Assembly: GCA_028821125.1 (NCBI GenBank)
Contig: JAPPHD010000001.1
Location: 1 to 64,000 of the forward strand
Source: Gammaproteobacteria bacterium
Lineage (GTDB): Bacteria > Pseudomonadota > Gammaproteobacteria > Pseudomonadales > Azotimanducaceae
Reading direction: 5' to 3'
DNA length: 64,000 bases
This document shows positions 1 to 64,000 of this stretch, one piece after another. Position 1 is the stretch's first letter. Every line of letters starts with the position of its first letter. The notes beneath the pieces were generated by a model that ran no database searches, was not told the origin of the DNA, and worked only from the letters and a program-made list of their open reading frames with translations. The position numbers were made by a program, and so were the translations under genes.

Positions 1-118
1 CGGGAAAGAGTTCGCATGCGGCGCTTCCCTTTCGGCGCGTTAAGCTCGTCCGAAAACCTAGCGTACGGCAGGATGATGTGGCCGTGCGCCGAAAGGGAAG
101 CGCCGTATGCGAACTCGC
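1..118. repeat. Palindromic MITE/REP-like element, copy A (30-bp terminal inverted repeats)
   Basis: Arms 9-38 (agttcgcatgcggcgcttccctttcggcgc) and 86-115 (revcomp, 29/30 identical). A near-identical inverted copy lies at 16202-16319. Confidence 0.8.
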
Positions 119-132
119 TACCGGCAATCCCC

Positions 133-2166
133 CTATTCCCCATCGTGCCGAAACGCCTTGACGAGCTCCTGCTGATCAAGCGCCGGCACCTGCGCGTAAT
201 GGCTGAACGTCATGGTGAAGCTGCCCTCGCCCCCGGAAAGCGAGTTCAGGCGCGAGTGATAGTCCTGCACCTCTTTCAGCGGCACCTGGCCAAGCACCTC
301 GAGGCGCCCGCCCGCCTCCACGTTGGTGCCCTTCACCGAGCCGCGCATGCCGGAAAGGTCCCCCGCCACATCGCCCATGCAGTGTTCCGGCACCGATACG
401 CTCACGTCCACCACCGGCTCCATGACGATGGGCGTGGCGCTCTGCACCGCGTTCTGGAACGCCCGCTTGCCGGCCTGCACGAAGGCGATCTCCTTCGAGT
501 CCACCGAATGATGCTTGCCGTCGTAAACGGTGACCCGCACATCCTGCAGCGGGTAGCCCGAGATGGCGCCCTCCAGCAGCACCTCGCGCACCCCTTTCTC
601 CACCGCCGGGATGAACTGCGAGGGAATCACCCCGCCCACCACCTTGTCGACGAACTCGAACCCGCCGCCCCGGGGCAGCGGCTCGATACGCAGGTACACC
701 TCGCCGAACTGGCCCGCGCCGCCGGTCTGCTTCTTGTGCCGGTGATGCCCCTCCGCCTTGGCGGTAACGGTTTCCCGGTAGGCGATGGACGGCAGCGACG
801 TGGCCACCTTGACGCCGTATTTGTCCGCCACCTCGTCGAGCGCATTGCGCAGGTGCAGTTCGCCGATGCCGAACAGTACCGTCTCGTTCATCGCCGGAAT
901 GTGATCGAGGCGCAACGTCGGGTCTTCCGCGCAGGCCACGGAAAGAGCCTCGTTCGCCTTCTGGGCCTGGGCATCGGATTCCGCGCTGATGGCCCGGCCG
1001 TACATCGGCTCGGGCAGCGCGGCGGATTCGAGGCGGGTGTCGTCCTGGTCGTGAGCGTCATGCAGAACCGCGTTGAAGAACACGTCCTCGGCCCGCGGGA
1101 TGGCGCAGATGTCTCCCGAGACCGCCGCCTCGACCTCCGTATGGTCCGCCCCGTTCAGCTTGAGCAGATGGCCGATCTTGAGCGGCTTGCGCGCATCGCC
1201 CACGAATATCTGCCGGCCGCGCCTGAGCGTTCCCTGGTGGACCCTGAGCGCCGCCATGCGACCGCGGAAGGGGTCGATGTCCACCTTCACCACATGGGCG
1301 ACCGCATGGGCGTCCGGGTCTGGCGTCAGCGTAACGGGCTCCGCACCGGCGCCAGCCACGAAAGCCGGCGGGTTGCCCTCGGTCGGAGACGGCATGAGCC
1401 TGGCCATGACGTCGAGAAGCTCGGGGATGCCGGTGCCGGTAGCGGCGGAAACGAAACAGACCGGCACCAGGTGGCCGTCGCGCAACGCCAGTTCAAAGGC
1501 GTCGTGCAACTGTTCGGGGGCGATCTCGCCCTCTTCGAGATAGGTTTCCATCAGGTCGTCGTCCATTTCCACCACCTGGTCGACGATCTGCTCGTGTGCG
1601 TCTTCCACCGAGCCGAGATCGGTTTCCCCGCCGTCGCCGTGGAAGAACACGTCGACCACTTCCGCCCCGTTCCCCGCCGGCAGGTTCACCGGCAGGCATT
1701 CGCTGCCGAACGCGTTCTGTACCTGCTCAAGCACCGAAGCAAGATCAATGCCCTCCGCATCGATCCGGTTGACCACCACCATGCGGCACAGGCGGCGCTC
1801 GGTGGCCGCATCCATGGTGCGTTGCGTCATGGTCTCGACGCCGGTGGCGGCATTGACGACGACGGCGGCGGTTTCGACGGCCGGAAGCACCGACAGTGCC
1901 CGGCCGATGAAATCGGGATGCCCCGGCGTGTCGAGCAGGTTGACGTGCACGCCGTCGTGGTCGAAATGGCAGAACCCGGTCTTGAGTGAGTGCTTGAGTT
2001 CCCTTTCCCGGGGGTCGGAGTCGGAAACCGTGGTTCCCGCGTCAACGGAGCCCTTGTGCGGAATCTTTCCGGCGCCGTGCAGCAGGGCATCCGAGAGTTC
2101 GGTCTTGCCGGCGCCGCTGTGTCCCACCAGGGCGATGTTGCGGATCTGTTCGGTGCTGTATGCCAC
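133..2166 (-). CDS. Elongation factor G-like GTPase (EF-G paralogue)
   Basis: GHSGAGKT G1 motif, DTPGHPDF, NRID-like G4 and EF-G domain IV/V sequence. Likely GTG start at 2166 (MAYSTEQIRNIALVGHSGAGKT) rather than the ORF-track start at 2976. Confidence 0.9.
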   Translation of the reverse strand: MAYSTEQIRNIALVGHSGAGKTELSDALLHGAGKIPHKGSVDAGTTVSDSDPRERELKHSLKTGFCHFDHDGVHVNLLDTPGHPDFIGRALSVLPAVETAAVVVNAATGVETMTQRTMDAATERRLCRMVVVNRIDAEGIDLASVLEQVQNAFGSECLPVNLPAGNGAEVVDVFFHGDGGETDLGSVEDAHEQIVDQVVEMDDDLMETYLEEGEIAPEQLHDAFELALRDGHLVPVCFVSAATGTGIPELLDVMARLMPSPTEGNPPAFVAGAGAEPVTLTPDPDAHAVAHVVKVDIDPFRGRMAALRVHQGTLRRGRQIFVGDARKPLKIGHLLKLNGADHTEVEAAVSGDICAIPRAEDVFFNAVLHDAHDQDDTRLESAALPEPMYGRAISAESDAQAQKANEALSVACAEDPTLRLDHIPAMNETVLFGIGELHLRNALDEVADKYGVKVATSLPSIAYRETVTAKAEGHHRHKKQTGGAGQFGEVYLRIEPLPRGGGFEFVDKVVGGVIPSQFIPAVEKGVREVLLEGAISGYPLQDVRVTVYDGKHHSVDSKEIAFVQAGKRAFQNAVQSATPIVMEPVVDVSVSVPEHCMGDVAGDLSGMRGSVKGTNVEAGGRLEVLGQVPLKEVQDYHSRLNSLSGGEGSFTMTFSHYAQVPALDQQELVKAFRHDGE

Positions 2167-2436
2167 GTTCTTGGTGCCTCCCAGCCATAATTCGTTCGTT
2201 TGCCCGACTATAGACCGATTGCCTCCCCGCCGCCTAGCAGCCCGTGGCAAAAGTCCGGGCGCGTCGGCAAAGGCGACAATGAGAGAGGCCGCTGCTAAAG
2301 TGGCCCGGGGGTGGAATCGGGAACGGGCTTTTGCCATGAATGAATTCGTCGGGCACCCGCTTGCCATGGACGGCGAGGACCCGTCGAACTTGTGCGGCAA
2401 TCCGCCGGGCAGGCCCCGATAAGAAATCGGACCGAT

Positions 2437-3111
2437 ATGCCCAAACGTAGCGGAAAGAGCGAAAAACCCAGGAAAGACTCGCGCGAACTGATTCTGGACG
2501 GCGCGGAAACAGTCTTCTCGGAAAAGGGGTTCTACGGCTCCACCACCCGTGACATCGCCGCGCGCTCCGGCGTCCACCTCGGCCTCCTCGGCTACTACTT
2601 TCCCACCAAGCTGGACCTGTACCGGGCTGTCATCACGCGGCGGGCCGAGGAATACTCCGGTGCCATGCTGGCGTCCCTGCATGGCGTCCGGGGCGGCGGC
2701 GACTGGGAGGACGTACCGGTCGGGGCCCTGATCCAGGCGCTGTTCAGGCCGATCGTCGACTTCTCGCTCAACCGCGGACCGGGCTGGAAGAACTACATCA
2801 GGCTTTTGGCGCGCGCGGCCAACACCCGGCGCACCGAGCCCTACGTGCAGACCTTCATGGAAACCTTCAACCCGGTAAGCCTCGAGTTCATCGACGTTCT
2901 GAAGCAGCGCTTCCCCAACGCCGCCGAGGAGGACATCTACTGGTCGCAGAGCTTCCTGGCGGGTGCCATCAATCATGCGCTGATCGAAACGGAAGCGGTG
3001 GACCGGTATTCAAACGGCCTCTGCAAATCCTCCGACCTGGAAACGGTGCTCGCCAAGCTCGGTCCGTTCTTCGCGGCGGGCATGATCCGCCTCGCCCAGG
3101 GCGAAAGCTGA
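2437..3111 (+). CDS. TetR/AcrR family transcriptional regulator
   Basis: N-terminal HTH: RELILDGAETVFSEKGFYGSTTRDIAARSGVHLGLLGYYFPTKLDLYRAV. ATG at 2437. Confidence 0.88.
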   Translation: MPKRSGKSEKPRKDSRELILDGAETVFSEKGFYGSTTRDIAARSGVHLGLLGYYFPTKLDLYRAVITRRAEEYSGAMLASLHGVRGGGDWEDVPVGALIQALFRPIVDFSLNRGPGWKNYIRLLARAANTRRTEPYVQTFMETFNPVSLEFIDVLKQRFPNAAEEDIYWSQSFLAGAINHALIETEAVDRYSNGLCKSSDLETVLAKLGPFFAAGMIRLAQGES

Positions 3112-3128
3112 TACGGAACGCGCCCGAT

Positions 3129-3878
3129 TCAGTTTCCGAAGGTGTCCAGGATACCCTTGGCGAAACAGAAGGCTCCCAGCGCCAGGATGACGTAACCGCT
3201 GATACGGCGGAACCTGTCCTCGTCGAGGCGTCCGAGCAGCCGCGTACCGATGCGGGCGCCCAGAACGGCGATCAGGCAGGCCACCGCAATCAGCCATGCG
3301 GGCCCGTCGACATCGGTATCCACGGCCGCCCCCACCACGACGCTGTAATAGCCGATCTTCGCCAGGTGGCCGAGTGTCTGGGTAAAGGCCTTGCTCGCCA
3401 CCACCTCGTAACGGTTGAGCGGCGAATTGAGAAAGAAAGCATCGAGCAGCGGCCCGGAGGCCCCGGCACAGAGCTGCGCCGCGGTGACCACGAACCCGCA
3501 GGAAAACGCCGTGACCGGCCGCCGGACGTCGAGAGCAAGGCCCGCCGGCATGGCGCGCGCCAGCCAGGGAAAGGCGCCGATCAGCATCAGCACCACACCG
3601 GGCTCCGGCACCAGGGTCACGGCGGCGAACCCGCCCAGCACCAGGACCGCGCCGGCAACGTACGGAGGCACGATTTCCCACCGCATGTGCCGGCGCAGAA
3701 ACAGCCAGCGCGCCCCGTTCGATGTGGCCTGCACCGCGCCGTGCACGATCATCGCTGCGGTGACGGGCAGCAGGGTAACCAGCACGCCCATGAGGACCAG
3801 CCCACCCGCCATGCCGATGACGCCGGAGAGAATTGAAGTTGCCAGTACGCAGACGAGGATTGCTGTCCAGACTGTCAT
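3129..3878 (-). CDS. Sulfite exporter TauE/SafE family membrane protein
   Basis: Multi-TM protein with repeated GxxGGLVLMGVLVTLLP... and HGAVQATSNGARW motifs typical of TauE/SafE. Confidence 0.85.
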   Translation of the reverse strand: MTVWTAILVCVLATSILSGVIGMAGGLVLMGVLVTLLPVTAAMIVHGAVQATSNGARWLFLRRHMRWEIVPPYVAGAVLVLGGFAAVTLVPEPGVVLMLIGAFPWLARAMPAGLALDVRRPVTAFSCGFVVTAAQLCAGASGPLLDAFFLNSPLNRYEVVASKAFTQTLGHLAKIGYYSVVVGAAVDTDVDGPAWLIAVACLIAVLGARIGTRLLGRLDEDRFRRISGYVILALGAFCFAKGILDTFGN

Positions 3879-3981
3879 TGCGTTTCTCCTCGGCGATCCG
3901 GCAAATCTTCATGTTCCTTGCAAGCGGGTCAGGTTGTCGTTTGCCGCCACCTCTCGCTGAGTTGACCGGGGCCACGGTCGG

Positions 3982-6594
3982 TTACATCCTGATTCCCATG
4001 GCCAGGAAAACGCGCCGCCCCCGGGGATCCGACGAGCGGGGATCGTAGCTGCCGGCTATGGCGACATGGGGAGGGTCGGCATCGAGCAGGTTGGCGGCGC
4101 CGAGGGTTATCGTCGTCTCGTTGCCCCCGCCGGGGAAACCGCGGAACGAGAAGCGTACGTTTGCATCGAGGGTCGTGAAGCTGTCGATGGAGCCGCCGCC
4201 GTCGTCTTCGTAGCCGCCGACATGGCGCACCAGGGCGTTGAGTTCCATCGCCCGCCGCGACCAGGACAGGCCGGCCGTCGCCCGGAAATCCTGGTTGGGC
4301 GCGCCGACGTTGGCGCGATTGAGCTTTCCCAGCGCATCGATTTCGATGCCGGCATTGGTCACGTCGTATTCCAGCAGCCAGGTCGCCTCGACCCATCCGG
4401 AGAGCAGCCCCTGACCCGCAGCCAGGCTCGCCCGGGCGCTCAGGTCGATGCCGCTCGTGCGGATCCGGTCGGCATTGATGAAAGCCACGTTGACGATGGA
4501 GATCGTCCCCGCGGAGGTGCGTTCGATGCGCGCATCGAAGGGGTCGGCGTTGACGATCGCCTGGGCGTTCTCCTTGCGCAGCACGTCCTTGAACGAATAG
4601 CGCCAGTAGTCCGCATTCAATGCCCAGGTTCCACCGTGCTGCCAGGTGAAACCCGCGTTGAACGCGCGTGACGTTTCCGGTTTCAGGGATGGATCGCCCA
4701 GGGTGCGGCGACCCGCAAAGGTTCTCGAACCGTCGTGGTCGACGATATTCGTGAAATTGGTCTGTGCGCCCCGGGTCTGCAACGGTGACGGCGCCCGGAA
4801 GGAGGTGCTGAACGAAGCCCGCAGCGACAGTGCGTCCGCGGCGCGCACCAGAAGCGTGACTTTCGGGTCCAGCGTGTCGCCCACACCGGGTCCGTAGTCC
4901 TCGTAACGCAGCGCGCCGGTAACCTCCACGCTGTCTCCGAGCGGCAGCCAGGTCTCGCCGTAAGCGGCATAGACGTCGTCCTTCGCCGAAAAGTCCGGGT
5001 TGCCGATCAGGAACGCCCAGCCATCCTGGCGGGTCACGGCGTCGTACTGGAAATCCAGGGTCTGTTTACGGTACTGGGCTCCGACGGCATAGCCGCCTCG
5101 ACCACCGGGCAGATCGCCGGTGATGTTCGCTTCCACCGTGGTAAGCCGCGATTTCCCATCACCCCTGTAGTTGCCGATGATGAACTCGTACAGCTCCGGC
5201 CCGTTGAACAGCTCATCGCCCGGATTCGCCGCGAAGGTGGAGCTGAAGGGATTGAAGAATAGGCAGCCGCCCTGTCCCGGTATCCTGGCCGGTCCGGACC
5301 CGCAGCCGTCGCCGCCGAACCCCTCGAGGGCCGCCTGAAAGTTGGCCGCGTGCACGTCGCGGGGATTGAGCAACGCATCGTTGACGCCGTGCACCACGGC
5401 AATATCCCAATTCGCGGCATCGGCAAGCCGGCCTTCCATACCGGCCGCAAACCGCACGGTCTCGTGCTTGTAGTAGTTGATCTCCGGGGGGTGCCCGTAG
5501 CCGTATGGACGGCCCTGAAAGAACACGTCTTCGCCATGGGGATTGCCCGGGTGGTAAGCCGGAACCACCGGCGTGTTGAGTACGGGGAAACTGGGGGATA
5601 CGTCGCGGCTGATGTCGTTGTGCGCGTAACCGAATTCGGCCCAGAGTTCCGCACCCTGCTCCCGGCGCCACGAGACCCGCCCCCAGGTCTGCACCCGTTG
5701 TTCATTGGGTATCGCCGTAAGCTGGGGGCCGTAGTCGAAACGGCAGATCTCGCTGTCGCCGGGGAGTTGCTGCAACAGGCCTTCGTATCGCTCGCAACCG
5801 GGGTCGGCCAGGGTCCGCCCCAGGGAGGGCACGTTGAAACTGCCCGGATTGCCGAAGCCGCTGGTGGCGGGCCGCAGCCAATCCACCTCGGTCAGCACGA
5901 GGCTCGTGCGGTCCAGGTAGCTGGCGGCGAGCAGGAACTCGCCATCGCCGGCGAAGGCGCCGCCGTACACGCCGTCGAGGCTGAGATCTTCCTGGGAACC
6001 GTCGTTCGTGCGCGCACGGTATTCGGCCTGGAACTCGAGGCCCTCGAATCCCCGGCGGGTAATGAAGTTGGCCACGCCCGCCACCGCCTCGGAGCCGTAT
6101 ATCGCGGCGGCCCCGTCCTTCAGGATTTCCACGCGCCCGATGGCGAGCAGGGGCACAAGGCCGGCCAGATCCACGAAACTCGACCCGTCGTCGGTCTGCA
6201 CGGCAGACAGCACCTGCCGCCGGCCGTTCAGCAGCACCAGCGTCGAGGCGACGCCGAGCCCCCGCAGATTGACGTTGGCCGTGCCGCCCGTCCAGTTCTG
6301 GGTGAGGTTGTCTGAATTGTTCTCAGCGCCCGCGTTGATCGCGAGCACCCCCACCAGGTCGCGGATGTCCCTCAAGCCCGCATCGGCCAGGCCCTGCGCC
6401 CCGTAGCTCGACAGCGGCGAGGGTGAGTCGCCCTGCCGGCCGATGCGGCTGCCGGTCTTAGCGGTGACGACCACTTCCTCGACCACGCCCGCCTGGGCCG
6501 CACCATTCGGGGCAAACAAGGCGGAGCACAGTGCCAGCGCAACGCTCGCCGCCATGCCTTTCATGGAACGACTATTGGGAACCATGTGTTTCAA
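3982..6594 (-). CDS. TonB-dependent receptor
   Basis: Plug domain (VEEVVVTAKTGSRIGR, NVNLRGLGVASTLVLLNGRR, VEILKDGAAAIYGSEAVAGVANFITRR) and C-terminal beta-barrel sequence. Confidence 0.92.
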   Translation of the reverse strand: MKHMVPNSRSMKGMAASVALALCSALFAPNGAAQAGVVEEVVVTAKTGSRIGRQGDSPSPLSSYGAQGLADAGLRDIRDLVGVLAINAGAENNSDNLTQNWTGGTANVNLRGLGVASTLVLLNGRRQVLSAVQTDDGSSFVDLAGLVPLLAIGRVEILKDGAAAIYGSEAVAGVANFITRRGFEGLEFQAEYRARTNDGSQEDLSLDGVYGGAFAGDGEFLLAASYLDRTSLVLTEVDWLRPATSGFGNPGSFNVPSLGRTLADPGCERYEGLLQQLPGDSEICRFDYGPQLTAIPNEQRVQTWGRVSWRREQGAELWAEFGYAHNDISRDVSPSFPVLNTPVVPAYHPGNPHGEDVFFQGRPYGYGHPPEINYYKHETVRFAAGMEGRLADAANWDIAVVHGVNDALLNPRDVHAANFQAALEGFGGDGCGSGPARIPGQGGCLFFNPFSSTFAANPGDELFNGPELYEFIIGNYRGDGKSRLTTVEANITGDLPGGRGGYAVGAQYRKQTLDFQYDAVTRQDGWAFLIGNPDFSAKDDVYAAYGETWLPLGDSVEVTGALRYEDYGPGVGDTLDPKVTLLVRAADALSLRASFSTSFRAPSPLQTRGAQTNFTNIVDHDGSRTFAGRRTLGDPSLKPETSRAFNAGFTWQHGGTWALNADYWRYSFKDVLRKENAQAIVNADPFDARIERTSAGTISIVNVAFINADRIRTSGIDLSARASLAAGQGLLSGWVEATWLLEYDVTNAGIEIDALGKLNRANVGAPNQDFRATAGLSWSRRAMELNALVRHVGGYEDDGGGSIDSFTTLDANVRFSFRGFPGGGNETTITLGAANLLDADPPHVAIAGSYDPRSSDPRGRRVFLAMGIRM

Positions 6595-8321
6595 TCCCTT
6601 TGCCTTACGTGCTCAAGGCGCAACTGCACCGTCTGCGCGCCGCCATAGTCGTTGATGTCCAGCCTGTAGACCGCATGCAGGCGGGCGGCGCCGGGCAGCG
6701 GGGGCTGATTGAAGGCGATGGCATCGACGAGGCGGGCGCCGGACCGGAGTACCAGCTTGAGGTGGGTTTCGCCCACTACGCGCTGGTTGACGATCTCGAA
6801 CTCGCCGTGGAACGAGGGCTCGGGGAACGCCTGGCCCCAGGGGCCGCCGTCGGCCAGGTGTACGGCGTTCTGGAGGGTGATTTCGGAACTGGAGAGTTCG
6901 CCGTCGGTCTCGATCCTGGCCTCGAGAGCAGCCGGTGGCAGGCGGTCTTGAACGATCCGGTCGAAGGCCTTTGCGAAATGCTCGTAGTGGACACGCCGGA
7001 TGGAAAGGCCCGCGGCCATGGCGTGGCCGCCGAACTTGACCAGAAGCCCCGGGTGGCGGGCGGCCAGTGCGTCGAGGGCGTCGCGGATGTGCAGTTCGGG
7101 CACGGAGCGTGCGGAGCCGCGCAACGCTTCCGGTTCGGCGCCTCCTGCGGGCGCAAAGGCGACCACCGGGCGGTTGATGCGCTCGCGCAGCCTACCGGCG
7201 ACGATGCCGACGATTCCCTGGTGCCAGTCTGGGTCGAAAACCGAGACGCCGTAGCGTTCCTGGGTCTTGCGCCCCTGTTCTGCCACGATCAGTTCGGCCT
7301 CCGCCACCATTTCCCGCTGCAACTCGCGCCGCGTGCGGTTGAGTTCATCCAGGGCGGCCGCGTGTTGCCGTGCCTCGGCGAGAGAATCCGCCAGCAGGCA
7401 CCGGATGCCCAACGACATGTCTTTCAGCCGTCCGGCCGCATTCAGCCTGGGGCCGATCTGGAACCCCAGGTCGGAGGCCCGCAACCCCGGCAGGCTCCTT
7501 CCTGATACTTCCGCCAGAGCCTGAATGCCATGCCGGCAACGGCCTTTGCGCATGCGCACGAGCCCCTGGTGAACCAGGGTGCGGTTGTTGCGGTCAAGGG
7601 GAACCACGTCCGCGACCGTGCCCAGGGCAACCAGGTCGAGCCATTGGGCGAGGTTCGGCTCCTCCCTGCCGTTGCCGGCGAACCAGCCTGCTTCGCCGAG
7701 AACGCGGCGCACCCGGGAGAGAACGCAATAGATGACACCGACGCCGGCGATGGCCTTGCTCGGAAAGCCGCAGCCGGGCACGTTCGGATTGACAATGGCA
7801 TGGGCCGGCGGCAGCCGGGCGCCGGGGAGGTGATGATCGGTGACGATGACATCGACACCGCCGGCGTTGGCCAGCTCGACGCCCTCGATGCTGGAGACGC
7901 CGTTGTCTACCGTGATCAGCAGGTCCGGCTCCCTGGCCAGCGCCACTCGAACGATTTCCGGGGACAGGCCGTAACCGAACTCGAACCGGTTCGGAACCAC
8001 GAAATCGACCCTTTCCGCGCCGAAGGCTTGCAACACCGATACGCCGAGCGCCACAGACGTTGCGCCGTCCGCATCGAAGTCGCCGACGAAGAGGATGTGC
8101 TGCCCTTCCCGGACGGCCCGGGCGATGCGCTGCGCGGCGGTATCGATATCCCGCATGGGCGCGGGATCCTCAAGGCCCGCCAGCGACCGCTCGAGTTCCG
8201 CCGCCGAGGTAATGCCCCGGTTTCCGTAGATCCTGCGCAACAGGTCGGGAACGCCCGGCAGGTCCGGCGTCGCGCCTTCCCGTTCCACGATCGTCAGTGG
8301 GGAGTCAGCGTGCAAAGACAC
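6591..8321 (-). CDS. recJ: Single-stranded-DNA-specific exonuclease RecJ
   Basis: DHH family motifs: FVGDFDADGATS, ITVDNGVSS, VTDHHLPG, LALGTVADVVPL, GGHAMAAGLSI. Confidence 0.93.
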   Translation of the reverse strand: MSLHADSPLTIVEREGATPDLPGVPDLLRRIYGNRGITSAAELERSLAGLEDPAPMRDIDTAAQRIARAVREGQHILFVGDFDADGATSVALGVSVLQAFGAERVDFVVPNRFEFGYGLSPEIVRVALAREPDLLITVDNGVSSIEGVELANAGGVDVIVTDHHLPGARLPPAHAIVNPNVPGCGFPSKAIAGVGVIYCVLSRVRRVLGEAGWFAGNGREEPNLAQWLDLVALGTVADVVPLDRNNRTLVHQGLVRMRKGRCRHGIQALAEVSGRSLPGLRASDLGFQIGPRLNAAGRLKDMSLGIRCLLADSLAEARQHAAALDELNRTRRELQREMVAEAELIVAEQGRKTQERYGVSVFDPDWHQGIVGIVAGRLRERINRPVVAFAPAGGAEPEALRGSARSVPELHIRDALDALAARHPGLLVKFGGHAMAAGLSIRRVHYEHFAKAFDRIVQDRLPPAALEARIETDGELSSSEITLQNAVHLADGGPWGQAFPEPSFHGEFEIVNQRVVGETHLKLVLRSGARLVDAIAFNQPPLPGAARLHAVYRLDINDYGGAQTVQLRLEHVRQRD

Positions 8322-8329
8322 CTGCCCGG

Positions 8330-9658
8330 TCAGTCAAAGTGCTCCACCCGCATGCACTTTATGTTGCCCACGACTTCCGGCATCGCCTGCACTGCGGCGA
8401 TCGCCGCGTCCATCACCGCCTCGCGAACGCTGTCCGTCAGGATGACGATGGGTACCCAGGACGACCGGCTGCCGTCCCCGTTGATGCGAATGGCCCGTTC
8501 GCGCTGCACCGCGCCCTCGATGCTGATGTCGTTCGCGCCGAGTATGTTGGCCACCTTGCCGAATACGCCCGGCGCATCCCGGGCCGGAATGCGCAGGTAG
8601 AAGGCGGACTGCACGGCGCTCATGGGAAGCATCTGCCGTTCCCCGCCGCCGGCGCGATACTTAAGCGCCTCGCCCCTGGCGATGGCTATGAGATCGGACA
8701 CCACCGACGACGCCGTCGGCCCCGCGCCGGCGCCCGCACCATGGAACAGGGACGCCCCGGCCGCATCGCTTTCGATGAGCACCGCATTCATGACGCCGCG
8801 AACCTGCGCCAGCATGCCGTGTTCGGGCACGAGCGTCGGGTGCACCCGGGCTTCGATGCCGTTATCCGAACGGCGCGCTATGCCCAGATGCTTGATGCCA
8901 TAGCCCAGTTCCGCCGCGTAGCCGATGTCTTCCGCGGTAACGCCGGCGATGCCCTCGGTGAAGACGCCGTCCATGCCGAAGCCCACGTCGAAGGCCAGCG
9001 CCGCGAGAATGGAGAGCTTGTGGGCCGCATCGATGCCTTCCACATCGAAGGTCGGATCGGCTTCCGCGTAGCCGAGCGACTGTGCCGCCGCCAGGGCATC
9101 CGCGAAGGTGGAGCCCTGCTCGGCCATGGCCGTCAATATGTAGTTCGACGTGCCGTTGATGATGCCCGCCACGGTACGCACCCGGCTGGCCGCGAGCCCC
9201 CGGGTGAGCGAACCGATGATCGGAATGCCGCCGGCCACCGCTGCCTCGAAGCCGAGCCCCACCCCCTGCTTCGCGGCGCCGGCAAGCAGTTCGTCGCCGA
9301 ACCGGGCGATGATCGCCTTGTTCGCCGTGACCACGGATTGCCCGCACGAGATGGCGTCCCTCACCAGGCGCGCGGCGCGGTCCTCGCCGCCGATGAGTTC
9401 CACCACCACGTCGACATCGTCGTGGAGCAGGGTTCCCAGATCCGTGGAGAATTCCGCGCCCGCCAGGTCCGCTTCCGGCCGGGGGGTGCGGCTGGCAACC
9501 CTGACGAGCTTCAGCGGACGGCCCGCCTGGCGCTCCAGGTGGCCGGCGCTCGCCGCGAACAGGCCGAGAACGCCCCGGGCGACGGTGCCGAGCCCGGCAA
9601 TGCCGATACGCAACGGTTGCAACGAACGGCTCCAGCTACAACCCGAGGGCTGCGGCAA
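8330..9658 (-). CDS. hom: Homoserine dehydrogenase
   Basis: IGIAGLGTVARGVLGL nucleotide-binding motif, VVTANKA, GGIPIIGSLTRGLAASRVRTVAGIINGTSNYILT, C-terminal ACT domain. Start uncertain; a TTG at ~9622 is possible. Confidence 0.92.
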   Translation of the reverse strand: MPQPSGCSWSRSLQPLRIGIAGLGTVARGVLGLFAASAGHLERQAGRPLKLVRVASRTPRPEADLAGAEFSTDLGTLLHDDVDVVVELIGGEDRAARLVRDAISCGQSVVTANKAIIARFGDELLAGAAKQGVGLGFEAAVAGGIPIIGSLTRGLAASRVRTVAGIINGTSNYILTAMAEQGSTFADALAAAQSLGYAEADPTFDVEGIDAAHKLSILAALAFDVGFGMDGVFTEGIAGVTAEDIGYAAELGYGIKHLGIARRSDNGIEARVHPTLVPEHGMLAQVRGVMNAVLIESDAAGASLFHGAGAGAGPTASSVVSDLIAIARGEALKYRAGGGERQMLPMSAVQSAFYLRIPARDAPGVFGKVANILGANDISIEGAVQRERAIRINGDGSRSSWVPIVILTDSVREAVMDAAIAAVQAMPEVVGNIKCMRVEHFD

Positions 9659-10355
9659 GCTCTTCCGCCGGCAGGTAACCGGGGATCAGGTGCCCGTCTT
9701 CGGTCACGAGAGCCGGGGTACCCGAGACGCCGATTTTTTCGCCCAGTTCCATCTGCGCGCTTACCGGGTTCGAACAGGATCGCGCCGGAATGCCACGGCC
9801 CAGCTTGAGCTCGGTAATGGCGTGCCGGGGGTCTCTCGAGCACCAGGCGGAGACGGTCTTGCGATAGGAATCGGAGTCCGTGCCCGCACGGGGGAACGCC
9901 AGGTAGCGCACCTCGATGCCCAGTGCGTTTATCTCCGCCATTTCCTGGTGCAGCTTGCGGCAATAGCCGCAATCCACGTCGGTAAATATGTCGACGTAAG
10001 CCTTGCGCTCGCCCGCCGGTGAAAAAACGATCATGTCGTCCCGGCTTACTCCGGCGAGAAGCTCCCGGCGCCGTTCGGCGCGAATCGAGTCGGTCAGGTT
10101 GACGAACCCTCCACCCTCCACCGAGTACATGTCGCCCGTGAACAGGAAGCGCCCGTCGGCGGTGCCGTACAAGACGCCGCCGTCTTCGAGTTCGATCGCC
10201 AGCATGCCTTCGAAGTCGGTTTCCGTCACCGACTCGATGGGCAGGGCCGGTTGCAGGGCCTTGAGCGTGGCGACCAGTTCGTCGCCCGGAGCGGCGTGGG
10301 CTACCGGGGCGGATACGGCGGCCAGGAGCAATGCGATGGGGGCGATACGGGTCAT
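9636..10355 (-). CDS. dsbC: DsbC-type thiol:disulfide interchange protein
   Basis: Signal peptide, VDIFTDVDCGYCRKLHQEM active site (CGYC), GVSGTPALVTEDGHLIPGYLP. Confidence 0.9.
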   Translation of the reverse strand: MTRIAPIALLLAAVSAPVAHAAPGDELVATLKALQPALPIESVTETDFEGMLAIELEDGGVLYGTADGRFLFTGDMYSVEGGGFVNLTDSIRAERRRELLAGVSRDDMIVFSPAGERKAYVDIFTDVDCGYCRKLHQEMAEINALGIEVRYLAFPRAGTDSDSYRKTVSAWCSRDPRHAITELKLGRGIPARSCSNPVSAQMELGEKIGVSGTPALVTEDGHLIPGYLPAEELAAALGL

Positions 10356-10446
10356 TGCGGCATGTTCAGCGGGTCAGGCGGACCGGTGCAGGGTCAGCGC
10401 GCGAAAAAAAGCGGATTCTAGCAGTTTTCGGGTTGCTGACCGGTGG

Positions 10447-11388
10447 CTACGCACGTGGATGGTGCGTGCGGTGGAGTTCCTTGAGTCGTGCCTGGGCGAT
10501 GTGGGTGTAGATCTGGGTGGTGGAGAGGTCTGCGTGGCCGAGCATCATCTGTACGGCCCGGAGGTCGGCGCCGTGGTTGAGCAGGTGGGTCGCGAAGGCA
10601 TGGCGCAGGGTGTGGGGCGATACGGGGGTATGGATGCCGGCCTTGCGGGCGTGCCGCTTCACCGCGTGCCAGAACGTCTGGCGGGTCATGGCGCGGCCGC
10701 GGCGGCTGGGAAAGAGCGCCTCGGTACCCTCGCCGCCGAGCGTCCGGCGGCCGTCACGAACAAAGCGCTCGACCCAGTCGAGGGCCTCTTCGCCCACAGG
10801 CACGAGGCGCTCCTTGCCGCCCTTGCCCACAACCCGGACGATGCCCTGGCGCAAATTGATGGAAGCGGTGCCGAGGGAGACGAGTTCCGAAATCCGGAGG
10901 CCGGTGGCGTAGAGCAGTTCGAGCATGGCCCGGTCGCGGAGCCCGATGGCGGTGTCGGTGTCGGGCGCTTTCAGCAGTGCGACCACCTGGCCTTCCGACA
11001 GCGAGCCGGGCAACGGCCGGCCGAGTGCCGGGTGTTCGATGTGGGCCGCCGGGTCCCTGGCAATCCGGCCCCGGGTCACGCTGTGGCGGTAGAAACCCTT
11101 GATGCAGGACAGCCACCGGGCGGAACTGGTTGCCCGGTAGCCGCTGTCGTAGCGACGGGCCAGCATGTTCAGCAGGTCCGGCTCGGTCACCTGGAAGAGA
11201 TCCTTGCCCAGATCCCGGGCCAGGGATTCAAGATCGCGGCGATAGGCCGCAAGCGTGTTGCCGCTCAGGCCCTTTTCGAGCCAGACCTCGTCGATGTAGG
11301 TGTCGATGGCCGCCGTGCCCGAACCGGCGCCGGGCGCCTCGGGCGGCCCGCCCTCGCCGTCGGTTCCCCGGTCCGGGCGCCGCGTCAC
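10447..11388 (-). CDS. xerD: Site-specific tyrosine recombinase XerD
   Basis: Catalytic residues in [50 protein letters not shown]. Confidence 0.92.
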
Positions 11389-11735
11389 ACCTTCTCTTTG
11401 ATCCGGGCCGAACGACCGGAGCGCTGGCGCAGGTAGTAGAGCTTGGCCTTGCGCACGTCGCCGCGGCGCTTGACCTTGATGGATGCGATCATGGGGCTGT
11501 GGGCCTGGAACGTGCGCTCCACCCCGACGCCGTGGGACACCTTGCGCACCGTGAACGAGGAGTTGAGACCGCGGTTGCGCCGTGCGATGACCACGCCCTC
11601 GAACGCCTGCAGCCGTTCGCGAACGCCTTCCCGGACCTTGACCTGCACGACGACCGTGTCCCCGGCTGAAAAGTCGGGAATGTCGGCCTTGAGCTGTTCG
11701 CTCTCCAGCTCTTCGAGAATCTTGCTTCTACGCAT
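11385..11735 (-). CDS. rplS: 50S ribosomal protein L19
   Basis: [55 protein letters not shown]; start at [11 protein letters not shown], not the ORF-track start. Confidence 0.94.
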
Positions 11736-12483
11736 CGTTCGTCTCCTCGTCCGGGCCCTCGAGTTCCGCCTCCAGGAGGGCCGCATCCTGATCCGAAAGC
11801 CGCCGGCGGGCCAGCAGTTCCGGCCGGCGCCGCCAGGTGCGCCTGAGCGCCTGGGCGCGACGCCATTTTTCGACCGCCGCATGGTCGCCGCTCAGCAGCA
11901 CGGGGGGCACTTTCAGGCCGGCAACGGTCTCGGGGCGCGTATAGTGCGGATATTCGAGCAATCCATCAAGGTGCGATTCACTCAGCGCCGATTCGCTGTT
12001 GCCGAGGGTGCCCGGCAGCAGGCGGCTGATCGCATCGATGAGCACCATGGCGGGAAGCTCTCCGCCCGTGAGCACGTAGTCGCCGATGGACACTTCCTCG
12101 TCGACGGCCAGTTGCAGCACGCGCTCATCGATCCCCTCGTACCGGCCGGTCACCAGCACGAGGCTCGTCTGCCCGGCAAGCCGCTCCACCCCGGCCTGGT
12201 CGAGCCGCTTTCCCTGGGGCGACAGGCAGACCACCCTGGCCGCCGACGGCGCCTTCGACTTCGCCTCGCCGATACTCGCGAGCAACGGCTCCGCCAGCAT
12301 CACCATGCCGGGGCCGCCGCCGTAGGGACGGTCGTCCACGGTTCCATGGCGGTCCGTGGCGTGGTCGCGCGGGTTGAAGACCTCGATCGCCAGGCCGCCC
12401 TGCCGCAGCGCGCGGCCGAGCACGCCGACGGTGGCAATGCCACGGATCAGTTCCGGAAACAGGCTGACCACCCCGACCCACAT
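11728..12483 (-). CDS. trmD: tRNA (guanine-N1)-methyltransferase TrmD
   Basis: [65 protein letters not shown]. Confidence 0.95.
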
Positions 12484-12484
12484 C

Positions 12485-12997
12485 TCAGCCGATGTCCTCC
12501 CAGTCGACCCGCAGCAAGCCGTCCTCCTGCACGATGCCGGTCACGAACCGTTCAACGAAGGGAATCAACCTTTCCCGCTCTCCCTTGACGACCAGAACAT
12601 CGTGGGCGCCCGTCTCGATCAGGCGCTCGACCTTGCCGAACAGGGTTCCGTCGCTGTTGACGACGCGAAGCCCGATCAGGTCGCGCCAATAGTATTCCCC
12701 GGGGTCGGGCGGCGGGAAGCTGCTCGCCGGCACGCCGACCAGGCTGCCCCTGATTTCAAGAGCTGCGTTACGGTCGTCGATGCCCGAGAGCCTGGCAACG
12801 AAACCATCGCCGTGAGCCTGGATTTCGAACACGTCCACGGCTTGCCATTCTCCGGAGCGCTGCAGAAACCAGGGGCCGTAGTCGAGAAGGTTGGCGGGGG
12901 GATCGGTGTAGGACGTGAGCCGGACCCAACCGCGGATACCGTAGGCGCCGCCGACGCGCCCGACAACGACCGGATCCTCGGCGAGGGGGCGAATCAG
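12485..12997 (-). CDS. rimM: Ribosome maturation factor RimM (probable CTG start)
   Basis: Manual reading upstream of the tracked ORF (GTG at 12838) gives [46 protein letters not shown]..., the missing RimM N-domain. The tracked ORF alone is only 117 aa. No ATG/GTG/TTG in frame between the upstream TGA and 12838. Confidence 0.85.
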
Positions 12998-13614
12998 CCT
13001 CGGCCGGCCTCGCTGTCGCCGGCCCCTTCGTCTGCCGGCGCTTCCGAATCTTCAGCGCCTTCGGCAACGTCCGCCGCCGCGGATGCCTCTGCTTCCTGCG
13101 CCGGCTCTTGCGCATCAGCGGCGGCTTCCGCTTTTTCGGCTTCGGCTGCGGATTCTGCTTCTTCGTCTGCTTCTGCTGCCGCTGCCGCTTCTGTTTCCGC
13201 TGCCGATTCTGTTTCCGCTGCCGATTCTGTTTCCGCTGCCGCTATTTCAGATTCACCGCTTGCTTCGGTATCGCCAGCTTCGGCCGCTTCGACGATCCCG
13301 GTTTCCTCAGCGTCGCCCGCGAGCGCCTCTGCCGGCGAAGCCTCCGCTTCGCCCGACGCCAGGGCTTCCTGGTCGGCACGGGCCACCTTGATCAGCTTGC
13401 GCACACGGTCCGAGGGCTGGGCGCCGACCGAAAGCCAGTGGTCCACCCGGTCGAGATCGATGCGCAGGCGCTCGCTGTGCCCCCTGGCGACCGGATTGAA
13501 GAACCCCACACGTTCGATGAAGCGGCCGTCGCGCGGTGCGGCGCGGTCGGTCACCGTGACGTGATAGAACGGATTCTTCTTGGCGCCGTGCCGCGCAAGC
13601 CGAATCGTCACCAT
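12994..13614 (-). CDS. rpsP: 30S ribosomal protein S16 with long Ala/Glu-rich C-terminal extension
   Basis: [41 protein letters not shown]; ~207 aa, with low-complexity acidic tail after ~90 aa. Confidence 0.93.
13191..13241. repeat. 18-bp tandem repeat (~2.8 copies) within rpsP extension
   Basis: ctgtttccgctgccgatt repeated at 13191 and 13209 and partly at 13227; encodes ETESAA repeats. Confidence 0.85.
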
Positions 13615-13831
13615 GTTCCAAAGCCCCCAGATCGAAAAGGCGCGGTATTCTAATCGCGTGCCGGGGGGAAAACCACAGGCCGGACGCGCAAGCTGAACGA
13701 CATCCGCCGCACATGACATCCGGCCGGCGCCATGGGGTTCCCCAACGCGGGGCGGGTACGGGGTGCGGGCCTCATCCCACGACGGACCGATGAGCCCCGC
13801 ACGCCGGTGCTCCGGTTGCACTCGCAGACAC

Positions 13832-15199
13832 CTACCGGCGCCGCATTCCCGGGTGCGCCCTGGCTCCCTGCAGCCCGCGCATCACCTTCTGCATGCCCCC
13901 CTTGCGGGTGACTTTCTTCATGGTCTTCTGCATCTGCCGGTGCTGCTTGAGCAACCGGTTGACATCCGAGATCTGCGTGCCGCTGCCCCGGGCGACCCGC
14001 TGCTTGCGCGAGCCGTTGATGAGGTCGGGGAAGCGGCGCTCCCGGGGGGTCATGGAGTCGATGATGACTCCGAACCGCCTGAACATCCCGTCGTCGAGCC
14101 GGGACTGCGCCTGTGGCGGCAGGTGCTGGGCGCCGGGCAGCTTTTCCAGCAGGTTGCCGACGCCGCCCATGCTGGCCATCTGCTGCAACTGATCGCGGAA
14201 GTCCTCGAGGTCGAATCGCCTGCCCCGGGTGATCTTGCGCGCGAGCCGGCCCGCCTTGCGCTTGTCGACCTTGCGTTCGGCTTCCTCGATCAGGCTGAGC
14301 AGGTCGCCCATGCCCAGGATCCGGGACGCCAGGCGATCGGGATGAAACGGCTCAAGGGCATCGGGGCGCTCCCCGGTGCCGATGAACTTGATCGGCTTGC
14401 CCGTGATGAATCGCACCGAAAGGGCCGCTCCGCCTCGAGCATCGCCGTCCGCCTTGGCCAGAATGACCCCGGTAAGTGCCAGCGCCTCGTCGAAGGCCCT
14501 GGCGGTGGCGGCGGCATCCTGGCCGGTCATGGCATCCACCACGAACAGGGTTTCCACCGGCCGCAGGGTTTCCTGGAGGGCGCTGATCTCGCCCATCATC
14601 CCGCCATCCACCCCGAGCCGCCCCGCCGTGTCGACGATCAGCACATCATCGAGCTGCCGTGCCGCCTCCTGCGCGGCGCGGGCCGCGATGGCAACCGGCG
14701 CCTCGTCCGGGGCTGAAGGAATGAATCGCGCGCCCACATCGCCGGCGAGGGTCTGCAACTGCTCGATGGCCGCGGGCCGATAGACATCGGCGCTGACCAG
14801 CGCCACTTTCTTGCGCTCCCGCTCCTTCAGGTAAAGCGCGAGCTTCGCCGCCGTAGTTGTCTTGCCGGACCCCTGCAGCCCCGCCATGAGCACCACCGCC
14901 GGGGGCGCCACTGCCAGGTTCAGCGCATCGTTGGCGCCGCCCATGACATCGACCAGTTCCTCGTGGACGATCCTGACGAAGGCCTCGCCGGGATTGAGCG
15001 CGGCGCTAACCACCTGTCCAAGCGCCCTGGAGCGCACCTTGTCGGTGAACGACCTGACCACCGGCAGGGCGACATCCGCCTCGAGGAGAGCCATCCGAAC
15101 ATCCCGCATCGCCGCGGAGACGTTTTCCTCCGACAGGCGTGCCTTGCCGGTCAGGCCGCGCAGCGTTCGGCTCAGGCGATCGGAAAGGTTGTCGAACAT
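13832..15199 (-). CDS. ffh: Signal recognition particle protein Ffh
   Basis: [22 protein letters not shown], and M-domain [26 protein letters not shown]. Start at [10 protein letters not shown]. Confidence 0.95.
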
Positions 15200-15319
15200 T
15201 GCGGTTTCCAGCACGAGACCGGCCGATTATAAGCCCGGCCGACGCAGCGAGGGCTACGGCGACGCTGTCGGACGGGCGGCGCGTTTTCGGTGAGCTGCAG
15301 GCCGGGAGTTACCCGGCCG

Positions 15320-16138
15320 TCAATCCGACGCCGACGAACGAACGCTGCCAAGTCGGTTAACGCTCCCGTTTTCCCCCAATTCCACATTGTCGATGAGCCT
15401 TACCGTCCCCCGGCGCCCGGGGACCGATACGGCTGCGAGGCGGCGGCCGAACCGGGAGACGATGTAGTCCACGGCAAACCCGAGGCGTTCGAGTTCCTCG
15501 GCCACGGCCCGGTCGGAATCCGGAGAACGCAGCAGGGGGTTGAGCCTCGATGCCAGCTTGCGGCTGTCGTCCGTGAGCAGGGCATTGCGCGAACTCAGCG
15601 CCAGCCCGTCGTCTTCGCGCACCGTTTCGCAGGCGACGATTTCCACGTCCATGAAGAACGCTTCGGTCATGCGGCGGATCAGCAGGCACTGCTGGAAGTC
15701 CTTGGCCCCGAAGTAGGCTCTTCCGGGGCGCACCAGGTTGAGGAGCTTCATCACCACGGTAAGTACACCGGTGAAGTGGCCGGGCCGGTGCGCGCCGCAG
15801 AGCTCGCGGCTGAGTTCCGTCTCCTCGACCCGGTAGCGATAGTCGTCGGGATACATGTCTTCCCGTGCCGGGATCAGCACGTGGTCCACGCCGAGCGAGT
15901 CGCACATCTCGAGGTCTGCTGCGGGCAGGCTCGGATAGGCGGCCAGGTCGTCGGGGTCGTTGAACTGGGTCGGATTGACGTAGATGCTCGCGACCGTAAC
16001 GTCGTTCTCGGCCACGCTCCGCTGCAGCAGGGAGGCATGGCCGGCGTGCAGGGCGCCCATCGTTGGAACGAAACCGACGGTGCCGGTCAGTGCCTTGCGG
16101 GTGTCCCGCCATTGCGCAAGGGATCTGAGAACTTTCAT
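15320..16138 (-). CDS. panC: Pantothenate synthetase
   Basis: VGFVPTMGALHAGHASLL, IYVNPTQFNDPDDLAAYP, LSRELCGAHRPGHFTGVLTVVMKLLNLV, FGAKDFQQ. Confidence 0.94.
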   Translation of the reverse strand: MKVLRSLAQWRDTRKALTGTVGFVPTMGALHAGHASLLQRSVAENDVTVASIYVNPTQFNDPDDLAAYPSLPAADLEMCDSLGVDHVLIPAREDMYPDDYRYRVEETELSRELCGAHRPGHFTGVLTVVMKLLNLVRPGRAYFGAKDFQQCLLIRRMTEAFFMDVEIVACETVREDDGLALSSRNALLTDDSRKLASRLNPLLRSPDSDRAVAEELERLGFAVDYIVSRFGRRLAAVSVPGRRGTVRLIDNVELGENGSVNRLGSVRSSASD

Positions 16139-16201
16139 GGAAAAAAGTTCAACCCTTTGATTTAAAAAGATGTATTCGACACAATTTCGGTGGTCTCGAC
16201 A

Positions 16202-16319
16202 GCGCGTTCGCATACGGCGCTTCCCTTTCGGCGCACGGCCACATCATCCAGCGTGACGCCAGGCTTTCGGACGAGCTTAACGCGCCGAAAGGGAAGCGCC
16301 GCATGCGAACTCTTTCCCG
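16202..16319. repeat. Palindromic MITE/REP-like element, copy B (inverted relative to copy A)
   Basis: Reverse complement of 1-118 with few mismatches. Same TIR arms, 16206-16235 and 16282-16311. Confidence 0.8.
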
Positions 16320-16385
16320 AGATTCGGCGTTGTTTCTTCCACGTCAGCGCCACAGCGTGCCGCCGAACCGATCGGCAACGAATAA

Positions 16386-17174
<789 letters not shown>

Positions 17175-17660
17175 GCCTGCCCCCCGTGCCGGCGAAAGGA
17201 CAGGAACTCCCCGCGGCGGAAGCAGGCCGACGCTTCAGGTACCTGTCCTTCATTGGATCAAGTCCTTGTCAAACTGTGTCAATTCAAACGATGTCAATAG
17301 CGCCGCTTGGGGCGCCGGTCTCCGTTCTACGGTGAGAATCGAAGCCGTGGGGCAGAATATTGGGGAACAAGGTGGTTGTAAAGGCCATGGAAAAGGCGTT
17401 CGACGGCGGGTGGCCGATCGGTATTGCTCCGGCCTGAACCGGTATTGCCCCGACCGACCACACCGCCACCGAACTCAAGCGCCGGGGCGCGTGGCGCAGG
17501 CACCGTATTCCCGCGATCGCCAACATCCCCCGGTGTCTACTCTCCTGAACCCTTAGTCTCAGAAATCGGCGGTTTGTTCCCGAAAACTTGGGAATTATGT
17601 CGTCCAGGATGTCTGGCGGGTCGGGCCTTGCGTCGGCGCGGCCCCGGTGGAAACCGGCTG

Positions 17661-18860
17661 CTACCCTTTTTGCGGCGCCGTTCTTCGACGCATCATCGCA
17701 GGCAGGAATGGCTTCATCAGGCGCGCGAGCAGCCGTGCCGCCCAACCGGGTTCCGGTGTGAGACTCGCGGCGCTGTAGCCGTTGATGCCGAGATCCTTCC
17801 TGAGGCCGGCGGTGACCGCGGCCATCTGAGGGTCCAGCGGGATTCCGGTGCCGTCGGCGATGCGCACCATCCGCTGAAAGTTGGCGACGATGCAGGCCGC
17901 ATCGACCATAGCCGCCTCGCCCAGTTCCTCCATGACCTGCCCGCGCGCGCCGGCGATGGATTCCGCGTCGTCGCCGAGGCAAACCTCGGCGAAGGCGAGC
18001 AGGGCCCTGTCTCCGGGAATTCCCGTGGCGACCTCGTCGCCCGCCACGACGCCGTTGATGTCGACGGTGTCTCCGTGGGACCTGGCGCTCAGACTGAGCA
18101 TCAGTGCATGAGCGCTGGTTCAGTAGAAGCAGTCGCTCAGCGACGAGATGCGCCCCGCCACCAGTTCGATCTGGTTGCGCGAGATGGCCCGGCCGGCGTT
18201 GTCGCCCGGGGTCATGATGCATCGCATCGGCAGGTAATGGCTGCGGCTCAGTGTCTTGAGCATGCGCACGGCGTCGGGCACCAGGCTCATGGCGGAGATG
18301 ACGTTACCGGCGCGGCCGCCCGGATAGAGGTCGGCTTCGGCCTCACTGGCGTTCTCCGGCTGCACCGTGTGCACCCAGGCCCCCGAGTCCGCGGCGCCCG
18401 GCGGGCGGTAGCCGCTCCGCTCCCCGGCCACCGGCGCCGGCAGCGGCTCCAGCGGCAGGCCGAGCGCGCGATGCAGGGCGTCGATGCTGATCGCCGCCAC
18501 CACGACGCCGAGGATCTCGACGTACGCCTCGTCGGTGATGCCTCCGGCATTTACCTTGTCGAGCCAGGTTCTTGAGAGACGCGCCGGGTCCGTGGTGAGG
18601 CGGTGGACGATGTCGACGACCAGCTCCGGCAGGTTGGTGGTGGTGTGGTGCGGGCCGAAATCCCCTTCCGGCGACAGCGCTGCGGCGCGCTTCTCACAGG
18701 CCCGGCAGGAGCGTGCGTTGCGCGACTCCTCGACGAACGCCACCCGGTCCTCCCCGCGCCACCAGTTGCCGGGTTGGCCGATGTTCCGCCAAATCTCCCT
18801 GTGCGCATCGGGAATGTCGTCGCGTATCGCGTACGCACTCCCGGTGTAGTCGAAACTCAT
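17661..18860 (-). CDS. AhpD/carboxymuconolactone decarboxylase-like protein, predicted selenoprotein (in-frame TGA as Sec, CxxU)
   Basis: ORFs 18120..18860 and 17661..18101 are in the same frame, separated by TGA (18120-18122). Continuous reading is ...AISRNQIELVAGRISSLSDCFY-U-TSAHALMLSLSARSHG..., where the TGA is at the second Cys of the AhpD C-x-x-C-x-x-x-H motif. Confidence 0.7.
18085..18115 (-). promoter_or_regulatory. Candidate bacterial SECIS hairpin
   Basis: On the minus strand: GCGCTCA-TGC-ACTGA-TGC-TCAGT-C-TGAGCGC. 7-bp outer and 5-bp inner stem, apical loop UGC 19 nt after the UGA. Confidence 0.65.
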
Positions 18861-18911
18861 CGGCCGCCGGTACCGATCCTCAATCGGCCAAATGTAGCCA
18901 ATTCGGCACGT

Positions 18912-19544
18912 CTAGGAAACCGGCGTCTCGCCCGTGAGTATCCATAGCGGATCTCCCGCGGAGGGGGAGCGGTCGAGAAAAGCCACGTTGCCGAATCCGC
19001 CGAGCACCAGGTAGGCGCCCACCAGGCGTACCCGCTCGGCCGGCGGCATCTGATGAAAGGCCCGGATCGCCTTGGTGGGGAACATGCGGTGCGACACGGC
19101 GATGCCGATGCGTCCGCCCGGGCGCAGCGCGCGTACGACCGAGCGCATGGTCTCGACGGGCCGCACAAGATACTGGACGGAGACCGCAAGCGTCGCCCGG
19201 TCGAACCCGGCGCTCTCGTACGGCAGTTCCGGGTCGAGGTTCAGGTCGTGCACGCAGCTTTCGGTGAGCCGGGGGTTGGCGTTCAGTTCCTCGGCGTTCA
19301 TGCCGAGGCCGGCGACACGCCCCAGCGGCATCTCCGCCGGGTAGTGCGAAACCCAGGAAGACATCAGGTCGAGGACATCGGCGCCCTCGAACAGAAACTC
19401 GCGATACCATCCGGTAAGCGCCTCGATCGTGGCCTCGTCGATGTGCTGCACGAACCGCGGTTGCCGGTAAAACTCATCGTCGGGCGACGTGTCGATGCGC
19501 TCGAAGAAGTTTTCCGGCAGTTTCCGCTTGCTGACGTCTTCCAT
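18912..19544 (-). CDS. SAM-dependent methyltransferase-like protein
   Basis: VLDLMSSWVSHYP, NDLNLDPELPYESAGFDRATLAVSVQYLVRPVETMRSVVRALRPGGRIGIAVSHRMFP; class I methyltransferase pattern. Start MEDVSKRKLPENF. Confidence 0.75.
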   Translation of the reverse strand: MEDVSKRKLPENFFERIDTSPDDEFYRQPRFVQHIDEATIEALTGWYREFLFEGADVLDLMSSWVSHYPAEMPLGRVAGLGMNAEELNANPRLTESCVHDLNLDPELPYESAGFDRATLAVSVQYLVRPVETMRSVVRALRPGGRIGIAVSHRMFPTKAIRAFHQMPPAERVRLVGAYLVLGGFGNVAFLDRSPSAGDPLWILTGETPVS

Positions 19545-19741
19545 CCGTCCGTCCGGGCGGCATCCGAACCGGCCCGTGCAACCGGCCGCGCCGCAATCCC
19601 GGAAACATGCTACCGCGAATGCCGGTTTTCCGGCGCCACAACCGCCGGATTCACGGAACCGAAGGCATTGGCCAATTTCGTAAACGTGATTACTTTTTCC
19701 GAGGCTGGTAGGCTTTGGGGGATCGGACACGGAGGGGCCAG

Positions 19742-21382
19742 ATGGCACACGAACTGGTAATTCGCAACGGCCGGATCATCGACGGAACGGGCGCGGAAGC
19801 GCGTGCGGGCGACCTTGCCATCGACGACGGCATCATCAGCGCGCTCGGCAAGGTGGAAGGCAGCGGCAAACGGGAAATCGATGCCGACGGGCTCGCGGTA
19901 ACGCCCGGCTTCATCGACCTGCACACCCACCTCGATGCCCAGATCGGCTGGGACCCGGAAATGACGCCGATAAGCTGGCACGGCGTCACCACCGCGCTCA
20001 TGGGCAACTGCGGCGTCACCTTCGCCCCCTGTCGGCCGGACGACACAGAACTGCTCGCCGGCATGATGGAAACCGTCGAGGACATCCCCAAGAACGCCAT
20101 CCTTACCGGGTTGCCCTGGGACTGGGAAGACTACGGGGGCTACCTGGACGCCATCGAGCGCCTGCGGCCCGCGCTGAACGTGGCGGGCCTGGTCGGCCAC
20201 TGCGCCGTGCGCTTCTAGGTGATGGGCGAGCGCGCCGTGGAGGAGCAGGCAACGCCGGAAGAGCGCAAACAGATGGCGGACGTCGTGGGGCATTCCATGG
20301 ACCGCGGCGCCGTCGGCTTCTCCACCAATCGATTCGAACCCCATGTGTTACCCGACGGGCGTTCGGTGCCGGGCACCTTCGCAGACCCGCAGGAACTGGT
20401 GCAGATCGCCGGTGAAGTGGGGCCGCGCAACGGCCTCCTGCAGGCGGTCGGCGCCAATTTCCATGTGCTCAAGACCCTGGCGCAGACTCCCGGGGGGCGC
20501 CTGCTGTACAGCTCCGCCGCAGAGGCCCGCGCCGGCTCGGGCAAGGCACGGGCCGATACGGTCGCGGCGCTCTGCGAATTCGGGGATGTGACCGCCATCG
20601 CCCACGTGCGCGGCTCCGGCGTGCTGTTGGGCCTGCAGTCCGTGCTGCCGGTGCAGGACGGCGCCTGGGAGGCATTGCGCCGGCAGGACTTCGCCGGGCG
20701 CCTGGCGAGCATTCGCGATGCGGCAACGCGCGCCACACTCATCGAGGAAGCCCGGAACGCAAACCTCCGCTTCTCGATGGCCAACGCCTTCTATCTCGGC
20801 CATGGCGAGACGCCGGACTACACGGCCCCCGCGGAGGACAACCTGGAAGCGCAGGCCGCCGCTGCCGGCGAGCACTGGGCGGAAACCTTCCTGCGCCTGT
20901 CCCTTGAGACCGACGGCCGCGCCCTGTTCAACCTGCGGGTGTTCAGCTCCGACCACAAGGAGCTCGGCGATCTCATCCAGAGCCCGCACGTCTTTCCGAG
21001 CCTTGGGGATGCCGGTGCGCACGTCTCGCAGATCATGGACGCGGGCTGGTCCACCTTCATACTGTCCTACTGGGTCCGCGAAGCCGGGCTCTACAGTCTC
21101 GGCGAAGGGATCCGCCGCCTGACCTCCGGGCCGGCGCGGGTGATCGGCCTCAAGGACCGCGGCACTCTGGCGCCGGGCATGCGCGCCGATGTCAACGTCT
21201 TCGACCCGGCCGGCGTGGCGGAACGGCACCCGGTAGTGGTGCACGACTTCCCCGGCGGCGCGCCGCGCTTCATCCAGAAGTCGACGGGATACAAGGCCAC
21301 CATCGTCAACGGCGCGGTGACGGTCGTGGACGGCGAGCACACCGGCACCCGGGCCGGCCAGGTGTTGCGGCACGCAGGGTAG
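19742..21382 (+). pseudogene. N-acyl-D-amino-acid deacylase/amidohydrolase family, interrupted by in-frame amber TAG
   Basis: MAHELVIRNGRIIDGTGAEARAGDLAIDDG...TPGFIDLHTHLD; stop TAG at 20216-20218 (VRF*VMGERAVEEQ), with continuation in the same frame to 21382. Confidence 0.8.
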
Positions 21383-21490
21383 CCGTCAGACACCGCCAAC
21401 CGGTCTGCGACGGGGCTCCGTCCAGGTGGCGAACCCCGGTACCGGCCCCGAATCGCCCCGAACACCCGAGTCGAAGAAGGAAATCGTCCC

Positions 21491-22027
21491 ATGAGCAACG
21501 AACTGGAGGCATTGCAGCTTCGAGTGGCGCGTCTGGAGGCCAAGGAAGCCGTGCAGAGTGCGTTCAACCGGTATCTGTATTGCCTGGACACGGGGTTCGG
21601 AGACGACATCGTCGACTGCTACACGGAAGACGCGATTCTGGATGTGCCCAACTTTCCGGAAGCGGGCGGCCAGGACCTGCACTTCGAGGGGCGCGCGGAG
21701 ATCGAGCCCCTGTATGCGCCCTATGGCAAGGGCCCCAAGGGAATCCGCGGCGGGCACCACTCTGCGAATCTGGCCATCAATGTCGCCCATGACCTCGCGA
21801 CGGCCGATGTCACCGCCTATTTCATGACCAGCACCCCGAACGGGGTGCAGGGCGGGCGCTACGAAGGAACCATGCGCAATTGCCCGGACGGGCAGTGGCG
21901 CTGGCATACGCTTGCGATCACCAGCGCCTGGGGATGGCGGGCAAAGGAATTCGAGACAGTGTCCGAACCGGTGGGACTCGAGTACTCCCCCTTCGGCGGA
22001 CGCCACGCCGCCTACACTACCCCCTAA
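21491..22027 (+). CDS. SnoaL-like/NTF2-fold nuclear transport factor 2 family protein
   Basis: LEAKEAVQSAFNRYLYCLDTGFGDDIVDCYTEDAILDVP...GHHSANLAINVAHDLATADVTAYFM. Confidence 0.78.
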   Translation: MSNELEALQLRVARLEAKEAVQSAFNRYLYCLDTGFGDDIVDCYTEDAILDVPNFPEAGGQDLHFEGRAEIEPLYAPYGKGPKGIRGGHHSANLAINVAHDLATADVTAYFMTSTPNGVQGGRYEGTMRNCPDGQWRWHTLAITSAWGWRAKEFETVSEPVGLEYSPFGGRHAAYTTP

Positions 22028-22158
22028 CCCGACCTGCACATGGCCCGCACGTTGCGCCAAGGGCCGCGACGTTCACGCCGGATTTTGTTCGTCTGTGCGC
22101 GCCCGCGACCGGAATCCGCCCTACCCCGAAGCCAGGATAGGGATTCGACTCGCAATCG

Positions 22159-23037
22159 TTAGCAGAAACAGAGTACCCGCAGTTCGATGCTGTGCCTCGG
22201 TATCCCCTGCGGATTCGGGTGCGCAAAAGAAGCGTGCGGGCACGCCCTGCCGATCACGCCCTCGGAATCGAACGACTTGATGACCAGAACGTCGTCGGGC
22301 GTCATGCCGGGGTAGTAGTACCATCGCTGGCGCTCGGAAGCGCTGACGCTGAAGGTTTCGATGCCGATGTCATACCAACTGTAGTTTTCCGCCGCGTAGC
22401 CGTAGACAACGGTTTCCTTGAGGTCTTCTTCCCGCACGGTGCGGGCATCGCATACGGCCAGGGGAAAATCGTCGGCGGAAGGGCTCAGCGGACGCCAGAA
22501 GTTGATGGCGTAAACGCGGTCTGCGCGTTCGGGGACGCCTTCGCCGTGCAATGCCAGGTACTTCTCCCAGGTGGTGTTGTCGGTGTAATCCATGTGCACA
22601 TTGCCGATGTAACCGCCTCCCCGCTCGACCCCGGTCTTCCGCTGTGTACCGTCCGTACCGCCGCCCGAATACTGCAGGCCGGGCTCCCGAATGAGATGGT
22701 CGTAGGTAAAGGTCGTATGGGCGCCCGTCAATTCCCGTGCGATCGACCTGCACTCGTCGTAATAGGTTCCCATCACCTCGTCGCAATCGTAGAAGTCACT
22801 CACGGCGCTCGGGCTTCGCAGCAACTCGAAGCCACTGGAGTGCAAGCCCGCATCGGCATGCTCGTGCGCGTTCATCACCGCCACGTCGGCGGAGTGCAGA
22901 TTCCCGAATCCGTCGGCATTCGCGCGCAGATCGACGTGGGCCACCGGCCCGCCGGCCAGCGAAGAGGGCAGAAAGTGCAGTTGTGCGGTGACGGTGCCGG
23001 TCACGACTGTTTCAACAGATGGGGCAGATTCGCCCAT
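22159..23037 (-). CDS. CmcJ/NvfI family protein
   Basis: INFWRPLSPSADDFPLAVCDARTV...YGYAAENYSWYD...RQRWYYYPGMTPDDVLVIKSFDS is characteristic of this oxidoreductase/biosynthetic family. Confidence 0.7.
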   Translation of the reverse strand: MGESAPSVETVVTGTVTAQLHFLPSSLAGGPVAHVDLRANADGFGNLHSADVAVMNAHEHADAGLHSSGFELLRSPSAVSDFYDCDEVMGTYYDECRSIARELTGAHTTFTYDHLIREPGLQYSGGGTDGTQRKTGVERGGGYIGNVHMDYTDNTTWEKYLALHGEGVPERADRVYAINFWRPLSPSADDFPLAVCDARTVREEDLKETVVYGYAAENYSWYDIGIETFSVSASERQRWYYYPGMTPDDVLVIKSFDSEGVIGRACPHASFAHPNPQGIPRHSIELRVLCFC

Positions 23038-23474
23038 CCTTCCTCATGCGTGGTGTAGAAACGGCTCTTCAGGTTTACGCGTCGAAACATCCAGTTCCCT
23101 TCGGCGCAGACAAGATCGTCATCGTAGCGCGCGGCGAGCCAGACCGCCTCGTTGGTCTTTTTCACCGTGGCGGTCTGCAGCAGGTACCAGCGCCCCCGGG
23201 CGCTCGTTGCGTCTTCGTTCACCTCGACGGCCGAATTCGTAACATGGTGGATCGCGAAGGACATGATGTCGGGCATCCGGCTGAAAAAACGGTGCAGGGC
23301 ATCTCGCCCCTCGAAAACGCCCATTTCGCCTCCGTCCCAGACGCCGTCCTCCGTGAACAGGTTGCAGAGTTCATCGGCCGGATAGCCCGCATCGCACAGG
23401 TCGCAATAGCGCGCCTTCAACAGCCGTATCTGTTCGGCGGCTTCCACCCGACGGAGCCGGGCTTCAACGCTCAT
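23001..23474 (-). CDS. SnoaL-like/NTF2-fold protein
   Basis: MSVEARLRRVEAAEQIRLLKARYCDLCDAGYPADELCNLFTEDGVWDGG...IHHVTNSAVEVNEDATSARGRWYL. Overlaps the start of the CmcJ-like gene. Confidence 0.78.
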   Translation of the reverse strand: MSVEARLRRVEAAEQIRLLKARYCDLCDAGYPADELCNLFTEDGVWDGGEMGVFEGRDALHRFFSRMPDIMSFAIHHVTNSAVEVNEDATSARGRWYLLQTATVKKTNEAVWLAARYDDDLVCAEGNWMFRRVNLKSRFYTTHEEGWANLPHLLKQS

Positions 23475-23744
23475 GAATTTTCGTCTCGCGAGTACCTTGC
23501 CAGTCGGCGGAGCATGCCAGCAAACCTGTTGTTCGTCATTGATTCCAGTCTGCCCCTGACCGTACTTGACCGCAAACCGACGAACCCGCAACGTATGGCG
23601 CAAACCGGTGCTACGACCCCGCACCGGTCAATTCGGGAACGGCATGATGACAAGGGCATCGGGCATTCAGCCCGTCACCGGGCACTCTCGGGCAAAAACC
23701 AGGGCACAACGGCAGACCGATGCCAACGCGCTGACCGGAACTCC

Positions 23745-25142
23745 ATGACGCCGCAGGACAACAGGGCGTCGATCGACTCGGGACCGCCGGAGAAGCTGAC
23801 CGGCGGCGGCCCCTACGCCTGGTACGTCGTTGGCGTGCTGATGTTCGCCTACATCGTCGCCATCGTCGACCGGCAGATCCTGAGCCTGCTCGTGGAACCG
23901 ATAAAGCGGGACCTCGGCGTGACGGATACGCAGATCGGCCTGCTCGCCGGGTTTGCGTTCATCGTCTTCTATTCGATTCTCGGCGTACCGATCGCAAGGC
24001 TTTCCGACCGGAAGAATCGAAAAGCCATCATTTCCATCGGCATCGTCATCTGGAGCCTGATGACGGCGGCCTGCGGGCTGGCGAAAACCTACGTGCAGCT
24101 ATTCATGATGCGCATCGGGGTGGGCGTCGGGGAAGCCACCCTGTCACCGGCCGCCTACTCGATCATGGCCGACTATTTTCCGCCCAGGAAGCTGGCCCGG
24201 GCGATCGGCGTTTACGCAATGGGCCTGTATGCCGGCTCCGGGCTCGCGCTCCTGGCCGGCAGCGCGGTGGTCGCCATGCTCAGCGGCCCCGGGATGCTCG
24301 ACCTTCCCATCATCGGGGAAATGCACCGCTGGCAGATGACCTTCATCGTCGTCGCCATACCCGGGTTCGTCGTCCTCGCCCTGATGATGACCGTCCGCGA
24401 ACCACCGCGCCGGCAGTTCGCCTACGATGGCTCCCACGAAACCGTGAAGGCGGAAGCGGTTCCGTTCGGCGAGATCTGGGAGTTTCTCCGCGACAACCGC
24501 CGCCTCATCGTCGCCCACTTCGGCGGGTTCCTGATGACCGGCACTGTCATCAGCGCCTTCCTGATCTGGGTGCCGGAATTCCTGCGCCGCACCTACGATT
24601 ACACCATCGCCGAGGCCGGGGTGATCTACGGGCTCGCGCTGCTGGTGTTCGGTACCGCCGGACCCTATTTCGGCGGCTGGTTCGCCGAGTGGCTCGCCAA
24701 TCGGGGCTACCGCGATGCGGAAATGCGCGCGGCGGCAATCTGCGGTGCGATCATGATTCCGATCTCCATTCTTGCGCCCCTTGCGCCGGGGCGAATCTCC
24801 GGCATGGTCATGCTGGCACTGCTCAGTTTCATACTGGCTTCGGCACAGGGCCTGCCGCCCACCATCATGCAGATCATCGCACCCAACCGGATGCGGGCGC
24901 AGTTTACGGCGCTTTTCATGCTGGTTGCCGTGCTTGCCGGGTTTTCCCTCGGCCCCGCCTTTACGGCAATGATCACCGATTACGTGTTCGGCTACGAGGA
25001 AGCATTGCCCTATTCGCTCGCCATCGTCAGCGCCGCGCTGACGCCGGTCGGCGTGGCATTGCTGGTCTACGGGCTGAAACCGTACCGCGAGCGGCTTGCG
25101 CAGGAACAGGAAGCGGTCACGGGCCGCGCCGGTCAGGCATAG
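23745..25142 (+). CDS. MFS transporter
   Basis: 12-TM pattern; LVEPIKRDLGVTDTQIGLLAGFAFIVFYSILGVPIARLSDRKNRK. Start at MTPQDNRASID. Confidence 0.9.
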   Translation: MTPQDNRASIDSGPPEKLTGGGPYAWYVVGVLMFAYIVAIVDRQILSLLVEPIKRDLGVTDTQIGLLAGFAFIVFYSILGVPIARLSDRKNRKAIISIGIVIWSLMTAACGLAKTYVQLFMMRIGVGVGEATLSPAAYSIMADYFPPRKLARAIGVYAMGLYAGSGLALLAGSAVVAMLSGPGMLDLPIIGEMHRWQMTFIVVAIPGFVVLALMMTVREPPRRQFAYDGSHETVKAEAVPFGEIWEFLRDNRRLIVAHFGGFLMTGTVISAFLIWVPEFLRRTYDYTIAEAGVIYGLALLVFGTAGPYFGGWFAEWLANRGYRDAEMRAAAICGAIMIPISILAPLAPGRISGMVMLALLSFILASAQGLPPTIMQIIAPNRMRAQFTALFMLVAVLAGFSLGPAFTAMITDYVFGYEEALPYSLAIVSAALTPVGVALLVYGLKPYRERLAQEQEAVTGRAGQA

Positions 25143-25150
25143 CGCACGCC

Positions 25151-26086
25151 CTACTCCACCTCGACTTCGATCTCGACCTCCTCTTCCTGCGCCGTTTCGT
25201 CGCCGTCCGATCTATCCAGCATGATCCTGTACGCCCGCTTGAAGAGCCCTTCGAGCGGCTCGACTCCCACGGTTCGGCTGCGATTCTCCCGGCGCACCGT
25301 CGCCTCCCCCGCTGCCTCGAGTTCGGCCAGCAGGCGATAGGCTTCGTTCGCGTTGCCGATGTCGGCATCGTCGATGCGGCGGAGGATGTCGCCGGGCTTG
25401 AGTGCGCTACCTGGCGGAACGTTGAGAACCAGCACGCCGGCATCGACACCAAAATACTTGCCAAGGTCCTCGCCGATATCCACCAGTTGCAGGCCGCCCT
25501 TGCCGTGGGCTGCGGCCACAGCGCGGTCGCGGAACACCCGCACATGCTTGCCCGCCTCGGGAAACATGGAAAAGTCGGCATCGCCACCGCGCCAATGGAA
25601 CGGCCCGGCTGCATGGGGCCGTCGCATTGCCTCCACCTCGAATTCGCGCTCTTCGCCGCCCCGGGCCAGGACGATCCGGACGGTTTCGCCCGGCTCGACG
25701 TCATCCATCACCCGACGCAGTGCCCTGGCCGGACGCGCCTTGTCGCCAAGCGCCTTCCCGTCGATGGCCGTGATCACGTCGTCAGCCAGTATGCCGGCGA
25801 CCTCCGCGCCGCTGTCGGGCGTGACGCCGACGACCCGCACACCGGCTTCGTCATCCCGGATGACCACCCCGAGCATGGCGCCGTTGTCGAATACCTGGCG
25901 GAACTCGATGGATTCGACCTGCCGGATTGCATCGTCGAACGCCCTGCGCGCCTCGGAAAGATGCTTGAGCGCCGTTTCCGCCGCATCCTGCGACTCTTGG
26001 GTAGCGCTGTCTTCGCCGCCAGGCTCGTCAGCGGACCAGGCGCCGGCGGCTGCCAGCAGCATTGCGGAAAGAATTAGGTATTTCAC
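25151..26086 (-). CDS. Periplasmic protein with two PDZ domains and acidic C-terminus
   Basis: Signal peptide; GVVIRDDEAGVRVVGVTPDSGAEVAGILADDVITAIDG and GVLVLNVPPGSALKPGDILRRIDD; ends EEEVEIEVEVE. Confidence 0.82.
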   Translation of the reverse strand: MKYLILSAMLLAAAGAWSADEPGGEDSATQESQDAAETALKHLSEARRAFDDAIRQVESIEFRQVFDNGAMLGVVIRDDEAGVRVVGVTPDSGAEVAGILADDVITAIDGKALGDKARPARALRRVMDDVEPGETVRIVLARGGEEREFEVEAMRRPHAAGPFHWRGGDADFSMFPEAGKHVRVFRDRAVAAAHGKGGLQLVDIGEDLGKYFGVDAGVLVLNVPPGSALKPGDILRRIDDADIGNANEAYRLLAELEAAGEATVRRENRSRTVGVEPLEGLFKRAYRIMLDRSDGDETAQEEEVEIEVEVE

Positions 26087-26181
26087 AAAGTCTGCTCCTT
26101 CAGTCTGTAACTTTTAACACTTGGCCAATCAACGCCTGGCAAACGGCTGGCGGACGGCAACGCCTGCCCGACCGCCGCCTG

Positions 26182-26868
26182 TCAATAAACCGCGCGGCGG
26201 ATGAATTCCTCGCGCTGTACCTGTTCGGCACGCATGAGTGTGTCCATCAGTTCCACCCGTTCCCGCCAGAGCCGCTCCTGCGCCGCCGGGTCGGCGGGCC
26301 CGACCGCGGCCAGCCGGTTCAGCGATGCGTCCACCGAAGCGATCCGCGCCGCAAGCAGGCGCCGGGCTTCGGTTCCCTGCAGCCACGTGCCTTGCACGGA
26401 CGATTCCGGCGCCGCAGATCCTGGCGCTTCCGCCCCAAGGGCAGCCGCAAGCCTCGCACCCCCCGAGGCGGGCAGGGAGCGGCGGCGGGTTTCCGCCAGC
26501 CGTGACCGTTCCATCAATTCGCCCAGCAGTCGCTCGGGAGCCGTCGCCGGCGCACTCGGGTTCGCCAGTTGAGGAACCGCCGGCTCGGGAATATTGTCCA
26601 CCGGCCCGAGGACCCCGTCCGACAGGAAGGCTACGATCGACAGCGCTGCCGCAGCGGCGGCAATGCCTCCTGCGGCAAACGCCCGTTTCAGAAACGCACG
26701 TTGCCGTCGGCCCCGCGCATGGACGCGCTTCTCGACCTCCGCCCACACCGTTGCGGGCGCCTCCAGCTCCGGCAAGGCCCTTAACTCGGATTCGATGGCC
26801 CGCCGCCGCTGCTCCGGTGTCTTCGGCCTGCCGTCAAGCACGGCAAGCCCTGTTCGTTGCCGGTTCAT
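26182..26868 (-). CDS. Putative anti-sigma factor (single TM)
   Basis: Follows and overlaps an ECF sigma gene; cytoplasmic N-terminus followed by AFAAGGIAAAAAALSIVAFL TM segment. Confidence 0.55.
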   Translation of the reverse strand: MNRQRTGLAVLDGRPKTPEQRRRAIESELRALPELEAPATVWAEVEKRVHARGRRQRAFLKRAFAAGGIAAAAAALSIVAFLSDGVLGPVDNIPEPAVPQLANPSAPATAPERLLGELMERSRLAETRRRSLPASGGARLAAALGAEAPGSAAPESSVQGTWLQGTEARRLLAARIASVDASLNRLAAVGPADPAAQERLWRERVELMDTLMRAEQVQREEFIRRAVY

Positions 26869-27409
26869 CGTTCTGCTCCGTGGCGCCGAAACGTGCATCG
26901 GCCAGCGCCGAATACGCCCGCGCCAGTTGCGTCTTGGAAAAACTCGCGGTGTAGCCGAATGCGCGGCCAATCTCTTCGTGGGTGAACCCTTCGATGCAAT
27001 GCATCCACACCACCATGCGCGCCGTGCTCGACAGCTTCGCGAGCGCCTGGTCGACGTCCACCGCCCGATCTGTCGCATCACTGGCCGTAGACCGCTCGTC
27101 GCGCTCCAGTGCCTCGCGCCGCCTGTACCAGGGCGAGCGCAGCCGCATCAGGCAGTGGTTCATCGCAATGGAGCGCACCCAGGCCGGGAAGGCCGTGTCC
27201 CGGGCCAGTGAATGTGCCTTGCTCATAACGTCGACGAAGGTATCCTGCATCACTTCCTCCGCCGCGGCCGGATCCCGCAGCACCCGCCGGGCCAGTGTGT
27301 ACACGGCGTTTGCGAAAGCGCGGTAGGTGACCTCCTGGGCCTTGCGGTCGCCCTTCTTCAACCGGCGGACTACACCGGCATCGAGTTCTATGCTCTTGAA
27401 GCGGGACAT
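26834..27409 (-). CDS. ECF-type RNA polymerase sigma factor
   Basis: Region 2: YTLARRVLRDPAAAEEVMQDTFVDVMSKAHS; region 4: ALAKLSSTARMVVWMHCIEGFTHEEIGRAFGYTASFSKTQLARA. Confidence 0.88.
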   Translation of the reverse strand: MSRFKSIELDAGVVRRLKKGDRKAQEVTYRAFANAVYTLARRVLRDPAAAEEVMQDTFVDVMSKAHSLARDTAFPAWVRSIAMNHCLMRLRSPWYRRREALERDERSTASDATDRAVDVDQALAKLSSTARMVVWMHCIEGFTHEEIGRAFGYTASFSKTQLARAYSALADARFGATEQNDEPATNRACRA

Positions 27410-27512
27410 ATCCTGTTGGATGCGCCAGGTCGAAAAACGGTCGCGGTCAATTGTGAACCGCCCGTGAGCCGCCGGGAACCCGGCACCCCCATTCAGCTTT
27501 TACATGGCGGGG

Positions 27513-27695
27513 CTAGCCGCACCTATTCATGAATGGACGTAGCGAGGTTGGCAAGAGTAGTGAAAACACAGGGTGGCGCGGACTGGAGCGCGCGCAGGCG
27601 TGCTTACAGCACGTTGAGCACGCGGAGGGAGCACGCACTGTGTTTTCGCTGCTATTGACGACCGCAGTAGTTCATTCGTGAATAGGTGCGGCTAG
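27513..27695. repeat. 183-bp palindromic MITE-like element
   Basis: Termini ctagccgcacctattcatgaatg / cattcgtgaataggtgcggctag (22/23 inverted match), plus internal inverted gaaaacacag / ctgtgttttc. Confidence 0.75.
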
Positions 27696-28247
27696 TGAAC
27701 CGAGATCGGTCATGGCGTAGATGAGGGTGCCGCTGAGGCGCCCCTCGTTGTCGCGGCGGTGCGATTTCAGCGTGCCCTCGAGTTCGAATCCGAGGCGTTC
27801 CGCAACCGCCGCGCTACGGCTGTTGCGTTCGTCCACGCGCGCCGCCACCCGCTTGGCGCCACCCTCCTCGAACGCGAGGCGGGTCATGGCGCCGGCCGCC
27901 TCGGTGGCATAACCGCGGCCGGTGTATCCGGTGTGCAGCCAGTAGCCGATTTCGAAGCTCGGCACGGCCTCGTCCTTGAGCAGTATCGCGACGGCGCCGA
28001 TGACGGTGTCGTCATCGGCAAGGGTCACGAGTCCGTTGAAATCCCGTCCGTCGTCGAAAGCGGCCCTGGCATCGGCGCAGAACTGCCGTGCCTGATCGAT
28101 GCCGTACGGACCGCGCGCCCACTCCATCCAGCGGTGGAGTTCCGGGTATGAGGCGGTCACCGCCGCCAGCACGTCGTCGGCATCCGCCGCGGTGGGTGGA
28201 CGGAGGATCAGGCGCCCTGTGGCCAGCATGTCCGGGAACGGTTTCAT
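27672..28247 (-). CDS. GNAT family N-acetyltransferase (RimJ/RimL-like)
   Basis: MKPFPDMLATGRLILRPPTAADADDV...EIGYWLHTGYTGRGYATEAAGAMTRLAFEEGGAKRVAARVDERNSRSAAVAERLGF. Confidence 0.88.
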   Translation of the reverse strand: MKPFPDMLATGRLILRPPTAADADDVLAAVTASYPELHRWMEWARGPYGIDQARQFCADARAAFDDGRDFNGLVTLADDDTVIGAVAILLKDEAVPSFEIGYWLHTGYTGRGYATEAAGAMTRLAFEEGGAKRVAARVDERNSRSAAVAERLGFELEGTLKSHRRDNEGRLSGTLIYAMTDLGSLAAPIHE

Positions 28248-29389
28248 GGCAGCGCCAGGTGGCCGCGATGCTTGATCTGGAGCGGCGGGCAACCGGGTGG
28301 CTGCGGTTGTGGGCCGCGACGGGCGATGCGGCCAACCAGTTCCAGGAACACGCCATCCGGGTCGATGGCGTGGACGATGCCCGAGGTGTCCTCGCCCGTG
28401 CCCGAACAGCAGGGCGCGACTTCGGATAGAAAGGGCACGCCCTGTTCCTTCAGTATGGCGACCGCCCGGTCGAGGTCGGGCACGACCAGGGCAATGCGGT
28501 TGATACCGATGTGGTTGATGGGGGGCGGATACGGCGGCTCGTCGTCATAAGGCTCGACCCATTGCACCAGGCGCAGGGCGTGCCGGTCCCCCCGGTCGAT
28601 GGCAATGTCCGCGCCCTTGATTCGGAACGGTTTGTCGAGGCCGTACGCACGGGCCTCCTCGAGAGTGCCCGACTCGGGCAGAGGGTTCGATTGCGTGTAA
28701 CCCAACGCGCGGTAAAAGGCCAGGGACCGTTCGAAATCGCTGACGTTGACGCCGATGTAGGGCATGGCCTCCAGATGCATGTTTCTTTCCGGGTCTCCTT
28801 GCGGCAGCGCGGTTTCGAACAGCTTGTAGAGTACGCCGTCGGGATCGCGGAAGAACACGAACCGGTCGCCGGGGCTGCCGTAGGGTTCCGAGAGGAACTC
28901 CACACCCCGGCTTTTCAGGAACTCGTAATCGCTGCCCAGGTCCGTGGTGAGCAGCGCGGCATAAGCCATGCCCAGGTGATTAGGTAACTCGTAGGGCGGA
29001 TCGTCATTGAAGGGCGTAATGAACTGAAGCAGATCGATGTTTGCGCCGAACGGGCTGGCGGGCAGCCGCATCACTTCCCCCGCGGCGAGTTCGTACTGAC
29101 AGACATCGAACATGCCCAGCGCCCGCGCCACCGCGTGCGTATTCGTCAGGGGAAACCCGCTCGTGCCCTCCGTGTAACCCAGCATCCGGTAGAACGCGCG
29201 GGCGCGGTCGAAGTCCGGGGTATGGGTTGCGAAGTGGACGCGCGCCATGAGCCCGATATCTTGCCCGGACCGGTATTCGACGCTTGGCAGCCAGTCAAGC
29301 GCCGCTGGCGGCTCCTGTTGTGGGTCCGCCGCCGGCTGCTGTGCGGCAACGGAGAGCGCGTAAAGGATCAGGGCGGCCAGACGTTTCAT
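28244..29389 (-). CDS. VOC family protein, two glyoxalase-like modules, secreted
   Basis: Signal peptide; HFATHTPDFDRARAFYRMLGYTEGTSGFP and YIGVNVSDFERSLAFYRALGYTQSNP. Confidence 0.85.
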   Translation of the reverse strand: MKRLAALILYALSVAAQQPAADPQQEPPAALDWLPSVEYRSGQDIGLMARVHFATHTPDFDRARAFYRMLGYTEGTSGFPLTNTHAVARALGMFDVCQYELAAGEVMRLPASPFGANIDLLQFITPFNDDPPYELPNHLGMAYAALLTTDLGSDYEFLKSRGVEFLSEPYGSPGDRFVFFRDPDGVLYKLFETALPQGDPERNMHLEAMPYIGVNVSDFERSLAFYRALGYTQSNPLPESGTLEEARAYGLDKPFRIKGADIAIDRGDRHALRLVQWVEPYDDEPPYPPPINHIGINRIALVVPDLDRAVAILKEQGVPFLSEVAPCCSGTGEDTSGIVHAIDPDGVFLELVGRIARRGPQPQPPGCPPLQIKHRGHLALP

Positions 29390-29533
29390 GGGGTTCTGCC
29401 GATTGCTTGACTTCCACCGGCCGCCCGGGCAGCGGCCACCAACTCATGATGTGATGTAACAGGGCTCGAAGTCCAGGCTCCGGTGAGACCGGCGGACTCA
29501 GCGGTTTCGGGGACTGTCGACCGGGCCCGTCGG

Positions 29534-32473
29534 TCAGGCGCCAACAGACCAAGTGAGCGCCAGCTTGAACCGCCGGCCCTTGGCCGTGTGCGTGAACCCG
29601 TCGAACCCCTGTTCCAGGTTGGCGGCAGGCGCCCTGGCGCCGGTGACGTTCAGCGCCGAAAAAGCCAGGTTCAACCCGCGCGCCGGCAAGTGCCATTGCA
29701 GGGTCATGTCCCAGGTGAGGAAGCTGTCGATGCGCGGAACCGTGGTGTTCGGGATTTCATCCCGGTAGGAAGAGATGTAACCGAGGTGACTCGACAGCGC
29801 GAAGTCTTCGCGCAGCCAGGTCGCGGACAGGCGCACTTTCAGTTTCGGCATCGATGGCGCCAGGTTGTATCCGAAATTCAGCCGCCCCGCGGCATTGCGC
29901 TCCGGTTCCAGTCGCAGCCCGTTCTCGATCAGGGCCTCGACCCGGTAGTCGATCACATAGCCTGCCGCCAGCTCCGGAACGAGTTCTCCCCGTCCCAGGG
30001 GCAGGTGGCTGCTGAAATGCAGGTCGATGCCCGAAGTGCGGATGCCCGGCCAGTTCAGGAGCGGAATCTGTACACGGGCAATGTCGCCGGCCGCACAGGG
30101 CATGCCTCCCCTGGCGAGAATCCGGTCCGCACGCCCCTCGGGGCAGACCATGCGCGACGCCACCAGGTGCCGCGTTGCCTCATCCGCATACAGGTTGACC
30201 AGGGAGCCGTGCGGGGCTGCATCGATGACATCGTCGAACCGGTAATGCCAATAGTCCAGTGTCGCTTCGAGCGCGTCGTCGAGTATCAGTATCGCGCCCA
30301 GGTTGTACGTAAAGGCCGATTCCGGCTCAAGGTAGTCACCGCCGATTCGGTCCACGGGAATATAGGTACCGGTCTGCGCCACGAACTCCAGGGTAGTGAG
30401 CTTGTCTTCGTTCAGTTCGTCGGCCGATGGCGCCCGATAGGTCGTCTGCGCCGAACCCCTCAGCGCCAGGGCCTCGTTGATGTGCCAGCGCACCGCGAGT
30501 CGCGGGTCGAAACTGCTGGCCACATCGTAATCTTCGTAGTTTGCCGCCAGTTGCACGTGCACATGATCGGCCCAGGCGAACGCCAGTTCGGCAAACCCAC
30601 GGTGAACGGTCTGGTCCACGTCGTAGGGGTCGTAAGTGGTCGTGAAGGCATAAGGACCGAAACGGTCCCGTTCCGGGCAGCCCTTGTCGAAACGGACCTG
30701 GCAGGGATGAATCTCGAAGTTGCTCTCGTCCGTCGGGCGCGCGCCCGCATCGAAGCGGCGGTACTGGTAGCCCACGGCGTAGCTCAGCACGTCGTGGATC
30801 AGTTCGCCGCTGACCGTCCCATCGAACACCAGCAATTCGGTCCTGCTTTCGTTTTCCAGTACGTTTCCAAGCCAGGATGTGAGGGCGTCGCTGTTTGCCA
30901 GTTCCGGCCGATAGGTCGGGTTGGCTTCGTCCTCGAACCTCGCGCCGTATTGCGCCGAGTGCAGCAACGCATTGCTGAACGGATTGAAGTACTCGCAATC
31001 CCCCTGGCCCGGCGCGCGGCCCGCGATGTCGTCCCGATTCAGGCGCATCTTGGCGGGCGATGCGGAATCGGCGATGACGCCGACCCCGCAATCCGGCCCG
31101 CCGTAGCCGCGGAAGGCGAGAAACAGCCGCTCGGTGTAGGTTCCGGGATCTGTCATGACCGCCGTGCTCCGCGACCACGAAACGCCCAGGTCATAGTCGT
31201 GCGTGCGGTTGAGGAAGGTCGCCAGGCCGCCGAAAGACCCGGCCAGGCGCAACGTTTCGGATTTGCGTTCCACTTCCATCGCCGGACCGGCATTGCCGAT
31301 TGTGCGCCCGCGAAAGTACCAGGCATCGTCACCGGCACAGCGGCCGATGCCGGCGCCGTAGTCGTCGCACAGCGCCACGCGCCCGGGATGGTCCGGTGCG
31401 ATTTCGAGCACGTCGGTCCCCAGGAGGGTCACGAACGGATAAGAGGGAGAAACGCGGACGGAGGGCGTGCGGACCCGCGACCACAGCGCTTCAAGGTGGT
31501 ACTCGCCGGCTTCGCCCCAATCGCCGTTCAGTTCACTGAACAGCCGGTTGAACCGGGCATCGTCGATCAGGTCGAAGAACGACTGGTAGCGGTAGCGGCA
31601 GGTGCCCGGCTCGGCGACCCCGCCGAATTCCTCGCAGAGGGGGTCCACCACCACATCCGTGACATGACGGTCGGCGTCCCGCACCAGGTAGGCGCCGGGA
31701 TTGCCGAACGACGACCAGCCGCCCCGCTGCCCCGGACGCCACGCCGCCAATGTGTAGGGCCGCTCCCTTTCCCCCAGCCGGCGGTGGCGCTCGTGCTCGA
31801 AACTGGCCACCAGGTGGGCGCCACCGAACTCCCGGCCCCAGATGGCCCCGAACCTGGTGTTGCCCGCATCCTCGATGGCTTCGTGGGCGGCAGACAGGTC
31901 CAGGCCCTCGAAGTTCTTGCGCGTGGCGAAATTCACCACACCGCTCAGGGCATCCGACCCGTAGAGGGCGGAAGCGCCTTCCTTCAGTACCTCTACCCGT
32001 TCGACGGCAATCAGGGGCATGACGTTGATGTCCACGAAACGGCCGCCGATCAGGCGGGCCGGCAGATAGACCTGGCGCCGGCCGTTGATCAGCACCAGCG
32101 TGCGCGAGGCCCCCAGGCCCCGCAGGTTCACATTGCCAACGCTGCTGGCGACCGTGTTGTGCTGATTGGAGTTGAAGGCGCTGGAACGCTCACCGACCAC
32201 GCCGCGGCTGGCGCCGAGCCCCTTGAAGAAATCCGGCCAGGTCGGCGAGCCCCGGGCTTCCAGGCGGTCACGGTCCATCGAGGCTACCGCGTAAGGGGAG
32301 TCGATTGGCGTGCCCTTGATGGCCGTCCCGATTACCGTGACGGTTTCTATGAAGCCGCTGTGCGCATGCTCCGATTGATGGGCCGGCCCCGCATCGTCGT
32401 CTGCGGTTGCGGCGGTGGCAACAATCAGCGCAGCCACGCAGGCTGCCTTCGGACGGGGCGAAATCCAGCGCAT
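29534..32473 (-). CDS. TonB-dependent receptor
   Basis: NVNLRGLGASRTLVLINGRRQVYLP, VERVEVLKEGASALYGSDALSGVVNFATRKNFEG plug motifs; 979 aa. Confidence 0.92.
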   Translation of the reverse strand: MRWISPRPKAACVAALIVATAATADDDAGPAHQSEHAHSGFIETVTVIGTAIKGTPIDSPYAVASMDRDRLEARGSPTWPDFFKGLGASRGVVGERSSAFNSNQHNTVASSVGNVNLRGLGASRTLVLINGRRQVYLPARLIGGRFVDINVMPLIAVERVEVLKEGASALYGSDALSGVVNFATRKNFEGLDLSAAHEAIEDAGNTRFGAIWGREFGGAHLVASFEHERHRRLGERERPYTLAAWRPGQRGGWSSFGNPGAYLVRDADRHVTDVVVDPLCEEFGGVAEPGTCRYRYQSFFDLIDDARFNRLFSELNGDWGEAGEYHLEALWSRVRTPSVRVSPSYPFVTLLGTDVLEIAPDHPGRVALCDDYGAGIGRCAGDDAWYFRGRTIGNAGPAMEVERKSETLRLAGSFGGLATFLNRTHDYDLGVSWSRSTAVMTDPGTYTERLFLAFRGYGGPDCGVGVIADSASPAKMRLNRDDIAGRAPGQGDCEYFNPFSNALLHSAQYGARFEDEANPTYRPELANSDALTSWLGNVLENESRTELLVFDGTVSGELIHDVLSYAVGYQYRRFDAGARPTDESNFEIHPCQVRFDKGCPERDRFGPYAFTTTYDPYDVDQTVHRGFAELAFAWADHVHVQLAANYEDYDVASSFDPRLAVRWHINEALALRGSAQTTYRAPSADELNEDKLTTLEFVAQTGTYIPVDRIGGDYLEPESAFTYNLGAILILDDALEATLDYWHYRFDDVIDAAPHGSLVNLYADEATRHLVASRMVCPEGRADRILARGGMPCAAGDIARVQIPLLNWPGIRTSGIDLHFSSHLPLGRGELVPELAAGYVIDYRVEALIENGLRLEPERNAAGRLNFGYNLAPSMPKLKVRLSATWLREDFALSSHLGYISSYRDEIPNTTVPRIDSFLTWDMTLQWHLPARGLNLAFSALNVTGARAPAANLEQGFDGFTHTAKGRRFKLALTWSVGA

Positions 32474-32679
32474 TTGTCCCTGTGTCCGGCGCGGCGGTAC
32501 TGCTGCTGTTTCGCGCTTCCATTCGGTTCGACGTGGGCGGATTATGGTGGGAATTTCAAGGCATTGACAGCACGCGTGCCTGGCTTCGCATGGGCGTCAG
32601 AGGCGGCGATTGACTGCGTTCGGCGTTTTCGAACCGGGCGCCCGCCCACGCAGATGGTTCCGGGCAGGGAGTTGCTTGG

Positions 32680-33645
32680 CTAGGCGGGGTTAGCTCCGAA
32701 GGCAGCGGCGAACGAGTTCTCCGCCAGCGTCGCCAGTTCGGTTTCGGTGAGTTCGAGCGCCCGCGCGGCTCGCTCGAAGTTTTCATTGATGTAGCCGCCG
32801 AAGTAGGCCGGGTCGTCCGAGTTGACGGTGACGAGCAGCCCATGATCGAGCATCCGCTTCAGCGGATGGGCCGGCAACGAGTCGACAACCCCCAGCTTCA
32901 GGTTGGAGAGCGGGCAAACCGTCAGCGGCACCCGGTCCCGGCGCAGGCGCGCAATGAGCGCCTCGTCTTCGAGCGCCCGGTTGCCATGGTCGATGCGGTC
33001 GACACCCAGAACGTCCAGCGCCTCCCACACATACTCCGGCGGGCCCTCCTCGCCGGCGTGGGCCACGAGCCTGAATCCCTGGTCGCGGGCAGCGGCGAAG
33101 ACCCGCTCGAACTTCGACGGCGGGTTTCCCTTTTCGCTGGAATCCAGGCCCACGCCGACAATCTCGGAGTGATAGTCCGCGGTCTCTTCCAGCACATCGA
33201 AAGCGTCGCGCTCCGAAAGGTGGCGCAGAAAACACAGAATGAGCGAGACACCGGTGCCCCGCTCCCGCGCATCCCGCGTTGCGCTCATCAACCCCTCCAT
33301 GATCGTTCCGATGGGCACACCGCGTTCGAGGTGTGCCTGGGGGTCGAAGAAGTACTCGACGTGAGTGACGTTGTCCGCTTCCGCCCGGCGGAAATAGGCA
33401 TCGGCCAGGTCGTGGAAGTCTGCCTCTTCCCGCAGCACCTGCATGCCGGCGTAGTACAGGTCCAGGAAGTCCTGCAGGCAGGTGAAATCGTACGCCCGCC
33501 GGACCGCTTCGACGCTGTCGTAAGGCAAAGACACTCGGTTCCGTTGCGCCAGCTCGAACATCATCTCGGGCTCCAGGGAACCTTCGATGTGGATATGGAG
33601 TTCCGCTTTTGAAAGCCCCTGGACTATGGTGCGGTAGTCGGCCAT
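32680..33645 (-). CDS. add: Adenosine deaminase
   Basis: LSKAELHIHIEGSLEPEMM, VAHAGEEGPPEYVWEALDVLGVDRIDHGNRALED, PLTVCPLSNLKLGVV, VTVNSDDPAYFGGYINENF. Confidence 0.93.
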   Translation of the reverse strand: MADYRTIVQGLSKAELHIHIEGSLEPEMMFELAQRNRVSLPYDSVEAVRRAYDFTCLQDFLDLYYAGMQVLREEADFHDLADAYFRRAEADNVTHVEYFFDPQAHLERGVPIGTIMEGLMSATRDARERGTGVSLILCFLRHLSERDAFDVLEETADYHSEIVGVGLDSSEKGNPPSKFERVFAAARDQGFRLVAHAGEEGPPEYVWEALDVLGVDRIDHGNRALEDEALIARLRRDRVPLTVCPLSNLKLGVVDSLPAHPLKRMLDHGLLVTVNSDDPAYFGGYINENFERAARALELTETELATLAENSFAAAFGANPA

Positions 33646-33926
33646 ACGCAGGTTCCCTTTCCCTCGTAACGAACGTCGGCCTCACTCTATCCACTGCGCA
33701 ATCGCACAACCAGCCACTTGCGGATGCCGGCGGTCACCAGTGCCCGACGCGAAATGAGAGTCCTCCATAATGGAATCCTCGGGCGACCTGGACGAGGTGC
33801 CACAAGGGGCCCGCAACAACCTGACGGCGGCGGTTGCGGGTGTCGACCCGCAGCACCTGCCGACTTTTCAGCCGTGCCCGTCCGGTTGGCCCGCCTGTCG
33901 GGAATCCTGCCCGGTGGTGTGGAGGG

Positions 33927-34187
33927 TTAAATCTGTTCGACGACCCCGCCGGAGAGTGCGCCGTCGTAGCGCGCATAGTCGTCACGTGGACAGACGAAAC
34001 TCTGCCCACCGCAAAAACGCAATTGGAGGATCTTGCTCAGGGGGAAGAGGCGCCATCCTTCGGCAGATTCGCCATTGCTGGCCCCCGATACCTGATACGC
34101 CCGCAACGCAGGTTCGTTGTTCGCGTCTCGTCCATAGGCGTGCGGCTCAACAATGCGCCAACCAGGATGGCAATTCAGCTCCAGCAC
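33927..34187 (-). CDS. Short WYL-like domain fragment
   Basis: WRIVEPHAYGRDANNEPALRAYQVSGASNGESAEGWRLFPLSKI resembles the WYL-domain core; stand-alone ORF of 86 aa. Confidence 0.45.
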   Translation of the reverse strand: MLELNCHPGWRIVEPHAYGRDANNEPALRAYQVSGASNGESAEGWRLFPLSKILQLRFCGGQSFVCPRDDYARYDGALSGGVVEQI

Positions 34188-34318
34188 TCTCCGTTATTGA
34201 ATGGCCTCAATGATCGTGTCGTGCATTGCAGTCATCGTTTAACACCCGAACGCAGTATAGCGCCGGACATCGCCAGCCGTGTCGAGCGGGCAATACTACA
34301 GACGAAAATTGAAATGAG

Positions 34319-34324
34319 TATAAT
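34319..34324 (+). promoter_or_regulatory. Candidate -10 element (TATAAT) upstream of AbiEi
   Basis: Exact TATAAT in a locally AT-rich stretch 34 nt before the AbiEi ATG. Confidence 0.35.
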
Positions 34325-34357
34325 ACATGACAGATAAATTTCTATAAAAGAAATGAA

Positions 34358-35194
34358 ATGAGAAAAAAATATAATTCAACGTTCAAGACGATGGGGCCAC
34401 GGGTTGCGCAACTGGTCACCGAACTGAACGAACAGAACCGTACGACGTTTGCCATACCCGATGTGGCGTCGATCACCGGTTTGCCGCCGGCTTCGTGTCG
34501 AAACCTGGTGCACAAGGCGTGCCGGCGCGGTGTGATGACACGGCTCAAGCCCGGGCTGTACAACCTGGTCCCGTTTTCGATGGGTCGGGCGAGCGAGTTC
34601 GTTGACGACCCCCGCCTGATCGCACACGAGATGGTCAAATCAAACCCATATTACATCTCGCACGGCACGGCATTCGAAATCCATCGCATGGTGACGCAAC
34701 CGGTTCTGAGGGTGCATGTCTCCTGCACGAAACGACTGCGGTCACAAATCGTGGGTGGCTATCCGTTCAAGTTCACACAGCTTCGCGATTCCCAGGTATT
34801 CGGGACCATGAAGCACTGGGTGAACAAGGAGCAATGCGCCGTGGTTAGCGATCTGGAGCGTACGGTCGTTGACGGATTGCGGCACCCCGCCTTTCTCGGA
34901 GGCATCACGGAGGTGGCCAAAGGACTGTGGATGCAGCATGAGGCCATGAATGTGCCGCGCCTTGTCGAATACGCCACGCGTTTGGGCGTTGGCGCCGTCA
35001 TCCGGCGGTTGGGATATCTGCTTGATCTGTACCGGCTGGCAAATAACGACACGCTGGACGAATTGCGTGCGCAGTTAACCGACACGTACCAGCGCCTGGA
35101 CCCGCTGATGCCCGGTGAGGGGAGGCACCTGTCGCGGTGGCGCCTGCAACTGAACGTCTCGCCGGAAGAACTCGATGCCGTGAGGTATGGCTGA
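34358..35194 (+). CDS. AbiEi-like type IV antitoxin
   Basis: N-terminal wHTH (TFAIPDVASITGLPPASCRNLVHKACRRGVMTRLKPGLYNLVP), YISHGTAFEIHRMVTQP; adjacent to an AbiEii toxin. Confidence 0.82.
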   Translation: MRKKYNSTFKTMGPRVAQLVTELNEQNRTTFAIPDVASITGLPPASCRNLVHKACRRGVMTRLKPGLYNLVPFSMGRASEFVDDPRLIAHEMVKSNPYYISHGTAFEIHRMVTQPVLRVHVSCTKRLRSQIVGGYPFKFTQLRDSQVFGTMKHWVNKEQCAVVSDLERTVVDGLRHPAFLGGITEVAKGLWMQHEAMNVPRLVEYATRLGVGAVIRRLGYLLDLYRLANNDTLDELRAQLTDTYQRLDPLMPGEGRHLSRWRLQLNVSPEELDAVRYG

Positions 35195-36045
35195 TGATTC
35201 CCCAACGAAACATATCCTTGATCGCCAACGATCTCGCAGTCGAGAGCGGCAGGCGAATTCCCGAGGCCGTCATTGAACGCGACTACGTCCTCGCCTGGTT
35301 TTTGAACGGACTCGCAGAGCACCCGTTGCGTGATCGCCTGGCGTTCAAGGGCGGCACTGCACTGAGGCGGTGCTGGTTCATCGGTTACCGGTTTTCGGAG
35401 GATATGGATTTCACGCTGACAGGCCCGCTTGTCATTGAGGACATCCAGGCGGGCTTCCGAGACATCTACGCTGCGGTCGAGTCCGCCAGCGGGGTGCGTT
35501 TCCGGATTGGCCGGGAAGCTCGCCGGCAAGGCCGCAACAACCACACGTTCTACCTGGAATACCAGGGGCCGTTGCCGACAACCAACGATGTAAAGGTCGA
35601 CATCACCATTGACGAGAAAATCTGTTTCCCGCTAATCGATCGCCCGATCCTTCGTCAATACGAGAAATTTGACGACCTGCCTGAAGGCACCACTGTCAAG
35701 TCGTACAGTCTTGAGGAAATTGTCGTCGAGAAAATCGCTGCGTTGAGTGATCGGGCCAGAAATCAACCTCGGGATCTGTACGATCTGTGGTTCCTGCTGG
35801 AGCACGGGGAATTTTGGCTTCCCGGGCTGAAGTCCGAATTCGAAGAAAAGCTGGCCTTCAGGGGGCGCTCGGCCGAGAGTGTCTTGGAGGACGTTGCCAC
35901 CAAAGAAGAACGCCTGCGCCGTCTTTGGGAGCAACGCCTTGCTCAACAGATGAGCAACCTGCCCCCCTTTGACAACGTGTTTCGGGACGTCAGCCGAAAA
36001 CTCCGCTCAGCCGATCTGGCCCCCAACAAACTCAGCCGCTCTTAA
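35194..36045 (+). CDS. AbiEii/AbiGii family nucleotidyltransferase toxin
   Basis: VIERDYVLAWFLNGLAEHPLRDRLAFKGGTALRRCWFIGYRFSEDMDFTL (GG-TAL...D-D), VEKIAALSDRARNQPRDLYDLWFL. ATG overlaps the antitoxin stop (TGATG). Confidence 0.88.
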   Translation: MIPQRNISLIANDLAVESGRRIPEAVIERDYVLAWFLNGLAEHPLRDRLAFKGGTALRRCWFIGYRFSEDMDFTLTGPLVIEDIQAGFRDIYAAVESASGVRFRIGREARRQGRNNHTFYLEYQGPLPTTNDVKVDITIDEKICFPLIDRPILRQYEKFDDLPEGTTVKSYSLEEIVVEKIAALSDRARNQPRDLYDLWFLLEHGEFWLPGLKSEFEEKLAFRGRSAESVLEDVATKEERLRRLWEQRLAQQMSNLPPFDNVFRDVSRKLRSADLAPNKLSRS

Positions 36046-36109
36046 AAACGACCATCACGGTTCGGTGTTATCGTACGTCCTGACGCGTGTTTGCAAACAC
36101 CCAGCCTCG

Positions 36110-36200
36110 GGTTCTGTGGTATTCGAACCCACGGATCCCGTGAGAGATCACCTGATTTCGAGCCAGGCCCGTTCGGCCAGCTCCGGCACCGTAAACGTCA
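36110..36200 (-). other. Degenerate tRNA-Ser(CGA)-like remnant
   Basis: Minus strand: ...TGGCCGAACGGGCCTGGCTCGAAATCAGGTGATCTCTCACGGGATCCGTGGGTTCGAATACCAC. Anticodon arm CCTGG-CTCGAAA-TCAGG and T-loop TTCGAAT, but a mismatched T-stem, short D-loop and no paired acceptor stem. Confidence 0.35.
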
Positions 36201-36365
36201 GAACCGAAAGAGCGGCGAGCGGCAGATGGCTCATAATCTACACCGATCATTCCGCTTTGCGTCTTGCATATGGCTTCCGCATCGAAGACGCCGACCAGCC
36301 CAGAGTGAAAATCCAATCAAAATTGGCTACTATTTGATTTAATTTGCCGGTTCAACCTACTCATC

Positions 36366-37601
36366 ATGTGGATTTGGCAACGTCCTGACTGGCCCAAGTT
36401 TCAATTTGACGCAGACCGCTTGGCGGGCGCGTCGTCCCTTTTTGTGTCGGCTGACGCCGAGCTTGTGGGACGGGTCGAGGTCGGCGAAGCCGACTGCCGG
36501 GCCGATCTTGCCGTTGAGTTGATGCTTTCCGAGGCCATTGCCTCCTACGCGATCGAGGGCGAGTCCCTCGACAGAGACTCCGTCCGCTCCTCCCTCCTCA
36601 ACGTCATGGGGCGCCTGTCCGAAAGCCCGCCGCAGGAGGCGGGGGATGCGGAGGACGGCGCAGTCTCCCTGATCGTGGATGTCCGCCGCAACTGGGACGC
36701 GCCCCTGAGCCAGCAGCGACTTGGCGCTTGGCAGGCCATGGCGCTCGCCGGGCGACGGATGAGTTCGCTTCAACGCGGCAGGTATCGGCGCGGGCCGGAG
36801 ACGATGAGCATCGTCAGCGGCAACCCCTATGGCCCCAAAGGCACCCGGGTCCACTACGAAGCCCCGCCTTCGGACAGGGTGCCTGCTGAGATGGATCGTT
36901 TCATTGAGTGGTTCAACGGCTCCAGGGGGGACATTGACGGCTTGGCGCGCGCGGCAGTGGCGCATCTCTGGTTCGAAAAAATCCACCCGTTCGACGACGG
37001 CAACGGACGCGTTGGCCGGGCGCTGTCCGACATGGCCATCTCACAAGCGCTGGGCCGCCCTACGCTGTCCTGCCTCGCGACGGCCATCAACGAGGACCGA
37101 GCCGGCTACTACGCCGCGCTGGACGGGGCGGGGCGGGACGGCATGAATGTCGACCCGTTTCTGTACTACTTCTCCGAGACAGCGCTCCGATCGCAGTCCA
37201 TCGCTCTGCGGGAGGTGCGCTTCGTGCTGGGCAAGACACGCTTCCTCGACCAGTTCGGGGGCAGGTTCAACCCCCGCCAGCGCAAGGCGGCGCTTCGCAT
37301 GCTTGAAGAGGGTTCGAAGGGCTTCCAGGTCGGGCTTTCCCCCAGGAACTACAGGGCCATCACCAAGGCCTCCAGCGCCACGGCAACCAGGGATCTTGCC
37401 GGGCTTGTCCGCATGGGCGCCATGACGGCAACGGGAAAGGGGCGCAGCTTGCGGTACGCGATCAGGCTGCTGGACAGTCCGCCACACCTGCTTGAGGAGA
37501 TGCTCGGCGAAGGAGGTAACGCCCTTGGCGGCACCGGCGCGGCTCACGCTCCACGCGGCGCGAAAACGCCTCGTCCCGGAGGGCCTCGTCCAAGTCCCTG
37601 A
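36366..37601 (+). CDS. Fic family protein (class II, N-terminal inhibitory motif)
   Basis: HPFDDGNGRVGRALSDM Fic motif; N-terminal SYAIEGES fits (S/T)xxxE(G/N). Confidence 0.9.
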   Translation: MWIWQRPDWPKFQFDADRLAGASSLFVSADAELVGRVEVGEADCRADLAVELMLSEAIASYAIEGESLDRDSVRSSLLNVMGRLSESPPQEAGDAEDGAVSLIVDVRRNWDAPLSQQRLGAWQAMALAGRRMSSLQRGRYRRGPETMSIVSGNPYGPKGTRVHYEAPPSDRVPAEMDRFIEWFNGSRGDIDGLARAAVAHLWFEKIHPFDDGNGRVGRALSDMAISQALGRPTLSCLATAINEDRAGYYAALDGAGRDGMNVDPFLYYFSETALRSQSIALREVRFVLGKTRFLDQFGGRFNPRQRKAALRMLEEGSKGFQVGLSPRNYRAITKASSATATRDLAGLVRMGAMTATGKGRSLRYAIRLLDSPPHLLEEMLGEGGNALGGTGAAHAPRGAKTPRPGGPRPSP

Positions 37602-37708
37602 ACTACGCACGGGGACGGCGCTGGACCCCGCCCCTGGCGCTGCCGTGGGAAGGCTGTAGCCCAGGACGGAGACCCCTTCGCCATCGAGCGTTCACCTTCC
37701 GAAACCTC

Positions 37709-37749
37709 TATTCGGAATATCCTCTATATTATATTATTCGACACGAATA
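37709..37749. promoter_or_regulatory. Two palindromic operator-like sites upstream of HipB-like gene
   Basis: TATTC-G-GAATA (37709-37719) and TATTCG-ACA-CGAATA (37735-37749) flank an AT-rich tatattatatta tract. Confidence 0.5.
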
Positions 37750-37763
37750 AGGCATAACAAAGG

Positions 37764-38096
37764 ATGGCATCAGCTATGCCGCACTACAACATGCTGCCCC
37801 ACAGCGTCCGAGAGGCGATACGACAGGCTCGGGCCGAGCAAGGTTGGACCCAGACCGAAGCCGGGCAACGTGCGGGACTCACGCAGAAGCACCTCTCCGA
37901 CATCGAACGCGGGAAGTTGATGCCCCGTTTCGATACGCTCTACGAGCTGCTTCTCGCGCTCGGCCTCGACCTGGTTCTGGTTCCGCGTACACTGACCCCG
38001 ACCGTCAACGCGCTCGTGCACGATTTGACCAATCCGGACGGGCAGAGCGCTTTGCAGGCCCCCGTGTTTTCCTCGGAGGCGTACCGGGATGGCTGA
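37764..38096 (+). CDS. XRE-family HTH, HipB-like antitoxin
   Basis: AIRQARAEQGWTQTEAGQRAGLTQKHLSDIERGKLMPRFDTLYELLLALGLDLVL; precedes and overlaps HipA. Confidence 0.85.
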   Translation: MASAMPHYNMLPHSVREAIRQARAEQGWTQTEAGQRAGLTQKHLSDIERGKLMPRFDTLYELLLALGLDLVLVPRTLTPTVNALVHDLTNPDGQSALQAPVFSSEAYRDG

Positions 38097-39405
38097 GGGG
38101 CGTCAACCACATCGTTTGAATGCCGTGGATGTCTGGCTCGGCGAAGTCCCCGTCGGGCGCATCATGCGGGCGGCCGGGGGAGGCATTCTTTTCACGATCG
38201 GCGAGGCGTACGCCGAATTGCAGCGAAGGCCCATCCTGAGCCAGTGTTATGAACTGCCCGGCGGAAAGGTATCCACTGCTGTCCGCGTCTACCCGGGGCA
38301 CCTGCCGCCATTCTTCGAGAACCTGCTCCCCGAAGGCCCCTTGAAACAGCTATTGGCCAGACGGGCGAACGTCGACCCGAACGACCAGTTGTCTTTGCTT
38401 GGGGCGCTTGGAGAAGACTTGCCGGGAGCGGTGAAGGTGGTCCGGGCGTCGCAGCCCTGGCCGTCAACGGTACGCATGGATGACGCCATGTTCAGCGGCA
38501 CCGCGTTGCGGTTTTCCCTGGCGGGCGTCCAACTCAAACTTTCGGCCTTTGCCGGGGCGAACGGAACCCTCACCGTTCCCGCAACGGGCGCCGGCGGTTC
38601 CTGGATACTGAAGCTGCCCGCAAAAGGGGGATGGGCTAGGTTGCCGGAGAACGAGTACGCGATGATGAGACTCGCGAAAAAGGTCGGGATTCCGGTTCCC
38701 CACGTTGAGGTCGTGCCGATGAAGAGCATTGCCGGACTGCCGCATGAGGTTCGGGAAGTTGAGGGAGACGCCTTCGCCGTCAAGAGATTCGACCGCAAAG
38801 ACGGTGGCCGGGTGCACATGGAGGACTTCGCACAGGTGTTCGGCGTTCGCCCGGAAGCCAAGTATGCCGGGCACAGTTACGCCAACATCGCGGATGTTCT
38901 GGCCACGGTGTCGGGGCAGCAATCCGTCGCTGATTTCGTGGATCGCGTCATGTTTTCGGCTTTGATCGGCAACGGCGACATGCACCTGAAAAACTGGACC
39001 CTGCTATACGCCGGCACAAACCCGCCCGCCCTGAGCCCCGCGTATGACTTTGTCTCTACAATCCCGCATTTGCGAGACGACGACCTCGCGCTGGGATTTG
39101 GCGGAAGCAAAGACTTTTTCGCCTTTGACCGGCGCAGAATCGAGAAGTTTTCGAGTGCGGCCCGCATCCCCTTGGCGATGACGCTGTCGCGGTGTCGAAC
39201 CATCGCCGAGAAGACCATGCAGGCATGGAAGGACCACGAGGAAAGAGGGTTGCTCCCCGCTCGCGATGACGCGCTGATCGACGCAATGATCCAGGCCGTC
39301 GCACGGAACGTGCTTGGCGGGCACAAGCCTCTCAAACGTCACGCTATCGGGCAGATCAAAGCACCCGATCTGGAATTCGACGATCAGACCGAACCGAGTC
39401 CTTGA
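38089..39405 (+). CDS. HipA-like serine/threonine kinase toxin
   Basis: PPFFENLLPEG, GVQLKLSAF, NEYAMMRLAKKVGIPVPHVE, AVKRFDR, MFSALIGNGDMHLKNWTLLY, LSPAYDFVSTI. Confidence 0.92.
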   Translation: MAEGRQPHRLNAVDVWLGEVPVGRIMRAAGGGILFTIGEAYAELQRRPILSQCYELPGGKVSTAVRVYPGHLPPFFENLLPEGPLKQLLARRANVDPNDQLSLLGALGEDLPGAVKVVRASQPWPSTVRMDDAMFSGTALRFSLAGVQLKLSAFAGANGTLTVPATGAGGSWILKLPAKGGWARLPENEYAMMRLAKKVGIPVPHVEVVPMKSIAGLPHEVREVEGDAFAVKRFDRKDGGRVHMEDFAQVFGVRPEAKYAGHSYANIADVLATVSGQQSVADFVDRVMFSALIGNGDMHLKNWTLLYAGTNPPALSPAYDFVSTIPHLRDDDLALGFGGSKDFFAFDRRRIEKFSSAARIPLAMTLSRCRTIAEKTMQAWKDHEERGLLPARDDALIDAMIQAVARNVLGGHKPLKRHAIGQIKAPDLEFDDQTEPSP

Positions 39406-39702
39406 CCCGAGCGTATCTTGAGCGAGGGAGGGAGACCGGAGCGAATTTCGGTTCGTTTGAGTTCCGGGCGCTTTTGTTGGCCCATAATTGCTGACCGGTC
39501 GCTCACAGAAGTGGCACCGGAAACTTGAACAACACGTTAAGGCGTCGCCAATCGGCATAGGAGCCCATTGGCATGGCGAAAAGGAAATGGACATCGTCAC
39601 CGCTACCTACGACCACAGGATCGCCTGGTATGAGATCCACGGCGCTGACGCTCGAATGCGGAGCGAAAGCCCAAAGCGCACTACAGTCGCGCAGACATCG
39701 CG

Positions 39703-42700
39703 ATGATGTCTCGCAGGATCTTCGATGGCGGTTCGTTTGTGCGATTGGGCGCAGCGTTGGCTGGCGTTGTGGCCCTGTGTGCGGTTTATGCCGAGGCGCC
39801 CGTGCATCGTACCGGTGAGCAGCCACGGGCCTTCGCCGTCACGAACGGAGAAACGGCGGAAATCCAGGTGCCTTTTTTCCCGTCGGAGAGAGACGAAGTA
39901 CGGCAGGGATTCGTCCGCGTCATCAACCGGAGCGCCGAATCCGGCGAGATACTCGTTCATCCCCAGGAGGACGAAGGGTGGGGCTACCCGCCGCTGACGC
40001 TCGAGATCGCGGGCGGTGAGACGGTGCACTTCAACTCCGACGACCTGGCCATGGGCAATCCGGAGAAGGGCCTGCACGGTTCGGCGAGCCACGGCGACGG
40101 GGACTGGCGGCTCCGGTTCGAAAGCGACCTGGACATCGAGGTGCTTGCCTACATCCGCACCCGGGACGGATTTCTCACCGCCATGCACGATCTCGCCCCG
40201 CGCGAAGGCAACTACCTCCATGTGCCCGTGTTCAACCCGGGCAGGAACGCGCGGCAACGCAGCCTGCTGCGCCTGACCAACCACACGCAGGAGACCCTGG
40301 AGGTCAGCATCGTCGGGATCGACGACAAGGGACGGGTTCCGGGCGAGGGCGTGCGGCTCTCGGTGCCGCCCTACGTATCGCGCACGCTCGACGCGCCGCA
40401 ACTGGAATCCGGCGACCTGGAACTGGACGGCAAGCTGGGCATCGGCGCGGGCAAGTGGCGGCTGCTCATCACCCCGGTGGAGGGCCTCTCGGCCATGAGC
40501 CTGCTGATGAACCCCACGGGACATCTCACCAACCTGTCGACGGGCATCGTAGCCGGGACGCGCTCATTGCCCGAACGTGGCGCGGAAACGGGCTTTTCGC
40601 CACCCCGGTCGATCGACCCCAACGCCGGCCGCAGGCTGAACGTGAATGCGGCGGACATCGACGGCGACGGCGATCTGGACGTTCTTCTTTCCTCGGAAGA
40701 CCCCGGCGTGATCTCCTGGTACGAGAACCTGGGTGACGGTGAGTTTTCCGGACAGAGGATCATTACGACGGATGCTGCGTACGCGGACTCGGTCTCCGCG
40801 GCGGATCTGGACGGTGACGGCGATGTCGATGTGTTCTTCACCGCCCACGGCGACAACGGGTTCGCGTGGCTGGAGAACCGGGGGGACGGCACCTTCGGTC
40901 CGCCGCGCCTCATCTCCCGTCTCGGCGTGAACGTCGGGTCGCCGCAACCCGCCGTGGACCTTGACGGCGACGGAGACCTGGACCTGCTCGTCGTCTGGGA
41001 TGCGGACAACGAAGCGGCCTGGTTCGAAAACCGGGGCGGCGGCAGCTTCTCCGAACGGCGCACGATCTCGAGTCCCGGAAACCCGTTGCATACGGCGCGC
41101 GCGGCGGACCTCGACGGTGACGGCGACCCCGATGTGCTGGTCGGCGCGCACGACGGTGAGGTGACCTGGCACGAAAACCTCGGCGGCGGCTCGTTTGCCG
41201 AGGCGCGCACAATCACGGCCGACCTCATCAGCCATGTCGAGCCGGCGGATCTCGACGGTGACGGTGACCTGGACCTCCTCACCACCTACCGGGGCAGTTT
41301 CCACTTCAACGACGGAAACGTTGCCTGGTACGAAAACCTCGGGGATGCCTCATTCTCGCCACGCCGCCTCATCGCGGCCAACACAAACAGAACCTGGACG
41401 GTTTTTCCCGCGGACCTTGACGGTGACGGCGATCCGGACCTCTACTCGCTCACCGATGAAACGCGTACGCTCATCTGGTTCGAGAATTACGGAGACGGGT
41501 ATTTTTCGAGCGAACGTGTCGTTCAGTCGAATGCCGGAACGCTGCAGTCCGTCGTGGCCGCGGACCTCGACGGCGACGGCAGGCTGGACCTGCTGGTGCC
41601 CCATCGAGGCGGCGTGGCCTGGTATGGGAATCTCGGAATGGTGACCGAGCCCATGGCCGCGCCCGCCAACGTGCGGGTTGTGGAAGGCGTCGGCCAGTTC
41701 TGGGTTACCTGGGAAGACATCGCCGGCGCCGACGATGGCGGTTCGCCGGTTACCGCCTATGTGGCGACGGCCGTGCCGCAGGCCGGAGGCGAGAGCCGGT
41801 CGTGCGCGTCGGACCTCGGCAATGGCTGCACGATCCATGCGCTGGCCCCCGGGGCGGCCTACGAGATCAGCGTCGCGGCGCACAATCGGGCCGGTCAGGG
41901 ACCGCCTTCCGTGGCCGTGACGGGCACGCCGATGTCGGACCCCGGAACGGAGGTGGCATTCTCCGCAGCGCACACCGTTTCCCTGGAAGGCGAAGGCGCC
42001 ATCGACCTGGTCCCCGAAGATCTCGACGGCGATGGCGATCCCGACCTGATCGTCGCCAGCCAGGGGAGCGGCGAACTCGCCTGGTTCGAGAACGTCGACG
42101 GGGCCTTTCCGAACCGGGAGGTCATCGCTCCGTTTACCCGCGCCGCGTTGCTGCACGCCGCGGACCTCGACGGCGACGGGCGCGCCGATGTCCTGGCGGC
42201 TTCCCCGGACGATGACGACATCGCCTGGTATCGCAACCTCGGTGGCGGCGCGTTCTCGGCCCAGGGCGCCATCGTCACCAACGGCTGGGGCGTGGCTTCC
42301 ATCGATACGGCGGACCTGGACGGCGATGGCGATCTTGATGTCGTTGCCGGTTCGGCCTACGACGGCCAACTGGCCTGGCTCGAAAACCTGGGTGGTTCGT
42401 TCTCGCCCCTTGCCCTTGGCGCGCACGCGATCGAGACGCGCGTCGAGTGGATCGGAGCCGCGCACACCGAGGACCTCGATGCGGATGGCGACGTGGACGT
42501 GCTGTACGCCTCCTCTGTCCCGGACGCCCTGGTATGGCGGGCGAATCTCGGAGGGGGCAGGTTCTCCGGCACGCAGTCGATCAACACGCAGGGCGCCAGC
42601 GGGATAAGAACCGCGGATGTGGACGGCGACGGGGACCCGGATGTGGTGATCGCTTCCGAAGTCGACGGCGCGATTGCCTGGTACGAGAACCTGGGTGGCG

Positions 42701-43080
42701 GGGCTTTTTCCGGAAAACGGCTGGTTGAGGTGCTCTGGCTGCATGGCAACGAGAAGGTCTCCGCCCGGATTGTGGATTTCGACGGCGACGGCGATCCGGA
42801 CCTGCTGCACTCGGCACGCTGGGGCCAATCCCTGGGATGGTCCGAGAACCTGGGCAGCGGGCTGTTTTCGGGCCGGCGAAACATCGGCGGCCTGAACGGG
42901 ATCGAGCGCCTCGGTGCCGCGGATGTGGACGGTGACGGCGATCCGGATGCGCTTTATGCCTCGCGGAACCAGGGCGAAATCGGCTGGTATGAAAATCTTG
43001 GCCGCGTGACGGCGACCACCGCAGAACCGGCCAGTGTCGAATCGCCGATAACCGCACGCCATTGGTCGATGGGCAACTGA
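39703..43080 (+). CDS. Secreted FG-GAP/VCBS repeat protein with FN3 domain (3' end formed by IS21 remnant)
   Basis: Signal peptide; many ADLDGDGDxDxL...WYENLGxGxFS repeats; FN3-like APANVRVVEGVGQFWVTW. The C-terminal ~16 aa read through antisense istB. Confidence 0.88.
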   Translation: MMSRRIFDGGSFVRLGAALAGVVALCAVYAEAPVHRTGEQPRAFAVTNGETAEIQVPFFPSERDEVRQGFVRVINRSAESGEILVHPQEDEGWGYPPLTLEIAGGETVHFNSDDLAMGNPEKGLHGSASHGDGDWRLRFESDLDIEVLAYIRTRDGFLTAMHDLAPREGNYLHVPVFNPGRNARQRSLLRLTNHTQETLEVSIVGIDDKGRVPGEGVRLSVPPYVSRTLDAPQLESGDLELDGKLGIGAGKWRLLITPVEGLSAMSLLMNPTGHLTNLSTGIVAGTRSLPERGAETGFSPPRSIDPNAGRRLNVNAADIDGDGDLDVLLSSEDPGVISWYENLGDGEFSGQRIITTDAAYADSVSAADLDGDGDVDVFFTAHGDNGFAWLENRGDGTFGPPRLISRLGVNVGSPQPAVDLDGDGDLDLLVVWDADNEAAWFENRGGGSFSERRTISSPGNPLHTARAADLDGDGDPDVLVGAHDGEVTWHENLGGGSFAEARTITADLISHVEPADLDGDGDLDLLTTYRGSFHFNDGNVAWYENLGDASFSPRRLIAANTNRTWTVFPADLDGDGDPDLYSLTDETRTLIWFENYGDGYFSSERVVQSNAGTLQSVVAADLDGDGRLDLLVPHRGGVAWYGNLGMVTEPMAAPANVRVVEGVGQFWVTWEDIAGADDGGSPVTAYVATAVPQAGGESRSCASDLGNGCTIHALAPGAAYEISVAAHNRAGQGPPSVAVTGTPMSDPGTEVAFSAAHTVSLEGEGAIDLVPEDLDGDGDPDLIVASQGSGELAWFENVDGAFPNREVIAPFTRAALLHAADLDGDGRADVLAASPDDDDIAWYRNLGGGAFSAQGAIVTNGWGVASIDTADLDGDGDLDVVAGSAYDGQLAWLENLGGSFSPLALGAHAIETRVEWIGAAHTEDLDADGDVDVLYASSVPDALVWRANLGGGRFSGTQSINTQGASGIRTADVDGDGDPDVVIASEVDGAIAWYENLGGGAFSGKRLVEVLWLHGNEKVSARIVDFDGDGDPDLLHSARWGQSLGWSENLGSGLFSGRRNIGGLNGIERLGAADVDGDGDPDALYASRNQGEIGWYENLGRVTATTAEPASVESPITARHWSMGN

Positions 43081-43157
43081 CTGGTGGCGACGGTGGAACG
43101 CTTGCCGAGCGCAATGGCGTCGTGGTGTCCCTGGCGGTCTGGGAGGTCGAGGCGCAT
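43028..43157 (-). pseudogene. IS21 istB fragment (truncated)
   Basis: Minus-strand [40 protein letters not shown] is IstB-like; about 63 bp are ~95% identical (inverted) to 47390-47452. Confidence 0.7.
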
Positions 43158-43221
43158 GCCCTATCGGGCGGAATCGGAACGAGCGCTCAGGGAGACTGAA
43201 TAGGACTGGACTTCAGCACTT

Positions 43222-43607
43222 GGGAATCGAGAGTCTCTGGCCTTCCCATCTTCGAACGGGTGAACCTCGGACACCAGGGAGTGCATGAAAACCGCGCGGT
43301 GAAACGGCGATTCGAGACCGCGATAGATTTCATATCCACGAGATAGGGTGCCAAGGACGGCCTCGGGAGCGACAAACTCGATAGCGCCGACCCGATTGGG
43401 CCGCGTCTTGAAACTCCCTGGCGATTTTTCCGGACGACCGGCGAGCACGGTCGCGTGCCGATTGCGCAGCGAGTCGAACAGATCGCTCGCGGAAAGGGGC
43501 AGGCGACGCATCTCCGACGCATCGGAAACGACTTTCCAGACACCGAGGATGTCGTGTGCATCGCTTGGCCTGTGCTCGGGAATACGTCCTCCGAAAACGA
43601 TGTCGGA
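43222..43607 (-). pseudogene. Fic/DOC family gene fragment
   Basis: SDIVFGGRIPEHRPSDAHDILGVWKVVSDASEMRRLPLSASDLFDSLRNRHATVLAGRPEKSPGSFKTRPNRVGAIEFVAPEAVLGTLSRGYEIYRGLESPFHRAVFMHSLVSEVHPFEDGKARD; ends at a degenerate Fic motif. Confidence 0.65.
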
Positions 43608-43672
43608 CCCCGGATCGCGGCCAGCGCCACCTTCGCCTTGAATTCGGCGGAATACTGTCTCCTTTTTGCCAT
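43607..43672 (-). pseudogene. IS3-family OrfA N-terminal fragment
   Basis: MAKRRQYSAEFKAKVALAAIRG, a classic IS3 orfA start, then fused to the Fic fragment. Confidence 0.65.
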
Positions 43673-43970
43673 GTCGATTGCCTTCTGCGGCTAATCGACC
43701 ACCTGAGCGCGTTGTTCAAAAATCGGGGACCACTTCTACGTGGGCAAGCGCGAATTCGCAAACCTCGCGGGGTGCCTCGGTGCACTCGGCGGCCCAGTCC
43801 CGAAAGCTGGAGCGAAACCCGCAACGGTCAATCGGTTTTGCAGTTAACGGCACAGATGGCTAAGGTTGAAGTAACAGACCCATCACCTTTGAAGGTGAAA
43901 CAGGAATTTAGTAAGTGGCTCAGATGGCGGGTTGCACCGCGACAATCTCGATCGATCATGTTGGGGTCAG

Positions 43971-44474
43971 ATGGCCGACCAGGAACCGCGCCGCCAGAAC
44001 TTGTTGACACCGACCCTCGCGCCTGAATCGGCGGTGGCGCCGCTTTATTCGGTCGGCTGCGCATTCGTCATGGCGCTGAGCGGGCCCGTGGCTGTCGGCA
44101 TAATCATGGCGATCAATGCGAAGCGCTTGGGACGGCTTGGTCGGGACGCCTGGATATTCGTCGCCATTGCGGTAGCGACGGTCACTCTGATGTTCGTCAT
44201 CGTCAACTCTCCGGATCTGTTCACCATTGAGGGTCAACGCGAAGGATCGGGTACTGTAGGACGATACGCGCTTCACGGCGCCGGGCTCCTTATACTGGCG
44301 CTGGTCTATCTGAGGTATCGACCGTACTACCGGGCAATGGCCGTATCGGGACTTGATTCGCCACGGCCATGGAAGATCGGCACGCTGGTGTTTGTTCTCG
44401 GTGGGGCCGCGCAAATTGTCGTGTTGGTCCTGCTTTTCGTCCTGCGTAGAGGCCTGGGATTCGACGCGGCGTGA
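43971..44474 (+). CDS. Small integral membrane protein (about 4 TM)
   Basis: MADQEPRRQNLL...LYSVGCAFVMALSGPVAVGIIMAI, AWIFVAIAVATVTLMFVIV, GAGLLILALVYLRY, GTLVFVLGGAAQIVVLVLLFVL. First gene of a tight cluster. Confidence 0.7.
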   Translation: MADQEPRRQNLLTPTLAPESAVAPLYSVGCAFVMALSGPVAVGIIMAINAKRLGRLGRDAWIFVAIAVATVTLMFVIVNSPDLFTIEGQREGSGTVGRYALHGAGLLILALVYLRYRPYYRAMAVSGLDSPRPWKIGTLVFVLGGAAQIVVLVLLFVLRRGLGFDAA

Positions 44475-44542
44475 GCCGTGCGCAATTGATGCGATGACCC
44501 GGCACTCTCGCAATCCCGGTATTCGGATCGTATGCAAGACCC

Positions 44543-45430
44543 ATGACGGAAAAGTCTGACGAGCGGTCACTGGAGTCTGCTATCGGTCGCGCCCGGATGC
44601 TGCTCGACCGTAGGCGGGTCGATGAAGCGCGCGATCTGATTGCGTCGGAACTGCGGTCGTTCCCGGAGCATCCCGACCTGCTCCACCTGGCGGGATTCAT
44701 TGAGTTTCTGGATGAGAACAATGACCGCGCACGCGAGGTGCTGGAGCAGGTCTTGGCGGTCGACCCCGAACATGAGGGCGCTCGGGTCGTGCTCTATCAG
44801 GTTTGCCAGGACGACCGGCGGTTCGCCGAGGCGGAGCAGGTGTTGCTGTCGTTGCTCAGGGATTTCCCGCGAGATCCGGACTACTGCGCCTGGTATGCGT
44901 TGCTGATGATCGCGACCGGGCACTTCGACAAGGCGCTCAAGTTGGCCGATGAGGCCGTGCGCCTGGATCCCGAAAACGAGGACGCGTTGATTGCATCGGC
45001 CACGTGTGCAGTGGTGCTGCGGCGCGGGTCGGAACCGCGCGACAGGGTAAGCGAACTCGTTCGACAATACCCGGAATCCGCGAGCACGCTGGCGATGCTG
45101 GTCGCGGCCCTTGCGGAACAGGGAAAACAACGGGAGGCTCTGCAGATCGCCCAGGAGCTTCTGCTGGCGGATCCGTCCGACGAAGATCGGGTAGAGATGT
45201 GCATAGAACTTCGCATCGCAACTCATTGGAGCATGCTGCCTCTCTGGCCGATGGTCCGGTATGGCTGGCTGGGATCGGCTGCAGTCTGGATCGTGTTCGT
45301 GGCGTACGCCGTATTTGCCGTGCCGCACTTGTCAGAAGCGCTCGCGCTGGCCTGCCTGGCGTTGATCCTGGCCTACGTGGTCTATAGCTGGGTCTATCCT
45401 GGGATTCTGCGACGCTTGCTCAGTCGGTGA
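44543..45430 (+). CDS. TPR-repeat protein with C-terminal TM hairpin
   Basis: Helical TPR-like repeats; LGSAAVWIVFVAYAVFAV and ALALACLALILAYVVYSWVYPG TM segments at the end. Confidence 0.75.
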   Translation: MTEKSDERSLESAIGRARMLLDRRRVDEARDLIASELRSFPEHPDLLHLAGFIEFLDENNDRAREVLEQVLAVDPEHEGARVVLYQVCQDDRRFAEAEQVLLSLLRDFPRDPDYCAWYALLMIATGHFDKALKLADEAVRLDPENEDALIASATCAVVLRRGSEPRDRVSELVRQYPESASTLAMLVAALAEQGKQREALQIAQELLLADPSDEDRVEMCIELRIATHWSMLPLWPMVRYGWLGSAAVWIVFVAYAVFAVPHLSEALALACLALILAYVVYSWVYPGILRRLLSR

Positions 45431-45434
45431 CACG

Positions 45435-46658
45435 ATGGACGGGGATCTGGAACTGATGCGGAGCGAACTGGTTCGTAAACCGTTCGATCGGGAGTTGAGG
45501 TTCGAGTTCGCCGACAGGCTCCTGAATCTGGAGCGATACACCGAGGCGCTGGAACAGTATCTGTTGCTGGTCGACATGATGGATACGGCAGAGCCCCTAT
45601 TGGGAGTCGCCAGGTGTCAGGTGGGGCTCCACCAGGAAGGAGAAGCCGTGCAGGCTTATGAGCAGGCGCGCCGGCTTGGTGATTTCACCCCTGTCCAGGA
45701 ACTGGAATCCCTGTCGCGGGAACGTGGCGGCGCACGGCCACTCCGGGCCGTCGAGAAGGAATCGGCCGAGATCATCGAACTTCGGCGCCCGGAAAGGGAG
45801 GGCGTCGGATTCGACGACCTGACGGGAATGGATGACCTCAAGCGGACGCTGCGCATTCAAATCATCGAACCCTTTCTCCGCCCCGGTCTCTTCCAACGCT
45901 TCAAGAAAGATCCGGGTGGGGGTGTCCTGCTGTACGGACCCCCCGGATGCGGCAAGACGATGACGGCGCGAGCGGTGGCCGGAGAATGCAGTGCGAACTT
46001 CATCTCGATCGGTGTCAGCGACGTGCTGAGCATGTGGAGGGGTGCAAGCGAAGAGAATCTGGCGTCTATGTTCGAAAAAGCCCGAGCCAATAGGCCTTGC
46101 GTGCTGTTCTTCGATGAACTGGACGCCTTGGCCTATTCGCGCTCGAAAGCCGGTTCCGACGGCACCCGCACACTCGTCAACGAGTTCCTGGCTCAATTGG
46201 ACGGTTTCGGCAGCGATAATCGCGATGTGCTGATTCTCGCGGCCACGAACATGCCATGGGACGTCGATCCCGCCGTCAAGCGGCCAGGGCGTTTGTCGAA
46301 ACAGATTTTCGTTCCGCCGCCGGACTTGCGTGCTCGCGCCGCCATGTTCGAGGCGAAGCTCAACGACGTTTCGATCGACCGAATCGACTATTCGGCGTTG
46401 GCGAGCGCGTCGGAGCACTTTTCCGGTGCGGACATCGACGGGGTGATCGACGCCGCTAAAGATCTGGTGATCGGCGACATCATAGAGTCGGGCTCCGACC
46501 GACGGATGCAGCAACAAGACCTGGAACGGAGCCTGGAATCGGCGGCGCCAACGACCATGGACTGGCTGCGAACGGCCCGCAATCTGGTCAAATACGCCGG
46601 CGCGGATGCGAGCTACCGGGATGTGGAGAAATTCCTGAGGAAGGTCAAGTTCGTATGA
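45435..46658 (+). CDS. TPR-AAA+ ATPase (classical AAA, Cdc48/katanin-like)
   Basis: GVGFDDLTGMDDLKRTLRIQIIEPFLRP, Walker A GPPGCGKT, Walker B VLFFDELDAL, AATNMPWDVDPAVKRPGRLSKQIFVPPPD (SRH). Confidence 0.88.
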   Translation: MDGDLELMRSELVRKPFDRELRFEFADRLLNLERYTEALEQYLLLVDMMDTAEPLLGVARCQVGLHQEGEAVQAYEQARRLGDFTPVQELESLSRERGGARPLRAVEKESAEIIELRRPEREGVGFDDLTGMDDLKRTLRIQIIEPFLRPGLFQRFKKDPGGGVLLYGPPGCGKTMTARAVAGECSANFISIGVSDVLSMWRGASEENLASMFEKARANRPCVLFFDELDALAYSRSKAGSDGTRTLVNEFLAQLDGFGSDNRDVLILAATNMPWDVDPAVKRPGRLSKQIFVPPPDLRARAAMFEAKLNDVSIDRIDYSALASASEHFSGADIDGVIDAAKDLVIGDIIESGSDRRMQQQDLERSLESAAPTTMDWLRTARNLVKYAGADASYRDVEKFLRKVKFV

Positions 46659-46915
46659 GCGTTGTGAGACCACAAGCAAGGCGTTCAATCACCCGGTAGA
46701 GCATATTGTCGCCAATTGCGCCCGGCGGGAGAGTGGCGCAAGCGGGTGCTCAACAGTGCGTCAGTCGTGTGCGTGCAGCGTGTGTGGATCACCACGTGCG
46801 CGTTTAGCAGACAAGGCGAGGCCCGGCCAACTAACTGATCAAGTGACATTTTTGATGATAGCCAACTTGCGGTAGCGGGGAAGGACAGCCCGCCAAGCAC
46901 AATGGCGCTGGCGCG

Positions 46916-47341
46916 ATGCTGGCTTGGGAACAAAGCATCTCGAAGGAGGGGTTCAGCCGCGAGGCTGGAATTCAGACGCGGATTTTAGCGCCCGCAAGGT
47001 CGGTCAGCGCCCTTCGCGACAGGCATCAGAAGCCCCGCGAATCGCTTGCCGAGGCCGTCTCAAGTGCCAGTGTCACCAACCTCGACGATACGATAAGCGC
47101 CGCGATGGAAATGACCGGCCTCATCGACGGACTCTCCAAGCGTGGCATCGACGACATCCAACGTCACTTGCAACTGACCCTGGACGACGAGCGGGTATTC
47201 CGCGCCGCGCTACAGAGCGTGCGGCGGGCTGGCCTGAGTGCCTCTGGAAGGGCCGAAGAGCAACGTCGCTCAAGGGTGGCGGACCGGCTGTCTCGAGACA
47301 CCGGGCTGCCGCAGAGCGACCTTTTGAATCTCGACGTTTGA
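46916..47341 (+). CDS. Hypothetical protein
   Basis: Uninterrupted 141-aa ORF; no family recognised. Confidence 0.35.
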   Translation: MLAWEQSISKEGFSREAGIQTRILAPARSVSALRDRHQKPRESLAEAVSSASVTNLDDTISAAMEMTGLIDGLSKRGIDDIQRHLQLTLDDERVFRAALQSVRRAGLSASGRAEEQRRSRVADRLSRDTGLPQSDLLNLDV

Positions 47342-47388
47342 GTGCCTGGTCCGGCGGTCGCGTCGCTACCGACCGTTTGGTCTGAGCG

Positions 47389-47559
47389 AGCGCCACCAGT
47401 CAGTTGCCCATCGACCAATGGCATGCGGTTATCGGCGATCCGATACTGGCCGATGCCATCCTGGATCGGCTGGTACACAACGCTTACAAAATCAATCTGA
47501 GAGGAGAATCCATGCGAAAACGTCAGGCAAAGTTGACGGGCGCCGCCCGTTCCGAGTAA
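47389..47559 (+). pseudogene. IS21 istB C-terminal fragment
   Basis: [56 protein letters not shown] is the IstB C-terminus. Confidence 0.85.
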
Positions 47560-47587
47560 CAATGCAAACTCCGCGTCGCCATGCTCC

Positions 47588-47665
47588 AGCGGGTGGCAGC
47601 CTTGCTCCGGTTCGGCTGGCAGGCTTCAGATGGAATCGGTGGCAGACTTCGGCGGTTTACGCACC
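47588..47665. repeat. IS21-type multiple terminal repeats (right end)
   Basis: Three imperfect ~24-bp units: GGTGGCAGCCTTGCTCCGGTTCG / GCTGGCAGGCTTCAGATGGAATC / GGTGGCAGACTTCGGCGGTTTACGC. Confidence 0.6.
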
Positions 47666-47784
47666 CGCTAAAGTACGACTGATCGCCCCGGGAGTAAAAT
47701 CTGGAGCATGGCGATACAATCATTAAGTTGCGATTTCCGGGCAACAACAGCCGACATCAGTCGTTTGACTAAGGAGCACTGTCT

Positions 47785-48180
47785 ATGACTATCCCTATTA
47801 CGGCAATTTACGCGGGCTTGCTCGTCATCGTTCTCGTTTCGCTCACTACCCGGGTCGGCCTAACACGCGTCAAAACTGGCATTTCAATACTCGACGGGGG
47901 CAGTGACAAGGTCGCTGTGGAAATGCGTCGACATGGGAACTTTGTAGAGCACGTTCCGATGTTGTTATTGTTGATGGCCGTTGTGGAAGTCAATGGTGGC
48001 AATCCGGCCTTCCTTCATGTTGTAGGCATCGTGCTTGTGCTTTGTCGCGTCTTGCATCCGCTAGGGCTGCGCCATGATCGCGTGCAAACCCCACTACGTG
48101 TGATCGGCGCGGCCGGAACGTCCTTTGTCACCATTGCTCTTGGGTCGGTAGCGATTTGGCAAGGCGTTCAAATGCTCTAG
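47785..48180 (+). CDS. MAPEG family membrane protein
   Basis: Four TM; RVGLTRVKTGISILDGGSDKVAVEMRRHGNFVEHVPMLLLLMAVVEVNGG. Confidence 0.85.
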   Translation: MTIPITAIYAGLLVIVLVSLTTRVGLTRVKTGISILDGGSDKVAVEMRRHGNFVEHVPMLLLLMAVVEVNGGNPAFLHVVGIVLVLCRVLHPLGLRHDRVQTPLRVIGAAGTSFVTIALGSVAIWQGVQML

Positions 48181-48440
48181 GGCGTACCAGGCAGCGGGTT
48201 AGCCAACACCCACGAAGCGAGTCATTGAGTTGACACCGCGGGTGAGGACGCTGTTCGCGGATCGGCCGCTACGTTCCGACCTCGACCGCACCCGAACTTC
48301 GCCACTGAATTAAGCGGCGAAAGTCCAGAACGGCCTGGTTTGCCCGCTTACGGGCCCAAAAATCCACCCGTCATCAACCACCATCCAGTCGGTGCACCGC
48401 GTGTGTCCGAGAAATCCGCCAAGAATCCTCGCAATGGCCG

Positions 48441-50351
48441 TCAGTTAGGGCGTACAAAAACCTGGCTGCCCGCCAATGGTGCACTGCCATAGCGAAAAGG
48501 TTGCCAGTACAACACGTCGGCCGCATGAGCGTCGCTGTCGAGATCGTAAACGCCTACGGATATGCGTGCCTCTTGCCAGTCGTCGCCATTGGGAGCTTTT
48601 GACGCGATGTAGCTTAACGGCACCGCAAGTTCAGCGGCGTAGCCCGATTCGGTTGAAGCAAATGAGATCTGCGTATTCGCATTTGTGTCGTCGACGAAGG
48701 ATAAGAGCTCGTCTTTCGCATGTGCGCCCGTTGAAACAATAGTTGAGATGTGAGCAGCTATGTCACCACCGAGTAAAGCTTCGGCAGGACCCATGGTCGC
48801 GTCCCTCTCTACCGGGTCGCGCGGATCTATTGAGAAGCGAATTGAATCCTGTGCTCTGGGAATGAGGTCCGCATGCGCGCTCACATCATCGTCGATGACA
48901 TTGACGCCGATGTACAAGTGCTCCGGCCCCTCTCTGACATCGAACTGAAAGGAAACATCGTTTGGCTCGAGTTCCGGGGACACGATATCGCCTTGCCGAG
49001 CGGCGTTGTAAGTGAGCGGACCCCACTCGGACAAGTCGCCATCGATTTCTACGTTGTCTATTGTGCCAATCGCATACGTCGAAAGGGGTAAGACGGGCGT
49101 CAATACCGGGAATTGCGCAGGTCTTTCACCAATGATGCCGGTAACGGTCCATTCGACGGACGCAGTGGTGAGTGAGTGGTAGGGTACGGGCTCATCGGTA
49201 GAGAGACGCAAAAACAGTTCCACGCTCTCCCCGGCTGGTACCGACAAGGGCATTAACCCTTCGATGTTAAAGTTGGTCTTGCGCGCGACGGACGGAGCGA
49301 TCGTAAGGGTCGACTCGGTAGGGTTCGTTATTGTGACCTTTTGGCTCGCTTTACCAAAGAAATCGTCAGTGGATCTCAGCGCCTCCATTTCGATGGCGTT
49401 CGCGACTTCTGTCAAGCCCGACAAAAGCTCTGGGTTAGATACATCTTCGTCAAATATGCCGTCGAGCAGGACGTTGGCAATGCGCGGCCCGTCGTCGCGC
49501 ATCGTCACCCAAGCTACGTGATCGAACTCTCCGAAGGCAGCGCCGCGCAGTCCGCTGCCTCCGCCTGTCGTTGCCAGCGTAATGAAGTTCCGGTCATTGC
49601 GTGTCACTCGACTGTACTGATGGAAGTGGCCGGCAAACACTGTGTAGTCGCGTTCGCCAAGCAATGCTTCAACCTCAAGCCAATCTTCGTTGACCGACGG
49701 ATAAGCCCATAGCGGTTGATGCAGCAACACAATCGTCCAGCGCGGATCTGGGTGCTGTGCAAGAACAGACTTGATGAAGGTCATTTGGTCGGCTTGCTGC
49801 CAAGGGCCTGGTACGGGAGTGTCAGGTTGGTCTACCATGCCAAAGAGCTCGCTGTTGACGACGACGAACAGCACATCCTTGTACAGGAAGTGATAGTAGC
49901 TAGGACCAAATCGTCGTTGCCACTCTTCAGCCATAACCGTGTTGTTCATGTCGTGATTGCCTGGGGTGTAGAAGAACGGCGCCTCAAGCTCACTGACGAA
50001 CGACTCGATCTCATCCCACTCGCGATTTAACTGAGCCTGGTTCTCGGTATAGCCCTCGATTAAATCGCCAACGCTTACAACGAATGCAGGTGAAAGCAGA
50101 TTTACCTTGGGCATCGCACCGGCAAAGACCCCGGGTCGAGCGCAACATGTACGATCACTGACAATAACGAAGTGAAAGTCGTCGGCGCCGTCCTCAAGCT
50201 TGAGATCGGTCCAGGGCGTGGCACCCTCAAGATCAGGAACCTGTATGTCCGGATTGTCCGTCGCTGGCGGTGCGCATGCAGTGACGAGTGATAGGAGGAA
50301 AATCGGAGCGAGGAGGCGGGCTCGGAACATATTGTCTATGCTCTTAAACAT
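48441..50351 (-). CDS. Lipoprotein metallophosphoesterase with C-terminal CBM9-like domain
   Basis: Lipobox LVTAC; FVIVSDRT, SVGDLIEGY, TPGNHDMNNT, VLLHQPLW, AGHFHQYS; C-terminal IDNVEIDGDLSEWGPL...FQFDVREGPEHLYIGVNVIDDDV. Confidence 0.82.
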   Translation of the reverse strand: MFKSIDNMFRARLLAPIFLLSLVTACAPPATDNPDIQVPDLEGATPWTDLKLEDGADDFHFVIVSDRTCCARPGVFAGAMPKVNLLSPAFVVSVGDLIEGYTENQAQLNREWDEIESFVSELEAPFFYTPGNHDMNNTVMAEEWQRRFGPSYYHFLYKDVLFVVVNSELFGMVDQPDTPVPGPWQQADQMTFIKSVLAQHPDPRWTIVLLHQPLWAYPSVNEDWLEVEALLGERDYTVFAGHFHQYSRVTRNDRNFITLATTGGGSGLRGAAFGEFDHVAWVTMRDDGPRIANVLLDGIFDEDVSNPELLSGLTEVANAIEMEALRSTDDFFGKASQKVTITNPTESTLTIAPSVARKTNFNIEGLMPLSVPAGESVELFLRLSTDEPVPYHSLTTASVEWTVTGIIGERPAQFPVLTPVLPLSTYAIGTIDNVEIDGDLSEWGPLTYNAARQGDIVSPELEPNDVSFQFDVREGPEHLYIGVNVIDDDVSAHADLIPRAQDSIRFSIDPRDPVERDATMGPAEALLGGDIAAHISTIVSTGAHAKDELLSFVDDTNANTQISFASTESGYAAELAVPLSYIASKAPNGDDWQEARISVGVYDLDSDAHAADVLYWQPFRYGSAPLAGSQVFVRPN

Positions 50352-50499
50352 GCCATGCTACTTGTACTGGTACAAATTACAAACAGGTTATGTTCCCTGA
50401 TCCCCGGATGAGGTGTAAGCGGGGCGACAGCCCGACCTGGAGATCAGCTTGAAACTGGTGTAAAGGCCCAGGGCAGCAACTGGTCGATGTCCGAGGCCG

Positions 50500-50759
50500 G
50501 ATTGCCGCAGGCGCCACAGCGTCCACGAGTTCTTCGAAGCGAACCGGCGGAATGCCCCGCCCAGTCTCGATGTAGCGTATGGCCAGCAACGGGCGCAGGA
50601 CATAGAAATACTTCTTCAGGCGATCCTGACCTCTTCTTCTGACTCGATCACCGCCAGGCGGCGAAGAATCTCGCGCCTGACGTCGGGATCGATACCATTG
50701 GAGGCGAGGGCCTGGCCGGACCTCATTCCCATTGAAGGCTCTTTCGGCTTCCTATTCAT
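50500..50759 (-). pseudogene. RlaP/YcgL-like predicted nucleotidyltransferase, internally deleted
   Basis: N-part MNRKPKEPSMGMRSGQALASNGIDPDVRREILRRLAVIESEEEVRIA* abuts an out-of-frame C-part LKKYFYVLRPLLAIRYIETGRGIPPVRFEELVDAV; the catalytic middle is missing. Confidence 0.65.
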
Positions 50760-51492
50760 CCCGAATCGCCTCGATCCGCTCAAGTGTCGTGTTGCCCGGG
50801 AGACTGTCGCCGGCAACAAGCGATTTAGCGAGCCGCCGGATCCGCACCAGGGATACCGGCCGGTAATCGAGCTGCTCAACCGAAACGTTGATGTGCGGCG
50901 AGTCCGCGGACTTCAGCGCATTGTGCTGGTGGCCGTGAATGTTTACGTGCCCGGCCGGGACGTTCGGTAGCGGCGCATGGGTCCAGATCAGCGGGGGGTC
51001 GCCAGGCGAAGTCAACACCGCTTTCACCCGGTGAAAGCCTCCTGCCCGCAGGATCCCCTGGCCGGTCACGTCGTGGTTGCCGACAACCAGGACCTTGGTG
51101 CGGCCAGGGGCGGCGCGTACCCGTTCCCAGGTGTCCTCCGTAAGGCCGCTGCCCATCGCAACGTCGCCGACACAGACCAGGGTGTCTTCCGGGTCGACGC
51201 CGAGCTGCCAGTTGGCCCAGAGTACCCCGTCCATCTCGTGCACATCGTGAAAGGGGCGGCCCTGGTAAGCGATGATGTTGGCGTGGCCGAGGTGCAGGTC
51301 CGACCAGACTTTTACTGTCTCATCGGGCGCATCGAGGACGCCGGCACCGTGCTCATTGAGCGCACGGCGCATCGCCGCCAGCGTCTTGCCGCTACGGCCC
51401 AACGCCTCGCGCAGATCGTCGCGATAGAGGTTGATCGGCTCCTTGCCCGGCCGCCATCCGCCTGACGAGGGTTTGGACCGCTTGGCGGTCAT
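50752..51492 (-). CDS. Calcineurin-like metallophosphoesterase
   Basis: VWSDLHLGHANIIAYQGRPF, VGDVAMG, VVGNHDVTG, WTHAPLPNVPAGHVNIHGHQHN. Confidence 0.88.
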   Translation of the reverse strand: MTAKRSKPSSGGWRPGKEPINLYRDDLREALGRSGKTLAAMRRALNEHGAGVLDAPDETVKVWSDLHLGHANIIAYQGRPFHDVHEMDGVLWANWQLGVDPEDTLVCVGDVAMGSGLTEDTWERVRAAPGRTKVLVVGNHDVTGQGILRAGGFHRVKAVLTSPGDPPLIWTHAPLPNVPAGHVNIHGHQHNALKSADSPHINVSVEQLDYRPVSLVRIRRLAKSLVAGDSLPGNTTLERIEAIRDE

Positions 51493-51565
51493 CTCCGTTG
51501 CTCCGGGTGAAAAGGGGCGCGATTATCCTCTTGCCCTTAACGCAATGGAACAGCCCGGACGCGCG

Positions 51566-51751
51566 CTATCTGGTACCGAATTCCCGGCGAAGGTCGCTGC
51601 GTGCCCGGTCGATGAAGCTCCTTGCCAAGTCTGCGTTCATGGCGTAGTCGACATCAGTGCTGTGCCTGTGCCTCCACCGCATCGCAAGCGCAGTACCCCC
51701 GCCCAAGCGCAAGTTGCGGATTTCGTCCGGGGCCATCATCGCGCTGAGCAT
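51566..51751 (-). pseudogene. Truncated AbiEii-like nucleotidyltransferase
   Basis: MLSAMMAPDEIRNLRLGGGTALAMRWRHRHSTDVDYAMN...: GGTAL...D-D active-site region only, 61 aa. Confidence 0.55.
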
Positions 51752-51818
51752 CTCTCTTGACCTGATCAGGGTGCGCTTCGGATGTCCGGCCAGATAGAGT
51801 GCCCGTCCCTGGCGCTAT

Positions 51819-52265
51819 TCAGAAGTAGACAAGGCCGGGCTCGCCTTCCATGTTCGCCATTCTCCTGTCCCACTCGGGGTCCTCGCCCAGGTCTCTGACC
51901 TTCACTTCAGGGCAGGCGAAGCTGATGAGGTTGTTCCAGATGCGGTTGCGGTCCCCGTTGCAGCGAACGACTAGCCTTGCGACCTGACCCATGCTGGCGC
52001 GCCCGTCGTACAGCGCCCTTCTGGCCTCGAAAGCGTCCATGTTCATGAGGGCCTCCTGTAGCGCGAAGCGCCGATCTGTGTCCGGGGCATCCCCCACCCT
52101 GGCCCACAGGATGAACTCCCTTTCGCTGACGTTGACGGGACATCCGGCAAGGTGCTTTTCCAAGGCCAGCCCCAACTCCCCTACGCCAGTCTGGGTCTCC
52201 CGAGGTTCGTCATCGAATGGCGCGCCAACGGCAACGTCTTCGCGTTGGTTGGAAAGTGTCTTCAT
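51819..52265 (-). CDS. Hypothetical protein
   Basis: 148-aa ORF, no recognised family; adjacent to the nucleotidyltransferase remnant. Confidence 0.5.
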   Translation of the reverse strand: MKTLSNQREDVAVGAPFDDEPRETQTGVGELGLALEKHLAGCPVNVSEREFILWARVGDAPDTDRRFALQEALMNMDAFEARRALYDGRASMGQVARLVVRCNGDRNRIWNNLISFACPEVKVRDLGEDPEWDRRMANMEGEPGLVYF

Positions 52266-52805
52266 TTGAAGTGACTATGCAACGCAGTTCCAAGTCAGCT
52301 CATTGTAAACCACCGCCCGCTTGCCATCCCATCCAAAGGGGCCGTCGAATCGCGGCCTGAACATACGGCCAGTCTTCTGCAGTGGCGTGGTGCAAGCGGG
52401 GCAGTCTCACTCTGGCGCCCCGCGAGATTGAGCTTGATGTCTAGGATGGCGATTTTGCGCGGACGGGCGGCAACTGGTAGCTTGAAATCCCTCGGCCAGA
52501 GGTCTTTCAGATCTGGATCAGTTCAAATCGACAACGTCGGCGCCCTGATTCGATTGATGCGCAAGGATCTTACAGCGTTGATCCCGATTGCCTCAGTTGT
52601 CGCGGCGATTTGTGCGCCATGAGGTTCCTTCGCTCACTGACTCAAGGGGAAGGCCGATCTCTTCGGTGCAAACAGATTATGAATTGAATTGAAAATACGA
52701 CCTTACCCTTTCCATTAAGCTCATTGGCCGAACGCGCCGATGCACAACAACGAAGCTCACTTCAAGAATGTACTATCGCAACTGTCTTCCGCGTGAAGGA
52801 ACACG

Positions 52806-53795
52806 ATGAGCGCGCAAGCAGGGCCTGGGTCGGTGGGCAACAGGATGACGCTGGCCGTACGCGACTTGCGCATGAGATACGGCGACACGGACGTCCTGAG
52901 CGGGGTGACATTCAGCGCGCAACGCGGTGAGGTCCTGGGCCTGCTCGGGCCGAACGGCGCGGGCAAGACCACAACCATCGAGATTCTCGAGGGCTTCCGC
53001 AAGCGCTCGGCAGGAGAGGTTTCGGTCCTCGGGGTCGACCCTGCCCGGGGCGACGAAGCCTGGCGTTCCCGGATCGGTGTCGTGCTGCAGTCGTGGCGCG
53101 ATCATGGGCAGTGGCGCGTGCGCGAGCTGCTCGGCTACCTCGCCCGGTTCTACGTCCCGTTCTCGGCTCCCGGGATGCCGCGGCCTTGGTGTGTGGATGA
53201 GCTCATCGAGGTGATCGGCTTGAGCGAGCTTGCGAATGCCAGGATCATGACCCTGTCCGGAGGCCAGAGGCGCCGCCTCGACGTCGCGATAGCGATTGTC
53301 GGGCGGCCCGAGGTCGTCTTTCTGGACGAACCTACGGCGGGTTTCGACCCGCACGCCCGTCGCGAGTTTCACGGCCTGATGCATCAGTTGTCCGATCTGG
53401 AGAACACGACGATTCTGATCACGACCCACGACCTGGACGAGGCCGAGAAGGTGGCCGACCGGATCATCGTACTCGACGAGGGCCGCATCGTCGCCGATGG
53501 TACGGTAGAGCACCTGGCGCGCCAGTTCGCAGCCGGCGCCGAAGTGCGCTGGACCTCGGGCGGCCGCCGCCACGTGCACGCGGTGCGCAGCGGCGACCCG
53601 ACCGGTTTCGTCCGGGGCCTGCTCGCGAAAGACGAGGACATCACCGATCTCGAGGTACGCCGCGCGAGCCTCGAGGACACCTACATGGCTCTCGTTCAGC
53701 GCGCGGAGGCGGGCCCGTCGCGCTTCGCGAGGCAGGCCGACACCGAGCAGCGGGAAGGCACAGGGGATGCCTCGGAGGCGCAGGCATCACCGTGA
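52806..53795 (+). CDS. ABC transporter ATP-binding protein
   Basis: LGLLGPNGAGKTTTIEILEGF, LSGGQRRRLDVAIAIVGRPEVVFLDEPTAGFDP, TTHDLDEAEKVADRI. Confidence 0.93.
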   Translation: MSAQAGPGSVGNRMTLAVRDLRMRYGDTDVLSGVTFSAQRGEVLGLLGPNGAGKTTTIEILEGFRKRSAGEVSVLGVDPARGDEAWRSRIGVVLQSWRDHGQWRVRELLGYLARFYVPFSAPGMPRPWCVDELIEVIGLSELANARIMTLSGGQRRRLDVAIAIVGRPEVVFLDEPTAGFDPHARREFHGLMHQLSDLENTTILITTHDLDEAEKVADRIIVLDEGRIVADGTVEHLARQFAAGAEVRWTSGGRRHVHAVRSGDPTGFVRGLLAKDEDITDLEVRRASLEDTYMALVQRAEAGPSRFARQADTEQREGTGDASEAQASP

Positions 53796-54649
53796 AGGCA
53801 TTCGACGCTCGCATGGCCGCCGTTCTGGCCGGTTTGTTCCGCGGCTGGATCGAAACTCGCCACACACTGACCGACACCGTCTCGGTCATCGGGTACTTCG
53901 CGTCCCCGGTGATCTTCGTGATCGTGCTGCTTTTCATGCGCGGCATGACGGTACCCGGCACGGAGTTCGCCCTCGGCGCGATGGTGCTGCCGAGCCTCGT
54001 CGGCATGTCGATCGCCTTCGGCGGGCTCACGGGGGCCGCGGGCACGATTGCCGCCGACCGCGAGGACGGCACCCTGTTGCGGGCAAAGGCCACGCCTAAC
54101 GGGATGGTCGGCTACCTCGTCGGCAAGATCGTGATGTTCGCAGCTACGGCGCTCGTCAGCGTCGTCCTGCTCGTTATCCCAGCACTCACGGTCGCGGGCG
54201 AGTTGCAGTTGGGCCCCCGCACCTGGCTGCTGCTCGCGTTGGTCTTCATCGTCGGCATGGTATCGACCGTGCCCATCAGCGTCGTGCTCGGCTCTCTCAT
54301 AAAGTCCGCCGCGCAAACCGCGCTGTTGTTCCTCGCGTCGATCCTGCTCATCGTCCCGTCGGGTATCTTCTACCCGATCACCGCCATGCCGGTCTGGCTC
54401 CAATACCTGGGCCAGGCCTTCCCGTTCTATTGGCTCGGGCTCGGCGCACGCTCCGCGATGCTCCCCGAGGCGATGGCCGCGATCGAGATCGGCGGCTCGT
54501 GGCGCACGTTCGAGATGTTCCTGGTACTCGGAGTCTGGGCCGTAATCGGAATGGCGCTGGCGCCCAGGGTGCTGCGCCGCATGGCCAGGCGCCAGTCAGG
54601 AGCTACGGTAGCGGCGGCGCGCGAACGGATCATGTCGAAGGGATATTGA
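53792..54649 (+). CDS. ABC-2 type transporter permease
   Basis: Six TM-like segments, overlaps the ATPase gene stop; ...TLLRAKATPNGMVGYLVGKIVMF. Confidence 0.85.
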   Translation: MKAFDARMAAVLAGLFRGWIETRHTLTDTVSVIGYFASPVIFVIVLLFMRGMTVPGTEFALGAMVLPSLVGMSIAFGGLTGAAGTIAADREDGTLLRAKATPNGMVGYLVGKIVMFAATALVSVVLLVIPALTVAGELQLGPRTWLLLALVFIVGMVSTVPISVVLGSLIKSAAQTALLFLASILLIVPSGIFYPITAMPVWLQYLGQAFPFYWLGLGARSAMLPEAMAAIEIGGSWRTFEMFLVLGVWAVIGMALAPRVLRRMARRQSGATVAAARERIMSKGY

Positions 54650-54777
54650 ACTGCCGCCGGCGGTGATGGAGACTACGAGATAGGTGAAATCGGTCTGCCG
54701 GAGCTAATTCGGCGCCGTGGTCTTCTCGTGAAACTCATCGGCCGCCTTGATGACCACGAACGCCGGAGAACACGTTT

Positions 54778-55671
54778 GTGAACATCGACGGGGGCGTCGC
54801 GGCGAAGATCTCGGCCGACGCCGGGCTTGCGGTGCCGAAAACCGACACAACCCGACAGCCGCGACGGGTCCATCTGGCGTGGCTCGGCGTCTTAAGCCTC
54901 CTGTCGGCCTGTGCATCGGTCCCGGCGAAGCCCACGCTCGACCTTGGGCGGTTCAGCCCGCAGTCCCTGCAGGAGATCGTCGAGCGCGCCGGCCGGATCG
55001 AGGAGGCGGGGCAGCGCATCGACTTCCTGTCCCGACAGTTCCTCGACGTCCCGTACGGCGCGGAACGCCTGGTCGGCACCGCCGACACACCGGAGGCGCT
55101 CACCATCAACCTGGCCGCGCTCGACTGCTACACCTATCTCGACTACGTCGAGGCGCTCCGCCGCTCCACCGCGTTCGACGAGTTCCCCCAGCAGGTCACG
55201 GCGGTGCGATACCGCGAGGGCGAAGTCTCGTGGCGCAACCGTCGCCACTTCTTCTCCGACTGGGTGATTAGCGAAGCCGGACCGGTGCGTGACGCTACCG
55301 CACGCCTCGGCGGAGCCGCGACGGTCTACGCCCGCAAGGAACTCAATCACGCAGACGAGGGCGGCGTCCTGCTCGAGGGTATTCCGGTTGTGCAACGTAC
55401 CGTCGCCTACATTCCCGCGGGACAACTCGACGAGTCGCTGACCCAGCGGCTGGCGACCGGCGACTACCTGGGCGTCTACGCCCATGCGGTGGGGCTCGAC
55501 GTCACTCACGCCGGTATCGCAATCCGGCGCGCCGACGGTCTGTACTTTCGCCACGCCTCGACCCTGCGCGGGCAACGCCGGGTAGTCGAGGTACCGCTCC
55601 TGGACTACTTCCGGAAGACGCCGGGAATGGTCGTCTTCCGGGTCCCGCCGACGGCCCGATTCCGGCGATGA
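54778..55671 (+). CDS. DUF1460 (amidase-like) lipoprotein
   Basis: Lipobox LLSAC; LDVPYGAERLVG, LAALDCYTYLDYVEALRRS, RNRRHFFSDW, GDYLGVYAHAVGLDVTHAGIAIRRADGLYFRHAS. Confidence 0.75.
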   Translation: MNIDGGVAAKISADAGLAVPKTDTTRQPRRVHLAWLGVLSLLSACASVPAKPTLDLGRFSPQSLQEIVERAGRIEEAGQRIDFLSRQFLDVPYGAERLVGTADTPEALTINLAALDCYTYLDYVEALRRSTAFDEFPQQVTAVRYREGEVSWRNRRHFFSDWVISEAGPVRDATARLGGAATVYARKELNHADEGGVLLEGIPVVQRTVAYIPAGQLDESLTQRLATGDYLGVYAHAVGLDVTHAGIAIRRADGLYFRHASTLRGQRRVVEVPLLDYFRKTPGMVVFRVPPTARFRR

Positions 55672-56017
55672 GGCGTCCCAGGACCGGTATGATTGTCCCT
55701 TCCTCGGAATCCTGGCGACATAGATGCAGTCCTCCGCCCGATCTACCGCACTTTCTCGAGTCAGGCTCCAAGTCGACCGCTCAGAGCCGCCATTCGGCAG
55801 GCTAGTCGACTCCCCTTCGAACAACAGCGAGCGGAGTGCGTATTCGATGAGGATTACAAGGCATGAAGATCGATAGTCCATCTCGACCTCTCGAAGCCTT
55901 CCGACTCGTCGCACTGAATGAGGGTGGAGTCCGAGGTTCGCCGGACCACCGCAGAAAACAAGCTGCGACACCGAAGAAGGACATTCCGACCGTTTGTCTG
56001 GACACGGCGCATAAACA

Positions 56018-56365
56018 GTGACGGTTCCTTCCTACGTCATCGCAATCGAGAGGGCTCAGTACCGCGAGGGATTCGTGTACGTCCCGGGCGCCCATGCCCA
56101 CTTTTTCGCGGCCGACGGCGCCGTCGTCGAAGTCTATCTGCCAGGGCGCAGACGCCCGGCCAAGGCCGCGGTGAGCCGAAGAGCCAACCTGAACCGCACG
56201 CCCCGAATCCAGGGCGGCGCCCGGCTGCGGGATTGGTTTCGGACGACAATACGGGTCGGCGAAGCAATCCGCGTGCGGATTCAAAACAGCGATTGTATCG
56301 AGATCGTTACCATCAGACCGCGCACTCGGGTGACCGGTCGCCTCCCAGATGTCTCTGATGGATAG
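56018..56365 (+). CDS. Hypothetical protein
   Basis: 115-aa ORF; no family recognised. Confidence 0.35.
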   Translation: MTVPSYVIAIERAQYREGFVYVPGAHAHFFAADGAVVEVYLPGRRRPAKAAVSRRANLNRTPRIQGGARLRDWFRTTIRVGEAIRVRIQNSDCIEIVTIRPRTRVTGRLPDVSDG

Positions 56366-56376
56366 GAAAAGGCGAC

Positions 56377-57112
56377 GTGAGACGAATAGCGGCCTACGAA
56401 GAAGCCGACGAAGCCGACGTCGTCGCACTGTGGCAGACATGCGACCTCGTAGTGCCGTGGAACGACCCGGTGAAGGACATCCAGCGGAAGCTCCGCGTCC
56501 AGCGCGATCTGTTTCTGGTTGGTTTCTCGAACGGACGACTGGTTGCCAGCGTGATGAGCGGATATGAGGGGCATCGCGGGTGGATCAACTACCTCGCGGC
56601 GACGCTACCACGACCATATGGAAAACCGACCGGCGGATGTGAAAGCCGGAGCAGTCGAGCTCCTGACGTACGCCAATGAAAAGGACGTGCCGTGCGGCTT
56701 GGCGACTTCCACGGGTTCGAGCTTGACCGCCACCAAGCTCGAACTGTCAGGCCTCGACAGACACTTCTCGGTCATCGTGACCGGCGACGACGTTCGGCGG
56801 GGTAAACCGAACCCGGAACCATTTGTCACGGCAGCACGACGTCTCGGCCAGCATCCGACGCGTTGCTGGGCCCTGGAAGACTCCGCCAATGGTGTACGTT
56901 CAGCGTTGGCGGCCGGCTGCCAAGTGTTTCAAGTGCCGGATCTTGTCATTCCATCCACGAAATTGCGTCGGCTGGGGCACGAAGTGGCCGAGACGCTTCA
57001 TGATGTCCTGGAAGCATTGAGAGAAGCGACTTACGGGAGGACGGGACCTTCTCCAGCAGTCGCGTCGACCGTGGAACCGGTAGCGGAAACCAAAGCCGCA
57101 CCGGCCGACTAG
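56377..57112 (+). pseudogene. Chimeric remnant: GNAT N-terminal half joined to HAD-like phosphatase C-terminal half
   Basis: MRRIAAYEEADEADVVALWQTCDLVVPWNDP...GWINYLA, then in another frame ADVKAGAVELLTYANEKDVPCGLATSTGSSLTATKLELSGLDRHFSVIVTGDDVRRGKPNPEPF...WALEDSANGVRSALAAGC. Confidence 0.65.
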
Positions 57113-57324
57113 CCCTAACAGAAGCGCCAGGCGGGCTTTAGCGACACCGCTGGAAACACATGGTGGAGCAGCCGGTCGAGACCGGCAACGAGAGCTGGCG
57201 CTTCACCCACCGCTCCTGAATCCGGAACCGCTCAAAAACCGAATCGAGGGAGTTCGCCCACCAGACCCCGCGCGCCGATTAACACTAACGTTGATTGATT
57301 TCGGTGTTGCTATATGGTCCGCGC

Positions 57325-60300
57325 ATGGCAATTCCCGGTCGGATCCCGTTTGGTTGCTGTCTGGCGGCGGTCACGGCGTTCCTCAACCCGGGGGCCATCG
57401 ACTGCGCGTTGGCCGATGTGGGCGGTTCGGCCTCGGGCCGTACTGCGGTCTTGCAAATCCATCATGTGCCTCTTTTTCCCCCTGCCTCGGACGGTATGCG
57501 CCAGGGCTTCGTCAGAGTCATCAACCGCACCGGCCAGGCGGGCGAGGTTCTCATCCACGCCGTCGACGACGCCGGCGCGCGCCGGGGACCGGTAACGCTC
57601 GAGCTTGCGGGCGGGCAGACGGCGCATTTCAATTCCGAGGACCTCGAAGGAGGCAACGCGGCCAAGGGGCTGACCGGGCAGGTCGGCCCGGGGAGCGGAA
57701 CCTGGCGGCTCGAACTCGAAAGCGGCCTCGATGTCGAGGTGCTCTCCTACACCCGCACCGAAGACGGGTTTCTGACGGCGATGCACGACGTCGCCCCGCA
57801 AAGTGCCGACGGGTTCGTCGTGGCGACGTTCAACCCGGCGGCGAATCGCAACCAGCGAAGCAGCCTGCGGTTGGTCAATCCGAATTCCATGGCCGCTTCA
57901 GTTACTATCGTGGGCGTCGACGACGAGGGATCGTCCCCAGGGCCAGGTGTGAGCCTGACGATTCCGCCCGGAGCCGCACGAACCCTGACGGCGCCGCAGC
58001 TCGAGGAGGGCGGCGCGGACCTCTCGGGGGCGCTGGGCGACGGCGCGGGCAAGTGGCGCCTGCTGATCGACGCCGACCGGCCGATCCAGGCCCTGAGCCT
58101 GCTCACGAGCCCCACCGGGCATCTCACCAACCTTTCTACCGCTCCGGATCTGAGACTCCCGCAGGGTGAACCGGCCGCCGATACGAGAATCTCCGGCCGG
58201 CGCACGATTGCCACGGCGGCCGATCACCTGTCGACGGTCGAGGCAGCCGATGTGGACGGGGACGGGCTCATCGACATCGTTGCCGGCGTGCAATCGGATC
58301 ACGACGAGGACCGCATCGTCTGGTTCGAAAACCTCGGGGGAGCCACGTTTTCCGGCGAGCGGCCGATCGGAACCGGCATCGGCCGCATTGACCTCGTCTC
58401 GGTCGCCGATCTCGATCAGGACGGCGATCCGGATGTCGTCTACACCGCGCGTCAGGGCGATGACTACGGCATGGCCTGGCGCGAGAACCTTGGCGGGGGA
58501 AGCTTCTCGGACGAGCGCGTGATCGCCGTCGAGGCCGACAGTTTCTGGACCCGGCTGACCGCCGCCGATCTCGATTCCGACGGCGACAACGATGTCGTCG
58601 CCACTCTGTTCGACGGCGGCATTCCCGTCTGGTACGAGAACGCCGGCAACGCGGCCTGGGCGGAGCGTCCCGTTGCGGAGATCGTCCACCTGGAAGGATC
58701 GTTGCAGGTGGCGGATTTCGACAGCGACGGCGATCCGGACCTGGCCATGGCGCGCCCCGTCGAGGGGAGCAGCAGAATGGACCTGGTGTGGCTGGAAAAC
58801 CTTGGCGGCGGCCGGTTTGCCACGGAACCGACCGTTGTCGAGGCACGCACCTACATCGACGGGCTGCTTGCGGCGGACCTGGACGCCGACGGGGACGCCG
58901 ACGTCGTGTCGATCTCCTCATCGGTTGACGAGGTGGCCTGGTTCGAGAACCTGGGTGGAGGCCGCTTTTCGGAAAGGCGCCTCATCGCGAGCCGCGCGCA
59001 TGGCGTGTCTACCGTCGATGCGGCGGACTTCGATGGCGACGGCGATCTCGACCTGGTGTGTTTCTTCTACGTGGACGGAAAGATCGCCTGGTTCCGGAAC
59101 CTGGGCGGCGGCGCTTTTTCCGAGGAGCGCGTCATCGCGACGCAGGCCGGCAACCCGGCCCTCGTCGAACCGGCCGATGTCGACGGCGACGGCGACCTGG
59201 ACGTGCTGGTGGGCGAGGGTGCGCTCACCGGGCCGGAGACGATCGCCTGGTACGAGAATCTGCGCGACGCCGATGCGTCGATCCGGGCCCGGATCGTCCC
59301 GGGGGTGGGGCAATTCTGGGTGAGTTGGAACCTCGTCCCCGTCTCCGGCGGGGGCGCCGACCATAGATTCCGGGTGACTGCCGTATCCGACGACGGCAGG
59401 CACCGGCGCGAGTGCACGGCGACCTTTTCCCAGGGCTGTACGGTGACGCGACTGACGCCGGGGGTGGGCTACCGGGTCACCGTGGCGGTGGAGGGCGACG
59501 CGTTCCGCGCCGCGACGCTCACCGCCCGGCCACTCGAGGATGCTGCGGTCGCCACGGACTTCTCCGAGCCCATCGTGATCTCGGCCGAGAGCGACAGCCA
59601 CGGCCCGGGCACCCTGCTGGCCGTCGACCTCGATGGCGACGGCGATACGGACCTGCTCGACGACCCGCGCGGCGGCGACCCCCAGCCGGTCGCCTGGTGG
59701 GAGAATGCCGGAGGAGGCTCGTTCCCGGAACGCCGGGTCGTCTCGTCCAACCGAGCCCATGCCGTCGCTGCCGCCGACCTGGACGGCGACGGCGATATGG
59801 ACCTGCTGTCCGCCGCCGCCTACGACCGCGAGCTTTCCTGGTACGAGAACCTGGGAAGCGGCGCCTTCTCCGCACCGAAGGCGATCGCTGCCGACCCCGG
59901 TGCGGTCTGGTCGGTGCGGACCTCCGATCTGGACGGCGACGGCGATCCGGATGTGATCGCCCCCTCGGACGTTGACGAACGCGACGGCGAGGTGCACTGG
60001 TACGAAAACCGGGGTGGCGGTTCGTTCGGCCCGGCACGACGCGTGGCGGAATCGACGTACCAGACACGGGACCTGTTCGCCGCGGACCTCGATGGGGACG
60101 GGGACGCCGACCTCATCGGCGCGTACTCCGGATACGGGACGAAGGACTACTATCAGGCCGAGTGGTTCGAGAACGTCGGACGCGGCGAATTCTCCGACAG
60201 GCGCATCGTCAGGATCGAGGATCGCGACAACTCGGCGCTCAAGCCCGTGGACCTGGACGGCGACGGCGCCGTGGACCTGCTTGCGGTCGGGCTGTCTGAC

Positions 60301-62007
60301 GGCGAGATCGCCTGGTACCGCAACCTGGGCGGCGGCCGGTTCTCCGGCCAGCGCGTGATTGTCGAACACGGACGATACGGCGGATTCGATACCGCAGACC
60401 TGGACGGCGACGGCGATACGGACCTGGTCTACAACGCGCGCCTGCACGATACGATCGCCTGGCACGAGAACCTGGGCGGTGGTGTTTTCTCCGGCGAACG
60501 CCTCATCGCCGAGGATTTCGACGGCGACTGGTCCATCGTCGCGGCCGATCTCGATTCGAGCGGCGACCCGGACGTGCTCGCGAGGTACTGGAACCGGGGG
60601 CAGTTGGTCTGGTTCCGCAACCAGGGTACGTCCCGGGCGCCCACCGAGGCACCGGCCAACATACGTGTGGTGGCCGGCGTCGGGCTGCTCTGGGTCAGTT
60701 GGGAGCCGCTCGCCGGCCTCGGCGACAGCGAGCGCGCGCAGGCACGCTACATCGTCACGGCGCTGGCCGCCGACGGCAGTGTCGCGGGAGAGTGCATCGC
60801 CACGGAACTGATCGGCTGCAGCATCACGGGGCTCACGCCGGGAGCGGAATACGAGGTGACGGTGCAGGCGGAAAACGAGGCCGGCGCCGGCCCGGTCTCG
60901 GCAGCGGTAAGCGTAACGGCGACTGTTGATACTGAACCCCCAGGAACCCGTTTCGGTCCACAGAGGGTAATCACCACACAAGCCCTGGAACCGAAATCCG
61001 TACGGGCCGCGGACCTGGACGACGATACCGACCTGGACGCGCTGTCCGCGTCGAGCGAGGACGACACCATTGCCTGGCATGAGAACACCGCGACCGGTTT
61101 CCTGCCGGTCAGGCACGTGATTACCGCGAGCGCGGACGGAGCCGGCCACGTGCGCACCGGAGACCTCGACGACGACGGCGACTCGGACGTCGTCTCCGCC
61201 TCGTTCGACGACCAGATCGTGGCCTGGTACGAAAATCTCGGCGCGGGCGCATTCGCCGCGCAGAGCGTGATCGCCATGGACGCATCCAACCTCGGTTCGC
61301 TGGACCTCGCGGATCTCGACGATGACGGCGACCTCGATGTGCTGATCGCCGGACCGGGCGAGTACGGGCTCGAGTGGTACGAAAACCTGGGTGGCGCCGT
61401 TTTCGCCGGTTCCCGCAACGTCGCGGAGTCGAACTACAATTCGGGCGCCATCGCAAGCCCGGCCGACCTGGACGCGGACGGCGACCTCGACGTGCTGACG
61501 ACAACCTCGTTCAACAACGGCATCGGCTGGCACGAGAACCTGGGGAGTGGATCTTTCTCGCCGGCGCGCACGATCACGACGGGCCTCGAGTCCACCGCAA
61601 CCCTCTCAACCGCGGACGTGGACGGTGACGGCGACCCGGACATCCTGCACGGCTCCCATCGGGAAGACACCGTGGCGTGGTACGAAAACCGTGGTGGGGG
61701 CGACTTCCACGGGCGGCGCGTCATTGCGACCGGCATCGATGACATCTCGGCGGTGACGCCGGGAGACCTCGATACCGACGGTGACGTGGACATCATCATT
61801 GCCTCTTACGACGACGACCGCATCGCCTGGTATGAGAACCTCGAGCGGGGGCGGTTCTCAGGCGCACGCGTCGTTACAATGGACGCGGACGGAGCGATCG
61901 ATGCGATCGCGGCCGACCTCGACGGCGATGGGGACGCCGACATCCTGGCGGCGGCCTCGGTCGGCAATACGGTAGCCTGGTACGAGAATCTGGGACCGCC
62001 CAACTGA
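57325..62007 (+). CDS. Secreted giant FG-GAP/VCBS repeat protein with FN3 domains
   Basis: Signal peptide MAIPGRIPFGCCLAAVTAFLNPGAIDCALA; N-domain shared with the 39703 ORF; three blocks of ADLDGDGDxDxL...AWYENLGGGxFS repeats separated by FN3-like segments. Confidence 0.88.
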   Translation: MAIPGRIPFGCCLAAVTAFLNPGAIDCALADVGGSASGRTAVLQIHHVPLFPPASDGMRQGFVRVINRTGQAGEVLIHAVDDAGARRGPVTLELAGGQTAHFNSEDLEGGNAAKGLTGQVGPGSGTWRLELESGLDVEVLSYTRTEDGFLTAMHDVAPQSADGFVVATFNPAANRNQRSSLRLVNPNSMAASVTIVGVDDEGSSPGPGVSLTIPPGAARTLTAPQLEEGGADLSGALGDGAGKWRLLIDADRPIQALSLLTSPTGHLTNLSTAPDLRLPQGEPAADTRISGRRTIATAADHLSTVEAADVDGDGLIDIVAGVQSDHDEDRIVWFENLGGATFSGERPIGTGIGRIDLVSVADLDQDGDPDVVYTARQGDDYGMAWRENLGGGSFSDERVIAVEADSFWTRLTAADLDSDGDNDVVATLFDGGIPVWYENAGNAAWAERPVAEIVHLEGSLQVADFDSDGDPDLAMARPVEGSSRMDLVWLENLGGGRFATEPTVVEARTYIDGLLAADLDADGDADVVSISSSVDEVAWFENLGGGRFSERRLIASRAHGVSTVDAADFDGDGDLDLVCFFYVDGKIAWFRNLGGGAFSEERVIATQAGNPALVEPADVDGDGDLDVLVGEGALTGPETIAWYENLRDADASIRARIVPGVGQFWVSWNLVPVSGGGADHRFRVTAVSDDGRHRRECTATFSQGCTVTRLTPGVGYRVTVAVEGDAFRAATLTARPLEDAAVATDFSEPIVISAESDSHGPGTLLAVDLDGDGDTDLLDDPRGGDPQPVAWWENAGGGSFPERRVVSSNRAHAVAAADLDGDGDMDLLSAAAYDRELSWYENLGSGAFSAPKAIAADPGAVWSVRTSDLDGDGDPDVIAPSDVDERDGEVHWYENRGGGSFGPARRVAESTYQTRDLFAADLDGDGDADLIGAYSGYGTKDYYQAEWFENVGRGEFSDRRIVRIEDRDNSALKPVDLDGDGAVDLLAVGLSDGEIAWYRNLGGGRFSGQRVIVEHGRYGGFDTADLDGDGDTDLVYNARLHDTIAWHENLGGGVFSGERLIAEDFDGDWSIVAADLDSSGDPDVLARYWNRGQLVWFRNQGTSRAPTEAPANIRVVAGVGLLWVSWEPLAGLGDSERAQARYIVTALAADGSVAGECIATELIGCSITGLTPGAEYEVTVQAENEAGAGPVSAAVSVTATVDTEPPGTRFGPQRVITTQALEPKSVRAADLDDDTDLDALSASSEDDTIAWHENTATGFLPVRHVITASADGAGHVRTGDLDDDGDSDVVSASFDDQIVAWYENLGAGAFAAQSVIAMDASNLGSLDLADLDDDGDLDVLIAGPGEYGLEWYENLGGAVFAGSRNVAESNYNSGAIASPADLDADGDLDVLTTTSFNNGIGWHENLGSGSFSPARTITTGLESTATLSTADVDGDGDPDILHGSHREDTVAWYENRGGGDFHGRRVIATGIDDISAVTPGDLDTDGDVDIIIASYDDDRIAWYENLERGRFSGARVVTMDADGAIDAIAADLDGDGDADILAAASVGNTVAWYENLGPPN

Positions 62008-62107
62008 CGCGCCGACCGGTATCCAGACCCCACGCCGATGCGAACACAGCACCCCAGACGCGCTGTGTCCGCCGGACGCGATACCGTACAGGCCCCGGTT
62101 GAAACGC

Positions 62108-62482
62108 TCAATCGGAGCCGATTCTCTCGAAGCTGCGCTGTCCCGCGCGGTCTTCGTGCAGCAGGTATACGTCCGGATTGGACAAGGACTGCCATCCATC
62201 GAAACCAAACTTCGAATCGACGGAGTGAAGGACAAGCGCCATCAGGTTTCCGTGGGTGACGGCCAGGGGCATTTCGGACTTCGCTTCGAGGAAATCGCCG
62301 AGAGCAGACCACGCACGTTTCAGGACTTCGCGGCCGGATTCGCCGCCGAGCAGGCGCATGGCGTCGTTTTCGAACGAGTCGCGAACGACGTCCGGCCAGT
62401 TTTCAACGGGGCTTGCCGACAATATCCTTTCATTGTGATCACGCGCACACCTGACCAATCCTTTTTGCGCAACTTGACGCAC
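62108..62482 (-). pseudogene. Histidine phosphatase family, C-terminal fragment
   Basis: FENDAMRLLGGESGREVLKRAWSALGDFL...MPLAVTHGNLMALVLHSVDSKFGFDGWQSLSNPDVYLL; the N-terminal RHG catalytic motif is absent. Confidence 0.55.
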
Positions 62483-62632
62483 ACAACCCCAACCAACCTG
62501 ATGTCAGAGCCCCACGGTCTACGAGCACGCAGCCTCGGTTGCGCCACTCGACGAGACCTTTCGGCCGGCTGGGGTGGGCATTGCGCATCCCGGGCGGCTT
62601 GTCAATCTGAGGCTGGAGAGGTGTGGCGCTGA

Positions 62633-64000
62633 TTATGGTTCCGATTTGCCTTCAATCTCATCGATCTGCGGTATGGCATAGACGGCAAACTCGACGATCG
62701 TTCGAACGTAGTACTCGCAAACCTTACCGCCGTCACCGCTGCATTCTTGGCCCAACTCCGGCATAAGAGGATCCCAATTTCGGAAACGAGAATCGACATA
62801 CGTGTAGCCGCGCGTCCCAAAGGCGGCCCAGCCCGAGTTGATATTCTGAATTCCTGTGAATCGCTGGCGGTCGCCGTCATTCGCCAGCCCGCTTTCCGGT
62901 AGCGGCAGCCGGATTGTAAACCACCAGTTGGAAAACCCAGTTCCGTCACTTTCCAATACAATCGAGGCGCGTCGGCCCGCGTCCCACTGTGCGTCGCTGT
63001 CCTGGAAAGGCTTCCAGTAACCACGGTGGATCGACAACCAGGACCGATTTCCTTCGCCCTTGTATTTGTATCGGAAGTCAAGTCCTTGCGCCAAGTCCCC
63101 GAGCCTGTCGTTTAGGGATACTTCTATCTTGGAGCGTAGCATCTCCAGAAATTGTTCAGACACGTGCGCGACGACCTCGGGCCAACAGTCGAACACCGCT
63201 TTCGCCGTCGTCAGATTCTGCGGTTCGGACAACAGGTATTCCTTTACCGCCCGGGCTTCACTGTCGGTCGTCATGTCATAACCTCCAAACGTTTTTCGGC
63301 AGAACAACTCGGTGTCTTTGAGGAAGGAGCGCAGCTTCTCGACCTCACATGTCTTTCGACACTCAGCCAGCCAATTCGAGAGCGAAACACGAGCGCGCAG
63401 CTCACGATAGGTGTCGGCGACGACCGTGTCGCCGCCGTATTGATCATGGTACGGCATGATGAACAAGCGACCGCGCCAATGCTTGATTTCCCGTTGCGGC
63501 AGGCTCCATTCCGAAGGGCCTTCCCCGGCGGGCGACAGGTAAATCAGCAGAAAGCGACTGGCGTGCTCCTGCTCCAAGTAGTCAAGGTAGTCCCTGACCT
63601 GACCCTCTTGATCCCCCGCGTAAGGTTTGTTTTCGATCGCAAGGCAGAACACCTTTCCGTTCACGTGCGGCATCCTCACGACGATGTCGATACGCCGCTG
63701 GTTCGCAATCTCGTATTCCACGAAGACCTGCGCGTCAGCCAGGTCCAGTTCCGACCGGGCCAAATCGTCGTGGAAATGATCCAAGAGCCTGTACAGGAAC
63801 AGGCTGCCCTGGCCGTGGGTCGCCTCCGGACTCAGCAAATCCGCAATGATGCGGGACAGGCCGAGTTCGTCGGTGCGCATGTAATCAAGGACGTTAAACC
63901 GGTGTGCGAGGCGCTTTCCCAGTTCACGTTCCAGCTTGCGCGCTGAATCCAGCCCGGGCTTCAGGCGATCGAAAAACTGCCCGTAGCGCGCCCGGTTCTC
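62633..64000 (-). CDS. PD-(D/E)XK nuclease family protein (5' end beyond window)
   Basis: RRIDIVVRMPHVNGKVFCLAIENKPYAGDQEGQVRDYLDYL (D...ExK). The frame stays open to 64000 (ENRARYGQFFDRLKPGLDSARKLERELGKRLAHRFNVLDYMRTDELGLSRI...). Confidence 0.75.
   Translation of the reverse strand, partial: ENRARYGQFFDRLKPGLDSARKLERELGKRLAHRFNVLDYMRTDELGLSRIIADLLSPEATHGQGSLFLYRLLDHFHDDLARSELDLADAQVFVEYEIANQRRIDIVVRMPHVNGKVFCLAIENKPYAGDQEGQVRDYLDYLEQEHASRFLLIYLSPAGEGPSEWSLPQREIKHWRGRLFIMPYHDQYGGDTVVADTYRELRARVSLSNWLAECRKTCEVEKLRSFLKDTELFCRKTFGGYDMTTDSEARAVKEYLLSEPQNLTTAKAVFDCWPEVVAHVSEQFLEMLRSKIEVSLNDRLGDLAQGLDFRYKYKGEGNRSWLSIHRGYWKPFQDSDAQWDAGRRASIVLESDGTGFSNWWFTIRLPLPESGLANDGDRQRFTGIQNINSGWAAFGTRGYTYVDSRFRNWDPLMPELGQECSGDGGKVCEYYVRTIVEFAVYAIPQIDEIEGKSEP

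Follow-up and report, generated by a model that had tools for sequence, protein, structure and literature searches.

The window analysed here is a stretch of DNA of 64,000 nucleotides, and it carries on its minus strand a gene (18860-17661) whose reading frame contains a single in-frame UGA (18122-18120). The two same-frame ORFs split by this TGA, and the read-through peptide SDCFY-U-TSAHALML that joins them, had been pointed out in an original prediction, and on re-checking the coordinates, the frame and the peptide are exact. The features referred to below are as follows.

17661..18860 (-), whole CDS with the UGA read as Sec, 399 aa; it matches NF041238, and its start and frame are common to its relatives.
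17663-17661 (-), stop codon TAG of the read-through CDS.
18120..18122 (-), in-frame UGA, proposed Sec247; same codon in 61/61 loci, Cys in AhpD/CMD structures.
18129..18131 (-), codon TGC for Cys244, first residue of CxxU; invariant in 42/42.
18108..18110 (-), codon CAT for His251 of the CxxUxxxH motif; invariant in 42/42, corresponding by spacing to His55 of PA0269.
17841..18278 (-), C-terminal AhpD/CMD domain with the CxxU site, about residues 195-340; assigned from a 6k40 profile match, AlphaFold2 and Foldseek.
18462..18818 (-), predicted N-terminal domain, CMD-like but degenerate, covering roughly residues 15-133; C52xxC55 lies at 18707-18696.
18085..18115 (-), hairpin of the original prediction, 7+5 bp, loop UGC at 18100-18098; 56.9% of cells paired, 12/12 pairs in 1/60 sequences.
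18084..18102 (-), conserved hairpin, the preferred bSECIS candidate; 5' arm 18102-18096, loop AGUCU 18095-18091, 3' arm 18090-18084.

An ORF with a weak match to a methyltransferase domain (PF08241; 18912-19748, -) ends 51 nt upstream of the start of the gene, on the same strand, and no counterpart of this ORF was found beside the relatives' genes. Downstream, again on the same strand, lie panB and panC (window 15320-17174, -). There is no conserved gene neighbourhood beyond the near relatives, and none of the neighbours points to a substrate.

The window protein matches the family model NF041238, “alkylhydroperoxidase-related (seleno)protein”, over practically its full length (E 8.2e-132, 439.8 bits against a cut-off of 175, model positions 1-356 of 357). 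It misses the cut-off of the TIGR01926 peroxid_rel model (40.4 versus 81.8 bits) and the gathering cut-off of the Pfam CMD family PF02627 (16 versus 23 bits), although fold and profile comparisons nonetheless place it in the CMD superfamily. In a 2026 review NF041238 appears under the name “AhpD-related protein (hypothetical protein 1, Sargasso Sea metagenome)”, with a CxxU motif (PMC13188914), and the available text of a 2005 paper presents “hypothetical protein 1” as four CxxU-containing sequences of unknown function, and counts some Cys homologues of it (PMC1088965). Since the family was published in 2005 and the match is full-length, the family is a known one and the window gene, judged by its sequence, is an ordinary member of NF041238 (AhpD_rel_CFYUT); nothing distinguishes it from the family as described in the available text of these two sources, which it resembles in the full-length match, CFYUT, CxxU and the in-frame UGA. 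The AhpD-like and CMD-like selenoproteins known from marine metagenomes (the COG2128 and pfam02627 groups) likewise carry CxxU in an AhpD/CMD domain and come from marine bacteria, but they are treated in the available text as families separate from “hypothetical protein 1” (PMC2398784, PMC1088965), and unlike them the window protein has an extra N-terminal CMD-like domain. The covarying hairpin and the tandem CMD architecture discussed below were not found in the available text of the published NF041238 descriptions (PMC1088965, PMC13188914), and relative to that text the hairpin, the tandem CMD-like architecture with its second CxxC, and the count of the gene within a taxonomic family are offered as additions to what is known.

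As bare observations, the UGA-split frame and the hairpin on which the original prediction was built are weaker than they look. More than 100 pairs of same-frame ORFs in the window are separated by just one TGA (counting pairs of at least 180 codons together), the local fold is moderately unusual compared to dinucleotide shuffles (z -2.7), and its energy is equalled or bettered by 2.4% of synonymous-codon shuffles. The observation rises above chance because protein identity, which had been noted to continue downstream of the UGA, runs past it in every relative. The commonness of UGA-split frames in the window also favours a competing explanation, in which the UGA would be a genuine stop or a sequencing error and the gene a shortened or defective AhpD paralogue, whether or not translation restarts at ATG 18101. 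Against this, the UGA is found at the same codon in 61/61 loci read individually (a set that includes the window's own copy and counts one genome twice), always after C-[FY]-Y, so that C[FY]YU is present throughout and CFYUT in the window gene, with identity on both sides; the same UGA is also present in another assembly, in a copy whose protein is 98% identical (L039), and synonymous sites just 3' of the UGA are constrained. With this evidence, a stop or an error has become a highly improbable account of the codon.

The machinery that selenocysteine incorporation presupposes, and for which the original prediction proposed a search, is present in the window's genome: the tRNA-Sec gene (selC; 75.8 bits), selB and selA are adjacent on one contig (C142) and selD lies on another (C33), all over curated cut-offs. 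Of 98 related genomes, 61 have a selA match, and 42 of these contain the gene; none of the other 37 does (Fisher P 4e-13, ignoring kinship). Most of the genomes without selA in this comparison come from other families. In G071 (L150:1-8000, G071:C321), a genome belonging to a different family within the order, selA and selB come immediately after the gene, an arrangement resembling a single operon with the Sec machinery.

The column of the UGA is occupied by Cys in the AhpD/CMD structures 6k40, 2pfx, 2oyo, 3c1l and 2o4d, which is the alignment result that the selenoprotein reading anticipated, while the close relatives all have UGA. In the taxonomic family of the window's genome, 138 of 207 genomes have an NF041238 gene, with TGA in all copies among the matches listed, and no Cys version inside the protein family was seen either in the 61 loci or, among the matches listed, in the 207-genome survey. 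A phylum-wide draw of 399 genomes yielded no NF041238 member over the cut-off except in the window's own genome, and no relatives were found in the plasmid and viral collections. Some genomes of the taxonomic family (G559, G634 and others) hold up to five NF041238 copies among the matches listed, and the family has therefore expanded by paralogy. In copies with extra TGAs a second Sec codon was considered and rejected, since those within the aligned cores sit at the C-terminal end, where they read like ordinary stops. The 98% identical copy (L039:264-1460, JAPOZD010000075.1), in which the UGA is kept, lies on a contig titled Alphaproteobacteria, a title which may reflect misbinning or a gene that has moved between lineages.

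The comparative evidence thus points very strongly to a gene for a selenoprotein of 399 aa belonging to NF041238. Of the original proposal, a CxxU AhpD-related selenoprotein with a SECIS hairpin, the selenoprotein part has held up, on the sel genes, the Cys column and the conserved UGA, while the assignment of 18115-18085 as the SECIS has not. One more Sec-decoding gene, which standard annotation would truncate at the UGA, would in this way be secured, and a protein family left as a “hypothetical protein” in 2005 is seen to have UGA in every copy examined and to be common in one family of the Pseudomonadales.

Structural comparison suggests what such a protein would look like. AlphaFold2 models the window protein, with an alignment of 42 family members, at a mean pLDDT of 96.3. 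The C-terminal half has a profile match to 6k40 (E 2.4e-14) and a Foldseek probability of 1.00, the Foldseek E value being only 3e-3. Its closest solved relatives are the TIGR01926 peroxidase-related enzymes (6k40, 2oyo, 2pfx, 3c1l, 2prr), each of which is a single CMD unit with Cys, whereas the window protein has Sec at that position and scores below the TIGR01926 cut-off. The N-terminal half, modelled separately (pLDDT 94.0), reaches a Foldseek probability of 1.00 to 3c1l and 2prr with TM ~0.53 and E values of 0.03 or weaker. A comparison of the two halves by hhalign gives a weak match of 37 columns, so that the claim of a tandem arrangement rests mainly on the predicted fold. The model suggests a tandem fusion of CMD domains, with a second CxxC retained in the N-terminal one: C52 and C55 are kept in 40/42 members. 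The N-terminal residues C52xxC55, H71, H86, D91 and R94 are each found in at least 90% of the 42 members.

The proton-relay positions E232, C244, Y246, U247 and H251 are invariant in the 42 aligned members. The corresponding relay consists of Glu36, Cys48, Tyr50, Cys51 and His55 in PA0269, for which peroxidase activity has been measured, and of Glu118, Cys130, His132, Cys133 and His137 in the AhpD of M. tuberculosis, and the spacing of the window protein is equal to that reported for both (PMC3141380). This invariance and spacing place the Sec at the second catalytic Cys, as the original prediction had it for the TGA in the AhpD CxxC. PA0269 (2o4d) and M. tuberculosis AhpD (1gu9/1knc) likewise have the catalytic helix pair with the spacing E-x11-C-x-[YH]-C-x3-H; unlike them, the window protein carries Sec where they have the second Cys, is roughly twice as long and has an N-terminal half specific to its family.

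The mechanism suggested by these comparisons begins with the decoding of the UGA as Sec by SelB and tRNA-Sec, with SelB binding a small hairpin 24 nt downstream of the UGA, most likely 18102-18084. The product would consist of two AhpD/CMD-like domains fused in one chain, with the active site C244-F-Y-Sec247-xxx-H251 in the second, and would most likely act as a selenol/thiol oxidoreductase. E232 and H251 would activate Sec247, which may then attack a peroxide or another small electrophile; C244 would resolve the selenenyl-sulfide; and an external reductant would restore the centre, possibly via the N-terminal C52xxC55, the order of these chemical steps being a presumed one. A role as a peroxidase-like enzyme or as another small-molecule reductase is proposed because the relay positions and their spacing are conserved. 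That C52xxC55 in the fused CMD pseudo-dimer forms a built-in electron relay for the C-terminal CxxU, or alternatively a metal site with H71 and H86, is a speculative proposal that we consider doubtful; if the relay existed, one chain would contain both a selenol catalyst and its own reductant module. The chemistry could also be that of some other CxxU small-molecule reductase rather than a peroxidase, such as a reductive dehalogenase of the kind represented by the CMD-type debrominase Bmp8, which occurs among the fold matches and also among weak sequence matches of the N-terminal half, and no AhpC-type partner is seen adjoining the gene. The better matches are nevertheless to AhpD-type and peroxidase-related proteins, and the five-residue relay of the active peroxidases is complete in the window protein, so that a non-peroxidase reductase activity of this sort is rated as the less likely outcome, at perhaps one chance in a few.

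The identity of the SECIS element requires that the fold of the window's own RNA be separated from the pairing conserved in the family, and the alignment used (A2) contains 60 gap-free sequences of 48 nt, counted from the UGA. The originally drawn hairpin (18115-18085; 7+5 bp, apical UGC 19 nt past the UGA) is present letter for letter. Its proposed agreement with bSECIS geometry is borne out for loop size, stem, spacing and energy; its loop G is followed by C and not by the usual G/U. As a SECIS it is unsupported: it is complete in 1/60 aligned sequences, the window's own; L039, the 98% identical copy, breaks one of its pairs; and another hairpin is conserved with covariation. Its pairs are formed in 56.9% of cells across the family versus 41.9% expected under a synonymous null, an excess attributed in part to the arm it shares with the conserved hairpin. 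An Rfam scan of the gene gave matches at chance level only.

The conserved hairpin, 18102-18084, has its arms (columns 21-27 and 33-39 of the alignment) paired in 86.7% of cells (n=60). RNAalifold picks it unaided, and when all helices are scanned against a null model preserving protein and codon usage it comes first, its five core pairs being formed in 82% of sequences compared to 11.5% expected. As closing pair, 53 sequences have C-G and the other 7 have U-A, without a mismatch, and the pair has switched between these states at least three times on the tree. Codon choice under the hairpin is unusual: Leu on the 5' arm is encoded by CTC or CTT in 60/60, while the commonest Leu codon of these genes is CTG, and the commonest Arg codon, CGC, is never used for the Arg in the loop. 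The loop G is invariant in 60/60 and the base after it is U or G, in keeping with the description of bSECIS elements (PMC13188914). Of the bSECIS model as given in the available text of that review (loop 3-9 nt, stem of at least 4 bp, G in the first two loop positions, 16-37 nt from the UGA, MFE <=-7.5 kcal/mol), 18102-18084 agrees in its loop AGUCU, its 5 continuous pairs, its G at loop position 2 and its 24-nt spacing, and on its own misses the -7.5 kcal/mol rule, at -5.6 to -5.8 kcal/mol (PMC13188914).

The strand 18090-18085 is common to both hairpins, and the two are therefore mutually exclusive. It may be supposed that the selenoprotein reading is right and that 18115-18085 is nevertheless the functional SECIS here, this lineage having replaced the ancestral signal. 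That hairpin is predicted to be the more stable fold in the window RNA (-16.0 versus -5.6 kcal/mol), satisfies the published rules on loop size, stem, spacing and energy and pairs above the synonymous null across the family. Replacement is nonetheless thought unlikely, given that the structure is whole in a single sequence and is broken in L039, buries the invariant loop G (60/60) of the conserved hairpin and offers G then C in its own loop, while the window keeps the conserved hairpin minus one outer pair of the seven (18101/18085). On the comparative evidence, 18102-18084 rather than the originally proposed hairpin is probably the bSECIS. The covariation at synonymous sites makes this assignment directly testable, and the case illustrates that the hairpin with the best energy in one sequence need not be the conserved one.
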